A stretch of 62,612 nucleotides of DNA from Methyloceanibacter sp. (GTDB lineage: Bacteria; Pseudomonadota; Alphaproteobacteria; Rhizobiales; Methyloligellaceae), in contig JASJEH010000003.1 in the NCBI GenBank assembly GCA_030064755.1, positions 1-62,612 of the forward strand. The letters run 5' to 3'. Both the position numbers and the translations under genes were made by a program. Of the stretch, positions 1 to 62,612 are shown in pieces. The notes under the pieces are model-generated. The model was not told the DNA's origin. It searched no databases and saw only the letters and a list, made by a program, of their open reading frames with translations. Within the stretch, counting starts at the first letter, position 1. The number at the start of each line of letters is the position of its first letter.

Positions 1-655
1 CTTCGCCACTCGCAGACGTATCGCCGTTTTGCACGACTGTTTGCGTCACGGTCACGGTCTGCTGCGGATTCGACTCAAGCGTACCGGCTTCTTTGGCGCG
101 CGCGCGAAGCGCCTGCACAGCGTTCATCACGTCAGACTGCTGCGCAAGGACCGCATCGCCAAGTTTCTGTGTCCAGTCGAGATCCTTGTTCATCATCTCC
201 AGGACATCAGGCACAGCAACCAGATCCTTCAGGCTGTCGTCCCAATCCTGTTGTGCCAGCGCCTCTTGCAGGGCATCCCCCTCGAGGTCCTTGTTCTTTT
301 CGTACCAGCGCTCCGCCTGCACGACTTCCAGAGGATAGGTTGAGGCAATGAGGACGTTTGCGAGGAGCGGGTCAGAATAGAGTGCGATTGGCGCTACGAG
401 TTGCTCGAGCTCCGGCTCGCTGAGCAGGTTATCGCCAGCTGCGCCGCCCGAGGCCTGCCTTGTGTCTGCGCTTTGAGTCTCCGCTGCAGAATCGACTGGT
501 GCCGCGGTCTGCTGTGGCGGTTCAACGGCCACTTCAGTCTGCGCATCCTGTGCGAGCGCCGCTCCCTGAACCCATAGAGCTGAAAGCAACAGCGCCCCCG
601 TTGCTAACGGTAAAGCAGAAACAATTGCGTTTAGCGTGAAGCGGCGGCGGAGCAT
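1..655 (-). CDS. DUF3300 domain-containing exported protein (C-terminal part missing)
   Basis: The gene runs off the left edge, so only its first 218 codons are present. The ATG at 655 follows a GAAAGGAAC ribosome binding site. The N-terminus is a Sec-type signal peptide ending near ALAQDAQ, followed by a low-complexity Gln/Thr/Ala linker. A segment reading ELEQLVAPIALYSDPLL and then STYPLEVVQAERW is the hallmark of the DUF3300 family. DUF3300 proteins are exported proteins of unknown biochemical role. The visible part contains no catalytic motif that I recognise. Family assignment is firm; function is unknown. Confidence 0.85.
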   Translation of the reverse strand, partial: MLRRRFTLNAIVSALPLATGALLLSALWVQGAALAQDAQTEVAVEPPQQTAAPVDSAAETQSADTRQASGGAAGDNLLSEPELEQLVAPIALYSDPLLANVLIASTYPLEVVQAERWYEKNKDLEGDALQEALAQQDWDDSLKDLVAVPDVLEMMNKDLDWTQKLGDAVLAQQSDVMNAVQALRARAKEAGTLESNPQQTVTVTQTVVQNGDTSASGE

Positions 656-756
656 GAAGGTTCCTTTCGCTGAGGCGCGGGACCGGGGCGTGATGATCAG
701 TTAGCCGCTCTGTTTATGACGGAAACACGGCGTGGGGCCAATAGTGTGGCAGCTCT

Positions 757-1743
757 CTATAAGAAGAGTGCGACGCGCTGGACAAACCACACCGCGGCCA
801 GAGATCCGATGCCATAGCCAACCGCCGTCCGCTGCCAGGGGCGCTCGACCGAGACGAGCTTCCTGACGACTGCTCCGGCCCCCAGAACTGCGAACACAAA
901 CAGCAGCTGCCCCGCTTCTACGCCGAGATTGAAGGTGAGCAATGCCAGCGGCACGTCAGACTGTGGCAGCCCGATCTCCTTCAGGGCGCCACCAAACCCC
1001 AAGCCATGAAGTAGACCGAATGCAAAGGCGACCAACCAAGGCGCGCGCTTGGTGAACCCCGTTTCCGGACCCGTCTGGCGGACGATTTCCGCCGCCACAA
1101 ACATGATGCTGAGCGCGATGACCGCTTCAACGGGCGCTGGCGGAATCTGAGCCCAGCCAAGCGCTGCAAGCGCGAGCGTAATGCTATGGGCCACCGTGAA
1201 AGCCGTGATGACTTTGACCAGCATCCAAACATCGCGCACGAGGAGGAGCAGTGCGAGAACGAACAGGAGGTGGTCGATCCCCAGGAGGATGTGCTCTACA
1301 CCCAAAAGGAAATATGTGCGGGCCGTATCGAACCAGGTCGGCGCCGCCGCAACCGTGAAGGATGGGCTGTCGGGTGTCAGGCGCGTGGCCTGTATGGCGC
1401 CGCCCGTGGACTCAACACGCACGACGACATCGGTAAACGTGCCAGGCAAGCCATCGATCGAGACTTCGTGATTTGCCAGCCCGCCTTGGCATTGCACCAC
1501 GCGGGTTTCTAGAACCGCCGCGCCAGCGCGCTCATTCCGCGCTGGCGAAGTGTCTTTGCAGTCCGGAGGCAACCGCACGTAAAGACCCAGGCGCATGTCG
1601 CCACGCGCCGGTACCTTGAAGCGAATGTCGTAGGTCTCAGGGCTGGTCTGCTTAATCTCAAGGAAGCCGGGACGTAGTTCATGCGCCCCGGCCGTGCCAT
1701 GAAAAGCGAGCACAACAAGTGCGACGAAAAAGAGCCGGATCAC
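757..1743 (-). CDS. HupE/UreJ-like membrane protein
   Basis: 328 residues. A signal peptide ends at GTAGAHELRPG, then comes a periplasmic beta-rich domain of about 130 residues, then about six or seven membrane helices. The membrane half carries the family's conserved blocks EHILLGIDHLLFVL, FTVAHS, FGLLHGLGFGGAL and FNLGVEAGQL. HupE/UreJ proteins are linked to nickel/cobalt handling, but the subfamily with a long N-terminal domain has no settled substrate. It starts with GTG overlapping the parvulin stop as GTGA, so it is the last gene of the coupled DUF3604 cassette. The His/Glu/Asp-rich helices suggest metal or proton movement; that is inference. Confidence 0.85.
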   Translation of the reverse strand: MIRLFFVALVVLAFHGTAGAHELRPGFLEIKQTSPETYDIRFKVPARGDMRLGLYVRLPPDCKDTSPARNERAGAAVLETRVVQCQGGLANHEVSIDGLPGTFTDVVVRVESTGGAIQATRLTPDSPSFTVAAAPTWFDTARTYFLLGVEHILLGIDHLLFVLALLLLVRDVWMLVKVITAFTVAHSITLALAALGWAQIPPAPVEAVIALSIMFVAAEIVRQTGPETGFTKRAPWLVAFAFGLLHGLGFGGALKEIGLPQSDVPLALLTFNLGVEAGQLLFVFAVLGAGAVVRKLVSVERPWQRTAVGYGIGSLAAVWFVQRVALFL

Positions 1744-2621
1744 TTGTCGTCGTCCTTATCGTTGCCCTTAGGCGGCTCGGGCTTCTTTGGCCCCGGCAAG
1801 ACAACTTCGTACCTCGCCCGCAGCTTGGCGTAGGCGTCGGCCTGGTATTCCTGACGTTTGAGATTGCGCCAGTCTCGCAAAACTGCGGCCCGCACCTCTT
1901 CGAGCTTTGGGTCGTACCCTTCTACCCGCTTGGCGACCCGCACAAAATGCAAGCCATATGGCGACTGGATCGGCCCGATCCATTGACCGGTCGGAGCCTC
2001 CGAAACCGTCTTCGTGAAGCCATCGCCGAATTCGCGCCTGACTGCGCGCAAAGGAGAAAGCGGCATTGCCCTCGGCAGCAGTGTGGGATCGCCGAGTTCA
2101 GCTGGATCCTCGTCTGCCTTGAGCGCCCTGAGGATCTCCGCCGCACGATCGTCCGCGTCGTTGTTCGATGACTTCGGTTTGATAAAGACTTGATCGAACG
2201 CGAGCTCTGTTTCGACGCGGTAGTCTTCTTTGTTGCCGTTAAGATAAGCCTGAAGCGCCGCGTCATCGGCAGCCAAAGCATCCTCGGGCGGCTCGGAGAG
2301 AAACTCCATCTTTTGCTGCATGCGGCGTCGGATGAGCGTGTCATCGCGATCGAGACCCAGCTTGACCGCTTCGCGGTAGTATACTTCTTCCTTGATGTAG
2401 GCGTCGAGAAGTCCGCGCAGTTCCTGGGGCGTTGGCGGCCGCTGCCATGTCTTCGCAAAGATCTGTGCCAACTGCAGGACACGACCCTCTGTCACGACGA
2501 TGCGGTCACGAATCTCGGTCTCGCCGTCTTCCGCGAAGAGCATATAGGCGCCAAACACGATTGCGCCGATCAGAACGAAATGGACAAGCGGCTCGCGCGC
2601 AAGTCGTGAAAGAAACTGCAT
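1740..2621 (-). CDS. Membrane-anchored parvulin-type peptidyl-prolyl isomerase
   Basis: About 293 residues from ATG 2621, five bases beyond the upstream stop; an in-frame start further upstream would invade the preceding gene. Residues about 13-32 form one N-terminal membrane anchor (HFVLIGAIVFGAYMLF), placing the rest in the periplasm. A SurA/PpiD-like helical domain follows, with an IKEEVYYREAVKLGL-type segment. The PpiC domain near the C-terminus is diverged but ends in the typical GPIQSPYGLHFVRV stretch. The tail is rich in Lys/Pro/Asp. Lying between exported hydrolase-like proteins and a membrane protein, it is plausibly a dedicated folding factor for the cassette. The family is clear, the client is inferred. 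Confidence 0.85.
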   Translation of the reverse strand: MQFLSRLAREPLVHFVLIGAIVFGAYMLFAEDGETEIRDRIVVTEGRVLQLAQIFAKTWQRPPTPQELRGLLDAYIKEEVYYREAVKLGLDRDDTLIRRRMQQKMEFLSEPPEDALAADDAALQAYLNGNKEDYRVETELAFDQVFIKPKSSNNDADDRAAEILRALKADEDPAELGDPTLLPRAMPLSPLRAVRREFGDGFTKTVSEAPTGQWIGPIQSPYGLHFVRVAKRVEGYDPKLEEVRAAVLRDWRNLKRQEYQADAYAKLRARYEVVLPGPKKPEPPKGNDKDDDK

Positions 2622-2625
2622 CTGT

Positions 2626-3264
2626 CTAGCCCGCGGCCTCCAATTCGCTTTCGGGCACTTTAGACTGCGTATTCTCCGGTTGGCCACGCATTACCGCTCG
2701 GACATTGCCCTGCTGGTCGGCAGGTCCATATAGCCGAATCAAACCATGGGCCTCGGCTGTGTCGAATGAAATGACGCCTGCATTCAATGCCTGAACAACA
2801 GCACCTTCGGTCACGAGAACTGCTTCGTTCTTGGCAGGGCCGCTGACATGAACGCTCACGTCGTATCCCTCGTTCCCAGCGGCGTAACGAGTCCACAGCA
2901 TCGAATCCAGCAGGACAACGGTGAACCCGAACTGCGGCTGGGGTGTCGGAGCTAAAGTGCCTCCCAACTCTTCCAAACCCACTGTCGTGCGCTGATACGC
3001 GAACAGGTCCTTAATGACACGGCGCGGTCTCGGCGGAAGTAACCCACGGTCTTGCGCTTGCCAAACGGCGGTCCTGACGTAGAGAGACTTTGGATAGATG
3101 AAGTTCATCGTGCCGCGCGCGATGTCGCTCGGATTGTGATAGCCGCAGGCAAATGCGGATGCTGCTGCGAACAAGAGACCGGCCACGAGCACGCCGCCTG
3201 CAGACATATATGGACGGATTCTCGGCACGGCTCTCATCCGCTGCGCTCTCTCGCCCAAGTGCAT
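2626..3264 (-). CDS. Exported protein of unknown family
   Basis: 212 residues from ATG 3264, which overlaps the stop of the upstream DUF3604 gene by one base (TGATG). A hydrophobic segment (VLVAGLLFAAASAFA, about residues 24-39) followed by CGYHNP looks like a signal peptide; the cysteine just after it is not preceded by a good lipobox. The mature part includes MNFIYPKSLYVRTAVWQAQ and a segment resembling a small beta-domain. I recognise no family. Its place in the operon suggests it works with the DUF3604 proteins. Confidence 0.7.
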   Translation of the reverse strand: MHLGERAQRMRAVPRIRPYMSAGGVLVAGLLFAAASAFACGYHNPSDIARGTMNFIYPKSLYVRTAVWQAQDRGLLPPRPRRVIKDLFAYQRTTVGLEELGGTLAPTPQPQFGFTVVLLDSMLWTRYAAGNEGYDVSVHVSGPAKNEAVLVTEGAVVQALNAGVISFDTAEAHGLIRLYGPADQQGNVRAVMRGQPENTQSKVPESELEAAG

Positions 3265-5210
3265 CAACTCTTCGGCGTGTACCAGATGGGCGAAGAGTAC
3301 GCGCGCTCCTGCGTGGTCATCGGCACATCGTCGGACATGTCAACCTTGAACCGCTTGGCATCGTAAGCAGTCCAGCGCGGCGTCGGAATCTCAATGACGC
3401 GCGCGTAGTAAAACGCCTTCTGCTTCGGATCGAAGTCAGGGTCTTCCCACACTGTGATCAGTTCGGGCGCGCCGATCGTGTTGGTCCAAGTGGCGCGACC
3501 GACGTCTACCGTGTCTCCGACCGGCGGCAACTTTCCGTCCGCATCGAGCTTCCGATCATCGCTCCAGACGACGTTGTAGACCTTCTCTTGTGTCTCGCCC
3601 TTGTCGTCGATCCAGCCTTTGACGATCTGGACGCGATCGAGATTGCCACTAAGCGGATCCTTCAACGCAGCAATGAGAAAAGTCGGCGCCTTACCTTCAG
3701 GAGGATTCTCTAGATCGCCTCCCATGGGTACGCCCTTGGCATAACCGATCTCAGCTGGAGTCCGGCTGCCCGCATCGGCTTCGGAAAAGTCCCAGCCGCC
3801 AAAGAAGCGCAGGCCGATGCGCGATCCGGTTGTGCCATAGACCTCCTTACGCTGCATGGCGTCGAAGATGGCACGGCGGGTGTTTTCGGGCGCCCAAACG
3901 GCGGCGAGCCCAGATGCGGCCATGTCATAGCCGAGAATGCGGGTCGGGCCGAACTCACCGACAACATGTTCCCAGCGATTGGGTTCCGGTTCAACGCCCG
4001 CATGCTTGCCGAAGAAATTGTCCTCTTGGGCAGTAGCCATGGCGGTGTGGCTGTCCGTCGAGCCAACCATGCCGAATTTGTAGGGGTTCGTGCCGAGTTG
4101 TCCTTCCAGCTTCAGGCCATTCTTCAAGGCTTCGCGTGCATACTCATACTGAAGCATCCAATCTTCTTTGGGCACCGGGCCGAGATTGGCTTTGTCCCAC
4201 GTCTCGTAATCGGCGAACTCGTCGTTTGGTGAGAGGAAGGGGTGCGCCTCTCCGTCGCCCTTGATCTGGGTGACCTCGTAGAGCGGTTCCCATTTCGCAC
4301 GCGTTTTAACGTAGTCGCCGGTCAACGGCTTGCCGGTCTTCGGATTCGTCTCGACAGGGAACATCAGGCCGTTCGAGACATTGCCGTTATGCGCTAGTGC
4401 CAACACGCGGCCACCGGTCTTGTCCTCATAGGCCTCCATCCATTTCCAGAGGTCCTCGGGATTGAAGCTGCTCTCCGTGGTGAAAGGGAGCATCTGTTGC
4501 GCGCGAATGGCGCCATCGCGATAGAGAACATTACGGTGAAGGTTGTTGCCGCCTTCCGTGGATGTCCACTCATACCCAATGATGGTCGTGAACTTGCCCG
4601 GATCGTTGTACTTATCCGCCGTCTCAAGGTACTCGTCCCAGACGGTTTGAACGAAGCGTGGGTCGAGCGCGGCGGCCGGCATTTCAATGTCATTAATGCC
4701 AGCAAATGACTCAATCACTTCCATGGTTGCTTTTAGTGCATCGTCGCCGCCTGCGTTGAGGCGCTTGTTCCAATCGCGGAGCTGCGGTTCGCGCATGAGC
4801 GTCACATCGCCTGCAATGATCTCGTTCATGGCGCCCAAGCCGTCGGAGTGATCGGACACAACGAGCCAGTCCAGTGGCCGCGACAGCCGAACCTTTAGAC
4901 CATGGCTGGTGGTAATCTCGTCGCCGCGAGCGAACTTATAGGCCTGCTCCGGATCGAGGGTCACACCAAAGGCGCGCGCGTCGAGTGAGTTTGACGTATG
5001 CAAGTGCGTGTCGCCCCACAGCGGACGGTTGGCGAACTTGCGCCCGGCGTAAGGCGAGAAATGCTCCCGCTCGAGCAAACCCGCATCGTCCTCGGTCAAG
5101 GTCATTTCACCGACCTGACCGCCGAGCTTCTCGTCTTCGGCGAGAGCCGTGCCTGGCAAAAGACACGATGCCGCGAAAAGTAGCGCGAGCCTCTTCGATG
5201 AAATCCTCAT
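3264..5210 (-). CDS. Secreted DUF3604 protein, copy 1
   Basis: 648 residues with a Sec signal peptide (cleavage near TALAEDE). The DUF3604 core shows WGDTHLHTS at residues 65-73, VSDHSDG at 118-124, YEWTS, a HNGN block and STDSHT followed by AQEDNFFGKH. The pattern of His/Asp clusters resembles the metal site of PHP-type phosphoesterases, so a periplasmic metallohydrolase is a fair guess, but no substrate is known for the family. The ATG follows AGGGAGG at good spacing. It is paralogous over its full length to the gene immediately upstream, pointing to tandem duplication, and both end in SSPIWYTPKS or a near-identical tail. Confidence 0.9.
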   Translation of the reverse strand: MRISSKRLALLFAASCLLPGTALAEDEKLGGQVGEMTLTEDDAGLLEREHFSPYAGRKFANRPLWGDTHLHTSNSLDARAFGVTLDPEQAYKFARGDEITTSHGLKVRLSRPLDWLVVSDHSDGLGAMNEIIAGDVTLMREPQLRDWNKRLNAGGDDALKATMEVIESFAGINDIEMPAAALDPRFVQTVWDEYLETADKYNDPGKFTTIIGYEWTSTEGGNNLHRNVLYRDGAIRAQQMLPFTTESSFNPEDLWKWMEAYEDKTGGRVLALAHNGNVSNGLMFPVETNPKTGKPLTGDYVKTRAKWEPLYEVTQIKGDGEAHPFLSPNDEFADYETWDKANLGPVPKEDWMLQYEYAREALKNGLKLEGQLGTNPYKFGMVGSTDSHTAMATAQEDNFFGKHAGVEPEPNRWEHVVGEFGPTRILGYDMAASGLAAVWAPENTRRAIFDAMQRKEVYGTTGSRIGLRFFGGWDFSEADAGSRTPAEIGYAKGVPMGGDLENPPEGKAPTFLIAALKDPLSGNLDRVQIVKGWIDDKGETQEKVYNVVWSDDRKLDADGKLPPVGDTVDVGRATWTNTIGAPELITVWEDPDFDPKQKAFYYARVIEIPTPRWTAYDAKRFKVDMSDDVPMTTQERAYSSPIWYTPKS

Positions 5211-5264
5211 TGTACTGATCCTCCCTAGAAATCTGGGTAGACTGAAACGAGCCCACCCTCGCCG

Positions 5265-7205
5265 CTAGCTCTTCGGCGTGTACCAAATCGGCGAGGTATA
5301 GGCGCGTTCCTGCTGGGACGTCGGCGCGCCCTCCGGAATTTCGACACCAAACCGGTGCGCGTCGTATGTCGACCAGCGCGGCGTTGGGATCTCGAGCACG
5401 CGGGCGTAGTAGAACGCCTTCTGACCGGGATCGAAGTCCGGGTCGGTCCAGACCGCGCCGAGCTCCGAGTCGCCAATCGTGTTGGTGAAGGTTGCGCTCT
5501 TTACGTCAACCGTATTCCCGACCGGAGGCACCTTGCCATCTGCATCAGGTTCGCGGTCGCCGCTCCAAATTACATCGTAGACTTTTTCGTAGGTCTTGCC
5601 CGCGTTGTCCATCCACCCCTTCACAATTTGGATGCGGTCCAGATTGCCGCCAAGTGGATCCTTCAGCGCATAAACCATGAAGTTTGGCGCTTCGGCGCCG
5701 TCCGGCTTGGACGGCAGATCAGCCCCCATGGGCACGCCCTTGTCGTAGCCTGCAAACGCCGGAGTCCGGCTCTTCAGATCCTCGTCCTTGTAGTTCCAGC
5801 CACCGAAAAAGCGGACGCCCATGCGGCTGCCCGTCGTGCCGTAAGTCTCTTTCCGCGTCATGGCGTCGAAGATCGCCTCACGCGTATTCTCCGGCGCCCA
5901 TACCGCGGCGAGACCGGAACTCACCTGCTGCCAGCCATGGATCGTACCGGCGTCGGTTTTCATAAAGGGGTGCGCCATGCGCTCGGGGTTCGGCTCGGCG
6001 CCCGAATGCTTGCCAAAGAAATTGTCTTCTTGCGCCGTGGCCAGGGACGTGTGGCTATCGGTCGAACCGATCAAGCCAAACTTGTAGGGGTTCGTCCCGA
6101 GCCTCTTCTCAAGTTGCAGTCCGCGCTTCAACGCTGACCGTGCGTACTCGCCAGCGAGCATGCTGTCGACCTTCGCTTCCGAAGCATCAAGATTGCCGAT
6201 GTCCCAAGTTTCGTAGTCGGCAAACTCGTCCTCCGGCGACAGGAACGGGTGCGTTTCGCCATCTCCCTTGATCTGGGTGACTTCGTAGAGCGGCTCCCAC
6301 TTGTCTCGCTGCTCCACATAAGTCTTGTCCAGTTTGCGTCCTGTGTACTGTTCATCGATGGGGAACATGATGCCGTTCGAGAGATTCCCGTTGTGGGCAA
6401 TTGCGAGAACGTCACCCCCTGTCTCCTGCTCATATTTGTCGAGCCATTTGTAGAGTTCGAGTGGATCGGTGCTGCCAAAGGGTTCGACCGTGGTGTACGG
6501 CACCATACGCAGCGCCTTGTCGGCGCCGTCGCGATAGATCACTACGCGATGCAGGTTGTTTCCCTTCGCGAGCGACGTCCATTCGTAACCAATCATCGCG
6601 GTGAAGCGGCCCGGCTCGTTGTATTCTTCCGCCGCATCCACCGTTTCCTTCCAAGCCGACTTGTAGGGCTTGGAGTCAGGCGTATACATCAGCGCTTCTG
6701 GGAATTGGCCTTGCGAGAAAAGCCCAATCAACTCCAGCGCAACTTCAACGCCCTGCCCCGCCTGAACCTTCTCGTACCACTCCTTCCCCTTTGGATCGGA
6801 GAGAATATGCGGCTTGCCGGCAAACATGTCCGGAAAGAAGCCCATGTTGTCGGAGTGATCACTGATAACAAGGAAGTCGAGCGGGCGTGACAGCTTCACA
6901 GGAAGGCCGGTGGCAGACGTAATCTCATCGCCCCGCGCGAACTGAAACGCCTCGCGCACGCCGAGCCGGTTACCGAATGAGCCAGCGTCCATGGACATGG
7001 CAGAGTGCAAATGCGTATCGCCCCAGAGCGGCCGTGACGGAAAACCGCGTTGCGCGTAGGGCGAGTAGGTCTTGCCCTTGTAAGCGCCGTAAAGCACTTC
7101 TTCGCCGGACGGCGGCGGTGGGACTTGTGCAAGCGCGGCAAATGAACCAAGCGATAAAGCCAAAGCGGTACTAGCCGCCGCAAGCAAATGCTGCGTCGAG
7201 ATCAT
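5265..7205 (-). CDS. Secreted DUF3604 protein, copy 2
   Basis: About 646 residues. I start it at ATG 7205 because a perfect GGGAGGAG lies just upstream and the protein then begins with a clean signal peptide (MISTQHLLAAAST to ALAQVPPP). It keeps the same conserved blocks as copy 1: WGDTHLHSAM, ISDHSDN, YEWTS, HNGNLSNG, STDSHTSLATAQEDNFFGKH. The 54-bp gap to copy 1 is short, so the two are probably co-transcribed. This is the first gene of the five-gene minus-strand cassette; candidate control sites lie in 7266-7450. The enzymatic activity is unknown; metal-dependent hydrolysis is an inference from the His/Asp clusters. Confidence 0.9.
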   Translation of the reverse strand: MISTQHLLAAASTALALSLGSFAALAQVPPPPSGEEVLYGAYKGKTYSPYAQRGFPSRPLWGDTHLHSAMSMDAGSFGNRLGVREAFQFARGDEITSATGLPVKLSRPLDFLVISDHSDNMGFFPDMFAGKPHILSDPKGKEWYEKVQAGQGVEVALELIGLFSQGQFPEALMYTPDSKPYKSAWKETVDAAEEYNEPGRFTAMIGYEWTSLAKGNNLHRVVIYRDGADKALRMVPYTTVEPFGSTDPLELYKWLDKYEQETGGDVLAIAHNGNLSNGIMFPIDEQYTGRKLDKTYVEQRDKWEPLYEVTQIKGDGETHPFLSPEDEFADYETWDIGNLDASEAKVDSMLAGEYARSALKRGLQLEKRLGTNPYKFGLIGSTDSHTSLATAQEDNFFGKHSGAEPNPERMAHPFMKTDAGTIHGWQQVSSGLAAVWAPENTREAIFDAMTRKETYGTTGSRMGVRFFGGWNYKDEDLKSRTPAFAGYDKGVPMGADLPSKPDGAEAPNFMVYALKDPLGGNLDRIQIVKGWMDNAGKTYEKVYDVIWSGDREPDADGKVPPVGNTVDVKSATFTNTIGDSELGAVWTDPDFDPGQKAFYYARVLEIPTPRWSTYDAHRFGVEIPEGAPTSQQERAYTSPIWYTPKS

Positions 7206-7415
7206 TATCTCCTCCCTGACTGGCCGCCACATTTCTTGCAGCGTTACCTGAGGCCGAACAAGCATGCTCAGTCTGCGTCGTTATTCTATAGGAAGACGCT
7301 TGCGATACCACTTGCTTCAGGTATTGCTGGAGCAATTTTTCATCGCGAATGCCGTTGATCAGAGCGAAAAATTGATCGCGACGAATTTAATCCGTGTCCG
7401 TAATAGTATTCGTCC

Positions 7416-7430
7416 TGTTACAGAGTAACA
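7416..7430. promoter_or_regulatory. Palindrome TGTTAC-AGA-GTAACA, candidate operator
   Basis: A perfect 6-bp inverted repeat with a 3-base spacer, followed by TTTT on the plus strand. It lies about 210 bases upstream of the DUF3604 copy 2 start. The arm length and symmetry fit a dimeric helix-turn-helix repressor site. A short terminator is the alternative, but 6 bp is a weak stem. No regulator gene lies next to it. Confidence 0.35.
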
Positions 7431-7480
7431 TTTTCTCGACATCTCTAACCGGCGCTACTTGGTAAACCGCAGCCGCACCT

Positions 7481-7512
7481 GGAAGCGGCGCTGCCAGGCA
7501 GCGCCGCCTTCC
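7481..7512. terminator. Strong GC hairpin without U-tract
   Basis: GGAAG then CGGCGCTGCC, a single A, then GGCAGCGCCG, one bulged C and CTTCC. The stem is about 15 bp with one bulge. There is no T-run on either strand, so it is a terminator-like or structural element rather than a standard intrinsic terminator. It sits about 200 bases before the MBL hydrolase gene. Confidence 0.3.
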
Positions 7513-7715
7513 GCCGCGATGGCGCTTTGTGTGACGGACTGGCGGGGCTGAAGGTTCCGCCCACGATGCGGAACGGACCGGATTTGGGACGGACGAGAAT
7601 CATGAGTTCGTTCAGCAGCGGCGCGCGGTAGCAGCTCAAGCTGACCGCCCGATCGCAGTCATATTTTGCGCAAGAATCCTTTGGATGTTCAGCCGCAACT
7701 TAGGCAAGGCGCTCC

Positions 7716-8765
7716 ATGAATAGCCCTGCTATGGTCCCGCCTCCCCGCCGCGTCAGCGGCGCAGGTACATCAAAACCCAAGAAGTCGTCCGTCATGTCCG
7801 CCGAACTCGCCTTCAATCGCAATGTCGATGTCGACTACGGTGTTGCCGATGAGATCGTCCCAGGCGTCCGCCGCATCGTGGCGAACAACCCTGGGCCGTA
7901 CACATTTCTTGGCACGAACACTTATCTTGTCGGCACCGAAGAGATCGCGATCATCGATCCAGGCCCTGAAGACGCCACCCATCTCGAGGCCATCGAACGG
8001 TCTACGCGCGGCCAGCGTGTCAGCCATATCCTCATAACGCACAGCCACCGTGACCACTGCGATGGCGCACTGCCGCTGCAGCGTCGGCTCGGCGGGGAGA
8101 TCGTGGCCTATGGCCCGGCTGGTTCCGAGCGCGGCGCTTTTGCGCCTGGCCTTGGGGACGGCCTTGGGGATGGCTTTGTCGATGCGGCCTTCAGGCCCGA
8201 TGCGACCGCCTCAGACGGCGACACCGTCAAGGCGCGTGGCTTTGCGCTGGATGTCATGCATATGCCCGGACACGCCCCCGACCATCTCTGCTTTGCCCTA
8301 ATGGGCGAGCGGACAGTTTTTACCGGCGATCACGTGATGGGATGGAATACCACCGTCATAGCGCCGCCCGAGGGCAGCATGGCGGACTTTCTCGGCTCAC
8401 TCGAGCGCTTGGCGCAACGGCACGATAAGGTTTTTCTCCCCGGTCACGGGGGACGCATCGAGACGCCTCGGCGCGTGGTCCGGGCCTACATGACTCACCG
8501 CATCTGGCGCGAACAGACAATACTTGCCTGTGTCGACGAAGGTGTGAACACGATCCCGCACATCGTTGCACGTCTCTACGGTGGCCTCGGGGCAGAGTTG
8601 AAAGTCGCCGCCGCCCTTTCGGTCTTGGCCCATTTGGAACATATGAGCGCGCGCGGTCTCGTGACGGCTGAGGGCGCAACGGAAGGGCTCAGCGCCTTCT
8701 ATACACGCGCCGCCTCTGCTGCCGGCTCCGGGTCTGGGGCTGCCTCCGGGCGCGCCTCTTCCTAA
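7716..8765 (+). CDS. MBL-fold metallo-hydrolase
   Basis: 349 residues. The metallo-beta-lactamase signature THSHRDHCDG lies near residue 110, followed by MPGHAPDH and a GDHVMGW block, which together supply the dinuclear metal ligands; a short winged-helix-like C-terminus follows (LACTB2-type layout). This subgroup is related to nucleases and glyoxalase-II-like hydrolases; the substrate cannot be read from sequence. The start is uncertain: ATG 7794 (MSAELAFNRN) also fits and would remove a 26-residue Pro/Ser/Lys-rich N-terminus. The last 77 bases overlap the convergent DUF1499 gene. Confidence 0.85.
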   Translation: MNSPAMVPPPRRVSGAGTSKPKKSSVMSAELAFNRNVDVDYGVADEIVPGVRRIVANNPGPYTFLGTNTYLVGTEEIAIIDPGPEDATHLEAIERSTRGQRVSHILITHSHRDHCDGALPLQRRLGGEIVAYGPAGSERGAFAPGLGDGLGDGFVDAAFRPDATASDGDTVKARGFALDVMHMPGHAPDHLCFALMGERTVFTGDHVMGWNTTVIAPPEGSMADFLGSLERLAQRHDKVFLPGHGGRIETPRRVVRAYMTHRIWREQTILACVDEGVNTIPHIVARLYGGLGAELKVAAALSVLAHLEHMSARGLVTAEGATEGLSAFYTRAASAAGSGSGAASGRASS

Positions 8766-9645
8766 CCTGCTTCTTCTTAACTTGCTTGGCGGGTGCGGCG
8801 ACCGGCTTCTCCTCAGGCTCCGCCGCCGCCTGCTCAAGAACGGTTTTCTCCCCCTTCTCCAGTGCGGTGTTGACCTCTTCCTCGAAAGCGCGAATGCGCT
8901 CCGCATTCGCGCCGAGGTCACTGCGCCCATAGCGCGAAGCAGACCGAATATCGATCACGGAAGACGCGTCGTCTCCCTTGACACGCACGACCACGTCGTC
9001 GGTGAATCCCATGATCAGTGAGCTGTCGGTCGCCTCGATGCGGCCGATACCGCTCTCGCCAGGCGCTTCGTTCACAACCACCGTCCAGCCAAGCTGCTTC
9101 ACGGCCTCATTGACCACCGTATAGACAGCGCCCGCAGACCGGTCGACTTCGATTGGACCAATGTCCTCGTAAGCCTCTGTCTGGAGCCGCACTTGCTCTG
9201 GCGATTGACTGACAAGAGGATTGGCATCGCGGGGCCGCTGATCCAGGAGCACGGTAAACTGTAGCGGCTCGTCCGGCGAAGTTTGGATGTCATTCAAAAC
9301 CGGTAGCATCACCGCCTTCGACATGAAGTAAGCCGGAATCGCCAACCCAATAAGACCAACAATAATGGCCGCGAAATTGTTGGCCGCCCCCGTCTGACCC
9401 CCAAACCAAATGCGTATCAAAGAGACAAGCGCGATAAGGACGGCAACCGCAAGCCCCGCACCCGATACCCAGACGAGGTTTATGGCCGCCTGCGTACTCA
9501 AACCGAAGAAGCGATGCAGGATTGCCGTGAGGATTAAGAGCTGCAGGAAGAACACGGCAATTCGGCGCGCCCAGCGCGCCTCATGTGCCTCTTTCACTAC
9601 GAAGCGCGCGGTCGCGTAGCGTTCAATGGTGTCTTCCGCGGTCAC
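8689..9645 (-). CDS. DUF1499 domain-containing membrane protein
   Basis: 318 residues from GTG 9645, with AAGGA about ten bases upstream. Three hydrophobic segments lie near residues 29-45, 53-75 and 88-112, followed by an extracytoplasmic or cytoplasmic DUF1499 domain (YTVVNEAVKQLGW, IEATDSSLIMGFTDDVVVRV, DIRSASRYGRSDLGANAERI). The last 30 or so residues are almost all Lys, Arg and Gln, an unusually basic tail that might bind nucleic acid, phospholipid or wall polymer. That tail is encoded opposite the Ala/Ser/Gly-rich end of the MBL gene, with 77 bases shared. The role of DUF1499 is not established. Confidence 0.8.
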   Translation of the reverse strand: MTAEDTIERYATARFVVKEAHEARWARRIAVFFLQLLILTAILHRFFGLSTQAAINLVWVSGAGLAVAVLIALVSLIRIWFGGQTGAANNFAAIIVGLIGLAIPAYFMSKAVMLPVLNDIQTSPDEPLQFTVLLDQRPRDANPLVSQSPEQVRLQTEAYEDIGPIEVDRSAGAVYTVVNEAVKQLGWTVVVNEAPGESGIGRIEATDSSLIMGFTDDVVVRVKGDDASSVIDIRSASRYGRSDLGANAERIRAFEEEVNTALEKGEKTVLEQAAAEPEEKPVAAPAKQVKKKQVRKRRARRQPQTRSRQQRRRVYRRR

Positions 9646-9718
9646 GTTACGTCGTCCTTATGCCCCTCCGACCGAACAGTGCCGCTTCGGCCTGTCTGCT
9701 GGGATAGCACAGTTCGCG

Positions 9719-10324
9719 TCACGGATTGAGGCGCGTTTTTGTCCAAGCCCCATCGGTTGTCTCCCGGCGAAAAACGATCCGGTCATGCAACCGATAGTCC
9801 CCGTTCTGCCAAAACTCGATCTCCACAGGGCGGAGTCTGAACCCGCGCCAATAATCTGGCCGTGGCACCTCGCGTCCCTCAAAGTCGTCCGCGTAGCGGG
9901 CGACCGCCTTCTCGAGCGCCGCGCGGCTCTCCAGGGGGCGCGACTGCTGCGATGCCCAGGCGCCGAGGCGGCTCTGCCGGCGCCGAGTGGCGAAGTAGGT
10001 GTCCGCCTCTGCCTCCGTCGTAGGCTCGACGGGACCGCGCACGCGGATCTGCCGGCCAAGGCTCTTCCAGTAGAAGAGCAGGGCTGCCTTGGGGTTCGCG
10101 GACAGTTCGTCGCCCTTGGCGCTGCCGCAATTCGTATAGAAGACGAATCCGCGCTCATCGACGCCTTTCAAGAGAATCATCCGGACATTCGGGAGTCCAT
10201 CCGAGTCCGCCGTGGCCACAGCCATCGCCTCCGGATCGCACGGTTCAGATGTTTCTGCTTCCGCGAGCCAAGCCTGAAACAGCACGAATGGGTCCTCGGC
10301 GGCGGTGAAGTCTCGTTTGTCCAT
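9719..10324 (-). CDS. pdxH: Pyridoxamine 5'-phosphate oxidase
   Basis: 201 residues from ATG 10324. FMN-dependent oxidation of pyridoxamine or pyridoxine 5'-phosphate to pyridoxal 5'-phosphate, the last step of vitamin B6 synthesis and salvage. Diagnostic stretches are [21 protein letters not shown] (FMN and phosphate contacts), [25 protein letters not shown] and the C-terminal [18 protein letters not shown] with the final LNP motif typical of the family. Length is normal. It stands alone between the DUF1499 gene and a plus-strand small-protein pair. Confidence 0.95.
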
Positions 10325-10484
10325 CAAAGTATGCCTGTCATTCCGTCCGTTTGCCGGGGCAAAAAACTTCCCGGCTCGATACGGGCATTTACGATTTCCT
10401 CACCCTGATAGGCCAGGATCGGTCGTGTTGATAGAGGGCGCGGGGGAATTTCAGTAGCCGCGTCAGTGTTGGGGACGATTTGTT

Positions 10485-10931
10485 ATGCGTACGTTCCGTT
10501 GGAACGCCCCTATCAAGGGGGCGGGGGCTCTCGTGTTGTGTGTATTGCTCCCCGCCCTAATTCCTCTCAAAGCAGAGGATCGTGGGGCACATGTGGTTGT
10601 ACCGGTCTTCAAGACCGTGACACCCGAAACCGTGACGGAGCTGAACAGCCCTCTCACGGAACTTAAGACCGGTCTTGATCGTTCAGATAGGGAAGTCGCG
10701 CTCCGCGCATTGCAGATGGCCCTTACTGAGCTCGGCGATGGGGCAACTCTCGTGTGGCAGCGAAAAGCAAGCCAGCTCGCGGGCAGGATAAAACCCGTCT
10801 CCGTGTTTCGCGACGAGCATGGCCGCTTGTGCCGCACCGTCCTCTACGCGTTGAGCCGAGGCGGCAAAGAGAACGAGATCAAGGGCGTTGCTTGCCGATC
10901 GCCGAACGGTCGCTGGGCAATCGCCGGATAG
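10485..10931 (+). CDS. Small exported protein, surface-antigen-like
   Basis: 148 residues with an N-terminal hydrophobic signal (AGALVLCVLLPALIPLKA). The C-terminal half (ALQMALTELGDGATLVWQRK, then RDEHGRLCRTVLYALSRGG and GVACRSPNGRWAI) resembles the alphaproteobacterial 17-kDa surface-antigen / RT0821-type periplasmic domain: a short helix, a conserved first Cys (C-R), and a closing ACR-PDGxW-like motif. The two Cys probably form a disulfide. The match is by eye and partial; the function of that domain is not known. Confidence 0.7.
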   Translation: MRTFRWNAPIKGAGALVLCVLLPALIPLKAEDRGAHVVVPVFKTVTPETVTELNSPLTELKTGLDRSDREVALRALQMALTELGDGATLVWQRKASQLAGRIKPVSVFRDEHGRLCRTVLYALSRGGKENEIKGVACRSPNGRWAIAG

Positions 10932-10939
10932 AGGATTTT

Positions 10940-11128
10940 ATGTCTGAGAGTTACGTCACCACCGAGACGACCGCTCCGCATAGAGCCGAAGCGCTCCAAG
11001 GCACACAGCAGACCGGAGTCCGGTTTACGCCGCTGCGTTCCGCAATTGTTGTGCGGGACGACGCCGCGCACGCTAGCACAGAGGAGACACTCTCTCCGCT
11101 CGTGCCAGTCCCGCGCCGAGAAGACTAA
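10940..11128 (+). CDS. Possible small protein of unknown function
   Basis: 62 codons starting at ATG 10940, nine bases after the preceding stop, with GAGG seven bases upstream. The product is polar, Thr/Ala/Arg rich, with no signal or membrane segment (begins MSESYVTTET, ends LVPVPRRED). Close spacing suggests co-transcription with the surface-antigen-like gene. It resembles no family I know and could be spurious. Confidence 0.35.
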   Translation: MSESYVTTETTAPHRAEALQGTQQTGVRFTPLRSAIVVRDDAAHASTEETLSPLVPVPRRED

Positions 11129-11167
11129 GAGCTCACCCCCCAGCCCGATCGCACCGGGCTGGTCCTT

Positions 11168-11191
11168 CCGAAATGGCGAAAGCCCTTTCGG
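11168..11191 (+). promoter_or_regulatory. Hairpin with GAAA tetraloop in the fabI leader
   Basis: CCGAAA, a T/C mismatch, GGC, a GAAA loop, GCC and TTTCGG fold into a 9-bp stem capped by a GNRA-type tetraloop. It lies about 50 bases before the fabI start. There is no T-run after it, so if it is transcribed it is a structured leader element rather than a terminator. Confidence 0.35.
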
Positions 11192-11213
11192 CGGGGCCAG
11201 CCCGGTGTATAAG

Positions 11214-11243
11214 AAGCCCCCAGATTAGTCTGAAGGAGGGCTT
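11214..11243 (+). promoter_or_regulatory. Hairpin enclosing the fabI ribosome binding site
   Basis: AAGCCC (11214-11219) can pair with GGGCTT (11238-11243), with an inner CAGA-TTAG-TCTG stem (11221-11232). The Shine-Dalgarno AAGGAGGG lies in the 3' side of this fold and the fabI ATG follows at once. The arrangement would occlude the ribosome binding site when folded, so translational control of fabI is possible. Confidence 0.35.
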
Positions 11244-12062
11244 ATGGCGGACGGCGGCAATCTCATGGCGGGCAAGCGTGGCATCGTTTTCGGTGTCGCC
11301 AATAATCGCTCGATCGCTTGGGGCATCACCAAGGCAGTTGTCGCTCAAGGCGCGGAAGTCGCCCTGACCTACCAAGGTGAGGCACTGAAGAAGCGCGTGG
11401 GGCCGCTGGCCGAACAAGTTGGGGCAAAGCTCGTGCTGCCATGCGACGTCACCGATACGGCCTCGATGGATGCCGTGTTCGCCGCTGTCGACAAGGAGTG
11501 GGGCAGCCTCGACTTCATTGTCCACGCGGTCGCTTTTTCCGACAAGGATCAGCTGGATGGGCGCTATGTCGACACGACCGAAGACAATTTCGCCAAGACG
11601 ATGAACATCTCCTGCTATTCGCTGACGGCGATGGCGAAGCGCGCTGAGCCGCTGATGAAAGATGGCGGGTCGATCGTCACCCTCACTTATTACGGCGCCG
11701 AAAAGGTGATGCCCCACTACAACGTCATGGGCGTCGCAAAGGCCGCGCTCGAGACGAGCGTGCAATATCTCGCCGCCGATCTGGGCAAGAACAACATTCG
11801 TGTGAACGCCATCTCGGCCGGCCCGATCAAGACATTGGCCGCGTCAGGCATTTCGGACTTCCGCTATATCCTGAAGTGGAACGAGTATAACTCGCCGCTC
11901 CGCCGGACCGTGACCATCGAAGATGTGGGCGGCGGCGGCGTGTATCTTCTGTCCGACCTCTCCGCTGGCGTGACCGGCGAAGTCCTGCATATCGATGCGG
12001 GCTACCACGTAGTGGGCATGAAGAACGAAGACGCCCCCGACATCTCCGTGGCGAAGGATTAG
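11244..12062 (+). CDS. fabI: Enoyl-[acyl-carrier-protein] reductase (NADH)
   Basis: 272 residues. Catalyses the last reduction of each fatty-acid elongation cycle in the cytosol. A divergent short-chain dehydrogenase: nucleotide-binding GVANNRSIAWG at residues 17-27, and catalytic Tyr159 and Lys166 in the Y-x6-K motif (HYNVMGVAK), with the FabI-type Tyr149 just before. Length and the C-terminal GEVLHIDAGYHVVGM are typical. A strong AAGGAGG lies upstream, inside a possible hairpin. The stop overlaps that of the convergent TetR gene by four bases (TTAG). Confidence 0.96.
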   Translation: MADGGNLMAGKRGIVFGVANNRSIAWGITKAVVAQGAEVALTYQGEALKKRVGPLAEQVGAKLVLPCDVTDTASMDAVFAAVDKEWGSLDFIVHAVAFSDKDQLDGRYVDTTEDNFAKTMNISCYSLTAMAKRAEPLMKDGGSIVTLTYYGAEKVMPHYNVMGVAKAALETSVQYLAADLGKNNIRVNAISAGPIKTLAASGISDFRYILKWNEYNSPLRRTVTIEDVGGGGVYLLSDLSAGVTGEVLHIDAGYHVVGMKNEDAPDISVAKD

Positions 12063-12649
12063 CCGGCGTCGGGTCTCGACGCCGTTCTGCCAGGGCTAAG
12101 ACAGGTTCGGAACTGCGCGGCGACGGCATCAATGAAATGCGGGTCAGACGTCACCCGCCCTGACAAAAGCGCGCCCTGAACCCCCGCTAGAATCTGCATT
12201 GCCACGTCGCGCGGCCTTTGGTCACCGATGGCGAATTGCCCACGCTTGACGCCCTCGCGGACAATGTCCTCGAGTTCGTCGATATGGCGCGTTGCAAAGC
12301 GGTGAACGGCCGCTTGCACCGGCGACGAAACAGCATCGAAAACAGCGCCGAACGATCCACCCGGACACATGCGTTCAGCCTTTCCATGGATGCCACGAAA
12401 CATGTCGAAGTAGGCTTCGAGACGGTCGGCGGGTGCTAGGTCCCGGGTCCTGTCGAATTGCGACCTAATCCAGTCGGCCGCTCGGTCCAGCACAGCGACG
12501 GCCATCGCGTCCTTCGAATCGAAATAGTGATAGAGGCTCGCCTTGCGCACGCCGACCCCATCGGCGACGTCCTGGAAGCTAAAACCATGAAAGCTACGCC
12601 GTTGAATGAGGCCTTGAGCGGCATCTAGAATCTTTTCGCGCGTGTCCAT
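12059..12649 (-). CDS. TetR/AcrR-family transcriptional regulator
   Basis: 196 residues from ATG 12649. The N-terminal helix-turn-helix (REKILDAAQGLIQRRSFHGF, then FQDVADGVGVRKASLYHYF) is canonical TetR; the longer in-frame extension upstream would run through the operator region. The C-terminal ligand domain contains PGGSFGAVFDAVSSPVQ, as in TetR_C regulators of the YcdC/AcrR-like type. An 18-bp palindrome begins two bases upstream of its start codon and two more copies lie before the divergent small gene, so it very probably represses itself and the divergent transcript. The ligand is unknown. Confidence 0.9.
   Translation of the reverse strand: MDTREKILDAAQGLIQRRSFHGFSFQDVADGVGVRKASLYHYFDSKDAMAVAVLDRAADWIRSQFDRTRDLAPADRLEAYFDMFRGIHGKAERMCPGGSFGAVFDAVSSPVQAAVHRFATRHIDELEDIVREGVKRGQFAIGDQRPRDVAMQILAGVQGALLSGRVTSDPHFIDAVAAQFRTCLSPGRTASRPDAG
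12064..12084. terminator. Stem-loop at the fabI/tetR convergence
   Basis: CGGCGTCG, loop GGTCT, CGACGCCG: a perfect 8-bp GC stem lying directly after the fabI stop and inside the last codons of the TetR gene. It has no T-run. It is the only obvious candidate for separating these two convergent transcripts, which have no intergenic space. Confidence 0.4.
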
Positions 12650-12650
12650 T

Positions 12651-12668
12651 CTACCTTCCATAAGGTAG
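12651..12668. promoter_or_regulatory. TetR operator 1 (CTACC-N8-GGTAG)
   Basis: CTACC, eight bases, GGTAG; the symmetry extends to a perfect 8-bp arm on each side (12650-12657 and 12662-12669). It abuts the TetR start codon at 12649, a position suited to autorepression. Confidence 0.7.
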
Positions 12669-12722
12669 ATTACGGTCCAATTCAAGTCTGCATCACAATA
12701 ATTTTTAGGGTTGCAACGCTCC

Positions 12723-12740
12723 CTACCGTTTGTTAGGTAG
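12723..12740. promoter_or_regulatory. TetR operator 2 (CTACC-N8-GGTAG)
   Basis: Same half-sites and the same 8-base spacing as operator 1; one further base pair on each side also matches (12722 and 12741). It lies about 50 bases before the small exported protein gene, where a promoter is expected. Confidence 0.65.
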
Positions 12741-12747
12741 GACTCGC

Positions 12748-12765
12748 CTACCGGACGGTAGGTAG
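12748..12765. promoter_or_regulatory. TetR operator 3 (CTACC-N8-GGTAG)
   Basis: CTACC at 12748-12752 and GGTAG at 12761-12765, again eight bases apart. A second overlapping arrangement, CCTACCG-GA-CGGTAGG (12747-12762), is also a perfect palindrome, so the site may bind in two registers. It is 25 bases from operator 2 centre to centre and 26 bases before the small gene's ATG. Confidence 0.65.
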
Positions 12766-12791
12766 CCCACTCAAGTGAAAGGAATGAACAG

Positions 12792-12968
12792 ATGACCAAG
12801 ACTTCAGCAGCTTTCGCAATCATCGCGGCCGTCGCCGCAAGCAGCACTCTAGTTTCGGGCGGCGCTGTCGCCGGGGACTTCTATCCGGACAAGTTCCGTG
12901 ACCAAAGCAAACCGGTTGTCTCCTCCAGCCAGGAGTCCGGCATTCCAGCTCAGTACCGTCTGCGTTGA
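12792..12968 (+). CDS. Small exported protein controlled by the divergent TetR
   Basis: 58 residues. ATG 12792 follows AAAGGA at nine bases. The first 28 residues form a clean signal peptide (MTKTSAAFAIIAAVAAS to GGAVAG); the mature part is only about 30 residues, polar, containing DFYPDKFRDQSKP and ending QYRLR. No family recognised. Three identical-type operators lie between it and the divergent TetR gene, so it is probably the regulator's main target. It may be induced by a compound sensed by the TetR protein. Confidence 0.7.
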   Translation: MTKTSAAFAIIAAVAASSTLVSGGAVAGDFYPDKFRDQSKPVVSSSQESGIPAQYRLR

Positions 12969-12983
12969 ACGTCCTGACGGATC

Positions 12984-13013
12984 GGGAGCCCCGTTTCCCT
13001 CCCCGGGGCTCCC
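12984..13013 (+). terminator. Stem-loop after the small exported protein gene
   Basis: GGGAGCCCCG and CGGGGCTCCC form a perfect 10-bp stem around a 10-base pyrimidine loop, 15 bases after the stop. No T-run follows. It probably ends or attenuates the small-gene transcript before the Cys-rich gene. Confidence 0.55.
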
Positions 13014-13034
13014 GCTTCGCGCTTGGAGCAAGCC

Positions 13035-13214
13035 ATGAGAACTAGGTTCATTTTGGCGGTCGCGTTTTTGGTGGTCCTTGGACAGACACCTGGCGAGGCA
13101 CGCGTGAGTAACAACTGCCCAGAGTTTGGCTGGCCCTGTGATTGTGCCTGGCAAAGCCGCGATTGCTTACCCGTCTGCGCGATGGAGGCATGGGCCGACT
13201 GCACGCCGACATAG
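13035..13214 (+). CDS. Small Cys-rich exported protein
   Basis: 59 residues from ATG 13035, with GGAG seven bases upstream. A signal peptide of about 22 residues (ILAVAFLVVLGQTPGEA) is followed by a mature domain of about 36 residues with six cysteines (NNC, WPC, DC, RDC, PVC, ADC) and several Trp. Six cysteines in so short a chain suggests three disulfides, or a metal site, in the periplasm or outside. No family recognised. It lies downstream of the TetR-controlled gene and may belong to the same transcript if the hairpin at 12984 is leaky. Confidence 0.6.
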   Translation: MRTRFILAVAFLVVLGQTPGEARVSNNCPEFGWPCDCAWQSRDCLPVCAMEAWADCTPT

Positions 13215-13240
13215 CGAACTCGCATTCAGATCAAAAGACG

Positions 13241-13262
13241 AGGGCGGGATACATCCCGCCCT
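13241..13262 (-). terminator. Intrinsic terminator of the CHAP-like gene
   Basis: A perfect inverted repeat AGGGCGGGAT / ATCCCGCCCT. Read on the minus strand it is followed within three bases by CTTTTGA, and it begins nine bases after the stop of the minus-strand gene at 13271. It could also stop the plus-strand Cys-rich gene, which ends 26 bases before it. Confidence 0.7.
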
Positions 13263-13270
13263 GCCCATTC

Positions 13271-13705
13271 TTAGACCTTGCGGAATACAGCACCCTTGAC
13301 CGAACGCGGACGCTCGCGCACGCGGCCTCCGTCATTGCCGGAGCGCACGATCCACTGACCATCCTTGGTGCGGCCCGTGATGAGGCCCACGTGATGCGGC
13401 CACACCACCACGGCGCCGACGCGCGGACCGTTCAGGGGACGGCCCCGCTTGGCCCAATTGCGGGCAAGATTGTACTTGGGTCCGCCTCCGAGCTGAGTCC
13501 GCATGTACCAGCCGCACCAGCGTGCGGGGCGCGGACCCGCATGGTGCCGGCCAACGCTTGCACGCTTCACGATCTTGTTCGGTTTGGCAATGTTGGATGC
13601 AACGGACGCGAAAGGCGCCGGCATCGCGGCGGCAGGAACGAGTGCCATGGCGCTCGAGAGAAAGACAACAGTTAACGTCAACAGACATGCATGCGCAGCA
13701 CGCAT
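13271..13705 (-). CDS. Exported CHAP-like cysteine peptidase/amidase domain protein
   Basis: 144 residues. The signal peptide ends near VPAAAMPAP. The core holds ARWCGWYMRTQLG (candidate catalytic Cys, about residue 64), LARNWAKRG, then VGAVVVWPHHVGLITG (candidate catalytic His) and a closing GQWIVRSGNDG. This is the small CHAP/NlpC-P60-like layout found in exported Hyphomicrobiales proteins, which suggests peptidoglycan cleavage in the periplasm. The match is by motif order only. An intrinsic terminator lies directly after it. Confidence 0.75.
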   Translation of the reverse strand: MRAAHACLLTLTVVFLSSAMALVPAAAMPAPFASVASNIAKPNKIVKRASVGRHHAGPRPARWCGWYMRTQLGGGPKYNLARNWAKRGRPLNGPRVGAVVVWPHHVGLITGRTKDGQWIVRSGNDGGRVRERPRSVKGAVFRKV

Positions 13706-13894
13706 CGGCGACTCCTTGCTTCATTGTGTTGTGGGAGGAAACACCCGGCGAAGGTTCAAGCCGGGCGGCGCGAGGAACCCGCGCGACGCGCAAGCTACGG
13801 AAAATTAAGACGAAAACACGCCGTTGAAGCGACCTGGATAGGCCCATTTTAGGGCCTGGCCGTTTAAGCCAAGCGGTTGGCGCAGCCGTCCGTC

Positions 13895-15220
13895 TCAGCC
13901 TTGCCGCGGCGGGAGGTTCGGCAACCACGCGGCCCAAAGGCCTGCGGCAACGGTCGCCGCCACAAGGCAATAGATGGGCCAGGCGAAGCTTGTCAGCTCA
14001 GCCATGAGCCCAAGTACGAAAGCCGCGAGAATGGCCACACTGATCGTGCTCACGCTCGCAACGGCCACGAAATAGGGCCGCTCGGCACTCGGTGCCATAC
14101 TGATCACATACAGAGACCGCGCCGTGACGATACTGACTGCCCCCAACGCCACGAGAAAAAGGACAACCCCGTGAAGCGCCAAAATCCGCAGTTGGGGAAA
14201 CGTTTCGATTGCAACGGCCAGTAGACCTCCGAACGCCGCAAAGATTGTACCCCACACCATTACCGTTCGGCTGGACATATGGATCCATCGCCACAAGGCG
14301 CCGCCGACAATCATCGCGGCGCAGGTCGCCACGAGCAAAACCGTCAATCCGGTGCCCACATGCTTCTGATGGATCGCCGCGTGAATAGCATAGAACGGCA
14401 AGGCCAGCTCGACGGCCAGGAACAGTATACGGGCCACGATGAACTGCTGTGCCCAGCGTAGCTGAACGACCTTCCTCACGCCCACTCGGAAGTCGGTCAG
14501 GAAGCCCGCTGTGATCCCCGGTTCACCTGCAGGACCGGGGGCGCTTGTGGGCTGTTCGCGCACGATTGCAACGAATGCGGCCGAGGCCAGCAAAACAAAG
14601 ACCCCCGCCCAGAGTACGGCGAGATGCCTATCCAGCGGCGAGCCGTCCGCGAGTTGCAGATGGCTTACAACTGCAATGGCAATGGCTAAGACGCCTGCGA
14701 AGATGGCCTCTCCATACATCAGGTTGCCACGCCGCGACTCGCTCAGCAGACGTCCCAGGAGGTCCTGGTGGACAAGTGTCGTGGCGCCCATACCGAAGCC
14801 GACAACTGCCGCGGCAGCCAAGATTAGGATGGCTACAACACCAGGCGTGGCGACGTTTGTGGCAATGCCGACCGTCGCGATGGCTGCGGCCGTCGCGGCC
14901 AGGATCAGCGCCAGATGCCACTTGATCCCCTTCGCCGCTCGGATGACCGGCGCGGACCCGGCAAACCCGAGCAACCTGCAGAGTTCAACGATGGGAACGA
15001 TTAGCGCGCCCGCGAGTACCGACCCGCCCGCAGCGATGAGAAGAAAGGGAAGCACGACGTGGGGGCTCCCAAGCTGGCGCCCGGCCCCCATGGTGACGGT
15101 CTGCCCATAGATCGCTCCGAAGTTCCAGTTCTCGGCGTGCGGCCCTTGCACCGACAGGCTCCTGACATCCGGGTGACGCAATGGGAATGCGAGAAGGACA
15201 GCAAAACCGTGCCAACTCAT
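13895..15220 (-). CDS. MFS-type transporter
   Basis: 441 residues, strongly hydrophobic, with about 12 predicted membrane helices split by a charged cytoplasmic loop near residues 215-235 (REQPTSAPGPAGEPG). The loop between early helices carries HQDLLGRLLSESRRGNLMYGE, an Arg-rich segment comparable to the MFS loop 2/3 motif. I assign the superfamily from topology and length; nothing identifies the substrate. The ATG at 15220 has only a weak ribosome binding site, and the first membrane helix is short, so the start may differ. Confidence 0.7.
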   Translation of the reverse strand: MSWHGFAVLLAFPLRHPDVRSLSVQGPHAENWNFGAIYGQTVTMGAGRQLGSPHVVLPFLLIAAGGSVLAGALIVPIVELCRLLGFAGSAPVIRAAKGIKWHLALILAATAAAIATVGIATNVATPGVVAILILAAAAVVGFGMGATTLVHQDLLGRLLSESRRGNLMYGEAIFAGVLAIAIAVVSHLQLADGSPLDRHLAVLWAGVFVLLASAAFVAIVREQPTSAPGPAGEPGITAGFLTDFRVGVRKVVQLRWAQQFIVARILFLAVELALPFYAIHAAIHQKHVGTGLTVLLVATCAAMIVGGALWRWIHMSSRTVMVWGTIFAAFGGLLAVAIETFPQLRILALHGVVLFLVALGAVSIVTARSLYVISMAPSAERPYFVAVASVSTISVAILAAFVLGLMAELTSFAWPIYCLVAATVAAGLWAAWLPNLPPRQG

Positions 15221-15398
15221 TCACTGATCCGCGCTTGACAGCGGTTACAGCCGGGTTTCCTTCGCCACCAAGCTACGCACCATCATGACGTCTTATTCAG
15301 AAAGTTTTGGGCACGACTGAGTCCGCACCGGCTAGCGGCCCCGATTCCGGCCCGTAGCGCGCGCTGGACGCAAACCGCTCACGCGCCTAAAACAAGCC

Positions 15399-16556
15399 AT
15401 GTCGCACAACAGCTTTGGACACCTCTTCCGCATCACGACCTGGGGCGAAAGCCACGGGCCCGCCATCGGCTGCGTGGTCGACGGCTGCCCGCCAGGGATC
15501 GCCATCACTGAGGCTGAGATCCAGGCTTACCTGGACAAGCGGCGACCGGGCACGTCGAAATTCGTGACGCAACGGAAAGAGCCGGATCGCGTCCAAATCC
15601 TCTCGGGCGTCTTCACCACAGAGGACGGTGAACAGCTCACGACCGGCACACCCATCGCGCTGGAGATCCAAAACATGGATGCGCGGTCGAAGGACTACGG
15701 TGACATCAAGGACAAATTCCGCCCGGGCCACGCCGACTACACCTACGCGGAAAAGTATGGGGTTCGGGACTTTCGCGGGTCGGGCCGCGCCTCGGCGCGC
15801 GAGACGGCGACCCGCGTGGCGGCTGGCGCCGTAGCGCGGAAAGTCATACCGGGCTTGCGCGTCCGCGGGGCGCTCGTGCAGGTGGGACCGCACAAGATCG
15901 ATCGCGGCAACTGGAACTGGGACGCGGTCAACGAAAACCCGTTCTTCTGTCCGGACCCTGAAGCGGCTGAGACCTGGGCCAGTTACCTCGACGACGTTCG
16001 TAAGTCCGGCTCTTCGACTGGCGCAGTGATCGAGATCGTCGCTGACGGCGTGCCCATTGGGCTTGGCGCCCCCCTTTACGCCAAGCTCGACCAGGACATT
16101 GCGTCGGGGCTCATGAGCATCAATGCCGTGAAGGGTGTAGAGATCGGCGCCGGCTTCGCCGCGGCTGCCCTGTCAGGCGAAGAGAATGCAGATGAGATGC
16201 GGAACGGCCCGCCCGGCTGGCCGATGTTTCTCTCCAACAACGCAGGCGGAATCCTGGGCGGCATTTCGACGGGCCAGCCCGTCGTCGCGCGTTTCGCCGT
16301 GAAGCCGACCTCGTCGATCCTCAACCCGCGCAACACGATCGATAAGAGCGGGAACAACACGGAGGTCGTCACGAAGGGGCGTCATGATCCTTGCGTCGGG
16401 ATTCGCGCCGTTCCTATTGGCGAGGCCATGGTGGCGATCGTACTGGCCGACCACTATCTGCGTCATCGCGGTCAGACTGGCCAGGACGCGGGCGAAGATT
16501 TGGCTCGGGATGTGGATACGCGCTTGGAATGGCTTCCGACCAAACCGTCAACCTGA
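15399..16556 (+). CDS. aroC: Chorismate synthase
   Basis: 385 residues. FMN-dependent conversion of 5-enolpyruvylshikimate 3-phosphate to chorismate, the end of the shikimate pathway. Signature blocks present: [18 protein letters not shown] near the N-terminus, [32 protein letters not shown] and [17 protein letters not shown]. Length slightly exceeds the usual 350-370. It is the first gene of an overlapping run: the DCC gene begins 28 bases before its stop. Confidence 0.96.
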
Positions 16557-17038
16557 GCAGCACTGGGCTCTCCGCCGGACTTGAGGCCTTTCCGGCCTAC
16601 TCCTACCGCGACGACCCGTCGGTTCCGGACTTCCCGGACGATACCCAACTCATCGTATTCGATGGGGTGTGCATCATGTGCAGCGCTTTCGCCCAATTCG
16701 TGGCAAAGCGGGATACCGAGAAGCGTTTTCGGTTGACGGAGGCGCAGTCGGCTCTGGGCGGCGCGCTGTTTCGCCACTACGGTCTCGACGACGTGAACTA
16801 CGAGACGAACCTACTCATTCAGGATGGCCGGGCCTACGGGCGCATGGAGGCGTTCGTTCGCATCGTCAGCCAGCTCGGCGGCGCCTGGCCCTGCGTTCGT
16901 GCTCTGCTGGCTTTGCCGCGGCCGGTGCGCAACTGGCTCTACGAACGCATTGCCCGAAACCGTTACGCTCTGTTCGGCCGCTATGACTCTTGCCCAGCGG
17001 AGCGCGATCCAGGCATCGCAGACAGACTTATAGGCTGA
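16529..17038 (+). CDS. DCC-family (DUF393) thiol-disulfide oxidoreductase-like protein
   Basis: 169 residues from ATG 16529, inside the 3' end of aroC. DUF393 proteins carry an N-terminal D-x-x-C-x-x-C motif: here [11 protein letters not shown] with Cys48 and Cys51. The rest matches the family ([58 protein letters not shown]). Often assumed to act on thiols or as a small redox partner; no activity is firmly known. It is translationally coupled to the DUF4166 gene, whose ATG shares one base with its stop. Confidence 0.85.
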
Positions 17039-17583
17039 TGCAGCCGCCCCTCTTCCACCGCGTGGTTGGCGAAGCTCTGTCAAAGCTATCCGCGCCCATT
17101 GTCGCAATACACGATGTCGGCGAAGGCAAGACTTGGCACGGAGCGGCGACAGTTGAGGCCGGTGGATCGCCGCTCGCTCGTCTGGTGAGCGCCATCGTAG
17201 GCTTCCCGCCGACCGCCGAGTCAGTTCCTCTAGCAGTCGAGATGGCACCGCAGGGCGATGGGGAGCGATGGGTTCGAGACTTCGGCGGTGCTTCTTTGTC
17301 TTCATACATCATTCCTGGTCCAACACCTGGGACGATCGAGGAAACGATGAGTGGCGTGACTGTGTGCTCACGGCTCAACGTCAAGGACGGCGGCCTGCGG
17401 CATGTGCCGATTGGCGTTCGTCTCCTTGGCATTCCGCTTCCGAGGGTGGTATGGCCGACCCTGGACGTTCGCGAGGACGCCGACGGAGAAACCTATCGAT
17501 ACAGCGTCGCCATCCACTTATGGGGCATGCTGCTGGTACGCTATGCGGGCCATCTGGAGACGCGAGAACGTCATGACGTTTGA
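17038..17583 (+). CDS. DUF4166 domain-containing protein
   Basis: 181 residues from ATG 17038, overlapping the previous stop (TGATG). The DUF4166 pattern is visible: WHGAATVEAGGSPLARLVSAIVGFPP, then GERWVRDFGG and a C-terminal AIHLWGMLLVRYAGHLE. No catalytic residues can be named and the family has no known role. It is often encoded beside DCC or saccharopine-dehydrogenase-like proteins, as here. It overlaps the sirtuin start by 11 bases. Confidence 0.8.
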   Translation: MQPPLFHRVVGEALSKLSAPIVAIHDVGEGKTWHGAATVEAGGSPLARLVSAIVGFPPTAESVPLAVEMAPQGDGERWVRDFGGASLSSYIIPGPTPGTIEETMSGVTVCSRLNVKDGGLRHVPIGVRLLGIPLPRVVWPTLDVREDADGETYRYSVAIHLWGMLLVRYAGHLETRERHDV

Positions 17584-18274
17584 GAAGATTGTGATCTTGA
17601 CCGGTGCCGGGCTCTCTGCCGAGAGTGGGATGGGCACGTTCCGCGGCCAGGGCGGCCTTTGGGACAACTACGATATTGAAGACGTCGCAACACCTGAGGG
17701 CTTCGCGCGCAACCCCACAAAGGTTCACGACTTCTACAACATGCGCCGCGGCTGGCTGGCCGATGTCCGCCCCAATGCCGCACACATGGCACTCGCCAAA
17801 TTGGAGCAGACGCACAAAGGCGACGTCCTGACTGTTACGCAGAACATCGACCCGCTCCACGAGGCGGCCGGTAGTGAGAAGCTCATCCACATGCATGGCG
17901 AACTCGCGCGCGCCCTGTGTGCAAACTGCGGCACCAGCCGTCCCTGGACGGAAGACCTTTCCCTCGCGACGAGCTGCCCAGCTTGTGGTGAGTCCGGCTT
18001 CATGCGGCCCGATGTGGTGTGGTTCGGCGAGATGCCTCGTGACATGGAACGCATCTATGCCGCACTTGCCGCGTGCGATCTTTTCGTCTCCATCGGCACT
18101 AGCGGCACGGTCTATCCAGCTGCGGGATTCGTCGCCGAGGCTCACGGCGCCGGCGCCCACACCGTCGAGCTCAATCTTGACCCGTCCGAAGGAGCGAGCC
18201 TGTTCGCGGAGAAACACTACGGCCCGGCGACCAAGATCGTGCCGGCCTATATTGAGACGCTGCTCAACGGTTAG
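17573..18274 (+). CDS. cobB: NAD-dependent sirtuin deacylase
   Basis: 233 residues from ATG 17573. Removes acyl groups from lysines using NAD+, giving O-acyl-ADP-ribose and nicotinamide. The Rossmann motif GAGLSAESG, the TQNIDPLH block, catalytic His108 in HMHGEL, and a zinc ribbon with Cys116, Cys119, Cys135 and Cys138 are all present. Tyr55 and Arg58 (YNMR) match the Y-x2-R pair that marks class III sirtuins such as SIRT5 and E. coli CobB, so desuccinylase/demalonylase activity is likely besides deacetylation. The stop overlaps that of the convergent methyltransferase by TTAG. Confidence 0.93.
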   Translation: MTFEKIVILTGAGLSAESGMGTFRGQGGLWDNYDIEDVATPEGFARNPTKVHDFYNMRRGWLADVRPNAAHMALAKLEQTHKGDVLTVTQNIDPLHEAAGSEKLIHMHGELARALCANCGTSRPWTEDLSLATSCPACGESGFMRPDVVWFGEMPRDMERIYAALAACDLFVSIGTSGTVYPAAGFVAEAHGAGAHTVELNLDPSEGASLFAEKHYGPATKIVPAYIETLLNG

Positions 18275-19512
18275 CGCACGCGCCGTTTCCGCGTCAGGTG
18301 CGCGACCACTTCGACGTGACTCGAAAAAAGGAACTGATCGACTGGCACCACGCGCGTAATGTCGTAGCCGCCGTCAACAATCAAGCGTAAGTCGCGCGCG
18401 AGGGTCCCCGGATTGCACGAGACAGCGACGATGCGCTTTACCGTCGTCTTCGCAAGCTGCTCGGCTTGAGCGACTGCGCCCGCGCGCGGCGGATCGAAGA
18501 CAACCGCATCGAATCTCTTCAACTCCTGCCAGCCCAACGGATCGCGGAACAGATCGCGCCGCTGCGTGCGAATTGGTTTGAGCTTCGTGGCGTGGCGGGT
18601 CGCTTCACTCAGGACAGCGAGCGCATCGGTATCTGACTCGTACGCGTCGACTGCAGCGCGTTCTGCAAGCGTGAATGAAAAAGTCCCCAGCCCAGAGAAC
18701 AAGTCCGCTACCCGCTTTGATCTGCCGACGCCCTCGCACACCAACGAGACCATCTCTGCTTCTGCGTGAGCAGAGGCCTGGAGAAAGGCACCGGGCGGCA
18801 ATGTCACTCGTGCGCGCCCCAAACGCAGTATGGGTGGCGCGAGTGTGACGCTTTCACCTCCGGCCGTTAGGCGCGCAAGGCCACTCGCCTCGGCTGCGCC
18901 TGCGAGCCTTGCGAGCGCTGTCTCTGGTGGCTGTACACCCTCGACTGTCACATCCAGCCCATTCTCGGTTTCGGTGACGGCAATGCGCGCCTCGTTGTGG
19001 CCGCCGAGCAACGGTGAAACTAGCCGTTTCAGGTCGGATAGGGCCGCCACGATGCTTGGCGACAGGATCGGGCACGAGACGACGTCAATCGTCTCATGTG
19101 TCCGGGCACGGCGATAACCGAGCACGACGTCCTGGCCCCGGCGTTCTAAGCGGAACGTTGCCCGCCGCCGGCTTCCGAGCGGGACAGGACGAACGGGCTC
19201 GACTGGCACCTTCAGTCCGCGCGAACTCAAGGCCTGCACCACAAGCTCACGCTTCCAATTCAAGTAGTCTGACGTCTTCAGCTGTTGCAAGGCGCAACCT
19301 CCACAAACGCCGAAATGCGGGCAGACAGGCTTAACCCGGTCCGGGCTCTCATCGAAAATCGCGTCACAACGGGCGTGCGTGCCGTCGGCTTCGATGGTCG
19401 CGCCAACGCGCTCACCCGGCAGTGTGAAGGGTACGAAGACCGGCCCGTTCACCGTCTCCGCTATGCCATCGCCCTGGGCCCCAAGCCGCTCGATGGTCAG
19501 CTCAACGGTCAT
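18271..19512 (-). CDS. TrmA/RlmC/RlmD-family RNA (uracil-5-)methyltransferase
   Basis: 413 residues. An N-terminal TRAM-like domain (LTIERLGAQGDGIAE) is followed by an iron-sulfur cluster motif with Cys64, Cys70 and Cys73 (CPHFGVCGGCALQ) and a later Cys. The C-terminal SAM domain shows DLFSGLGTFSFTLAE, FDPPRAGA, and the catalytic nucleophile in VSCNPGTLARDL. It makes 5-methyluridine in rRNA or tRNA; which site is modified cannot be read from the sequence. It begins inside the end of the upstream tlyA gene (11-base overlap), so two RNA-modification genes are co-expressed. Confidence 0.92.
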   Translation of the reverse strand: MTVELTIERLGAQGDGIAETVNGPVFVPFTLPGERVGATIEADGTHARCDAIFDESPDRVKPVCPHFGVCGGCALQQLKTSDYLNWKRELVVQALSSRGLKVPVEPVRPVPLGSRRRATFRLERRGQDVVLGYRRARTHETIDVVSCPILSPSIVAALSDLKRLVSPLLGGHNEARIAVTETENGLDVTVEGVQPPETALARLAGAAEASGLARLTAGGESVTLAPPILRLGRARVTLPPGAFLQASAHAEAEMVSLVCEGVGRSKRVADLFSGLGTFSFTLAERAAVDAYESDTDALAVLSEATRHATKLKPIRTQRRDLFRDPLGWQELKRFDAVVFDPPRAGAVAQAEQLAKTTVKRIVAVSCNPGTLARDLRLIVDGGYDITRVVPVDQFLFSSHVEVVAHLTRKRRVR

Positions 19513-20314
19513 TCAGTGCCCCGATCAGATACTCGACATTGCCGCTGCCGCCGGTGATGGGCGACTCGATGACGCCGAGCACACGCCAGCCCTCGCCTTC
19601 TAGAAAATTGTGGACGCGTGCGATAGCGCGCTGACGGTCAGCCTCTTCCCGCACGATACCGCCTTTCCCCACCGCGTCACGGCCGACCTCAAACTGCGGC
19701 TTTACCAGGCCCACAAGCCAGGCACCCGGCGCCGCACGCTTTAGCGCAGCAGGCAGGACCAGAGTCAGACTGATGAAGCTGACATCGGCGGTGATCGCCG
19801 AGACAGATTCGGGCACCAGTGTTTCATCAATTCGCCGCGCATCTGTCGCCTCAAGGCTCAGAACGCGTGGGTTTGTCCGCAAGCTCTCATGAAGCTGACG
19901 GCGGCCGACATCGACCGCGTAGACTTTCTCCGCACCGCGCGCGAGCAAGACCTCGGTGAACCCACCCGTCGAGGCCCCGACGTCCAGGGCTATGCGTCGC
20001 TCGGGTGAAACCCGAAAGAAGTCCAACGCTGCTGTGAGTTTGAGCGCTCCACGAGATACATGCGCACCGGTTCCTGGTAAGAGAGCCAAGGCCACATCGT
20101 CAGAGATCGTGGCCCCGGGCTTGGCGGCGGTTACGCCGGCCGCCAACACACGCCCGCGCCGGACGAGGTCGGCCGCTTGCGCGCGCGAAGGGGCCAGACC
20201 CTCATCCACCAACCGTTGGTCGATGCGCCGTTTTCTGTGGCTCGCCAATCTGCGTTCCAATATGCTCTGCCCCGTTGCATGTGCCTTCGCACACTTGTGG
20301 TTTTCTGCCAACAC
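19502..20314 (-). CDS. tlyA: TlyA-family rRNA 2'-O-methyltransferase
   Basis: An S4 RNA-binding domain (RIDQRLVDEGLAPSRAQAADLVRRG) precedes a FtsJ-like SAM methyltransferase (IALDVGASTGGFTEVLLARGA, ADVSFISLTLVLPAA, LVKPQFEVGRDAVGKGGIV). TlyA proteins methylate the 2'-OH of cytidines in rRNA. The reading frame opens with GTG 20314, but residues 1-27 are not conserved in type; a TTG start at codon 19 is an alternative. It is divergent from the small exported protein gene at 20365. Confidence 0.9.
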   Translation of the reverse strand: MLAENHKCAKAHATGQSILERRLASHRKRRIDQRLVDEGLAPSRAQAADLVRRGRVLAAGVTAAKPGATISDDVALALLPGTGAHVSRGALKLTAALDFFRVSPERRIALDVGASTGGFTEVLLARGAEKVYAVDVGRRQLHESLRTNPRVLSLEATDARRIDETLVPESVSAITADVSFISLTLVLPAALKRAAPGAWLVGLVKPQFEVGRDAVGKGGIVREEADRQRAIARVHNFLEGEGWRVLGVIESPITGGSGNVEYLIGALNDR

Positions 20315-20364
20315 GGCCCTGCTCGCCCGAGCCAGGATACCCCAACCTTACCCCGGAGCTTGTT

Positions 20365-20853
20365 ATGACATTCCGACCACTGCCGATTTGTCTCGTCGTT
20401 GCGCTGCTTACCAGTGTGGTCGGCACTTCGGTCTCCCCCGCAAACGCAGCCAACATATGGCGTGCCAAGACGAGCGGCACACTCGTTACGCTGCGTTACG
20501 GCCCTCTGGACGAGCGCGCAAACGCGCCTTTTCTGTTGTCCTGCCTGAATGGCGTCGGCATTGCAGTGCTCTCTGTGAATATGGACTTTCCGGAGCGGGA
20601 ATCGGGCGAAGCGATCACGATCGACTTCAGCGCCGGCGACAAGACCGCAGCGATCGCCGGTGAGACTGCAGCGGAAGACGGTACGGGTCTTATCTATGGC
20701 GAGGCCGGGGACATTGCCGTCACGCCGCTACTCAAGGTTCTTGAAGAGAAGGGCCCGGTTACGATGAAGTCCGGTGCGAACGCGGTGGAGCTTTCGGACT
20801 TGGACCGCGAGGAAAACGTGGCGGAGTTCGACAAGGAGTGCTCGTTGGACTAA
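20365..20853 (+). CDS. Exported protein of unknown family
   Basis: 162 residues from ATG 20365, with GGAG seven bases upstream. The signal peptide ends at SPANAANIW. The mature protein is acidic ([19 protein letters not shown], then [13 protein letters not shown]) with one internal Cys pair (SCLNG and KECSLD) spaced so a disulfide is possible. The overall pattern resembles small periplasmic beta proteins in related bacteria, but I recognise no family. Its stop overlaps the dxs stop by CTAA. Confidence 0.7.
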
Positions 20854-22808
20854 GCCCGTTTGATCGCGCTCGCCTTGTCATCGGCGCCGACGCCGTGCTT
20901 GCCGGTGTCGTTCTTGCCGAGAGCGGTGAAGACCGCCTTCACAATACCATCCGCATCGAGGCCTGCTGCGGCATACATAGCGTCAGGCTTGCCCTGGTCG
21001 ATGTAACGGTCGGGCAAGACAAGCGTTCGCACTTTGAGCGTACCGTCGAGCAACCCATCTGATGCAAGCTGGTGAAGCACGTGACCACCAAAGCCGCCTG
21101 TTGATCCTTCTTCGACCGTGATCAGGACTTCGTGGTTGTTCGCAAGTCGGCGAAGAAGATCCACATCCAAAGGCTTTGCAAAACGGGCGTCGGCTACGGT
21201 GGCAGACAGCCCGAAACCAGAGAGTTCATCGGCCGCAGCAAGACACTCGCCAAGCCGCGCTCCAAAGGAGAGGAGCGCAACGGCCGACCCTTCACGCAGG
21301 ATCCGACCCTTGCCGATTTCCAGTGGCACACCGCGGTCAGGCAAATCTACGCCCATACCGTTGCCCCGCGGGTAGCGGAACGCCGTGGGTCTGTCGTCAA
21401 TCGCCACAGCCGTCGCCGTCATATGCATGAGATCGGCCTCATCGGCCGCTGCCATCACGATCATGTTCGGCAGGCACGTCAGAAAGGCCGTATCGAAAGA
21501 GCCCGCGTGGGTGGGGCCATCGGCGCCAACGAGACCGGCGCGGTCGATGGCAAAACGCACGGGCAGCTTTTGGACCGACACGTCATGCACGACCTGATCG
21601 TAGGCGCGCTGCAGGAATGTCGAGTAGATCGCGGCAAAAGGCTTGTAGCCTTCAGACGCAAGTCCAGCGGCAAACGTCACAGCATGCTGTTCGGCAATGC
21701 CGACATCGAAACACCGCTCGGGAAACGCCTCGCCAAACTTGTCGAGTCCGGTACCGGAGGGCATCGCCGCGGTGATGGCGACGACCTTGTCGTCGGCCTT
21801 GGCCTCCTGAATGAGCGCGTTGGCGAATACCTTTGTGTAGCTCGGAGGCCCACCAGGAGCCGCCTTCTCTTGAGTCCCCGTGACCACGTTGAAGCGGCTG
21901 ACGCCGTGATACTTGTCTGCAGACTCCTCCGCAGGTGTGTAGCCCTTACCCTTCTGGGTGACCACGTGAACGAGGATCGGCCCGTTCTGCATCTTCTTGA
22001 CGTTGCGCAGCACAGGCAGGAGATGATCTAGATTGTGCCCATCGATGGGTCCCACGTAATAGAATCCGAGTTCCTCGAACAGCGTGCCGCCGGTCCAAAA
22101 ACCCCGGCCGAACTCCTCCACACGGGCGGCCTGACGCTGCCAACTGCCCGGCAAGAGTTTGTGGGCGGCTTGCTTCATCCAGCGACGGAACCGGCGATAG
22201 GTTCCGCCGGAAATCAGCCGCGCTAGATGCGCGCTCATGGCGCCTACAGGCGGCGCGATCGACATATCGTTGTCGTTGAGAACCACGATCAGCCGCGAGT
22301 CCATCGCGCCAGCATTGTTCATGGCCTCATAGGCCATGCCTGCGCTCATGGCGCCGTCGCCGATCACCGCAACCACATTGTTGGCGCCGCCGGAAAGATC
22401 CCGAGCCACGGCCATCCCGAGCCCGGCGGAGATCGAGGTCGACGAATGGCCCGCACCAAACGGGTCGTACTCACTCTCGGTACGCTTGCAAAAGCCCGAT
22501 AGGCCACCTGGTGCGCGTAGCGTCCGGATACGATCCCGGCGGCCAGTGATGATCTTGTGGGGATAGCACTGGTGCCCGACATCCCAGATCAGCCGGTCCT
22601 CGGGTGTGTCGAAAACGTGGTGGAGCGCGACGGTCAACTCAACCACGCCCAGCCCCGCGCCCAGATGACCGCCTGTCACCGACACGGCGCTGATGGTCTC
22701 CTGGCGCAGCTCGTCAGCAAGCTGCTTAAGCTCGCTATCCGTGAGCTGCCTCAGATCTTTCGGCGTCTGAATCCTGTCTAAGATTGGCCTGGCGTTCTCT
22801 GCGCTCAT
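20850..22808 (-). CDS. dxs: 1-deoxy-D-xylulose-5-phosphate synthase
   Basis: 652 residues. Thiamine-diphosphate enzyme joining pyruvate and glyceraldehyde 3-phosphate, the entry step of the MEP isoprenoid pathway. Seen: [38 protein letters not shown], the thiamine motif [19 protein letters not shown], then PTHAGSFD and [15 protein letters not shown]. Length is near the usual 620-640. It lies 149 bases downstream of xseB on the same strand, a pairing common in alphaproteobacteria. With ispE and the polyprenyl synthase the window holds three isoprenoid steps. Confidence 0.96.
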
Positions 22809-22957
22809 TCGCTTTCCCGTCGGAGGTCTCTCTGGGCGATCTTTATCGCCGAGAAATACTTCGCTGTTTCAACGCGTTAAAAGACCTTACTGGGCTAGCA
22901 GCATGCTGGCAACGGATTCGGTCCGCGTGCAAGCCCAGATTCGTCCAAGTTTGCCGG

Positions 22958-23215
22958 TCAGTCTCCCACATCCAGCGGCTCGACACCGCTCGGCGTCCCA
23001 TCCTGCTTCAACGTGATTTTTTCGACGCGCGCTTCGGCGCTGCGCAGCAGCTTATCGCAATGGGCGCGCAATGCCTCGCCCCGTTCATAGATCGAAATGG
23101 ACGCCTCAAGCGCGACATCACCCTTTTCGAGGCGGTCGACGATCGTCTCAAGCTCCTTGAGAGCGTCTTCGAAACTCAATGTGGAGATATCGCTCGCCCC
23201 GGACGATTTAGCCAT
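22958..23215 (-). CDS. xseB: Exodeoxyribonuclease VII small subunit
   Basis: 85 residues, the usual size. The family core [40 protein letters not shown] is intact. XseB binds XseA to form an exonuclease acting on single-stranded DNA. The large-subunit gene is not in the window. It lies between an HDAC-like gene and dxs on the minus strand. Confidence 0.95.
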
Positions 23216-23245
23216 GGTTTGAATTACCGGTTTCCACCATATCCC

Positions 23246-24172
23246 TCAAGCACCCATCAGCGTCTTGACGTGAACGGCGGTGGATGACGCCAGGGCGTCG
23301 AGATTATAGCCGCCCTCCAAAGTCGAGACGAGCCTGCCACCAGAATGCTTGGCCGCCGCTTCCAGCAGCTGTTCCGTGACCCACGCGAAATCGTCCTCCT
23401 CCAGACGAAGTTGCGCCAACGGGTCTTTGAGGTGGGCATCGAACCCCGCCGAAACAAGCACAAGATCAGGCGCGAAGGCATCGAGCGCGGGGGCGATGTG
23501 CGCCGAATACGCTGCCCGAAACTGCTTGCCGTCGTTTCCCGGTGCCAGTGGCGCATTCCATATGTTGCCGACCCCGGTTTCGTCCTTGGCGCCTGTGCCT
23601 GGGAACAGCGGCATCTGATGGGTTGAGCCGAAGAAGAGGTTCTTATCGTTCCAGAACGCAGCCTGGGTGCCGTTGCCATGGTGAACGTCGAAATCCACGA
23701 CGGCCACGCGCTCGGCGCCATGCGCTTCTCGGGCATGCAGCGCCGCCACGGCAACGGAATTGAAGAGGCAAAACCCCATCGCGCGGGAAGGCTCCGCGTG
23801 GTGCCCGGGCGGGCGCACGGCACAGAAAGCGTTGTCAGCTGCCCCCGAGACCACTTGGTCTACGCCGTGAACCACGGCCCCGGTCGCCCGCAAGGCCGCC
23901 TCCCAGCTACCAGAAGAGATCACGGTGTCCGGATCCAGCCAGTTATGAACATCCTTGGGGATTTCAGCCCTGACCCCGGCCACATAGGCCTTGGGGTGCA
24001 ACCGCTCGACAACCGCGAGCTCGGCCAGCGGGGCCTCCGCGCGCTTCAGGCCTGCAAACTCCTTGGCGCCCAGGGCGCGTTCGATGGCGCGCAAGCGATC
24101 AGGCTGCTCTGGGTGCCCATAGCCCGTGTCGTGCTCAAGGCAGGCAGGATGCGTGAGAAGCAGTGTCGTCAT
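23246..24172 (-). CDS. Histone-deacetylase-family metal-dependent hydrolase
   Basis: 308 residues from ATG 24172; in-frame sequence upstream is not homologous in type. Arginase/HDAC-fold motifs are clear: HPEQPDRLRAIERAL, RPPGHHAE, DFDVHHGNGTQ (two catalytic His and a zinc-binding Asp/His pair) and a late SAGFDAH. Bacterial members hydrolyse acetylpolyamines or other small acetyl compounds; the substrate here cannot be told. The gene is divergent from the Sua5-like gene and 30 bases upstream of xseB. Confidence 0.9.
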   Translation of the reverse strand: MTTLLLTHPACLEHDTGYGHPEQPDRLRAIERALGAKEFAGLKRAEAPLAELAVVERLHPKAYVAGVRAEIPKDVHNWLDPDTVISSGSWEAALRATGAVVHGVDQVVSGAADNAFCAVRPPGHHAEPSRAMGFCLFNSVAVAALHAREAHGAERVAVVDFDVHHGNGTQAAFWNDKNLFFGSTHQMPLFPGTGAKDETGVGNIWNAPLAPGNDGKQFRAAYSAHIAPALDAFAPDLVLVSAGFDAHLKDPLAQLRLEEDDFAWVTEQLLEAAAKHSGGRLVSTLEGGYNLDALASSTAVHVKTLMGA

Positions 24173-24297
24173 TCGGTACTTAGCGTTTCCGGGCCCCAAG
24201 AATCTCTTTTGGGGCATGATACCCCGTTTGGACCGGCGGGCCAGCTTGACCTGCCATCCCGGACACGCGACATGGAGCGAGACAGATCGGATGCACC

Positions 24298-25248
24298 ATG
24301 CCTGTTGTTCCCGCCACAGACGAAACAATCGCACGCGCAGCCGAGGCCCTCGCGGCGGGACGGCTCGTGGCCATACCCACCGAGACGGTCTACGGCCTCG
24401 GGGCCGATGCGCGCAATGCAAGCGCGGTTGCTGGGGTCTTTGCCATGAAGGACCGGCCCGAGTTCAATCCCCTGATCGTACATGTCCCGGACTTGGCCAC
24501 TGCAGAGACATTGGCGGCCTTCAATGCCGAGGCGCGCGCGCTTGCCAACGCCTTTTGGCCCGGCCCCCTGACCATCGTCGCGCCGAAACGGCGCAAGTGC
24601 GGGATTGCCGATCTGGTCACAGCGGGACTCGATACGATTGCCGTGCGTGTTCCCGGCCACCCCGTCGCACGGGCACTGCTCCAGGCATCCGGGCTTCCCA
24701 TCGCGGCACCAAGCGCCAACCGTTCCGGCCGCATCAGCCCGACCGACGCAAGCCATGTGGCGGCGGAGCTGGGCGACGTTCCGGATCTCATTCTCGACGG
24801 AGGCCCCTGTGCCCGTGGTCTTGAGTCGACAGTCGTCAGCGTCACCGACGATTCGCCGGTACTGCTTCGTCTTGGCGCCGTGCCACGGTCGGAGATCGAA
24901 TCTGTGCTGGGTCATCCTATCCACCTAGCCAAAGAGGATGCGCCCATCGCCTCCCCTGGCCAACTCGCACGTCACTACGCGCCGCAAACGCCCTTGCGCC
25001 TAAACGCAGATTCGGCGGAAGCCGGGGAGGCTCTGCTCGCCTTTGGACCGGATGCTCCCGATTGCGCGGGAGCATCGATTAATCTCAGCCCGAGCGGGAA
25101 CCTCGCTGAGGCTGCGATGCGTTTTTTCGCGGCGCTACGTCACCTCGACGAGACCGGTTCCCGCAGGATCGCCGTTATGCCCATTCCAGAGGACGGTCTT
25201 GGCGAAGCGATCAACGACCGCTTGCGGCGGGCGGCCAAGGCGCGGTAG
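24298..25248 (+). CDS. tsaC: L-threonylcarbamoyladenylate synthase (Sua5 type)
   Basis: 316 residues. Makes threonylcarbamoyl-AMP from threonine, bicarbonate and ATP for t6A37 in tRNA. The YrdC domain (AAGRLVAIPTETVYGLGADARN, KDRPEFNPLIVHV, FWPGPLTIV, AAPSANRSGRISPT) is followed by a linker (SPGQLARHYAPQTP) and a C-terminal Sua5 domain, so it is the two-domain form rather than the short TsaC form. The ATG starts 125 bases from the divergent HDAC-like gene. Confidence 0.93.
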   Translation: MPVVPATDETIARAAEALAAGRLVAIPTETVYGLGADARNASAVAGVFAMKDRPEFNPLIVHVPDLATAETLAAFNAEARALANAFWPGPLTIVAPKRRKCGIADLVTAGLDTIAVRVPGHPVARALLQASGLPIAAPSANRSGRISPTDASHVAAELGDVPDLILDGGPCARGLESTVVSVTDDSPVLLRLGAVPRSEIESVLGHPIHLAKEDAPIASPGQLARHYAPQTPLRLNADSAEAGEALLAFGPDAPDCAGASINLSPSGNLAEAAMRFFAALRHLDETGSRRIAVMPIPEDGLGEAINDRLRRAAKAR

Positions 25249-25292
25249 CCCTTTGCCAATCGCTCTTTAGCTCTGCGCCAAGGCGTACGTCC

Positions 25293-26723
25293 ATGACCAT
25301 AGAACTCCAGCCGCCTTCTGAAGAGATCCTCGCCGCATTTGAGGACATCGTTGGAGCGCCGTACGCGCTGCGTGATCCCAAAGACTTGGCGCCCTATCTC
25401 ACAGAATGGCGCGACCGCTACCAGGGTAAAGCTGCAATTGTGCTCAAGCCCGGCACCACAGAAGAAGTCGCCGCGATTCTGCGTTACGCAAACGAAGTGC
25501 GAGCCGCCGTTGTACCCCAAGGGGGCAATACCGGACTTGTAGGCGCACAGATTCCGGATGAAAGCGGGAGCCAAATCGTGCTGTCCCTTGAGCGGCTCAC
25601 CCAGATTCGCGATGTGGACTTGGCTTCTAACACGATGACCGTGGAAGCAGGGCTAACCCTCCAAGCAGCCCAGCAACGCGCACAATCCGTCGACCGCCTC
25701 TTCCCCTTGAGCCTCGCTTCGGAAGGAAGCTGCCAGATCGGCGGCGTGCTCTCCACAAATGCAGGCGGGCTCGCGGTCCTTGCCTACGGGAACGCGCGCG
25801 ATCTTGCACTGGGCCTCGAAGTCGTCCTCGCGGACGGGCGTATCTGGCATGGGCTGAAAGCGCTGCGCAAAGACAACACCGGCTACGACCTCAAGAACCT
25901 CTTTATCGGCGCTGAGGGAACGCTCGGCGTGATCACAGCCGCCGTGCTGCGGCTGTACCCGCGTCCGGCCGAGAAGATCACCTGTTTGGCAGGCTTGCGC
26001 GATCTTGAGGCCGCGACGGATCTTCTCGCACGTATACATGACGCGGCAGGACCCATGTTGACGGCGTTCGAGATCCTGCCGCGCATTGGGCTCGAGTTCG
26101 CCATCAAGCATGGCAACGACCTACACGACCCGCTTAAGACGCATCATGCTTGGTACGCACTGCTTGAGGTCTCGAGCCCGCTTGCCGGCGACGCCGTCCA
26201 GAAGCTGGTGGAAGCACAGTTGAGCGAGGCCATCGACACGGGCCTTATCGAGGATGCGGTCGTGGCGACATCCGAGCGGCAAACCCATGAGCTTTGGCGC
26301 TTGCGGGAGGTCATGAGTGAGGTTCAGAAGCACGAGGGCGGCAGCATTAAGCACGACGTTTCCGTGCCCATCGCGCGCGTACCGGAATTCATCGATAGAG
26401 CCAACGATCTTGTGGAACTGATGATCCCCGGTGCGCGCCCGGTGCCCTTTGGCCACCTTGGCGACGGGAATATTCACTACAACGTCAGCCAACCCGTCGG
26501 TATGAACAAGGACGTCTACCTGTCGAATTGGGAAGCGCTGAACGCCGCCGTCCATGAGATCGTTCTGGATCTCGGCGGCTCGATCAGTGCGGAACATGGT
26601 ATCGGCCGCATGAAACGCGACCTACTTCCTCACGCAAAGGGCGCCGTTGCGATCGATCTAATGAAGTCGATCAAGGCGGCCTTCGATCCAAACGGCATCC
26701 TCAATCCAGGCAAGCTGCTATGA
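25293..26723 (+). CDS. FAD-linked D-2-hydroxyacid dehydrogenase
   Basis: 476 residues. An FAD-binding-4 domain (VVPQGGNTGLVGAQIPD, SEGSCQIGGVLSTNAGG, KDNTGYDLKNLFIGAEGTLG) precedes a FAD-oxidase C domain with the metal-binding motifs RPVPFGHLGDGNIHYN and SAEHGIGRMKRDLL. This is the D-2-hydroxyglutarate / D-lactate / glycolate-subunit type, oxidising a D-2-hydroxyacid and passing electrons to a carrier. The exact substrate is not readable. It overlaps the following O-methyltransferase gene by ATGA. Confidence 0.9.
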   Translation: MTIELQPPSEEILAAFEDIVGAPYALRDPKDLAPYLTEWRDRYQGKAAIVLKPGTTEEVAAILRYANEVRAAVVPQGGNTGLVGAQIPDESGSQIVLSLERLTQIRDVDLASNTMTVEAGLTLQAAQQRAQSVDRLFPLSLASEGSCQIGGVLSTNAGGLAVLAYGNARDLALGLEVVLADGRIWHGLKALRKDNTGYDLKNLFIGAEGTLGVITAAVLRLYPRPAEKITCLAGLRDLEAATDLLARIHDAAGPMLTAFEILPRIGLEFAIKHGNDLHDPLKTHHAWYALLEVSSPLAGDAVQKLVEAQLSEAIDTGLIEDAVVATSERQTHELWRLREVMSEVQKHEGGSIKHDVSVPIARVPEFIDRANDLVELMIPGARPVPFGHLGDGNIHYNVSQPVGMNKDVYLSNWEALNAAVHEIVLDLGGSISAEHGIGRMKRDLLPHAKGAVAIDLMKSIKAAFDPNGILNPGKLL

Positions 26724-27433
26724 CCCAAGAGACCCCGCAAGAAAAACCGCCCCATAAGACGCAAGACGAGAAGTGGCTCGCAGTTGACGATTACATCGTC
26801 GAGAGTTTCCTGGACGAAGATCCGGTTCTTGAAGCTGCTCAGGCCGCCTGTGATGCCGCGGGACTGCCGCAGATTCAAGTTGCGCCGCTGCAGGGCAAGT
26901 TCTTGATGATGCTCGCCCGGGCCTTGAATGCACTCAAGATCCTGGAGGTGGGCACGCTTGGCGGCTACAGCACGATCTGGCTCGCGCGCGGGCTCGCCGA
27001 CGGCGGCCATGTGACGACACTCGAACTCGATCCGCACCATGCCGAAGTCGCTGAACGCAATTTCGAGATGGCGGGACTTGAGGGCCGGATCACGGTGCAA
27101 CGGGGCCCCGCACTCAAATCCATGGCGGCATTGCACGCGGAGGACGCGGGCCCCTTCGACCTGATCTTCATCGATGCAGATAAGCCGAGCACGCCGGACT
27201 ATTTCGAGTGGGCTGTGAAGCTCTGCCGCGTAGGGTCCTTCATTGTTGTGGATAATGTCGTGCGTGAAGGCGCGATCCTCGCCGCGCAAAGCGACAACAA
27301 GCACGTCAAAGGCCTGCGCGCATTCTATGCTCAAGCGGCTGCCGATCCGCGCGTCACCGCGACCGCGTTCCAGACCGTCGGCCACAAGGGTCACGACGGC
27401 CTTGCCATCGTGCAGGTGACACAAGCGCGTTAG
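26720..27433 (+). CDS. Class I SAM-dependent O-methyltransferase
   Basis: 237 residues. The caffeoyl-CoA/catechol O-methyltransferase pattern is visible: KFLMMLARALNALKILEVGTLGGYSTIWLARGL (motif I), TTLELDPHHAEVAERNFEMAG, and DLIFIDADKPSTPDYFEWAVKL with the metal-binding acidic residues, then VVDNVVREG. These small enzymes methylate catechol-like hydroxyls with Mg2+. The substrate is unknown. Coupled by ATGA to the FAD dehydrogenase; its stop overlaps the PPK2 stop by TTAG. Confidence 0.9.
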   Translation: MTQETPQEKPPHKTQDEKWLAVDDYIVESFLDEDPVLEAAQAACDAAGLPQIQVAPLQGKFLMMLARALNALKILEVGTLGGYSTIWLARGLADGGHVTTLELDPHHAEVAERNFEMAGLEGRITVQRGPALKSMAALHAEDAGPFDLIFIDADKPSTPDYFEWAVKLCRVGSFIVVDNVVREGAILAAQSDNKHVKGLRAFYAQAAADPRVTATAFQTVGHKGHDGLAIVQVTQAR

Positions 27434-28323
27434 TGCTGGTGCTTCTCCTCGTCCAGAAGCTCCTTGTGCGCGGCATCGATTTCCGCCGCGTCATCGCTGG
27501 ACATCTTCGGGAAACTCGGGTCGAGCGCCCTGATGTGCTCCGCCAGCACGCCGGCGACGACAAGCCTGGCGAACCATTTCTTGTTGCACGGGACCACATA
27601 CCAAGGAGATTGCTCCGTCGCCGTGCTGCGAATCATGTCCTCGTAGACTTCTTGGTACTTGTCCCAGAGCCTGCGCTCGGCGACATCGGCGGCTGAGAAC
27701 TTCCAAATCTTGTCGGGGTCTTCAAGACGCGCAAGCAGGCGCTCCCGTTGCTCTTTCTTGGAGATGTTCAGAAAAAACTTGATCGGCAGCGTGCCGTTTC
27801 GTGACAGGTGCCGCTCGAAATTGTTGATATCCTGATAGCGCTCTTTCCAGATGTCCTTGGTGACGAGCTCAGGCGGCAGGTTCTGTTCCTGAAGCAGGTC
27901 GGGGTGCACGCGCACTACGAGCACGTCTTCGTAGTAAGAACGATTGAAGATGCCGATATGGCCGCGCTGGGGCAACGCGCGATAGGCACGCCACAGATAA
28001 TCGTGCGCGAGTTCTAGATGGGTGGGCTGTTTGAAGGAATGCACGGAGACACCTTGCGGATTCACTCCTGTGAGGACGTGCTTGATGATGCCGTCCTTGC
28101 CGGCTGTATCGATTCCTTGCAGAACCATCAGTACAGCCCAGCTGCCCTCCGCGTAGAGACGCTGTTGGAGCCTCGATAGGCGCTTGACGCCGAGTTCGAG
28201 CAATTCCTCGCCATCCTTCTTATTGAAGTCGACATTGCCCGAGTCGTCCGGGTCGAAGTCCTCCAACTTGAAGCCGTTACCCTTGGTGACGCGATAACGA
28301 TCGAGAATCTTTTCCGGTAGCAT
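27430..28323 (-). CDS. ppk2: Polyphosphate kinase 2 family protein
   Basis: 297 residues. A P-loop at residues 70-78 (GIDTAGKDG), a GVNPQGVSVHSFKQPT lid-type segment, and RGHIGIFNRSYYEDVLVVRV with the second ATP-binding block are characteristic. PPK2 enzymes move phosphate between polyphosphate and nucleotides; whether this one favours mono- or diphosphates cannot be told. A good AAAGGGGGG site precedes the ATG. The C-terminus is charged and ends EEKHQH. Confidence 0.92.
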   Translation of the reverse strand: MLPEKILDRYRVTKGNGFKLEDFDPDDSGNVDFNKKDGEELLELGVKRLSRLQQRLYAEGSWAVLMVLQGIDTAGKDGIIKHVLTGVNPQGVSVHSFKQPTHLELAHDYLWRAYRALPQRGHIGIFNRSYYEDVLVVRVHPDLLQEQNLPPELVTKDIWKERYQDINNFERHLSRNGTLPIKFFLNISKKEQRERLLARLEDPDKIWKFSAADVAERRLWDKYQEVYEDMIRSTATEQSPWYVVPCNKKWFARLVVAGVLAEHIRALDPSFPKMSSDDAAEIDAAHKELLDEEKHQH

Positions 28324-28350
28324 GTTTCCCCCCTTTGTCTCGTGCGGCGC

Positions 28351-29076
28351 TTACAGCAATGGCGGCTGAGACGGTTCCTCTTTGTCATCCTTCTTTTCTT
28401 GTCCCGTTTCATTCTTGGAAGTGTTTTCTTTCTTGGAAGTCTTCAGCTTCGCCCCGACCTTACCGGGCACGGGAATAGCCTCTAGAAGATCGTCGGGCGC
28501 AGGCCCAGTCATGGCAAGAGCTTCCTCGGCGCTAACGTCCTTTGTGTCGAGCCACGAGTCGTAGCACGCAGGTGCGAGAATAACGGGCATGCGGTTGTGC
28601 AACGGCGCTACCGTCGCATTCGGTTCGCAGGTCAGCATCGTTGCGGTATCGATCACGCCTCCCTCAGGCCCGCTCCAGCTTTCGTAGAGACCAGCGAAGG
28701 CGAACAGATGCGGTTGCCTTGGCCTCAGGTAGTATGGGCGCCGCTGGCCCTTCGGTCCTGTCCATTCGTAAAAGCCATCGGCCGGGATCAGGCATCGGCG
28801 GCGGCGTGCTGCATTGCGAAACGATGGCTTTTTGAGGAGCTCTTCGGACCTGGCATTGAACAGGGTCGGAAACTCTTTCGGATCCTTGACGAAGTGAGGC
28901 AGGAGCCCCCAGCGCATCAACCGGAAGCGCCGTCGACCTTCCGCATCCAGCAGCACGACCGGTATCGGCTCGGTCGGCCGGATACTGTCGCGCGGCGGGA
29001 AATTCGGCTTGTCGAGATAGCCGAAAAAGGCGCGAACCGCTTCGGGCGGCGTGGTCAGATCGTAACGAGAGCACAT
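28351..29076 (-). CDS. SOS response-associated peptidase / HMCES-YedK family protein
   Basis: 241 residues from ATG 29076, chosen because it makes Cys2 the first residue after Met removal (MCSRYDL). In this family Cys2 forms a thiazolidine crosslink with abasic sites in single-stranded DNA; the partners NARSE, PADGFYEW and HNRMPVIL are all present. Residues after about 210 form a hydrophilic Lys/Glu/Asn-rich tail, longer than in E. coli YedK; two near-identical copies of TTTCTTGGAAGT in the DNA suggest slippage there. It probably shields abasic sites during replication. Confidence 0.9.
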   Translation of the reverse strand: MCSRYDLTTPPEAVRAFFGYLDKPNFPPRDSIRPTEPIPVVLLDAEGRRRFRLMRWGLLPHFVKDPKEFPTLFNARSEELLKKPSFRNAARRRRCLIPADGFYEWTGPKGQRRPYYLRPRQPHLFAFAGLYESWSGPEGGVIDTATMLTCEPNATVAPLHNRMPVILAPACYDSWLDTKDVSAEEALAMTGPAPDDLLEAIPVPGKVGAKLKTSKKENTSKNETGQEKKDDKEEPSQPPLL

Positions 29077-29156
29077 GGCGACGTGATCATCAGTCCCAAC
29101 CGTCATTAACCCCATGGAAACCATAATGCCGCAACTCTAGATCGAGGAGCGACACT

Positions 29157-29753
29157 ATGATTCTAGCAAAGAAGAAAGAGCCTACCGTGACCAGCCCGGA
29201 AATCCAGGAAGACGTGAGCCGCGACGCGATCGCCACAACGTTTCAGAACGCGATGGCCAGCCATTTGCGTTCCCACGTGCCCGGCACCAACATCAACGAG
29301 CAGACCTTTCTGGCGTCCGACTACCTGAACCAGTTCCACGAACTGGTGATGCTGCTGGAGGCTCTGCCGGTGGACCCATCCACCTTCGCATCCGATCTGC
29401 ATCAATGGAATGCGCTGGACTATGAAGAGCACTTCAGCCGCTCAAAGCTGAGCAACAAGGATCTCGCGATCGCAGCCTATCGCCGCGCGCCAGCGAATGT
29501 GCGTGACAAGTTCGATTCGGCCGTAGCGCGTCTCCAGGGCGAAGCGTTGAGGCTTGTGGCCGCAGTCGGCCAGTCGCTCGACAGCCAGAACGACCTTGCA
29601 ATGACATGCTCGGGCGCCACGTCGCGCCTGCGCGTCCTTATCGACGACGCCAATGCCATTGCCAATGGCCACCCCTCCGCGGACGATGAGGGCAAGGACG
29701 TGAGACCCAGCCAAATCACCATCGATACGCTGTTTCGTCTCCGCAAACGCTGA
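29157..29753 (+). CDS. Cytoplasmic protein of unknown family
   Basis: 198 residues; ATG 29157 has GAGGAG nearby. No signal peptide or membrane segment. The sequence is helical in character (DAIATTFQNAMASHLRSH, FHELVMLLEALPVDPSTF, VARLQGEALRLVAAVGQSL) and ends in a basic IDTLFRLRKR. It is divergent from the HMCES-like gene by 80 bases, so a shared damage-responsive promoter region is possible, though I see no LexA-type palindrome there. No family recognised. Confidence 0.7.
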   Translation: MILAKKKEPTVTSPEIQEDVSRDAIATTFQNAMASHLRSHVPGTNINEQTFLASDYLNQFHELVMLLEALPVDPSTFASDLHQWNALDYEEHFSRSKLSNKDLAIAAYRRAPANVRDKFDSAVARLQGEALRLVAAVGQSLDSQNDLAMTCSGATSRLRVLIDDANAIANGHPSADDEGKDVRPSQITIDTLFRLRKR

Positions 29754-29830
29754 GGTACCGCGCCGACGGCGCCCGCAGTGATTGTGCGGAGCGGCTAGAT
29801 TTCACCATGAATTGGCGTTAGTCAGACCTT

Positions 29831-30436
29831 ATGGGACGGCTTGCGAAACCTCTGGCACTGCTTTTGTGCGGGCTCTTTTGGGCCGGAACGGGCACCGTAG
29901 CCTATGTTCCACCCGCAAATGCCCAGTTTTTCTGGTTCTTCGACCAGAATAAGCCGAAGAAGAAAAAACGTGCCGCTCCGCGGCGCGGCTACGATCTGCC
30001 GAAGATTGCGCCGCCTGCGGAGGAAGTCCTCGCTCCACCACCGCCAGATGACCGCCCCTACGATGAGAGGCTCATGCGGCTGGCCGAGATTCTCGGGGCC
30101 GTCCACTATCTCCGCGAGTTGTGCGGAGCCGACGAGGGCCAACTTTGGCGCGACCAGATGGGCGAAATCCTGAGGAACGAGGGCACGACCGCTGTCCGCC
30201 GCGCCAAGCTGGTGAACAAGTTCAATGATGGCTACCGGGGGTATCGTCGGACCTACCGGACCTGCACGCAATCCGCCACACGCGCCGCCAGTCGGTTTTC
30301 GACGGAAGGGGCTGAGCTAGCGTCCGCGCTGTCGCAAACATCTGTGTTCGCGAGCGCCCCACAAGCGCGGGTTCGAACACCTCCCGCGAGCACTCAAGGC
30401 GCCCAATCGGGTGCCCCAAACGCGGTCAGGAATTAG
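29831..30436 (+). CDS. TIGR02301 family exported protein
   Basis: 201 residues with an N-terminal hydrophobic signal (LALLLCGLFWAGTG to NAQFF) and a Lys/Pro linker. The core (RLMRLAEILGAVHYLRELCG, LWRDQMGEIL, RRAKLVNKFNDGYRGYRRTYRTCTQSA) matches the conserved alphaproteobacterial TIGR02301 family, with two Cys that may form a disulfide. Function unknown. It is the last plus-strand gene before a convergent LysE-type gene, and the 42-base gap holds only a weak CCCGC...GCGGG inverted repeat. Confidence 0.8.
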   Translation: MGRLAKPLALLLCGLFWAGTGTVAYVPPANAQFFWFFDQNKPKKKKRAAPRRGYDLPKIAPPAEEVLAPPPPDDRPYDERLMRLAEILGAVHYLRELCGADEGQLWRDQMGEILRNEGTTAVRRAKLVNKFNDGYRGYRRTYRTCTQSATRAASRFSTEGAELASALSQTSVFASAPQARVRTPPASTQGAQSGAPNAVRN

Positions 30437-30478
30437 TCGGTAGTCCCCGCTCTTCCGGCACAGGAGGCGGGCTCACCC

Positions 30479-31222
30479 TTAGCGGAAGTAACGCACACCG
30501 AACTCGGCAATAAGCCCAATGCCGAATCCGGACAGGATTAGGCCGGCGATCCGGTTGACAAGCTTCAAGCGGTCGTCAGTCAGCTTATGGCGGATGGTGG
30601 CGATTAACTCGGACAGTCCGAGCCACCACAAAAGGCTGCCGCCCATCACCGACGCGACGAGAATCAAGGCTTCGAAGTTTGTATTGAGCCCGCCAATGAG
30701 CGAGCCGAGACCGCCGATCATGGCCGCCATGCCCAGCACGGCGCCCGGGTTGGTGACGGTCAGGATGAAGGTCTGGGGAATGATACCCATGTGCTCAAGA
30801 ATGTGGGAGCGGTCGTGGGGCGGGGTCGTCATCACGGGCCGCGTCACCAGGAGCGCAATGCCGAACACCACAAGCACCACGCCGCCGATCAACTGTATCG
30901 TGTCGCCGTAGGCGAGAAGTACGTCGGAAATCGCCGCGATGCTGAACGCGCCCGCCGCTGCCAAAACGCCATCACCAAGAACGGCGCCGAGCCCTGCTGC
31001 AAGACCTGCCCAGAAGCCCTTGGCCGCAGCCCGCTGGATGACGAGCACATTCACGGGCCCGATCGGTGCCGCCATCAACAAGCCAATCCCCAGCCCGGCA
31101 AGCACGAGCTGGATGGCGGACAGCACGATTTGCGCGCCTGCTTCCAAAGTCCGAATGCCTATTCGCTGACTCTCGGTCGGGCTCGATCGCCGCAACCCCG
31201 CACCTGATTCTTCGCGACCCAA
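30479..31222 (-). CDS. LysE-family transporter
   Basis: Up to 247 residues with six hydrophobic segments. The LysE/RhtB entry motif GLLMAAPIGPVNVLVIQRAAAKGFWAGLAAGLGAVLGD is clear, and later helices contain TVTNPGAVLGMAAMIGG. The family exports amino acids or related small molecules. The start is uncertain: the frame opens at TTG 31222, and GTG 31126 directly before the first helix fits the family better. Confidence 0.82.
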   Translation of the reverse strand: MGREESGAGLRRSSPTESQRIGIRTLEAGAQIVLSAIQLVLAGLGIGLLMAAPIGPVNVLVIQRAAAKGFWAGLAAGLGAVLGDGVLAAAGAFSIAAISDVLLAYGDTIQLIGGVVLVVFGIALLVTRPVMTTPPHDRSHILEHMGIIPQTFILTVTNPGAVLGMAAMIGGLGSLIGGLNTNFEALILVASVMGGSLLWWLGLSELIATIRHKLTDDRLKLVNRIAGLILSGFGIGLIAEFGVRYFR

Positions 31223-31276
31223 ACTTGCAACTGACCGCGGTTCTGCGAGATTGACTCAGATCGCACGGAGACTGGC

Positions 31277-31876
31277 ATGAAGCTGCGGAAAAATGTGATC
31301 ATGGTCGCCCTCGCGGCATTGGTAGCGGTCGCCGCCTTGCTTGTCTACGCCCCGACAAACACGGTCGCCGCGAGCGACAAACTGCCCGACCCGGAGGCGG
31401 AGGCGGCCCAAGGCCGGACCGGTCCCAAGGTGCTGTACGACGCGGCCGCCACGCCGAAACTTGTTCAGCGCATCCTGAAGATGATCGTCCTCACTGCCCA
31501 GACTGGCGAGATCGAGGAGATGCGGGCCGTGCTCGAATCGAATGAGCTCAAGCCGATGGTGGCCGCAAAGCACATCGACGACCCGATCGCGTATTGGAAA
31601 GCACAGTCTGTGGACGGCACGGGACGCGACATTCTCGCGAGCATGCTGGATATGCTGAGCACGGGGTTTGTTCTGAAGGGCAAGGGCGACACCGGCATGT
31701 ATATCTGGCCGTACTTCGCCGAGGTCGACTTGAGGACGCTCACGCCGCGAGAGCAAGTCGAGCTTTATCGTCTTGTGCCGCCCCAGCAAGCCAAGGCCAT
31801 GCTGGCGTCAGGCGAATACACAGGCTACCGTCTTGGGGTCGCGCCCAACGGCATCTGGCACTATTTCCTCAAGTAA
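31277..31876 (+). CDS. Exported protein of unknown family
   Basis: 199 residues; an N-terminal hydrophobic signal or anchor (VIMVALAALVAVAALLVYA) is followed by an Ala/Glu-rich spacer. The C-terminal part is helical and ends in DTGMYIWPYFAEVDLRTLTPREQVELYRLV, then a final GVAPNGIWHYFLK. The WPYF and GIWHYF stretches look like conserved structural motifs, but I recognise no family. Its stop is 14 bases from the convergent dihydroorotase-like gene. Confidence 0.7.
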   Translation: MKLRKNVIMVALAALVAVAALLVYAPTNTVAASDKLPDPEAEAAQGRTGPKVLYDAAATPKLVQRILKMIVLTAQTGEIEEMRAVLESNELKPMVAAKHIDDPIAYWKAQSVDGTGRDILASMLDMLSTGFVLKGKGDTGMYIWPYFAEVDLRTLTPREQVELYRLVPPQQAKAMLASGEYTGYRLGVAPNGIWHYFLK

Positions 31877-31890
31877 GGGCCTTCCAGCCC

Positions 31891-33234
31891 CTACCCCGGC
31901 AGCCCTCCCGGGAACCCCTCGCCAAACCGCACCGGCTGTCCCTGCGCCTCCCCAAGGTCGCCCTCCCACATGGCAAGATGACCCCGGATCACGGTCCCGA
32001 TAGGCCAGCCCTGGACCTTTCGGCCCGCAAATGGGGTCCAGCCGGTCTTGCTGCCAACCCAGTCGTCTTCGATGACGCGCTCAGCCTTCAGGTCAACGAC
32101 CGTGAAGTCGGCATCGTAGCCAACGGCGATACGGCCCTTGCAGATGGTCCCGAAGAGGCGCTGGGCCGCCGCGCTCGTGAGATCGACGAACCGGGCGAGG
32201 CTGAGCCGCCCCTTGTTGACATGATCGAGCATCACGGGCACGAGCGTCTGCACGCCAGGCATACCGGAGGGCGTTGCGGGATAGGTGGCCGACTTCTCCT
32301 CAAGCGTATGGGGCGCATGGTCCGAGCCCAGAATGTCGACCACGCCCTGCTCCAGCCCCCACCACAGCAACGCCTGATGTGCCCGATCCCGAATTGGAGG
32401 GTTCTGCTGCACCTTTGTGCCGAGACGTTCATAGTCCTCGGGAGCCGCGAACGTCAGGTGTTGGGGCGTCACCTCCACCGTTGCGACGTCTTTGTTGTGC
32501 GACAGAAGCTCCATCTCTTCGCCCGTCGAAACATGAAGGATGTGGATGCGAGCGCCCGTCGCGCGTGCGAGCCGCAAGAGTCGCTCCGTCGATTTGAGCG
32601 CGGCCGTCACATCGCGCCACTCGTAATGGCTGGTAGGATCGCCCACGCGCCTGAGATCGAGCCGTTCCCTTAGGCGCGACTCAAGCTCGGAATGAATTGA
32701 GCAGCGGCGGCGGAGGGTCGAAAACACTTGGGTGAGCGTCTCATCGTCCTCGACAAGAAGGTCGCCCGTGGACGACCCGGCGAAAATCTTGACGCCCGCC
32801 GCACCTGGGAGCCGCTCAAGATGGCAAAGCTCCGCCGCATTCTCGCGCGTAGCGCCGACAAAGAAGGCGAAATCGCAATGCATGCGATTGGTGCCCGCAG
32901 CCACCTTGGCCGCCAGTGCCTCAGGCGTGGTGGTGGGCGGGCTGGTATTGGGCATCTCAAAAACGGCCGTGACGCCACCCAGAACCGCCGCGCGGCTACC
33001 TGTCTCCAAGTCTTCCTTGTGTTCCATGCCCGGTTCGCGGAAATGGACCTGAGTATCTATAACGCCGGGCAGAACATGAAGGCCGCGCACGTCGACGGTC
33101 TTGCCCGCGCGGCTCGCATCAATGGTGCCAATCGCGCGAATCTGGCCGTTGCTCACGCCGATATCCGCAAGCGCCTCCCCAGCGTGACTTACGATCGTTC
33201 CACTCTTGAATACGACGTCAAAATTTTCAGACAT
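31891..33234 (-). CDS. Dihydroorotase-like amidohydrolase
   Basis: 447 residues. The amidohydrolase metal site is complete: HVLPGVIDTQVHFREPG (two His), a bridging Lys in GVKIFAGSSTGD, ILHVST and the catalytic Asp in GSDHAPH. The dihydroorotase-type motifs and length favour dihydroorotase (pyrimidine synthesis, carbamoyl-aspartate to dihydroorotate); allantoinase or hydantoinase is an alternative. No other pyrimidine gene is nearby. It is divergent from the YgfZ-type gene. Confidence 0.85.
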   Translation of the reverse strand: MSENFDVVFKSGTIVSHAGEALADIGVSNGQIRAIGTIDASRAGKTVDVRGLHVLPGVIDTQVHFREPGMEHKEDLETGSRAAVLGGVTAVFEMPNTSPPTTTPEALAAKVAAGTNRMHCDFAFFVGATRENAAELCHLERLPGAAGVKIFAGSSTGDLLVEDDETLTQVFSTLRRRCSIHSELESRLRERLDLRRVGDPTSHYEWRDVTAALKSTERLLRLARATGARIHILHVSTGEEMELLSHNKDVATVEVTPQHLTFAAPEDYERLGTKVQQNPPIRDRAHQALLWWGLEQGVVDILGSDHAPHTLEEKSATYPATPSGMPGVQTLVPVMLDHVNKGRLSLARFVDLTSAAAQRLFGTICKGRIAVGYDADFTVVDLKAERVIEDDWVGSKTGWTPFAGRKVQGWPIGTVIRGHLAMWEGDLGEAQGQPVRFGEGFPGGLPG

Positions 33235-33310
33235 GACTTTTCGGCTTCTCCTTGCGGGGCGAACGGCCGAGACCTAAGTTCTCCAAGCCTTGGTATCAGA
33301 AGGGCACCCT

Positions 33311-34195
33311 ATGAGTCATCGCGCACCAGAAGTCCCCCAGGTAACTGCCCTCACCGATCGCGGAGTGTTGCGCGTATCGGGCACTGACGCCAAGTCGTTT
33401 CTGCAGGGACTTGTCACCAACAACATGGACAAAATGGAAGATGGAAACGCCATCTTCGCCGGGCTCTTGACCCCGCAAGGCAAGATCATCATCGATTTCT
33501 TCGTGGTGGCAGATGGCGATGCGTTCCTCATCGACGCACCGAAGGACGACCTAGAAGCGTTGGCGAAACGGCTCTCCTTCTACAAACTGCGTTCCAGCGT
33601 TTCGATCGATGCCGAGCCTGCTGTGACCGTCGCTGCTGCCTGGGGAGGCACGGCACCCCTGCCCGCGGGTGCCGTCGCCTTTGCCGACCCGCGCCTGGCG
33701 GACCTTGGCGATCGAATTCTCCTGCCGGAAGGCACGAATGTCGACGAGGCGGCCTACGCGCTGGCGAGCGAAGGTGACTACCATTCGCGCCGTATTGCCC
33801 TTGGCATTCCCGATGGTGGCCGGGACTATGCCTATAGCAACGCGTTCCCGCATGACGCGCTCTACGACCAGCTCAATGGCGTAGACTTTAACAAGGGCTG
33901 CTATGTAGGCCAGGAAGTCGTTTCGCGCATGCATCACCGGAAGTCGGCACGGAAGCGGGTTGTGCCAATCGAAGGGGATGCGCCTCTGCCGGAAGGCGCC
34001 GAAGTGATGGCGGGCACCCAGCCCGTGGGGACGATCGGTTCCGTCGACGAGACCCGCGGCCTGGCATTGCTGAGGCTCGACAGGGTGGCGTCGGCCGAGG
34101 CAAAAGGCGCACTCCTTCACGCAGACGGCACCGCGATCAAAGTCCGTCTTCCGAAATTCGCGACGTTCGAGTTGCCGACGGCGGAAGGCGCATGA
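33311..34195 (+). CDS. ygfZ: YgfZ-type folate-binding iron-sulfur repair protein
   Basis: 294 residues from ATG 33311. Related to the aminomethyltransferase (GcvT) fold. The YgfZ signature NKGCYVGQEVVSRMHHR is present, with the conserved Cys needed for function, after LFVTNNMDK-type and FFVVADGDAFLID segments. YgfZ uses tetrahydrofolate to support MiaB and other Fe-S enzymes. It overlaps the tag gene by ATGA, so they are co-translated. Confidence 0.92.
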   Translation: MSHRAPEVPQVTALTDRGVLRVSGTDAKSFLQGLVTNNMDKMEDGNAIFAGLLTPQGKIIIDFFVVADGDAFLIDAPKDDLEALAKRLSFYKLRSSVSIDAEPAVTVAAAWGGTAPLPAGAVAFADPRLADLGDRILLPEGTNVDEAAYALASEGDYHSRRIALGIPDGGRDYAYSNAFPHDALYDQLNGVDFNKGCYVGQEVVSRMHHRKSARKRVVPIEGDAPLPEGAEVMAGTQPVGTIGSVDETRGLALLRLDRVASAEAKGALLHADGTAIKVRLPKFATFELPTAEGA

Positions 34196-34773
34196 GTGCC
34201 AAAACTCTAAATCGCTGTCCCTGGCCGGGCGACGACCCACTCTACGTGGCCTACCACGACGAGGAATGGGGCGTGCCTGAATTCGACGACAGGGCCCTAT
34301 ATGAAAAGCTGATTCTGGACGGCTTTCAGGCGGGGCTGGCTTGGATCACAATCTTGCGTAAGCGGGATGCGTTTCGTGTGGCCTTCGACGGCTTCAACCC
34401 GGAGAAGATTGCGCGCTACGACGCAAAGAAGGTGGAGGTGCTCATGAATGACGCCGGCATCGTGCGCAACCGCCTGAAGATCGAGGGAGCGATCCAGTCT
34501 GCGCAGAGTTGGCTCGACATGATGGAGAATGGCTCCGGATTCTCGGCGTTCCTGTGGGAATTCGTGGAAGGGAAGCCGGTCATAAACCGTTACAAGACCA
34601 TGAGCGATGTGCCTGCGGAAACACCCTTGTCGCGCACTATGTCCAAGGAGTTGAAGGCACGGGGCTTCAAGTTCTGTGGTCCGACGATCGTCTATGCGTT
34701 TATGCAAGCGACAGGGCTCGTCAACGATCACTTGACGAGTTGCCACCGGCACAAAGCCTGTGCCGTGCTTTAG
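34192..34773 (+). CDS. tag: DNA-3-methyladenine glycosylase I
   Basis: 193 residues. Base-excision enzyme for 3-methyladenine. Seen: RCPWPGDDPLYVAYHDEEWGVP with zinc ligands Cys9 and His22, AGLAWITILRKRDAFR, and a C-terminal VNDHLTSCHRHKAC with the matching His and Cys. Length normal. The stop TAG is the first three bases of a 21-bp inverted repeat shared with two other loci. Confidence 0.95.
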   Translation: MSAKTLNRCPWPGDDPLYVAYHDEEWGVPEFDDRALYEKLILDGFQAGLAWITILRKRDAFRVAFDGFNPEKIARYDAKKVEVLMNDAGIVRNRLKIEGAIQSAQSWLDMMENGSGFSAFLWEFVEGKPVINRYKTMSDVPAETPLSRTMSKELKARGFKFCGPTIVYAFMQATGLVNDHLTSCHRHKACAVL

Positions 34774-34791
34774 AGCCTTTCATGGGCTCTA
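34771..34791. repeat. Mini palindrome TAGAGCC-TTTCATG-GGCTCTA
   Basis: A perfect 7-bp inverted repeat around TTTCATG. Its first 12 bases (TAGAGCCTTTCA) match the end of the inverted-repeat element at 36470-36741, and its last 7 match the opposite end, so it may be a collapsed copy. It supplies the stop codon of tag. It could also act as a weak terminator. Confidence 0.45.
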
Positions 34792-34804
34792 ACCGTTCGG
34801 GATT

Positions 34805-35044
34805 CTAGCCGCGTCCGCGCGGATCCATGCTGCGCGGATAGGTCCGCTCTTCTTGGATCTTGCCGTCGCGCTTTCTGATGCGAACCGAGCCCATCTTCTT
34901 GACGGCCCGTTCCAATACGCCGCCTTTGGTCGCATCGGCCTTGGTTTTGAAACGCTTTACAACTTCTCCAGAGCCCTCACGCTTCAGTTCCCACTTCTTG
35001 TTCTTGTCGTTGTAGCTGAGGGAAAATCTCGGCAGTTTTGCCAT
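34805..35044 (-). CDS. DUF2188 domain-containing protein
   Basis: 79 residues from ATG 35044. Highly basic, with NDKNKKWELKREGSGEVVKRFKTKADA, then SVRIRKRDGKIQEERTYP, matching the DUF2188 family, whose role is unknown. It probably folds as a small beta sheet with one helix. The gene is convergent with tag. Confidence 0.85.
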   Translation of the reverse strand: MAKLPRFSLSYNDKNKKWELKREGSGEVVKRFKTKADATKGGVLERAVKKMGSVRIRKRDGKIQEERTYPRSMDPRGRG

Positions 35045-35238
35045 GTTGCACTCTCCCAATCGCGCTTGATCGTTTCCTCTACGCCTTTACGAAAGCGCTA
35101 TGATTGGCATCGACACCCAGCATCGTCCATGGATTTTTTCCGTGACCGACCTCAATGACCGCTTGACGTGAGCAGACCTTCGTTTGACTTGCCCGCGCCG
35201 TTGCCGTCAGTGTCTCGCCAAACACCGAAGAGAGTCCC

Positions 35239-35853
35239 GTGAACGCCGTATCCAAAACGCAACTGCCCCGCGCCTGGCAGCGCATGCTGAGCGGAAGACG
35301 GCTAGACCTTCTCGATCCATCACCGCTCGACATCGAGATCGAAGACATCGCCCATGGCCTTGCACGCGTGGCGCGCTGGAATGGCCAAACACTTGGCGAT
35401 CACACTTTCTCGGTTGCGGAGCACAGCCTACTGGTCGAGGCGATCGCTCAGGACCTTGCTCCGTCGGGACCAGCTCCGCACCAGCTTGCCGCCCTTCTCC
35501 ACGATGCGCCCGAATACGTCATCGGAGACCTGATTAGCCCCTTCAAGGCGGCGCTTTCGCTCGACTACAAGACCTTTGAGGCGCGACTACTCGGGGCGAT
35601 TCATGTCCGTTTCGGGCTCCCAGCCGCGCTCCCCGAAGAGACCAACGACTTGATAAAGCGGGCAGACAAGATCGCCGCTTACTATGAGGCGGTGGGCCTT
35701 GCAGGCTTCTCGCAGGCCGAGGCCCGGAAGTTTTTTGGCCAACCCAAAGGCCTAAGCCCTACTCTCGTCAAAGCTTTGACAGACTTGCGTCCTGTTCCTG
35801 CGTCAGAAGGCGAAAAAGGGTTCTTGAAACGGTTTCACGAGCTTGCCAGATGA
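35239..35853 (+). CDS. HD-domain phosphohydrolase (YfbR-like)
   Basis: 204 residues starting with GTG 35239. The HD metal motif is clear: DHTFSVAEHSLLV, then AALLHDAPEYVIGDLISPFK, and later DKIAAYYEA. The fold suggests a nucleotide 5'-phosphatase or related phosphohydrolase, as in YfbR; the substrate is not established. The next gene starts 44 bases after its stop. Confidence 0.85.
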   Translation: MNAVSKTQLPRAWQRMLSGRRLDLLDPSPLDIEIEDIAHGLARVARWNGQTLGDHTFSVAEHSLLVEAIAQDLAPSGPAPHQLAALLHDAPEYVIGDLISPFKAALSLDYKTFEARLLGAIHVRFGLPAALPEETNDLIKRADKIAAYYEAVGLAGFSQAEARKFFGQPKGLSPTLVKALTDLRPVPASEGEKGFLKRFHELAR

Positions 35854-35896
35854 ATGGCGTACACACGGCAGTCGAATCGCTACACTAGAGAGGCCC

Positions 35897-36472
35897 ATGG
35901 ATACGTTGACGTTCGATAGTGATGCTTTCGCAGAGCCGGAGACTATGTCGCCGGATACTGTACTTGTCTGCCCTCTGAGCCATGTTGAAGTGACCGTTGC
36001 CACGGCACGCGTTAGCCATTTGGTGACGCTGATAAATGGCGAGACCCTGATCGACACGCCTGAGACGATCGGTCGGGAGCGGCATTTGCGGCTGTCGATG
36101 AACGATATCGCGGAACCGCGAGACGGCCTTGTCGTGCCGAGCGAGGACCATGTGGCCGAACTGATTCAGTTCTCCAAGAAATGGGATCAGAAGGCGCCTC
36201 TGCTCATCCACTGTTGGGCTGGTATCAGCCGCTCAACCGCGGGCGCCTTCGTCGTGCTCTGCGCCCTTAATCCGCGTGCGGATGAGCACTCGCTCGCCCG
36301 GGCTCTCCGCCGTGCCTCCCCAACCGCTTACCCGAACCGGCGGATTGTCGCCCTCGCGGACAATGTCTTGGGCCGCGGCGGCAGGATGAGTGCCGCCGTG
36401 GAGAATATCGGGCGCGGCCTCTTAGCCGAGCAAGGCAAGGTCTTCTCACTGCCAGCCCGTCACGCGGCTTAG
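35897..36472 (+). CDS. Dual-specificity/tyrosine-type phosphatase-like protein
   Basis: 191 residues from ATG 35897. The signature HC-x5-R is present as HCWAGISR (Cys106, Arg112), the phosphate loop of Cys-dependent protein or phosphoinositide phosphatases. A preceding aspartate-containing loop (MNDIAEPRDG) could be the general acid. Often found beside HD-domain genes in this order. The TAG stop is the first three bases of the inverted-repeat element at 36470. Confidence 0.85.
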   Translation: MDTLTFDSDAFAEPETMSPDTVLVCPLSHVEVTVATARVSHLVTLINGETLIDTPETIGRERHLRLSMNDIAEPRDGLVVPSEDHVAELIQFSKKWDQKAPLLIHCWAGISRSTAGAFVVLCALNPRADEHSLARALRRASPTAYPNRRIVALADNVLGRGGRMSAAVENIGRGLLAEQGKVFSLPARHAA

Positions 36473-36741
36473 AGCCTTTCAGGGTTAGATTAAACCATTC
36501 TGCCGAGGCGTTATGGGTTCAGGATCGAGGAATAATTTGAGAGCATATCTGGATACGGTCGAGAATTTTTCCGACGATCATGGGCCCAAAGCGCCCCGTC
36601 CCAAAGGGATTGCGCCCTGATGGCGGTCTGTGGCGAAACAGTCCTCGACCGATACCCGGCATCGCTCTTCGGCCTGGTTCACCACAGCCCATCCATCAGA
36701 TGCGCAACAGAATTGATTCAATCTAACCCTGAAAGGCTCTA
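36470..36741. mobile_element. Miniature inverted-repeat element, 272 bp
   Basis: Perfect 22-bp terminal inverted repeats: TAGAGCCTTTCAGGGTTAGATT at 36470-36491 and its reverse complement at 36720-36741, with imperfect symmetry running on about another ten bases. Each end is TA, fitting a TA target-site type insertion as in IS630/mariner-related elements. The interior encodes no transposase that I can recognise. It fills the whole gap between the phosphatase stop and the nadQ start: the left end gives the upstream gene its TAG stop, and AAAGG in the right end lies nine bases before the nadQ ATG and may act as its ribosome binding site. Confidence 0.65.
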
Positions 36742-36745
36742 GTGC

Positions 36746-37771
36746 ATGGCTAGCGGTCGGCGCCATACCGCGACTGCCCCAAGCCTTGCCGACGGCGACC
36801 CGTCCGCGAACAACCCGCAAATTGAGCTCGGGCTCAACGCCGCCATCGTTATGGTCCAGGGCGAGCAACCCTACATTCTGGTGGTGCGGTCTGGGATTGC
36901 CGGGGAGGATTCCCGAGACGCGCTTCCGTTTGGTCCATTCGAGCCGCGCGCACATCGCACGCTCGAGATCGGGTTGCGCGAATGGGTGGAGCGTCAAACC
37001 GGAATCGAACTTGGATATGTAGAGCAGCTCTACACGTTCGGAGATCGCGGGCGACATGCCGAACCAGGAGGAGCTCACACGCTCTCGGTTGGCTACCTGG
37101 CCCTGACGCGCGGCACGACTGCTGAAATGCGCGGCGCCCACTGGCTCCCTTGGTACGCCTATTTCCCGTGGGAAGACTGGCGGGACGGCAAACCGCAGAT
37201 TCTCACTGAGGAGATCGAACCGCGGCTGCTCGAGTGGGCCGAACGGCCGCCCGCGCCTGGCGAGCATGCGCGCCCCTTGCGACGGCGAGAGCGCCTAAAG
37301 ATCGGCTTTGGCATCGGCGGCGGCTGGGATGAAGAGAAAGTCCTGGAGCGCTACGAATTACTCTACGAAGCGGGCCTGGTGGAAGAAGCCCGGCGAGACG
37401 GGCGTTCCGCGGCAGACCGCTGGAACGATCTGCCTGAACTCGGCCGGCCGATGGCACTCGATCACAGACGCATCCTGGCGACAGCCATGGGCCGCGTCCG
37501 CGGCAAACTGAAGTACCGGCCCGTCGTCTTCGAGCTGCTGCCACCCGAATTCACGCTCTACGACCTTCAGCAAACCGTGGAGGCGATTTCGGGCACGCTG
37601 CTGCACAAGCAGAACTTCCGGCGTCTAGTGGAGAAAGGCGGACTAGTCGAAACAACAGGCAATGTTTCAACCGAGACTGGCGGACGTCCGGCCAAGCTCT
37701 ATCGCTTTCGCCGTGAAGTGATCCTGGAACGACCTGCTCCGGGCTTGCGGGTAAGCGCTGGGCGGGGTTGA
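36746..37771 (+). CDS. nadQ: NadQ-type transcriptional regulator (Nudix-like sensor plus winged helix)
   Basis: 341 residues. COG4111-type layout: an N-terminal Nudix-related domain (about 25-160) with the box reduced to REWVERQTG (78-86), lacking the second catalytic Glu, and a C-terminal winged helix (YRPVVFELLPPEFTLYDLQQTVEAIS, KQNFRRLVEKGGLVE). Family members sense NAD-type ligands and repress nadABC in alphaproteobacteria. The nadABC operon lies about 6.8 kb downstream with matching palindromes. The ATG is five bases after the right end of the mobile element. Confidence 0.8.
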   Translation: MASGRRHTATAPSLADGDPSANNPQIELGLNAAIVMVQGEQPYILVVRSGIAGEDSRDALPFGPFEPRAHRTLEIGLREWVERQTGIELGYVEQLYTFGDRGRHAEPGGAHTLSVGYLALTRGTTAEMRGAHWLPWYAYFPWEDWRDGKPQILTEEIEPRLLEWAERPPAPGEHARPLRRRERLKIGFGIGGGWDEEKVLERYELLYEAGLVEEARRDGRSAADRWNDLPELGRPMALDHRRILATAMGRVRGKLKYRPVVFELLPPEFTLYDLQQTVEAISGTLLHKQNFRRLVEKGGLVETTGNVSTETGGRPAKLYRFRREVILERPAPGLRVSAGRG

Positions 37772-37853
37772 CGCCGCCCCTCTTGAACGGCGCCGCTGGA
37801 ACAGCGACATTGGGGGAAATAGACCCTGGGTTCCCTTCGAGTATTGGCCACCG

Positions 37854-39035
37854 ATGACACCGCCTCATTCCGTTCGCGTCCGCCTGGCAGTCGTGTATTT
37901 GGCCCTTGTGGCGCTGCTCGCCGCATTGGCTCTTGGTTCGGTTCCGGCTCTCGCGTTTCAGAAAACGATCGATACTGAGGCGGGCCCAATCCGTGTCGAG
38001 ACCATCACAGATGAGCTGAACCGTCCCTGGGGCATGGTGTTCTTGCCCGATGGCCGCATGCTGGTGACCGAACGGGTCGGTACGCTCCGGCTCGTAAGCG
38101 CAGACGGCACTGTTTCGGATCCCATTTCCGGCGTGCCCGAGGTCGCCGCAAGAGGTCAGGGCGGCCTACTCGATGTCGCGCTCGATCCCGGCTTCCTCAC
38201 CAATAGGTTGATTTACCTCTCTTATGCGGAGCCTGGAGATGGAGGTGCAGGCACGGCTGTTGCTCGTGGACGGCTTGAGGGCGAAACGCTGGAGGATCTG
38301 AAGGTGATCTTTCAGCAAACGCCAAAGGTAAGAGGCTCAGGGCATTTCGGCAGCCGGCTTACATTCGCGCCTGACGGAACGCTATTCGTAACGCTCGGAG
38401 ATCGCCGCCAACTCGATCTGGTCCAAGACCTTTCCAGCCATGTTGGAAAGATCGTCCGCATAAACCCGGACGGCTCAGTACCGCAGGATAATCCCTTCAT
38501 CGGACAGAAGGACGCGCAACCGGAAATCTGGTCTCTCGGACATCGAAATGTGCAAAGCGCTTCGATCGATCCTCGGACCGGCAAACTCTGGACACTCGAA
38601 TTTGGCCCCCGAGGTGGCGACGAGTTGAATCGTCCGGCGCCAGGAGAAAACTACGGCTGGCCCTTAGTCAATTGGGGTACCGAGTACGGTGGAGACAGCA
38701 TTCCTGATCCGCCGACGCGGCCGGAGTTTGCCGATGCCGTTCGCCATTGGACCCCTGTCATCTCGCCGTCCGGCGCGACCTTCTATACAGCCGAGCCGGT
38801 CCCAGGCTGGACCTCTGAAGCAATCCCGGCGTGGTCTGGAGATCTGTTGGTTGCCGGCCTCTCCGCGCAGGGGATTATCCGGCTGAGCCTCGATGGTGAG
38901 ACGGTCACAGGAGAGGAGCGCATCCCCATCGGGGTCCGGATACGCGATGTGATCCAGGGTCCCGATGGCGCTATCTATGCCCTTACCGACGAAAACAACG
39001 GGAAGATTCTGCGCCTGACGGCTGAGGGCCAATGA
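37854..39035 (+). CDS. Exported PQQ-dependent sugar dehydrogenase (YliI/aldose type)
   Basis: 393 residues with an N-terminal hydrophobic segment (LAVVYLALVALLAALALGS) and cleavage near PALAFQ. A six-bladed propeller pattern is visible: PWGMVFLPDGRMLVTER, GGLLDVALDPGF, GSGHFGSRLTFAPDGTLFVTLGD, HRNVQSASIDPRTGKLWTLEFG, GENYGWPLVNWG. This is the soluble aldose or glucose/sorbosone dehydrogenase family, periplasmic, oxidising sugars via PQQ. Overlaps the next gene by ATGA. Confidence 0.9.
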   Translation: MTPPHSVRVRLAVVYLALVALLAALALGSVPALAFQKTIDTEAGPIRVETITDELNRPWGMVFLPDGRMLVTERVGTLRLVSADGTVSDPISGVPEVAARGQGGLLDVALDPGFLTNRLIYLSYAEPGDGGAGTAVARGRLEGETLEDLKVIFQQTPKVRGSGHFGSRLTFAPDGTLFVTLGDRRQLDLVQDLSSHVGKIVRINPDGSVPQDNPFIGQKDAQPEIWSLGHRNVQSASIDPRTGKLWTLEFGPRGGDELNRPAPGENYGWPLVNWGTEYGGDSIPDPPTRPEFADAVRHWTPVISPSGATFYTAEPVPGWTSEAIPAWSGDLLVAGLSAQGIIRLSLDGETVTGEERIPIGVRIRDVIQGPDGAIYALTDENNGKILRLTAEGQ

Positions 39036-39436
39036 TCCCGTCCCTCTCTCTCGGCTTCATGGGCCTTTTTGGCCGTTCGCCGGCCTTGCGGATCTTTGAT
39101 GCGAATCTGCGCGCACTTGACCTTCATCCAAAGTTGGTACCCGAAGCCGTAAAACTCGCCGCTATGCGGATCCTGATGGAAGAAACAAACGGCGCGAACC
39201 CGAGCGACCAGGCCAGCAAGGCGGCAGCCGAGCTTCTTGCCTATTGCATGGTGGGCGACGTGTCGTTCGCCGCCGCGAATGGAAACTTCCTCACGGGGGA
39301 AATCGAAAGCCGTATTGACGCGGCGCTCGACGATGATACGAGTGCCGATGCAAAGCTCATCCTGTTGGCTCTTCATGCAAATGTGATCCAGCCTAGCGTG
39401 GTCGAGCGCTATAGCTTGGAAGCCGATTCAGGGTGA
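39032..39436 (+). CDS. Protein of unknown family, coupled to the PQQ enzyme
   Basis: 134 residues, no signal peptide. Helical, with RSPALRIFDANLRALDLHPKLVPEAVKLAAMRIL, then ASKAAAELLAYCMVG and a C-terminal LILLALHANVIQPSVVERYSLE. No motif I can name. The ATGA overlap with the dehydrogenase gene suggests joint translation, but the cellular location differs, so the link may be only transcriptional. Confidence 0.7.
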   Translation: MIPSLSLGFMGLFGRSPALRIFDANLRALDLHPKLVPEAVKLAAMRILMEETNGANPSDQASKAAAELLAYCMVGDVSFAAANGNFLTGEIESRIDAALDDDTSADAKLILLALHANVIQPSVVERYSLEADSG

Positions 39437-39519
39437 GTCGTCCCTAAACCCAGCCCTAGCTAACACCGTGCGCAGAACCCGTTGCGCGGCCTACCCTCAA
39501 CACGCAACTGCCGTCAACC

Positions 39520-40446
39520 ATGTCGCAGATCATCTCCATTCAAGGCATTTCGAAAACCTACAAGTCCGGTTTTCAGGCGCTCAAGAACATCGATCTTGAC
39601 ATCGAGAAGGGCGAGATCTTTGCGTTACTCGGGCCAAACGGCGCTGGCAAAACGACGCTTATCAGCATCATTTGCGGGATCGTCACGCCGAGTAGCGGCA
39701 CGGTCACTGTTGGCGGGCACGACATCATCACAGACTATCGCGCTACGCGAGCCATGATCGGTCTTGTGCCTCAGGAACTCACCGCCGAAATGTTCGAGAC
39801 CGTCTGGGCCACGGTCTCCCATAGCCGCGGCCTGTTCGGAAAATGGCCGAACCCTTCACATATCGAGAAGGTCCTCAAGGACCTTGCGCTTTGGGACAAG
39901 AAGGACTCGAAGCTCATGACGCTCTCAGGCGGGATGAAGCGGCGTGTCCTTATCGCCAAGGCACTCTCCCACGAACCACAAGTTCTGTTTCTCGACGAAC
40001 CCACCGCCGGTGTGGACGTTGAGCTCCGGAACGAGATGTGGGAGCTCGTGAAACATCTGCGTGACTCGGGCGTCACGATCATCTTGACGACCCATTACAT
40101 CCAAGAGGCCGAAGACATGGCCGACAGGATCGGCGTCATTAACAAGGGTGAGCTGGTTCTTGTCGAAGATAAGTGTGAGCTCATGCACAAGCTCGGCCGA
40201 AAGCAGCTGACCCTGGAGTTACATGACCCCATTGAAACCATTCCCGTTTCGCTAGAGCAACATCAGCTGATCATCGCAAAGGACGGGAACGAGCTGATCT
40301 ACACATACGATAGTCAGGGGGAGCGCACGGGCATTACGCATCTCCTAACGGACTTGGCCGAAGCAGGCATTCGCTTCAAAGACCTCGACACATCGCAAAG
40401 CTCGCTTGAGGAGATCTTTGTCGACCTCGTGAGGCGCGACCAATGA
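39520..40446 (+). CDS. ABC transporter ATP-binding protein (YadG-like)
   Basis: 308 residues. Walker [10 protein letters not shown] near residue 39, Q-loop VPQE, signature LSGGMKRR near 136 and Walker [13 protein letters not shown] near 156. The long C-terminal extension of about 90 residues is of the YadG / antibiotic-efflux type. It overlaps the permease gene by ATGA, so the two form an ABC-2 type exporter; cargo unknown. Confidence 0.92.
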
Positions 40447-41204
40447 ACCTTCCCGCGGTCATCGCGATCTACAAATTTGAGATGGCGCGCTGGACGCGAA
40501 CGCTGCTTCAGAGCCTGGTGTCGCCTGTTATCGCCACCTCGCTCTACTTCGTGGTTTTCGGCGCCGCGATCGGCAGCCGCATCACCGAAATCGATGGAGT
40601 GCCCTATGGCGCCTTTATCGTGCCGGGCCTAATAATGCTGAACCTTCTGACGCAGAGCGTGGCGAATGCCTCCTTCGGAATTTATTTCCCGCGCTTTACC
40701 GGGACTATCTACGAACAGCTTTCGGCGCCACTGTCACCGGTCGAGATCGTTACCGGCTATGTGGGCGCGGCCGCAACCAAGTCGACCATCCTCGCGCTTA
40801 TCATCCTGGCGACCGCAACCCTGTTCGTAGACCTGAGGATCGACCACCCGGCCTGGATGGTCTTTTTCCTTGTTCTCACCGCTATCACTTTCAGCGTACT
40901 GGGCTTCGTGCTCGGCCTATGGGCGGAGAGCTTCGAGCAACTTCAACTCGTGCCGTTGCTGGTCATTACGCCACTGACGTTTCTCGGTGGAACGTTCTAT
41001 TCGCTCGATGTGCTGCCAGAGTTTTGGCAAAAGGTCTCCCTGCTTAACCCGGTCGTCTACCTCGTCAGCGCGTTCCGCTGGAGCTTTTACGGCACCTCGG
41101 ACGTCAGCGTGCAGGTGAGCCTTGCGATGATCGGGCTGTTCCTCGTGCTGTGTCTCGCGGCAGTCTGGTGGGTCTTCAAGACCGGCTATCGCCTCAAGAG
41201 CTGA
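40443..41204 (+). CDS. ABC-2 type transporter permease (YadH-like)
   Basis: 253 residues with about six membrane helices ([75 protein letters not shown]). The ABC-2 motif around [10 protein letters not shown] is typical. It pairs with the ATPase directly upstream. Export substrate is not known; related pairs move lipids, drugs or glycans. Confidence 0.9.
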
Positions 41205-41303
41205 CCGCATCGCAGGAATTTGTTCGGAGCCGTCACACGATGCTGCTTTCGTGGACGTAGCCAGGCGTAGGCGTTGTCGTGTGCCCGTGGTACTGAACGA
41301 GCC

Positions 41304-42707
41304 ATGGCGGGCGACACCCAACCAGCGCAACAAGACGGCGAACCGACACTGCAAAGGTCAGTTGGACCTGTGCAAATGGCGCTGTACGGGCTTGGCAGTA
41401 TGCTGGGCGCAGGCATTTACGGCCTGATCGGGAAGGCAGCCGGCCAAGTCGGGAATGCTGTTTGGCTGGCTTTCCTCGTCGCGCTGGTCGCCGCGCTGCT
41501 GACGGCCTTGTCCTACGCTTCACTCGGTTCGCGCTACCCGCGCGCTGCCGGCGCCGCCTATGTCACCCAGCGCGCCTACGGGTTTCCTCTACTAAGCTTC
41601 ATGGTCGGTCTCGCACTGATCTGCTCCGGACTCACCTCTGTCGCCACGCAAAGCCGTGTGTTTGCCGCCAACTTGATCGAGCTTGTCGGTCTCGACGGAC
41701 TGCCGGTGGCTGGGGTGGCGCTGGGCTTCCTGCTGGTAATGAGCGGCATCGTTTTCCGCGGCATTCGCGAATCGATGTGGGTTAACGTGCTGTGCACCAT
41801 CGTCGAGGCTTCGGGCCTCATTCTCGTTGTAGCTGTTGGCGTCTCTTACTGGGGCACCGTCGACTATCTAGAGACGCCGGCGGCCCCCGGCGGTGACCTG
41901 ACGTTTCTGATTGTCATTCAGGGCGCTGTGCTCGCCTTCTTTGCCTTTATCGGCTTCGAGGATCTCTACAACGTCGCGGAGGAAGTCCGCGAGCCGCAGC
42001 GCACGATACCGATCGGCATCATCACAGCCATGGTACTTGCCGCTATCCTCTATGTCGCGGTGGCGATCACGGCGGTTTCCGTCGTGCCATGGCAGGAGTT
42101 GAGCGAGGCGCCGGGACCGATCACCGAGGTCGTGTCGCGCGCCGCACCCATCGTACCGCCAATCCTCTTCACCGGGATCACGCTTTTCGCCGTCGCGAAT
42201 ACGGGTCTCGTCAATTTCGTCACGGCCTCGCGCCTGCTCTACGGTATGGCGCGGCAGAATCTCTTGCCCGACCATCTCGGCAGAGTGCACCGGCACCGGC
42301 GGACGCCACATATCGCGATCCTGGTTTTGTTTTTGATCCTAGTGCCGCTCGCCCTGCTGGGCGCGATCGCCGAGCTGGCCGCCGCGTCGGTTCTCCTGTT
42401 GCTCACGGTATTCGCCGTGGTCAACGGTGCGCTTTTCATTCTGAAAGGACGGGCGGGCGAACCGCCCGGCCGGTTCGAGATTCCACGAATCATTCCCGCA
42501 CTAGGCTTCTTGGTGTGTCTCGGATTGATTGTCGTACGCGTCGCGGCCGGAGATTGGCGCGCGCCTGCCATCGCGGGCGGACTGCTGGTCGCCTGTTTCC
42601 TGCTCTACCTGCTGATGCGGCAGCTCGACCCCGAGGCTCTGAGTGAGATTGGTGAGGATTCAGCGGACGCCGTGGCTCAAGGTGACGGATCTACCAACCG
42701 CCTCTAA
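41304..42707 (+). CDS. APC-superfamily amino acid permease
   Basis: 467 residues from ATG 41304. About 12 membrane helices; the first ones carry the APC helix-1 motif GLGSMLGAGIYGLIGKAAGQVG and the later FFAFIGFEDLYNVAEEVREPQRTIP, typical of amino acid/polyamine antiporters or permeases. Substrate unknown. The hydrophilic N-terminus (MAGDTQPAQQDGEPT) is short. The stop overlaps the convergent L,D-transpeptidase gene by CTAA. Confidence 0.88.
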   Translation: MAGDTQPAQQDGEPTLQRSVGPVQMALYGLGSMLGAGIYGLIGKAAGQVGNAVWLAFLVALVAALLTALSYASLGSRYPRAAGAAYVTQRAYGFPLLSFMVGLALICSGLTSVATQSRVFAANLIELVGLDGLPVAGVALGFLLVMSGIVFRGIRESMWVNVLCTIVEASGLILVVAVGVSYWGTVDYLETPAAPGGDLTFLIVIQGAVLAFFAFIGFEDLYNVAEEVREPQRTIPIGIITAMVLAAILYVAVAITAVSVVPWQELSEAPGPITEVVSRAAPIVPPILFTGITLFAVANTGLVNFVTASRLLYGMARQNLLPDHLGRVHRHRRTPHIAILVLFLILVPLALLGAIAELAAASVLLLLTVFAVVNGALFILKGRAGEPPGRFEIPRIIPALGFLVCLGLIVVRVAAGDWRAPAIAGGLLVACFLLYLLMRQLDPEALSEIGEDSADAVAQGDGSTNRL

Positions 42708-44248
42708 GGGCTCGTCGTCGCAAGACTGCCGTTGATTGGCTTCCGTGGTGCTTCGGACGCGCCGTCAGCCGAAGGCGCAGCCGCTGGAAGATTGTCGAGC
42801 TTGTAGACATCGCCAAAGGTCTTCACTGCGCCGTCGTCGCCCACGACGGCCGTGAAGTAAGTCATATGCACCGGCATCGGTTTGTTCAGCTTGACCCGGC
42901 TTGTCTTGCCGCTGGCGATCTGCTGACGGACGGTCGCACTGCTTGAATCATTGGTCGCGGCCAAGATTCGCGCGGCCAGCTTGTCCGCGTTCTCAATACG
43001 CGGTTCCTTGGCGCCATCGGCGCGTGTATCGCGCGCGAACTTACCGCGCAGTGTCGTGTCTCGCATGAAGACCTTCTGGTCGTTCGGATAGAGGAACTGA
43101 ACCTTGCCCATAATATTGGTGCGGCCGGGTTTCTGAACAAAGGTGAGGCCAGACAGGTTGGTTTTCTTCCAGTCGATCGTCTTGGGATCGACCGTTTTGC
43201 CGCCGCGTTTCACCGTGATCCCGTACTGATCCAGAACGGCCGTATTGCCGGTCCCGCCGAAAAACGATCCGCTACCTCGAAGCTTCGGCAACACGTCTCG
43301 GCGGATCACCGAGGACGGAACGATCCGTTCCGGATTGAACACGATTTCCGTCATGTCCGCCGAAAGCACCGGCGTCGGCGATCCCGTCGCGCCAACGATA
43401 GCCTTCTCGGATTGGACCGTCTTACCGTCCTCAACCGCATGCAACATGAACTCTGGGATGTTGAGCCACACATAGGACGCCCCGAGTTGCTCTGGCATCC
43501 AACGCCACCGGTCCATGTTCCGGCGCAATAGCAGATCCTCGTTCTCGGACTTGGCGCTCTTGAGCGCCTTCCGTAACCGGACAAATTGGTCGTGCTTCGG
43601 GTGGAGGCCTTCGAGCACTGTATCGGGTGCGGACGACGTCGAGAGTTCCCTGAGAACGTCGGCCGGCGGCCGAACCGTCGGCGCGTGGCCGTAAATTGTA
43701 TTGATGCTCTTGGGCTCTGTTAGCCCCCCGCGTGCGGCACGGGCATATTTCAAAGCGGCGAGGCTCATCGCCAGCTCCGTGGTGGCCTGATCCTCTTCCG
43801 AGCCCGGCTTGTAGTCCTTCGGCGGTACTGGGAATGCCGTGGGGTCGAGCCCCCAATCGTCTGCTCCGGCAATCGTTTCCAGGAGAGCCTTTCCGCGCTC
43901 GGAAAAGCCCGCCGTGGTCAGCCAAAGTGCGGGGCTTGTCCGCGTCCGATAAAATTCCGTGAGCGCCGTGACATCGTCGGCGTTTTGTCCTTCCGCGAGA
44001 CTCGCTTTGTTGAGCTGCACCTTAATCGCATCGGCGATCATCAGTTCTTGCGGCGGAGGCTCAGGCGCTTCCTGGGCTTCTATGGGCATCTCGACAGTTC
44101 CGATGCCGGGATGATCGGGAATCTCGAGAGTGACGCTATCGTCAGCAAAGGACGAATACGGAAGAGATACCGTCAAAAGGCCGAGCAGTGTCACAAGGGC
44201 GAGGAGCCCTGGCCGTTTCAGGATCGCGATTGAACCAATCTTACGCAT
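42704..44248 (-). CDS. Exported L,D-transpeptidase homologue lacking catalytic Cys
   Basis: 514 residues from ATG 44248. A signal peptide (LLALVTLLGLLTVSLPYSSFA) is followed by a YcbB-like scaffold domain with ALTEFYRTRTSPALWLT, DWGLDPTAFP and NMDRWRWMPEQLGASYVWLNIPEF, then the YkuD domain (VGATGSPTPVL, TEIVFNPERIVPSS) ending HMTYFTAVVGDDGAVKTFGDVY. Where active enzymes have SHGCxR there is ADGAKEPR (about 410-417), and the protein has no Cys at all; the upstream HDTP His is also replaced (FMRDTT). It may be an inactive wall-binding or regulatory protein. Confidence 0.85.
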   Translation of the reverse strand: MRKIGSIAILKRPGLLALVTLLGLLTVSLPYSSFADDSVTLEIPDHPGIGTVEMPIEAQEAPEPPPQELMIADAIKVQLNKASLAEGQNADDVTALTEFYRTRTSPALWLTTAGFSERGKALLETIAGADDWGLDPTAFPVPPKDYKPGSEEDQATTELAMSLAALKYARAARGGLTEPKSINTIYGHAPTVRPPADVLRELSTSSAPDTVLEGLHPKHDQFVRLRKALKSAKSENEDLLLRRNMDRWRWMPEQLGASYVWLNIPEFMLHAVEDGKTVQSEKAIVGATGSPTPVLSADMTEIVFNPERIVPSSVIRRDVLPKLRGSGSFFGGTGNTAVLDQYGITVKRGGKTVDPKTIDWKKTNLSGLTFVQKPGRTNIMGKVQFLYPNDQKVFMRDTTLRGKFARDTRADGAKEPRIENADKLAARILAATNDSSSATVRQQIASGKTSRVKLNKPMPVHMTYFTAVVGDDGAVKTFGDVYKLDNLPAAAPSADGASEAPRKPINGSLATTSP

Positions 44249-44425
44249 CCTACAAACCCCGCTAACGGCCCTAAGGGTAATCCGGGATGCCCCTTCCTGC
44301 CAACCACAACTGTTTTGGTTGCTTTTCCCGTGACTGAGATCGCAATTCCGGGCCGGCCGTAACGTCTTGATCGGTCGCATGAAAGTTGTGCAAAGCAGCG
44401 ACGCCTTGAAGAATAAGGATAAATA

Positions 44426-44448
44426 GCTATACTCATGATGAGAATAGC
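44426..44448. promoter_or_regulatory. nadA upstream palindrome 1 (candidate NadQ operator)
   Basis: GCTATACTCA-TGA-TGAGAATAGC: 10-base arms with one mismatch. Same core (ATACTCA-N3-TGAG) as the perfect site at 44507-44527 and 80 bases upstream of it, centre to centre. Confidence 0.6.
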
Positions 44449-44506
44449 GCGGATCACGCGCACGAGGAGACGCGCCGGCCTTGAGCCGGACCTTTTTACA
44501 CCCCAT

Positions 44507-44527
44507 ATATACTCATATTGAGTATAT
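44507..44527. promoter_or_regulatory. nadA upstream palindrome 2 (candidate NadQ operator)
   Basis: ATATACTCA-TAT-TGAGTATAT: a perfect 9-bp inverted repeat with a 3-base spacer, ending 13 bases before the nadA ATG. Placed over the expected promoter of nadABC, it suits repression by a NAD-responsive regulator. Confidence 0.75.
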
Positions 44528-44540
44528 TTAGCGGAGGCCT

Positions 44541-45614
44541 ATGTCGATGGAATCGCTTCAGATTGGGAGCCAGGAATGGGAAGCCAAGGCGCAGGCTGCG
44601 CTCACGCCATCGCTTGTTCCCGACCTCTCCTACACACCGGAGGTCGCTCGCGAGACCGCGCATCTTTATGAGCGCGTCGCGCGCGTGATCCCTCCTGTCG
44701 AATGGCCACGGTTCGCGCCTTACGTGAAAGCGATTAACGACCTCAAGCAGGTCCGCAATGCGGTCGTACTGGCGCACAACTACATGACGCCGGAGATCTA
44801 CAACTGCGTCGCCGACGTGGTTGGCGACTCCTTGCAGCTCGCGCGTGAGGCGGCCAAGGCCGATGCCAACGTGATCGTTCAGGGCGGCGTCCACTTCATG
44901 GCTGAGACATCGAAGCTGCTCAATCCCGATAAGACAGTCTTGATCCCGGATAGCCGCGCGGGCTGTTCGCTGGCGGCGTCGATAACTGGAGAGGATGTCC
45001 GCGCACTGCGTGAAGCCTATCCCGGCGTTCCCGTCGTGACATATGTCAATACGTCGGCTGACGTTAAGGCCGAGTCCGACATCTGCTGCACATCGTCCAA
45101 CGCCGTCCGCGTCGTCGAGTCGCTGGGCGTCAAACGCGTGATCATGATCCCGGACGAGTTTCTCGCAAAGTGGGTGCAGACCCAGACGGATGTGGAGATC
45201 ATCACCTGGAAGGGTCACTGCGAAGTGCATGAGCGCTTCACCGCCGAGGAGCTCAACGCGTATCGCGAGAGCGACCCGGGCGTGAAGATAATCGCGCATC
45301 CTGAGTGTCCACCCGATGTGATCGAGGCCTCTGACTTTACGGGCTCGACTTCCGGCATGATCAAGTGGGTCGAGGACAATCAGCCCTCCAAGGTACTGCT
45401 CGTGACGGAGTGTTCGATGAGCGACAACGTTGCCGTAGAAGCACCGAACACCGAGTTCGTGCGGCCCTGCAACCTGTGTCCGCATATGAAGCGCATCACG
45501 CTACCGAAGATTCTCGACAGCCTGATCTTCATGAAGGAAGAGGTCACCGTCGATCCAGCCGTGGTCGAACCGGCCCGTGCCGCCGTGGAACGGATGATCA
45601 ACCTCAACCACTAG
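44541..45614 (+). CDS. nadA: Quinolinate synthase
   Basis: 357 residues; a [4Fe-4S] enzyme condensing iminoaspartate with dihydroxyacetone phosphate to quinolinate. Cluster Cys candidates are Cys142 (AGCSLA), Cys227 (GHCEVH) and one of Cys310/Cys313 (RPCNLCPHM). Substrate-binding [23 protein letters not shown] and STSGMI are intact. GGAGG lies upstream. Two tandem palindromes control the operon. The TAG stop is followed by GAGCCTTTCATGG, shared with the inverted-repeat element family. Confidence 0.97.
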
Positions 45615-45626
45615 AGCCTTTCATGG
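45612..45626 (+). repeat. Copy of the element-end sequence TAGAGCCTTTCATGG
   Basis: 15 bases identical to the start of the mini palindrome at 34771, and 12 identical to the end of the element at 36470. It includes the nadA stop codon. The other end is missing, so it is either a relic or chance; its occurrence at a TAG stop again is notable. Confidence 0.4.
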
Positions 45627-45646
45627 CAACCGTCGAAAGGACAGCG

Positions 45647-47269
45647 ATGAACAACGGCAGTCCATCCGTCGTGCTGGAAAATGCGGCTGACGGCGTCGTG
45701 GTCGTCGGTGCCGGCCTTGCAGGTCTCTTTACGGCCCTCAAGCTTTCCCCGCTGAAGGTCACCGTGATCTCGCCCGCGCCGATCGGCGAAGGCGCCTCCA
45801 GCGTCTGGGCGCAGGCCGGCATTGCTGCGGCCTTGTCCGAAGGCGATACACCCGAGGACCATGCCGCCGATACGGTGCGCGCTGGTGCTGGCCTTGTCGA
45901 CGAAGCTGTCGCTCTTCTGATGGCGCGCGAGGCCCGAGCCCGGATAGAAGACTTGCTGCGCTACGGGGTGCCCTTCGACAAGGACCTCGAAGGAAAGCTG
46001 ACCTTCGGCCATGAGGCCGCGCATCGCACCAGCCGCATCCTTCACGTCAAGGGAGACACCGCGGGCCGCTCCATCATGAACGCCATCATCGCTGCGGTCC
46101 GTCAGACGCCCTCAATCTCTGTGCTCGAAGGCGTGGTTGCGCGTGATCTGGTCCTTCGCAAGGGGCGTGTCCAAGGTGTCATTCTCGCGCCGACGACCGA
46201 AAGTTCGCATACAGACAGCTTCGTTCTGCCAACGCGCGCCGTGGTGCTGGCAACCGGCGGCGCGGGACACCTCTATTCGGTCACCACCAACCCGGTTGAG
46301 GCCCGTGGCGAAGGTGTCGCCATTGCCGCCCGTGCGGGTGCGGTGATCGCCGATGCGGAGTTCGTGCAGTTTCACCCAACCGCCATTGATGTTGGGCGCG
46401 ATCCAGCCCCGCTCGCCACCGAAGCCCTTCGCGGCGCGGGCGCACTGCTCATCAACCGCAAGGGTGAGCGCTTCATGCGCGCCATACACGAAGATGCCGA
46501 ACTCGGGCCGCGTGATGTGGTAGCGCGCGCCGTCCATCGCGAAGTGATCAACGGTCGTGGCGCGTTTCTCGATTGCCGTCCGCTGGGTCCAGGGATCGCG
46601 GAGAAGTTCCCGACGGTCGTGTCGACTTGCCATTCGGCCGGCATCGATCCTGCGCAGGAGCCTATTCCTGTCGCGCCGGCGGCGCATTACCACATGGGTG
46701 GTGTGTTGGTGGACGTACAGGGGCGAAGCACAGTCGATGGACTCTGGGCCTGTGGCGAGGTCACCTCCACCGGAGCGCACGGCGCCAACCGGCTAGCCTC
46801 GAACTCGCTGCTGGAGGCCGTAGTCTTCGGGGCCCGCGTCGCCGAGGACATCTCCGCTGCCCTGCCCCCACTGCCGACCCTGAACCTTCATGTGGCCACG
46901 CGCGGCGGTACTCCGTCCTCCGGCAGCGCTGCAGCTGAGCAAACGTTGCGCGAAACTATGTCTGCCAACGTCGGTGTCGTCCGCGATGCAGAGGGGCTAT
47001 CGGAGACGCTTGGGACGATCATAGCGCTTGAGCGTGAGAGCGATGGCGACACAGAACTCGCCAATATGCTTCTTACGGCCAAGCTCATCGCGGCGGCGGC
47101 TTACGAGCGCACGGAAAGCCGCGGTGCGAACTTCCGAAGTGACTATCCGAGAACCGATGCGAGCCAGGCTCGCCGCAGCATGACGAGCCTCAAGCGGGCC
47201 GACGCGATCGCACGCGAGGCCGCAGGTGTTGCCAGCCCGCCACGGCTGCGCATCGTCAGCCAGAGCTAG
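45647..47269 (+). CDS. nadB: L-aspartate oxidase
   Basis: 540 residues. Oxidises L-aspartate to iminoaspartate for NadA, using FAD. FAD-binding [15 protein letters not shown] near the N-terminus, then [39 protein letters not shown] and [10 protein letters not shown] are typical. I start at ATG 45647 because AAAGGA lies upstream; ATG 45623 is an alternative. The fumarate-reductase-type C-terminal helices are shorter than some. Central gene of nadABC. Confidence 0.96.
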
Positions 47270-47329
47270 GTTCAGAGCCGAGCCAACGGGCCTTGCCCGT
47301 AACGGGCCTCGCACTTGAAGGGGCGTCTT

Positions 47330-48208
47330 ATGAGTACCCTGGCACAGATTACGCCATTGCCGCGCAACCTCGTGGAGAACGCGGTGCGGATCGCGCTTGA
47401 AGAGGATCTCGGCCTCGCGGGCGATATCACCACCGACCCCATCATCCCGGCGGATGCGCGCGGGGCCGCGGCAATTGTGGTCCGCGAGCCCGCACGTATT
47501 GCAGGGCTTGATCTCGCAGAGACAGCATTCCACGCACTCGATCCGGATGCGATCTTTGAGCGCCTGGTGGATGACGGCATGACAGCCGAGGCTGGCACGA
47601 CCATCGCAAGGATCAGGGGGAGGACGCGAGCGCTGCTCACAGCCGAGCGGACAGCCTTGAACTTTCTTGGCCGCTTGTGTGGCATCGCGACCCTCACCGC
47701 CGCCTATGTCGCGGCGGTGAAAGGTACGCGCGCGAAGATCGCCTGCACGCGCAAGACGACACCCGGTCTACGTGGATTGGAGAAATACGCGGTGCGCTGC
47801 GGCGGCGGCCTCAACCATCGCTTCGGCCTCTATGACGCGGTGCTGGTCAAGGACAACCACATCGCCGCGGCAGGCGGGATCAAGGCGGCGCTGTCGCGTT
47901 TGCGCTCGCGCGCCGGACATATGGTCAAGATCGAGGTGGAAGTTGATACACTTGATCAGCTACGCGAGGTGCTGAACTACCCTATCGACGCGGTCTTGTT
48001 CGACAACATGGATATCCCGACGTTGAAAGAGGCTGTGGGGGTAGCGGATGGAAGAGTCCTGACGGAGGCGTCAGGCGGCGTCACATTGGAGACGGTAGCG
48101 GGAATCGCGCAAACGGGCGTCGACCTGATCTCAGTAGGAGCCCTTACTCACTCGCCCCGTAACCTAGACTCATCATTGGAGTGGGAGCTGCTGGGCTCGC
48201 TCCAGTGA
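47330..48208 (+). CDS. nadC: Nicotinate-nucleotide pyrophosphorylase (carboxylating)
   Basis: 292 residues from ATG 47330. Converts quinolinate and PRPP to nicotinate mononucleotide. Seen: [77 protein letters not shown] and the C-terminal [11 protein letters not shown]. The first residues are uncertain; an upstream start at 47315 is possible. The last 65 bases overlap the convergent SleB gene. Confidence 0.96.
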
Positions 48209-49301
48209 CGGTATCCACGGAGTCGCTGACGGCTTGGACCGCCCAGGCGAGCGAGGTTGTCGGCAAGTCGCCCGCGCCGTCTACACTGGCCACTGCGTCG
48301 GACTCGCCGTCAAGGGCCGCTTCGACCATGTAAGGCTGTTCGCCTCTTTTCTTGTAGAAGATGTGCCGGCCGATCTTGTCGATCCGATTCATGCGGTAGG
48401 ACCAGCGCGGACGCACGTAGTCCGCATGGTAGAACGTCGAGTAGCCAACTTCTGGCAGCCAGTGTTCGCCGGCCATGAAACTCTTGGCGAGTTTTTGAGA
48501 GTGCGCCCATTGGCCTTTGTCACGCGGGTTGTCGGAATGACCGTCACAGGTGAATGAGAACTGGCAGCCCTTCCGGTGCTGTCCTTGATAAACCACACCG
48601 CAAATCGTCTGCGGGAATTTCGGACTACGCACACGGTTCAAGATCACCTGCGATACAGCGATCTGACCCTTGAGCGGCTCGCCGCGTGCTTCGAAATAAA
48701 TGGCCGTCGCCAAGCAGTGGCGCTCACGCTCCTCGAATTCGGCCTGTGTCTCGCCCTTGTAACGGAACTTCAGGGCTTCCTTAGACGGGCGGTAGGCGAT
48801 GTCATACGGGTCGGGACGGAAGCCGTCGATCTCATAATCAGCATCGAAGAGCGCAGCATAGCCGGCCGTGGGCAGGACTGCCTTTCCGAGACTGTGCTGA
48901 TCGGACGGAGAGACGGAGACGCGTTTGAGCAGGCTTTCTTGTTTGCTTTCGGCCTTCTTGCTGCGGTACTCCGTCGAAAAGCCTGGGAGGCGAGGCAGCT
49001 TCACCAGGCTCGCCATGATCGATGCTTGGGCCGGCCGCGAAGCGGAAAGCGCAAAACGGTCGGCCCGAGGACCCTTGCCGTCTTCGTAGAACAGGCGCGA
49101 TGCCGCGGTCGAGACCTCGCGAGGAGCGGCGTCGTTTTCGGTCCGAACAGCGGTGGAAATAGTACCGGGAGCGGGCAGGAACAGCTCGACCTCGGTGCCG
49201 AATAGGCTGCCGTACGCGGCTGCGTAACCCACACCGATGCACGGGAGCGATACGAGCGCAGCGGCGGCGTACCACATCCGACGGAACGAGCGTCGGCCCA
49301 T
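48144..49301 (-). CDS. SleB/CwlJ-family cell wall hydrolase
   Basis: 385 residues. An N-terminal hydrophobic segment ([21 protein letters not shown]) anchors or exports it; a long variable region follows. The hydrolase_2 domain starts near [34 protein letters not shown] (catalytic Glu in YFEARGE), then [16 protein letters not shown] and STFYHADYV. It is a lytic-type muramidase for peptidoglycan, probably for growth or division rather than spores. A GGAGGG site precedes the ATG. The C-terminal 65 bases overlap nadC on the other strand. Confidence 0.9.
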
Positions 49302-49594
49302 TATCCCTCCAGGTCCCCGTACGGTAAGCCACCCAGTTGCCCGCCTTGGCGAGCGTCCCCCTGGAGAGCCTCCGAAACTTCATACCCCGTTCAAACGTAT
49401 GGACGAACCACACGTTCCCACGGGTGTCCCCAAAATTTCCCAAGCTTCTGGCTGGAAGTGCACTGACGGACTGTCAGCGAAAAGCCCCCCTGCCGGATCG
49501 AGCCCGGAACCCCGTTGTGTGCCTTAACAAGCACTGATTATTCTAAATCAATCTGTGCATATCGGCAACGCCCAACACTTTCGGCGCAGACTGG

Positions 49595-52282
49595 CTAACG
49601 ATCCGTTACCATTGGCTTTTTCAGGGCTGCTTGGGCTGCCGCGAGTCGCGCGACAGGTACTCGATAGGGCGAGCAGGATACATAGTTCAGCCCAATTTTC
49701 TCACAGAATCCAATGGTTTCCGGATCGCCGCCGTGTTCTCCGCAAATGCCAATCTTGAGCTCGGAACGAGCCGCGCGGCCTCGCTGGACGCCCATTTCCA
49801 TGAGCTCTCCGACCGCTGGGTCGAGTGTCATAAATGGATCGTGGTTAATGATCCCCTTGTCCGCGTATTCTCCTAGGAATCGGCCAGCATCGTCCCGGCT
49901 GAGCCCGAAGGTGGTCTGAGTTAGGTCATTGGTTCCAAAAGAGAAAAACTCCGCCGATTCCGCGATCTCGCCAGCCACCAGACACGCCCGGGGCAATTCG
50001 ACCATGGATCCGACCTGAAAGGCCACGCTTGTCTCGCGTTCTTTCTCGACCGCGCGGGCCGTCTCCGCAATGCGGTCCTTAATGATGTCCAGCTCCCGCT
50101 TGGTCGCTACGAGTGGCACCATGATCTCGGGTCGGACGCGGTCGTGGAGTTCCTTGCCAGCCTCTATGGCCGCCTCGAAGATCGCCCGCGCCTGCATATC
50201 GACAATCTCCGGATAGGTGACGAGGAGCCGCGCCCCGCGCTGGCCGAGCATGGGGTTGAACTCGCTGAGAACGCCTATGCGGCGCTTGAGTTGCGCGAAG
50301 TCCACGCCCATGGCTTCCGCCACCTCGGCTATCGCATCCTCCTCATTCGGCAGGAACTCGTGGAGCGGCGGGTCGAACAAACGGATCGTAACGGGCAGGC
50401 CCGCCATGATCTCGAAGAGCGCGATAAAGTCCTGGCGCTGCGCCGGCAATAGTTCGGCAAGCGCGGAGCGGCGCGCCTCCCTCGTCTCCGCCAAGATCAT
50501 CTCGCGCATGGCGACGATGCGGTTGTCCTGAAAGAACATGTGCTCGGTCCGGCACAGGCCAATCCCCTCGGCGCCAAAGTCACGCGCGTGCCGCGCATCG
50601 GCCGGGGTGTCGGCATTGGCCCGCACCTCCATGCGCCGCAGGTCGTCGGCCCACGCCATGAGCGTGGCGAAGTCGGGCGACAATTCGGGCTGCTGCATGG
50701 TCACCCGTCCTTTGATGATCTTGCCCGACGACCCGTCGAGCGTGACGATGTCCCCTTTGTTCAGAACGATCCCGCCAGCTTCCAGGGTCTCGCGCTCAAG
50801 ATCGATATGGGCGGCGGCGGCGCCAGCAACGCATGGCCGGCCCATGCCACGCGCAACGACGGCGGCGTGGCTCGTCATACCCCCGCGCGTGGTGAGGATG
50901 CCGGCTGCGGCATGCATGCCTTGCACGTCTTCCGGCGACGTCTCGATCCGGGCCAGAATGACCGTGTGCCCTTGGCTTTTCATGTGAACCGCTTCGTCTG
51001 CATCGAAGACGATTTCGCCCGACGCCGCGCCGGGCGATGCGGGCAACCCCTTGGCTAGCACGGTCATGTCCGCACGGGGATCGAGCGTCGGATGCAGCAG
51101 CTGGTCGAGCTGCACGGGGTCAATCCGCAGCACCGCCTCTTCCTTGGTGATGATTTCTTCGCGGGCCATGTCGACGGCAATCTTCAGCGCGGCTTGCGTG
51201 GAGCGCTTGCCGGCACGGGTCTGCAGCATGAACAATTCACCCGCTTCGACCGTGAACTCGATGTCTTGTATGTCGCGAAAGTGCCGTTCCAGTTGCGCGC
51301 AGTTGGCCTTCAACTTATCGAAGACTTCCGGCATCGCCTCTTCCAGGGACGGCTTTCCATTGCCATTCGCCACGCCTGACTTCTTTGTTAGAGGCTGAGG
51401 CGTCCGAAGCCCTGCAACGACGTCCTCCCCTTGCGCGTTTAGGAGGAACTCGCCGAAAAGCTCGTTCGCGCCTGTCGACGGGTTGCGCGTGAAAACGACA
51501 CCTGTCGCGCTGTTGTTACCCTTGTTACCGAACACCATCGTTTGGACCGTGACGGCCGTGCCCCAGTCGTCCGGAATATCGTGAAGCCGCCGATAGGCGA
51601 TCGCCCGCGCATTCTGCCAGGAACCAAAGACAGCGGAAATTGCGCCCCATAACTGGTCACCAAGGCTCTGCGGAAAGTGCAGGTTCAGCTCTTTTTCCAC
51701 GAGCCCTTTGAAGCGCGCGACGATCTCGATCCAGTCCTCCGCCTGCAATTCGGGGTCGAGTTCGTATCCCTTCAAGGCCTTGTAGTTTTCGAGGATGTCC
51801 TCGAATAGCCCGTGGTCAACGCCTAGCACCACATCCGCATACATTTGAATGAAGCGCCGATAGGTATCGTAGGCAAAGCGGCGGTCGCCTGTATGGCGGG
51901 CAAGCCCCTCGACGGTCTCGTCGTTCAGACCGAGATTGAGAACCGTATCCATCATGCCAGGCATGGATGCCCGCGAGCCGGAACGAACCGACACGAGCAG
52001 CGGATGCTCGACATCGCCGAATTGGGCGCCCGTGATTTCCGCCATCTGTTCGAGCGCCACATCGACCATAGGTTTCAGCTCGTCGGGGAGCTTCCGGCCG
52101 TTCTCATAGTAGGCGGCGCATACATCCGTGGAGATCGTGAAGCCGGGCGGCACGGGTAGGCCGATGCGCGACATCTCCGCGAGATGCGCGCCTTTGCCCC
52201 CGAGGCGATCCTTGTCCGCGGCGAAACCATCGGCGTTTTCACCGCCGAATATGTACACCCATTGGGGCGCCTGTTCCGCCAT
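49595..52282 (-). CDS. ppdK: Pyruvate, phosphate dikinase
   Basis: 895 residues from ATG 52282, with AGGAGG upstream. Interconverts pyruvate, ATP and Pi with PEP, AMP and PPi. Order: ATP-grasp domain (DKDRLGGKGAHLAEM, GSRASMPGMMDTVLNLGLND), phosphohistidine domain with the catalytic His in GGMTSHAAVVARGMGRPC, and the PEP-binding barrel with SEFNPMLGQRGARL and FFSFGTNDLTQTTFGLSRDD. It fits the usual 870-900. Often present in Hyphomicrobiales for gluconeogenesis from C2/C3 or one-carbon metabolism. Confidence 0.96.
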   Translation of the reverse strand: MAEQAPQWVYIFGGENADGFAADKDRLGGKGAHLAEMSRIGLPVPPGFTISTDVCAAYYENGRKLPDELKPMVDVALEQMAEITGAQFGDVEHPLLVSVRSGSRASMPGMMDTVLNLGLNDETVEGLARHTGDRRFAYDTYRRFIQMYADVVLGVDHGLFEDILENYKALKGYELDPELQAEDWIEIVARFKGLVEKELNLHFPQSLGDQLWGAISAVFGSWQNARAIAYRRLHDIPDDWGTAVTVQTMVFGNKGNNSATGVVFTRNPSTGANELFGEFLLNAQGEDVVAGLRTPQPLTKKSGVANGNGKPSLEEAMPEVFDKLKANCAQLERHFRDIQDIEFTVEAGELFMLQTRAGKRSTQAALKIAVDMAREEIITKEEAVLRIDPVQLDQLLHPTLDPRADMTVLAKGLPASPGAASGEIVFDADEAVHMKSQGHTVILARIETSPEDVQGMHAAAGILTTRGGMTSHAAVVARGMGRPCVAGAAAAHIDLERETLEAGGIVLNKGDIVTLDGSSGKIIKGRVTMQQPELSPDFATLMAWADDLRRMEVRANADTPADARHARDFGAEGIGLCRTEHMFFQDNRIVAMREMILAETREARRSALAELLPAQRQDFIALFEIMAGLPVTIRLFDPPLHEFLPNEEDAIAEVAEAMGVDFAQLKRRIGVLSEFNPMLGQRGARLLVTYPEIVDMQARAIFEAAIEAGKELHDRVRPEIMVPLVATKRELDIIKDRIAETARAVEKERETSVAFQVGSMVELPRACLVAGEIAESAEFFSFGTNDLTQTTFGLSRDDAGRFLGEYADKGIINHDPFMTLDPAVGELMEMGVQRGRAARSELKIGICGEHGGDPETIGFCEKIGLNYVSCSPYRVPVARLAAAQAALKKPMVTDR

Positions 52283-52427
52283 CCCGAGCCACCTCCTGTC
52301 GCGTGTTGTGGATTGTCCAAGCCTGGCCCTCCTTGTAGCGCGGGCAGCACATCGCGCACAAACGGGCAAAAGGGAGCAGCCGCGGCCTCATGTTCGGCCC
52401 GCGAGGGACCCCAATGTCCTTTGGGGC

Positions 52428-52841
52428 CTACGGCCATTTGGGCCGCCGCCGTTTCGCATTCCAATGAACCAGAAAGTCACCCCCCGGGATGACACGGCTG
52501 TTTGGCGGCGCATGCACCCCATAAGTCCAGACATGAAGCTTGCCACCCCCAATTAGCGTCACGTCGAGGCGAATTCGCTCATAGTTGGGATCGCCCTCCT
52601 CGTAGGCGTCGATCTCGGCAAGAAGCCGTCCGCCTGGCGGAAGTGCGAATACGTCGCCGATGATCCGCGTTGCCGCTTCGGCATCGAACATCGCCGCTGG
52701 ATACCAGCCCATGTCATACAACCTTCCAGGCGTGCGGGCCTGGCCGATGTGACGCGCTTGCGCGGTGAGGCGCCGTGCCATGGGATGATTGCTGCCATGG
52801 CGCAGCGTTCCATAAACAAAGATATGCGCCGGGTCGCTCAC
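52428..52841 (-). CDS. Gamma-glutamylcyclotransferase-like protein
   Basis: 137 residues from GTG 52841, overlapping the VOC stop as GTGA; starting further upstream would eat into the VOC gene. The AIG2/GGCT fold shows FVYGTLRHGSNHP (substrate loop YGTL-x-H), GRLYDMGWYPAA and a catalytic Glu candidate in DAYEEGDP. The family acts on gamma-glutamyl groups or glutathione; the substrate is unknown. Confidence 0.85.
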   Translation of the reverse strand: MSDPAHIFVYGTLRHGSNHPMARRLTAQARHIGQARTPGRLYDMGWYPAAMFDAEAATRIIGDVFALPPGGRLLAEIDAYEEGDPNYERIRLDVTLIGGGKLHVWTYGVHAPPNSRVIPGGDFLVHWNAKRRRPKWP

Positions 52842-53263
52842 GCGGGGAGCTTCACCTGGCCGCCCTCGTCGAGCTGCCAAAAGGGATTGTGGGCAATTTC
52901 CCAGGCATGGCCGTCCAGATCGGCGAAGTAACCGCTATACCCGCCCCAGAAGACCTTTTGTGGCTGCTTCAGAATCTGCGCGCCAGCCGCCTTGGCCACA
53001 TCCATCATCGCATCGACCGCCGCCTCGTCGGCGCAGTTCATAGCGAGAGCGGTGCCTCCGTTCCCGGTCCATATGGTGTCTGCCTTGGCGTCATCCTTGA
53101 GCGCCTCACGGCCGAACAGGCCGAGCACGACCGCACCAGCCTGCATGAACGTGACTGCTTCTTGGCTTTCGCTTGAGCGGGCGAAGCCCAAACGCTCATA
53201 GAAGGCGGTCGCCGCGGCGATGTCGGAGACACCGAGCGTGATCATGCTGATGTAAGGCCGCAT
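52838..53263 (-). CDS. VOC-family protein
   Basis: 141 residues, glyoxalase/dioxygenase-fold: ITLGVSDIAAATAFYERLGF at the N-terminus, WGGYSGYFADLDGHAWEIAHNPFW near the end. The His/Glu metal sites expected for glyoxalase I are partly visible (DGHAWEIAHNP), but the function of most VOC proteins is not predictable. It lies three bases downstream of glyS and is coupled to the cyclotransferase-like gene. Confidence 0.85.
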   Translation of the reverse strand: MRPYISMITLGVSDIAAATAFYERLGFARSSESQEAVTFMQAGAVVLGLFGREALKDDAKADTIWTGNGGTALAMNCADEAAVDAMMDVAKAAGAQILKQPQKVFWGGYSGYFADLDGHAWEIAHNPFWQLDEGGQVKLPA

Positions 53264-53266
53264 GGC

Positions 53267-55318
53267 TTACCCCGCGATCTTGGAGAAGTCTGCGACCGTC
53301 TTGGTCGTGTTTCGGATACGATTGAGCAACCGAAGACGGTTTTCGCGCAAGTTTGGATCGTCCGCATTGACCGTGACCGAATCGAAGAAGGCATCGACGG
53401 GTGCGCGCAACTTCGCCATGGCGGACATGGCCGCCTCGAAATTCTCATCCTCGATTGCTTTCGCGGCGGCTGTCTCAACCTCGTCCACAGCCTTGGCCAG
53501 CGCTTTTTCTTCGGGGGCTTCGAGCAGCGCGGAATCGGGCGCGTCGTCGTAGGCCTTCTTGTCTTTCTTCTCTTCGATGCGAAGGATGTTTGCCGCGCGC
53601 TTGGTGCCTGCGAGCAAGTTTGCGCCGTCATCCGTGTCGAGGAACCGGCCCAGCGCGTCGACACGCCGCACGATCATCAGAAGGTCGTCGCCGCCCAGCG
53701 CGAACACAGCGTCCACCAGATCGTGCCGCGCACCTTGGTCGCGCAGGTAGATTTTGAGACGGTCGGCGAAGAAGTCGAGGAGGCTCCTCGCGACCTCGTC
53801 CTTGCTCTCGATTGTTTCGGGAAGTTGCGCTTGCACTTGTGTAAAGAGCGGCAACCGCACATTGTTCTCCAAGACAATCCGGATAACGCCGAGCGCCGCG
53901 CGCCGCAACGCATAAGGATCCTTAGACCCTGTCGGTTTCTCGTCGATGGCCCAGAAGCCCACGAGCGTGTCGAGTTTGTCGGCCAGCGCCACGGCAATGG
54001 ACACGGGTTCCGTAGGGACTTCGTCCGTGGGTCCAACGGGCTTGTAGTGATCCGCGATGGCATTGGCGACGGCTGGCGCCTCATTCTGATCGATGGCGTA
54101 GTAGCGGCCCATAATGCCTTGCAGCTCCGGGAACTCGCCGACCATGTCACTCACGAGGTCCGCCTTGGCGAGAATGCCGGCCCGCTCCGCATCGTCTGGA
54201 TCAGCGCCAACAATCGGCGCGAGCTCCCGAGCCAGATGGAAGATGCGCTGCACACGCTCATACTGCGTGCCAAGCTTCTCGTGAAATGTGATGTCCTTGA
54301 GCTGCGGTACGCGCGCCTCGAGCGAGACCTTCAGGTCCGACGCGAAAAAGAACTTCGCGTCCGCGAGGCGTGCGGCGATCACGCGCTCATTGCCTTGGGT
54401 GATTGAGGTTCCGCCGTCCTCGGCCTCCAAATTGGCCACCAGCACAAAACGGTTCGCGAGCTCGTCACCTTTCGACACCGCGAAGCACTTCTGATGCGCC
54501 TTCATGAAGGTGGCGAGCACTTCCGGGGGCACGCTCAAGAAGTCCTCATCGAAGCTCCCGAGCAGCGGCACGGGCCATTCGGTTAGCCCCGCATTCTCGT
54601 TCAGCAGGCCAGCGTCCTCGACAAGCGAGAAGCCGTGCTCATCGGCACGCGCCTTTGCCGCATCCAGGATCTTGGCCGCGCGCAGATCGCTATCGAGAAT
54701 GACATACGCCTTGCGCAGCTTCGCCTCGTAATCAGCGAAGTCCTTCACCTCGAATTCCTTCGACGCCATGAAGCGATGGCCGCGTGTGTGTTTGCCGGTC
54801 TTGATTCCGTCGACTTCGAAGTCGACAACCTTGCCGCCGAAGAGACACAGGATCGAGTGCAGCGGACGCACCCAGCGGAGCTTGCCGGCGCCCCAGCGCA
54901 TGGACTTGGGCCATGGAAATGCCTTCACGATCTCCGGAACGATCTCGGCGATGACGTCGGCCGAGTCGCGCCCCGCCTTTTCGATAACAGCAACGTAGTA
55001 GCTGCCCTTCTTGTCCTCGCGGGTCTGCGCCTCATCGACCGAACCAAGTCCCGCCGATCTTAGGAAGCCCTCGATGGCTTTGTCAGGCGCACCAACACGC
55101 GGACCTTTGCGCTCGTCTTTCACATCGGGCGAGCGCTGCGGCAGCCCCTCCACCACAGCCGTGATACGGCGCGGCGTTGCATAGGTTCGAATCTCCTCGA
55201 AATCGAGACCGGCGGCGCTGAGTTTGTCGCCTAGTAGGCGTGCGAGATCTTCCCGCGCCCGGGCCTGCATGCGCGCGGGAATTTCCTCGGAGAAGAATTC
55301 GAGCAGAAGCTCCGTCAT
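53267..55318 (-). CDS. glyS: Glycine--tRNA ligase beta subunit
   Basis: 683 residues. With GlyQ it forms the alpha2beta2 glycyl-tRNA synthetase. Diagnostic: [22 protein letters not shown] at the N-terminus, [20 protein letters not shown], the HD-type [20 protein letters not shown] block, and an anticodon-binding end ([21 protein letters not shown]). ATG 55318 overlaps the stop of an intervening VOC gene by ATGA. Confidence 0.96.
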
Positions 55319-55728
55319 CGCACACCAGCCTCACTGACCGGCGCAAGGTCTTGCCCGAAACCGATATCGTGGTCGTCGAGATCCTGGATTCCGAATTCAA
55401 GAACGCCATAGGGCTGTTCGCAGAGATCGTAGTCGATCCGTGCGCCACGTTCTTTGAGTTCCCGAAACATCGCTCGCGCATCGTCGATCCAAAAATACGC
55501 GTTCCACAGCTTGTCCTTGATGCGCCAATGGGGAACGATTTCGTGCGACGCTGGCGCCTGACTCAACATCACATGCGCCGCATCCCGAGCGGAGATGGCG
55601 AACTCGGGCGGCTCTCCCCAAACGCCGATGCTGTGGAAACCGACCTTCTCGGTCCAATAGCCTATCGTCTTTGGCAAATCGCGCGCGAACAGCACCGGCG
55701 CTTGGTGCAGGATCTTAGCCTTGGTCAT
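55315..55728 (-). CDS. VOC-family protein between glyQ and glyS
   Basis: 137 residues from ATG 55728. VOC pattern: [25 protein letters not shown], then [27 protein letters not shown] and [23 protein letters not shown] overlaps join it to glyQ upstream and to glyS downstream, so it is part of one translational unit with both synthetase subunits. A second VOC gene follows glyS. Function unknown. Confidence 0.88.
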
Positions 55729-56657
55729 GCGGCAGCCCCGCCCGCATTGGTCTTGAGCCAGGCCGCGCAGCAGGCCTTGGTCAGATCCCGCACGCGCAAG
55801 ATATAGGCCTGGCGCTCGGTGACCGAGATCACCCCGCGCGCATCCAGCAGGTTGAAGATGTGAGACGCCTTGATGGCCTGATCGTAGGCGGGCAGCACCA
55901 TTAAGTGGTGCTCGCCGTTCTCGCCGGCTTCCAACAGCGCCTTGCACTCGTCCTCTGCGTCACGAAAGTGCTCGAACAGCTTCGCCGTATCGGCGTGCTC
56001 GAAATTGTGCCGCGAGTACTCCTGTTCGGCTTGCAGGAAAATGTCACCATATGTGACTTTGTCGTCTCCTTCGCCGCCGTTGAAGTTCAGGTCGTAGACA
56101 TTGTCGACGCCCTGCACGTACATGGCCAGGCGCTCCAGCCCGTAGGTGAGCTCGCCGGATACTGGATCGCAGTCGAACCCGCCCACCTGCTGGAAGTACG
56201 TGAACTGCGATACCTCCATTCCGTCGCACCAGACTTCCCATCCGAGCCCCCAAGCGCCGAGTGTCGGGCTCTCCCAGTCATCCTCCACGAAGCGAATGTC
56301 GTGATTCTTCGGGTCGATGCCGATGGCGTAGAGACTCTCAAGATACAGATCCTGAATGTCCGGCGGCGACGGTTTCAGGATGACTTGGAATTGGTAATAG
56401 TGCTGGAGCCGGTTGGGGTTCTCGCCGTAACGGCCATCCTTAGGGCGCCGCGAAGGCTGCACATAGGCGGCCCGCCAGGGCTTGGGGCCCAGTGAGCGCA
56501 GCGTCGTGGCTGGATGAAACGTGCCCGCGCCAATCTCCATGTCGTAGGGCTGCAGGATCACGCAGCCCTGGTCGGCCCAAAAGCGCTGGAGCCTCAAAAT
56601 GAGGTCCTGGAACGACGTTGCGTGGGCTTTCGCGGCTGAGTTTGCTGGCTTGGACAT
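55725..56657 (-). CDS. glyQ: Glycine--tRNA ligase alpha subunit
   Basis: 310 residues, the usual size. Catalytic class II core: [73 protein letters not shown] and [25 protein letters not shown]. The C-terminus ends [19 protein letters not shown]. First gene of the operon glyQ / VOC / glyS / VOC / cyclotransferase. Confidence 0.97.
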
Positions 56658-56845
56658 GTTCGATTCGAGACGGGGCAGGACTGCCGCCGCACGCTATTGC
56701 GTTGCGACCGACAATGGAAGCCATAGAAGGGCATGCTTCGCAGGGTCGCACCGGGCGAGCACTGGCGGAAAAACCCTCCTACACAAAACGCAGGCTCTAA
56801 TCCCTCCCCGCGCTGGGCGAGTGGACGGCGTCGCGCCGCACTTGG

Positions 56846-57043
56846 CTAGCTGTGCTCCTTCGGGCGGTAAACCCCAGTGACAGGGTCCTCCTCCAGGGGC
56901 ACGGCACTCTCAATATTGCGGCGCTCCATGGCCTCCTCCGCTTTGCGCAGTTCGGCCCGGACACGCTCTTGCTCCCTTTTCAGATAGCGCCGGACCAGAA
57001 GGAGGCCCGCGCCAATTGCAGCCAAGAGAAGAACCTGAGGCAT
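56846..57043 (-). CDS. Small membrane-anchored protein
   Basis: 65 residues. One N-terminal hydrophobic helix (VLLLAAIGAGLLLVRRYL) followed by a charged helix (KREQERVRAELRKAEEAMERR) and a short acidic tail ending VTGVYRPKEHS. It starts four bases after the S49 peptidase stop, so the two are coupled. This layout is conserved in related genomes beside the S49 gene, but no function is known. Confidence 0.75.
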   Translation of the reverse strand: MPQVLLLAAIGAGLLLVRRYLKREQERVRAELRKAEEAMERRNIESAVPLEEDPVTGVYRPKEHS

Positions 57044-57047
57044 TGTC

Positions 57048-57935
57048 CTACAATCCGAAGCGCGACCAGAGTGCCCGCGCCTCTATTGCCGAGATCACGT
57101 CCGCGGCGAGGCCTTGCGGCCAACCGCCAAGGTCAAAGCCCCTGGCGCCCGCCGATACGGACTTCTTGCTACGCCGGAGCAAGCCGCCGCCCGTGGAAAC
57201 GAGCTTGAAGCGGACATCTTCACCGAAGACTTCACGCATCTTGGTGCGCAGATCCGACAAGCCGTCGATAAGGCCGTACTCCACCGCCACCTTGCCCGAC
57301 CAGAATGCACCGGTGAACAGCTCGTCGTCAGGCTTTGTCAGCTTGTCGCTGCGTCGCGACTTCACCATGTCGATAAAGGCCTCATGCACGTCGAGCTGGA
57401 TGGCCTTGATGCGCTCCACATCGGCAGGTTTCTCGGGAAGGAACGGATCGAGCGTGTCCTTGCTCTTGCCCGCGGTATAGACGCGGCGCTCGACGCCAAT
57501 CTTCTCCATGAGACCAGGGAATCCGAATCCGGCCGCGATGACGCCAATCGAGCCGACGATGGAGCTCTGATCGGCGTAGATCTCATCGCCCGCCAGCGAC
57601 AGCATGTAGCCGCCCGAGGCCGCCACATCCTCGCAGAACGTATAGACCTTAAGGTCCTTCTCTTTGGCTAGAGCACGAATGCGTTTGTGAATTAGCGTGG
57701 ACTGTACGGCCGCGCCGCCGGGGGAATTAATCTGGATGGCGATGGCCTTTGCGCCACGCATCTCGAATGCTTTGTCGATGGCGGCGGCAACCGTCGGCAG
57801 GGAGAGCTCCTGCTTGAAGGGGGAACTGATGCCGATGGGGCCACTAAAGCGCAAGACGGGGACGAGCGGGCGGGACTTGGTCCAGCTCGCCGGAAGCAGT
57901 GATTTCATAACTTTCATCATACCGTTTTCGCTCAT
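57048..57935 (-). CDS. S49-family serine peptidase (SohB/SppA-like)
   Basis: 295 residues. Catalytic Ser107 lies in AASGGYMLSLAGDEIYAD, with the Lys candidate in YTAGKSKDTLDPFLP (157/159) and the INSPGG oxyanion loop upstream. It acts on signal peptides or membrane-protein remnants. There is no clear transmembrane helix; the short N-terminus suggests a membrane-associated single-domain form. Coupled to the small membrane protein downstream. Confidence 0.9.
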   Translation of the reverse strand: MSENGMMKVMKSLLPASWTKSRPLVPVLRFSGPIGISSPFKQELSLPTVAAAIDKAFEMRGAKAIAIQINSPGGAAVQSTLIHKRIRALAKEKDLKVYTFCEDVAASGGYMLSLAGDEIYADQSSIVGSIGVIAAGFGFPGLMEKIGVERRVYTAGKSKDTLDPFLPEKPADVERIKAIQLDVHEAFIDMVKSRRSDKLTKPDDELFTGAFWSGKVAVEYGLIDGLSDLRTKMREVFGEDVRFKLVSTGGGLLRRSKKSVSAGARGFDLGGWPQGLAADVISAIEARALWSRFGL

Positions 57936-58172
57936 AAGCGCACCGTACCGCCAGGTCTATTGAGATCAAGAGCCCGCTACTAGATCGGCATCAATAAAGG
58001 CCAGACCTGGGCAGGAGTCTGCGCCGCCTGATTAACCTCGTCCGTTAAGCAGAATTCTCAAACAGACATGAGCCGGAGGCATTTGAATGGTATACAATTG
58101 GTGTATCGCAGGCTCGCGTTTCGCTACAGTCGGCTGGATTCAATGAGACGACCGTTCTTGGAGAACCCACTA

Positions 58173-58469
58173 GTGAGAAAAATTGCGATCCTGACGAGCT
58201 TGGCGGTAGCTGTCGCATTCTTGGGCGTCTCGATGGCGCCGCAGTCGGCCGAGGCTGGCTGGTGCCGCAAGGTCTGGCGCGATGGCTACTACAGCCGCGG
58301 GTATTGCGGCCGACGCTTCACCAGAACAGATCGCTACGGCTATGTCCGGCCGCGCGCCGCGTACTACAAACCAAAGCGCTGCCGCTCCCGTTATGGCTGC
58401 GGCGCCTACCCTTACGCATACTACCCTTATTGGCGGAAACGGACTTGGGGCGGTTGGTACCACCAATAG
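58173..58469 (+). CDS. Small exported Tyr/Arg-rich protein
   Basis: 98 residues if GTG 58173 is used (GGAG nine bases upstream); ATG 58143 is an alternative. The signal peptide (MRKIAILTSLAVAVAFLGVSMAPQSAEA) is textbook. The mature chain is almost all Arg, Tyr, Gly, Trp with six Cys: GWCRKVW, GYCGRRF, KRCRSRYGCGAYPYAYYPYW. It resembles short exported Tyr/Arg-rich repeat proteins and may form disulfides. Followed by a strong terminator and a similar protein. Confidence 0.7.
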   Translation: MRKIAILTSLAVAVAFLGVSMAPQSAEAGWCRKVWRDGYYSRGYCGRRFTRTDRYGYVRPRAAYYKPKRCRSRYGCGAYPYAYYPYWRKRTWGGWYHQ

Positions 58470-58495
58470 CTCTCCCATCCGTATCGCACTCCGGC

Positions 58496-58534
58496 AAAAG
58501 GCCGGTCTCGCAACCCGAGACCGGCCTTTTGTTT
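58496..58534 (+). terminator. Strong intrinsic terminator
   Basis: AAAAGGCCGGTCTCG, loop CAACC, CGAGACCGGCCTTTT: a perfect 15-bp stem followed by GTTTT. It closes the small Tyr/Arg-rich gene. With A-run before and T-run after, it can act in both directions. Confidence 0.9.
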
Positions 58535-58667
58535 TCCGCGCGTGACCCCTCGGCTGAATGCCCGATGAATGACGCCCTCAGCCCCAGTTCAGCCCCTCAC
58601 CTGTAACTCTGTTGTCAAGACCGAGGACTTGAAGCGGCGCGACGAGCGCCGGAACAGAGGTTAGGAC

Positions 58668-59018
58668 ATGCTGAGAACGATCCTACTTGCCGCCGCCACG
58701 GTGTTGGCTTTCGGAACGCCGGTCGCGTATGCGGGTTCAGACGGCGGATACGGTCACAAAGGCCATGGTCACGGCACATATCGTGGACATCGCGGTTACA
58801 AGCACAACTACGCCCCGCGGCCTTACGCCGGGCGGTACCGGTACAAGCCAGGACGCCGTGGCGCCCGCCGCTTCCATTCCTATGACGGCAGCTGGTTCGA
58901 CTATCGCGGGAGCCCTTATTGCCGTTTCGAACCGCGCAAGGTCCCGATCAAGGTCTGGGATCGCCGGGGAAACTCTTATCGAAAATGGGTTTGGAAGGAC
59001 GTGAGGGTCTGCGTCTAG
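58668..59018 (+). CDS. Small exported Gly/His/Tyr/Arg-rich protein
   Basis: 116 residues from ATG 58668, with GAGG upstream. The signal peptide ends at VAYAGSDGG. The first part of the mature chain is rich in Gly, His and Tyr (GYGHKGHGHGTYRGHRGYKH), a possible metal-binding stretch; the second half has a folded-looking YCRFEPRKVPIKVWDRRGNSYRKWVWKDVRVCV with two Cys. Similar in style to the gene at 58173 but not clearly homologous. No family recognised. Confidence 0.7.
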   Translation: MLRTILLAAATVLAFGTPVAYAGSDGGYGHKGHGHGTYRGHRGYKHNYAPRPYAGRYRYKPGRRGARRFHSYDGSWFDYRGSPYCRFEPRKVPIKVWDRRGNSYRKWVWKDVRVCV

Positions 59019-59120
59019 CAGGCCATCGCCCGCCCGGGGCTCCTCCCTAGACCTGGGCGAATGTGGGGCTGCCGCTTGACCCCCCATGGCGGCAGCCCTC
59101 GCTTTCCCGTCTCGTCGCAC

Positions 59121-59927
59121 TTAGGCGCTGGAGGGCTCCAAAGTCAGTGCCGCGCCATTGCGCAAAACCGCTTCCGCCTCTGCCGTGTAGGCCCCTCCCT
59201 CCTCATGCAGCACCAATCCCGGCAACAGGCGCGTTTGAGCGCGGCTGTTCTTTCGGCCTTGAATGATGACACGCGAAGCGGGAACCCCGCGCTTCGGAAA
59301 GAGCGGATAGACGGCAAGGGCGCCGAACCGATCCTTTAGTACATCGAGGAGAGGACCGAGATACTCCGCCCGATGGATCAGTGTCACGGTCGCCCTCGGG
59401 CCCGCCATGGTCGTCAAAAACCGAACCCAACGCTCCAGCTCACCCTCAGGCATGACATGGGCGCTCGCGCGGGCGACGTCCGGCGCGACGCGAACCGATC
59501 CAGCTCCGTAGAAGGGCGGATTGGCCATCACCTGGTCGTAGCCTTCTCGGACGAGCCCTGCCGTACCGAGTGTCTTACCGGGCGCGGTGACATCCGCCTC
59601 GACCACACGAAACCGGTCGCCGAAGCTGTTTCGCTCTGCGTTCTTCCGCGCAAGAACACATTGGCTCTTGTCGATCTCGACCGCGGTTACATCAATGCTT
59701 GCGACACGCGCTAGGAGGCATAGACCTGCGGTACCCGCGCCCGCGCCCGCGTCCAGCGCTGATTCACCCTCGCACGCCGGCACGGCGGCGGCAAGGAACA
59801 CGGCGTCGCTTCCGCCCCGGTGCCCCTTCTTGTGCTGCAGAACTTCGATCCGCCCGCCGAGAAATGCGTCGGCGGTCGTGTCCGGCTCATCGGGACCATT
59901 AGGACCTATTGTCGCGCTCGAGATCAT
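59121..59927 (-). CDS. TrmN6-like RNA adenine-N6 methyltransferase
   Basis: 268 residues from ATG 59927. SAM motif I ALDAGAGAGTAGLCLLARV, motif ADVTA and the amino-methyltransferase motif NPPFYG are present. Related proteins methylate A37 of tRNA-Val (TrmN6/YfiC) or other adenines in RNA. Length fits. It overlaps the DUF2007 gene upstream by 29 bases. Confidence 0.88.
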   Translation of the reverse strand: MISSATIGPNGPDEPDTTADAFLGGRIEVLQHKKGHRGGSDAVFLAAAVPACEGESALDAGAGAGTAGLCLLARVASIDVTAVEIDKSQCVLARKNAERNSFGDRFRVVEADVTAPGKTLGTAGLVREGYDQVMANPPFYGAGSVRVAPDVARASAHVMPEGELERWVRFLTTMAGPRATVTLIHRAEYLGPLLDVLKDRFGALAVYPLFPKRGVPASRVIIQGRKNSRAQTRLLPGLVLHEEGGAYTAEAEAVLRNGAALTLEPSSA

Positions 59928-60132
59928 CGCCAACGCCCGCCTCGGTCAGCAGCGCGCGCGCCTTGCTGACCAGCGCCCCATCGACCAACACGCGCTGCGG
60001 CAGGACCCCTATAGACCCCTCCATGACGCTCATATTGGTGTCCAACACCGTAAAGGCTATACCGGCCTCTTTGAGCAGCGCGCTTACAAACGAGATGAGC
60101 ACGGGATCGTTGGACCGTATCAGTTCTTTCAT
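59899..60132 (-). CDS. DUF2007 domain-containing small protein
   Basis: 77 residues from ATG 60132. DUF2007 pattern: KELIRSNDPVLISFVSALLKEAGI, then RVLVDGALVSKARALLTEAG. Such small proteins have a PII-like or ACT-like fold and no known partner. Overlaps the following methyltransferase. Confidence 0.85.
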   Translation of the reverse strand: MKELIRSNDPVLISFVSALLKEAGIAFTVLDTNMSVMEGSIGVLPQRVLVDGALVSKARALLTEAGVGDDLERDNRS

Positions 60133-60248
60133 CGCCTCTACCGTTCCCGACAAGCCGCCCGCGCCTTGTTCTTCATTTCGGCCCGCCGACAATGCTATAA
60201 GCCCTCCGAAACGGAGGAGACCAACCCTTCACCAGAGGAGACAGGCCT

Positions 60249-61265
60249 GTGGGCATTGTCGTCAAGCTTTCCGACCCGCGTGATTCCAGCGCGAGCCTCT
60301 CCCCACTCTTCGCGCTTGTCGAGGAGGACATGGCCCGTGTCAACCAGTTCATCCTGGACAAGGCGCGCTCGGACGTCGATTTGATCCCGGAGCTCGCGCG
60401 GCATCTGATTGATTCTGGCGGTAAGCGTTTGCGTCCTATGCTCACCATTGCCGCGTCTAAGTTGTGCGGCTACGAGGGTGAAGGCCATCAATGGCTTGCG
60501 GCGGCAGTAGAGTTTATGCACACGGCGACCCTGCTCCATGACGATGTCGTCGATGAAAGCAGTCTCCGGCGCGGGAAGACTACCGCGAGACTATTGTGGG
60601 GCAACGAGGCGAGCGTTCTCGTTGGCGACTATCTGCTCGGTCAGTCCTTCAAGATGATGGTCGATGTCGGCTCTCTCGGCGCCTTGCGCATCCTGTCCGA
60701 CGCAGCGGCGGTTATCGCCGAGGGTGAGGTTATGCAACTCATCACGGCCAACAACACGGATACAACCGAAGACGATTATCTGGCCGTTATCGAAGCCAAG
60801 ACGGCGGCACTGTTCGCTGCCGCGGCCGAGGTCGGGGCGGTGATTGCCGAACGCCCGAAATCCGAGGCAGCGGCACTCCGCTCATTCGGACGCAATCTTG
60901 GCGTGGCCTTTCAGCTCGTGGACGACGCGCTCGATTACTCCGGTGAGCAATCGGAGCTGGGCAAGAGCGTTGGTGACGATTTCCGCGATGGCAAAATTAC
61001 GCTGCCAGTCGTTCTCAGCTATCGGCGCGGCAGCGCCGAGGAGCGCACGTTCTGGGAACGGACGCTCAAACAGGGTGAAATCGGCGATGCCGATCTTCAG
61101 ACCGCGATCAACCTCATCACCAAGCACAACGCGCTGGCCGATACGATGGAGCGGGCGCGCCATTACGGCGCCATCGCACGCGATGCGCTCGCTATCTTCC
61201 CTGACGGCAACGTCAAGTCCGCACTGCTTGGTGCGATCGAGTTTTCAGTCAGTAGGCCCTACTAG
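60249..61265 (+). CDS. Trans-polyprenyl diphosphate synthase
   Basis: 338 residues starting with GTG 60249 and AGGAG just upstream. First aspartate-rich motif in LLHDDVVDESSLRRGK, second in QLVDDALDYSG, with GGKRLRPML for substrate binding. It makes the long isoprenoid tail of quinones (octa- to decaprenyl). With dxs and ispE it gives three isoprenoid genes here. It is divergent from DUF2007, as in other Hyphomicrobiales. Confidence 0.93.
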   Translation: MGIVVKLSDPRDSSASLSPLFALVEEDMARVNQFILDKARSDVDLIPELARHLIDSGGKRLRPMLTIAASKLCGYEGEGHQWLAAAVEFMHTATLLHDDVVDESSLRRGKTTARLLWGNEASVLVGDYLLGQSFKMMVDVGSLGALRILSDAAAVIAEGEVMQLITANNTDTTEDDYLAVIEAKTAALFAAAAEVGAVIAERPKSEAAALRSFGRNLGVAFQLVDDALDYSGEQSELGKSVGDDFRDGKITLPVVLSYRRGSAEERTFWERTLKQGEIGDADLQTAINLITKHNALADTMERARHYGAIARDALAIFPDGNVKSALLGAIEFSVSRPY

Positions 61266-61278
61266 GGCTATCGCGCGC

Positions 61279-62217
61279 TCAGCTTCCAGCGGCCTTCCGC
61301 GGATCGCCGAGAGTGCCGGCGGTAATCCACCAGTCTGGTTCCTGCTCGGCCAACAGGATCGCCGCCCGCAGAGCTTCTCGCGGCGTCGCGAATACGGCAA
61401 AGCAGGTCGCGCCTGAGCCCGATAAGCGAACCAGTCGAACGCCTTCGAGGGCTCTGAGCTTTTCCAGCACCGTTCCGATCTCCGGTACGAGCGTCAGCGC
61501 CGCTGGTTCCAGGTCATTGTTGCGCGTGGAGGCATAAGCCATCAGCGCTTCGAATTCCCCTCTGAAGTCAGGTGATGGCTCCGGTTCAGGCTCGCCTTCA
61601 AGCGGTTCGGCGCCGAGCGCGCCATACACGGGCCCTGTAGCGAGTTCCAAACCGGGATTGGCCAACACAACGCCGCATTGCGGGAAGCCCGTCACGGGCG
61701 CAACGACTTCGCCGCGGCCCGTCATCATCGCAGGCACGCTCTGCAAGCATACGGCAACGTCGGATCCCAGTTCAGGTGCGAGCGCCGCAATGCCTTCTGC
61801 GGAAACCGCCCCTTTGCTGGACCGTATGAGCAGCCGGAGCGCTGCTGCGGCATCGGCCGATCCGCCGCCAAGACCCGCGGCGACAGGAAGCGTTTTGACG
61901 AGGCGGAACCGACCAGGGACCAAAGCTGGGAACCGGCGCTGCGCTGCTTGTGCGGCCTCAAGGATGAGGTTCGTGCCGCCCAGCGATGTGGCGAACGGGC
62001 CCTCAATATCAAGGGTGAATGGCTCTGGCCGGTCTGCAGCGTATCCGCGGTCCGACACGAGCTTTAGACCGCGGGGCTGTTCCACAGCGAGGCTAAGCGT
62101 ATCGCCGACGCCCGCGAAGGCCACAAGGCTTCTCAGCTCATGAAAGCCGTCGTCGCGGCGGCCTAGCACCTCAAGAGTGAGGTTGAGCTTCGCCCAAGCG
62201 ATATCCCGCATGCACAT
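61279..62217 (-). CDS. ispE: 4-diphosphocytidyl-2-C-methyl-D-erythritol kinase
   Basis: 312 residues. A GHMP kinase: AWAKLNLTLEVLGRRDDGFHEL at the N-terminus, ATP loop PVAAGLGGGSADAAAALR, and LVRLSGSGATCFAVF at the end. It phosphorylates CDP-methylerythritol, the fourth MEP-pathway step. Convergent with the polyprenyl synthase, 13 bases apart. Two in-frame ATGs (62217, 62211) are both possible starts. Confidence 0.95.
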   Translation of the reverse strand: MCMRDIAWAKLNLTLEVLGRRDDGFHELRSLVAFAGVGDTLSLAVEQPRGLKLVSDRGYAADRPEPFTLDIEGPFATSLGGTNLILEAAQAAQRRFPALVPGRFRLVKTLPVAAGLGGGSADAAAALRLLIRSSKGAVSAEGIAALAPELGSDVAVCLQSVPAMMTGRGEVVAPVTGFPQCGVVLANPGLELATGPVYGALGAEPLEGEPEPEPSPDFRGEFEALMAYASTRNNDLEPAALTLVPEIGTVLEKLRALEGVRLVRLSGSGATCFAVFATPREALRAAILLAEQEPDWWITAGTLGDPRKAAGS

Positions 62218-62247
62218 AACGCCAAGCGAGATATCGCGAATTGGACC

Positions 62248-62612
62248 CTATTGCGAGGTGCTGTTTTGGGCTTCGACCATTTCCGATGCCGACTTTGTCA
62301 CGGTCACCGCATCCAAACCCGATGCGATTTTCTTGTTCAGCAGCTCTCGAAGGTCGTCCTCAGGCTCAAGCGTCAGGGATTGGCGCCACTGATACTTCGC
62401 TTCTAGCTTGCGGCCCACCTGCCAGTAGGCATCGCCCAAATGGTCATTGATGATTGGGTCCTCCGGCCGCAATTCCACGGCGCGCTCCAGCTGCTCCACG
62501 GCCTTTTGCATGTTCCCCAAGCGATAATGCGCCCAGCCTAGGCTATCCACGTAGTACCCATCGTCGGGCTTCAAGCTCACGGCCTTGCGAATGTACTCCA
62601 AGCCCTGCTGCA
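62248..62612 (-). CDS. Tetratricopeptide-repeat protein (N-terminal part missing)
   Basis: The gene runs off the right edge; only the C-terminal 120 residues are seen. At least three TPR units: EYIRKAVSLKPDDGYYVDSL, AHYRLGNMQKAVEQLERAVELRPEDPIIND, GDAYWQVGRKLEAKYQWRQSLTLEPED. The tail is polar. In this order next to ispE it is probably the alphaproteobacterial TPR protein with an outer-membrane or assembly role; that is inference. Confidence 0.85.
   Translation of the reverse strand, partial: QQGLEYIRKAVSLKPDDGYYVDSLGWAHYRLGNMQKAVEQLERAVELRPEDPIINDHLGDAYWQVGRKLEAKYQWRQSLTLEPEDDLRELLNKKIASGLDAVTVTKSASEMVEAQNSTSQ

Follow-up and report, generated by a model that had tools for sequence, protein, structure and literature searches.

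In the L,D-transpeptidase YcbB (LdtD) of Escherichia coli, Cys528 is described as the nucleophile, His509 as the base, and the backbone nitrogen of Tyr507 as part of the oxyanion hole, and exchange of the donor-site Trp425 for Ala as causing β-lactam sensitivity (PMC6478713). Members of the Hyphomicrobiales may possess many L,D-transpeptidases, reported as needed for fitness and polar growth, with 14 in Agrobacterium tumefaciens (PMC11527210).

Several systems show that YkuD proteins can act outside this chemistry or can persist without it. DpaA (YafK, LdtF) is a YkuD-fold protein diverted from transpeptidation (PMC10653827, PMC12729407). In Acinetobacter baumannii, catalytically dead C390S LdtJ is reported to still support growth and shape (PMC12548408). 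The second YkuD domain of Pseudomonas aeruginosa LdtPae1 reads QLGKIR, lacks the catalytic Cys, and is suggested by its authors to bind peptidoglycan (PMC10434034); among the papers listed in searches of the open-licence literature, no other published YkuD domain without Cys was met, and no stand-alone Cys-less L,D-transpeptidase was found. The window, the whole 62,612-nucleotide stretch of Methyloceanibacter sp. DNA analysed here, encodes such a stand-alone protein.

A Cys-less YcbB-type protein

The gene occupies 42704..44248 on the reverse strand and encodes 514 amino acids plus a stop, an assignment based on its translation and its relatives; the translated product has 0 Cys. Residues 1-36 (44141..44248, reverse strand) consist of a basic start, a hydrophobic core, and SSFA ahead of DD, and, judged by eye, resemble a signal peptide, from which the protein is presumably exported. 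It contains a Scaffold domain (PF20142, residues 95-229, 43562..43966, reverse strand, Pfam E 6.3e-25) and a YkuD domain (PF03734, residues 258-406, 43031..43477, reverse strand, E 4.1e-9), the latter also supported by a fold match and scoring 37.6 bits vs a cut-off of 23.4, with a match that stops at profile position 112 of 146. In alignment, residues 304-366 correspond to the capping region seen in cysteine-bearing paralogues, so that Pfam, PDB matches, and alignment all give the YcbB-type architecture of Scaffold plus YkuD with a capping insert. The four PDB sequence matches (6ntw, 7kgn, 7kgm, and 7aj9) are all YcbB-type enzymes. Unlike in YcbB and LdtA, no PF01471 peptidoglycan-binding domain was found between Scaffold and YkuD by Pfam at E up to 1; this domain is present in paralogues L001 and L007 and was not found in L010 or in the cysteine-bearing sister protein of UBA4118 (L047).

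The AlphaFold models of the Cys-less protein (pLDDT 80.2, pTM 0.73) and of sister L047 (pLDDT 78.6, pTM 0.73) were built from the same 15 sequences. The best PDB matches of the Cys-less model are Vibrio cholerae LdtA (7aj9, 7ajz) and E. coli YcbB (6ntw), at Z 19.7-22.5 over 362-378 residues with rmsd 4.5-5.0 (Z 21.1 for 6ntw and 22.5 for 7aj9), and YcbB and LdtA are likewise best for the sister model (Z 20.4-24.7). Against Bacillus subtilis YkuD, the Cys-less model gives Z 13.5 over 105 residues with rmsd 2.0. Loop 401-410 has a mean pLDDT of 51, and two blocks over the equivalent loop of the sister have 83 and 85.

Alignment with YcbB-type proteins places VFMRDTT...RADGAKEPRI opposite VYMHDT...RA.SHGCVRV. 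With residues matched to YcbB by our own assignment from the 6ntw alignment and spacing, the counterparts of five YcbB and LdtA residues are replaced. E415 (43004..43006, reverse strand) stands for catalytic Cys528, leaving no Cys in an [S/T]XGC motif; R396 (43061..43063, reverse strand) stands for base His509; R308 (43325..43327, reverse strand) stands for Trp425, whose role is taken from the YcbB work (PMC6478713); the SHGC His is replaced (H413A); and Phe replaces oxyanion-hole Tyr507. Arg417, the groove Arg after the motif, is retained together with Scaffold, YkuD, and the fold, as in YcbB and LdtA. The sequence-only reading had reported a 514-residue protein without any Cys, an otherwise preserved YkuD domain, ADGAKEPR in place of the SHGCxR block, and Arg for the HDTP His, and had concluded that the known Cys mechanism cannot operate; each of these statements is borne out, the catalytic Cys being Glu415.

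DpaA, which uses a Cys, differs in being a hydrolase without the groove Arg that the Cys-less protein keeps. The LdtPae1 domain shares the loss of the catalytic Cys in a retained protein, but it follows, in one fusion protein, a domain that has the Cys motif, and its own motif carries Lys, whereas here the sole YkuD domain is affected and the residue is Glu or Asp.

The loss appears rare. Among the matches listed, [ST]xGCxR is kept in all 111 distinct YcbB-type proteins outside the genus, with no further Cys-less case, so this sample gives no sign that the type is widespread. This set comprises 87 proteins from order-sample loci (best 88 rows outside the genus, 61 genomes searched) and 24 from phylum-sample loci (80 genomes searched, 26 with a match, rows with loci used), after removal of 3 repeats and one own-genome row. 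Among the same listed matches, the matched stretch of 104/111 contains a single Cys, which explains why loss of the catalytic residue leaves the whole protein without Cys.

A single loss within Methyloceanibacter

The named relatives, which are M. methanicus (L045), M. marginalis (L048), UBA7697 (L046), and UBA4118 (L047), put the window beside Methyloceanibacter. At this locus the Cys-less form occurs in seven of 17 genus genomes (the window, L016, L017, L018, L019 = L045, L020 = L046, and L028 = L048), and a cysteine-bearing sister form with HDT and GHxCPR occurs in nine (L021-L027, L029, and L077); in genome G010 neither form was found in full. nadA and a permease gene flank all seven Cys-less loci. 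Among the nine sister loci, nadA adjoins in seven and the permease in five, and L077, a short piece, has neither. This common neighbourhood makes the Cys-less protein the positional counterpart of the cysteine-bearing sister. The two forms also share the same Pfam architecture and best PDB entries, with 44% identity to L047, and they differ in that the sisters, putative enzymes like the other cysteine-bearing relatives, retain the HDT His and a GHxCPR motif with Cys. In L017 (genome G018), the permease adjoining the gene is in two pieces. Just past nadABC, at 48147-49301 on the reverse strand and fourth gene from the pseudo-transpeptidase, lies a gene for a cell wall hydrolase (Hydrolase_2, PF07486).

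In a tree of 30 rows with the motif columns removed, the seven Cys-less copies form one clade (support 100/100) nested among the GHxC sisters. Six ORF pieces shorter than 250 aa and five split or partial rows were excluded from the counts. The Cys state and the Trp position each change once on this tree, and the Cys was lost a single time. Motifs across the groups form a series running from SHGC (paralogue group D) through GYGC, GHDC, or GHEC (group C) and GHxC (group B) to GQSE in M. marginalis and finally G[AD]K[ED], where the base His has disappeared as well. The GQSE copy retains the base His, Tyr, and Pro, a step weakened by the broken frame of that copy. Group C, a further YcbB-type paralogue group of the genus (L064, L071, L074, L076, and L079), has IGYGCVRM, in which Tyr takes the place of the motif His, and two residues are inserted after HDT; IGHDC or IGHEC occurs in other members.

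No Cys occurs across the columns of residues 38-514 in any of six members (the window and L016-L020); L016, L017, and L018 have one Cys each in the signal-like N-terminus. With the M. marginalis copy excluded, in which the base position is still His, position 396 is Arg in five of six members and Ser in one. Twenty-five positions were found at which the commonest residue of relatives, defined as present in ≥80% of 31 cysteine-bearing relatives (≤30 at gapped columns), is never kept in these six members, M. marginalis again being excluded. They include W308R, P376R, H391R/Q, Y394F, H396R/S, H413A/D, and C415E/D. Across all seven clade members, Arg occupies 308 in 7/7 and 376 in 6/7, and position 415 is acidic in 7/7 despite at least three Glu/Asp switches, which suggests that the charge there matters. 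A salt bridge between R396 and E415 in place of the His-Cys pair was considered as a guess from the homologous positions, and Ser396 in L020 tells against it.

An evolutionary path may be proposed from these patterns. The ancestor would have been a YcbB-type enzyme adjoining nadA that changed in place. Its motif would first have eroded from SHGC to GHxC, followed by loss of the Cys, the donor-site Trp, and the SHGC His, and then of the base His, an order that hangs on the one frame-broken intermediate in M. marginalis. The fold, Scaffold domain, capping insert, and groove Arg417 would have been preserved throughout, while the former catalytic centre would have acquired arginines and an ever-present acid.

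Purifying selection on the Cys-less protein

Five full-length open frames are found in the Cys-less clade (the window, L016, L017, L018, and L020), with identities of 64-95%. The M. methanicus copy is open only over residues 55-514, with its signal-like start in another frame, and in M. marginalis the gene falls into three frames. As nadA next to the latter is likewise split, assembly errors are possible there, and real decay and sequencing error are indistinguishable for the frame changes in these two species.

Among the six members remaining once the broken M. marginalis copy is set aside, NG86 dN/dS is 0.077-0.230 (15 pairs); the absolute values are rough because many dS exceed 1, and the least saturated pairs, at dS 0.19, 0.40, and 0.51, give 0.130, 0.094, and 0.077. 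NG86 was chosen because YN00 returned no value for 15 of 40 pairs in one comparison. Three groups of cysteine-bearing paralogues give 0.034-0.115 (10 pairs), 0.053-0.240 (15 pairs), and 0.145-0.305 (15 pairs), so the Cys-less values fall within the 0.034-0.305 of these 40 pairs, which makes simple decay unlikely. The neighbouring genes give 0.026-0.070 for nadA (15 pairs) and 0.089-0.114 for the permease (10 pairs, L017 being omitted for its permease in two pieces).

The protein is under purifying selection. In the Scaffold domain, 75/135 positions are invariant among six members. The possibility that constraint is focused on the former motif was rejected: relative to the whole protein, the motif stretch has a divergence of 1.04, higher than in any of the five cysteine-bearing groups compared (0.69-0.93; L077 left out of this comparison). 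The whole protein is constrained, and the former motif is no longer specially so. With its catalytic residues lost in a clade that has five full-length open frames, the protein is best read as a pseudo-transpeptidase that has probably lost catalysis and is retained in one branch of Methyloceanibacter and kin.

A probable non-catalytic role in the periplasm

A protein still under selection without its catalytic residues probably performs a non-enzymatic job in the envelope. The favoured reading, to which we assign a probability of roughly 0.6, is an exported pseudo-L,D-transpeptidase that arose in place beside nadA and would have a non-catalytic binding or scaffolding role in the periplasm. Its target would be either peptidoglycan or the cysteine-bearing L,D-transpeptidases and their partners. 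Precedents for this proposal are the second YkuD domain of LdtPae1 and the contribution of dead LdtJ, though LdtJ itself is active and has its Cys. The sequence-only reading had suggested peptidoglycan binding or regulation of an active enzyme, and had proposed looking for a Cys-less clade and for active paralogues. The lost mechanism, the intact and selected frame, the clade of seven genus members, and the paralogues (13 of 14 YkuD matches in the window's genome have the GC motif) uphold it in part, the two roles standing as proposals; simple substrate binding in the old site fares less well. Arg at the position of the donor-site Trp means that the old substrate site is altered, which speaks against a mere persistence of the original binding and, together with the missing PF01471 that two paralogues have, against plain peptidoglycan binding.

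The strongest alternative, possible although unlikely, is that the protein regulates active L,D-transpeptidases as a partner or decoy complexed with a paralogue through its Scaffold or capping domain. The plentiful cysteine-bearing paralogues and the conservation of the Scaffold domain are consistent with this role, as is the description of the YcbB scaffold domain as potentially important for partner interactions (PMC6478713), but no L,D-transpeptidase is among the eight neighbouring proteins scanned.

Somewhat more doubtful is a remodelling of the old catalytic centre into an Arg-rich ligand pocket (R308, R376, R/Q391, R396, and R417 with the obligate acid at 415), assuming that positions 376 and 391 line the pocket. 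The protein would then sense or receive anionic fragments of the cell wall in the periplasm, perhaps under the control of NadQ together with NAD synthesis. If true, a cross-linking enzyme would have turned into a receptor or sensor. Control by NadQ is considered because a second NadQ-like box on the gene's side is seen only in the Cys-less clade. The 292 bp between the gene and nadA, upstream of nadABC, contain both a palindrome that matches the NadQ consensus (PMC5343134) exactly, upstream of nadA at 44509..44525, and a second, towards the Cys-less gene at 44429..44445, that departs from it at 1 position; no other match with ≤2 mismatches occurs in the window. Two boxes are present in 6/6 Cys-less loci when M. 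marginalis is excluded, and a single box in 7/7 sister loci checked (L021-L027) and in M. marginalis (L028). The second box may offer a lead on regulation, but only a lead, since its association with the clade perhaps reflects a single phylogenetic event.

That the protein is still an enzyme with new chemistry, for example a peptide or glycan hydrolase using Glu/Asp415 as nucleophile or general acid/base, appears improbable. The invariably acidic position 415 with its Glu/Asp toggles and the recurrent Arg at 308 and 376 could be taken in its favour, but Asp and Glu rarely interchange as nucleophiles, and the base His and the SHGC His are gone. The motif is also less constrained than in the five cysteine-bearing groups, where a new active site should be tight, and its loop is modelled at low confidence. 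The oxyanion Tyr has become Phe, though the backbone-nitrogen contact described for YcbB may survive (PMC6478713). Nothing points to a working alternative nucleophile.

A decaying pseudogene caught early and open by chance is less probable again: the three-frame M. marginalis copy and the frame change ahead of residue 55 in M. methanicus would fit, but the five full-length open frames span ten pairs with dN/dS 0.077-0.230, and the split nadA in M. marginalis indicates that the breaks may be assembly errors. Removal of the Cys by sequencing or assembly error, which the sequence-only reading had named as one of two possible refutations, is conceivable for a fragmentary assembly of 157 contigs but is excluded for practical purposes, as the Cys is also absent from six other genus genomes, four with full-length open frames, two of these being single-contig (G004 and G009).

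A stand-alone pseudo-transpeptidase maintained by selection, for which other genus members carry a cysteine-bearing sister at this locus and M. marginalis may hold an intermediate, provides a natural test of non-catalytic roles in this family, and it cautions that a YkuD protein need not be a cross-linking enzyme.
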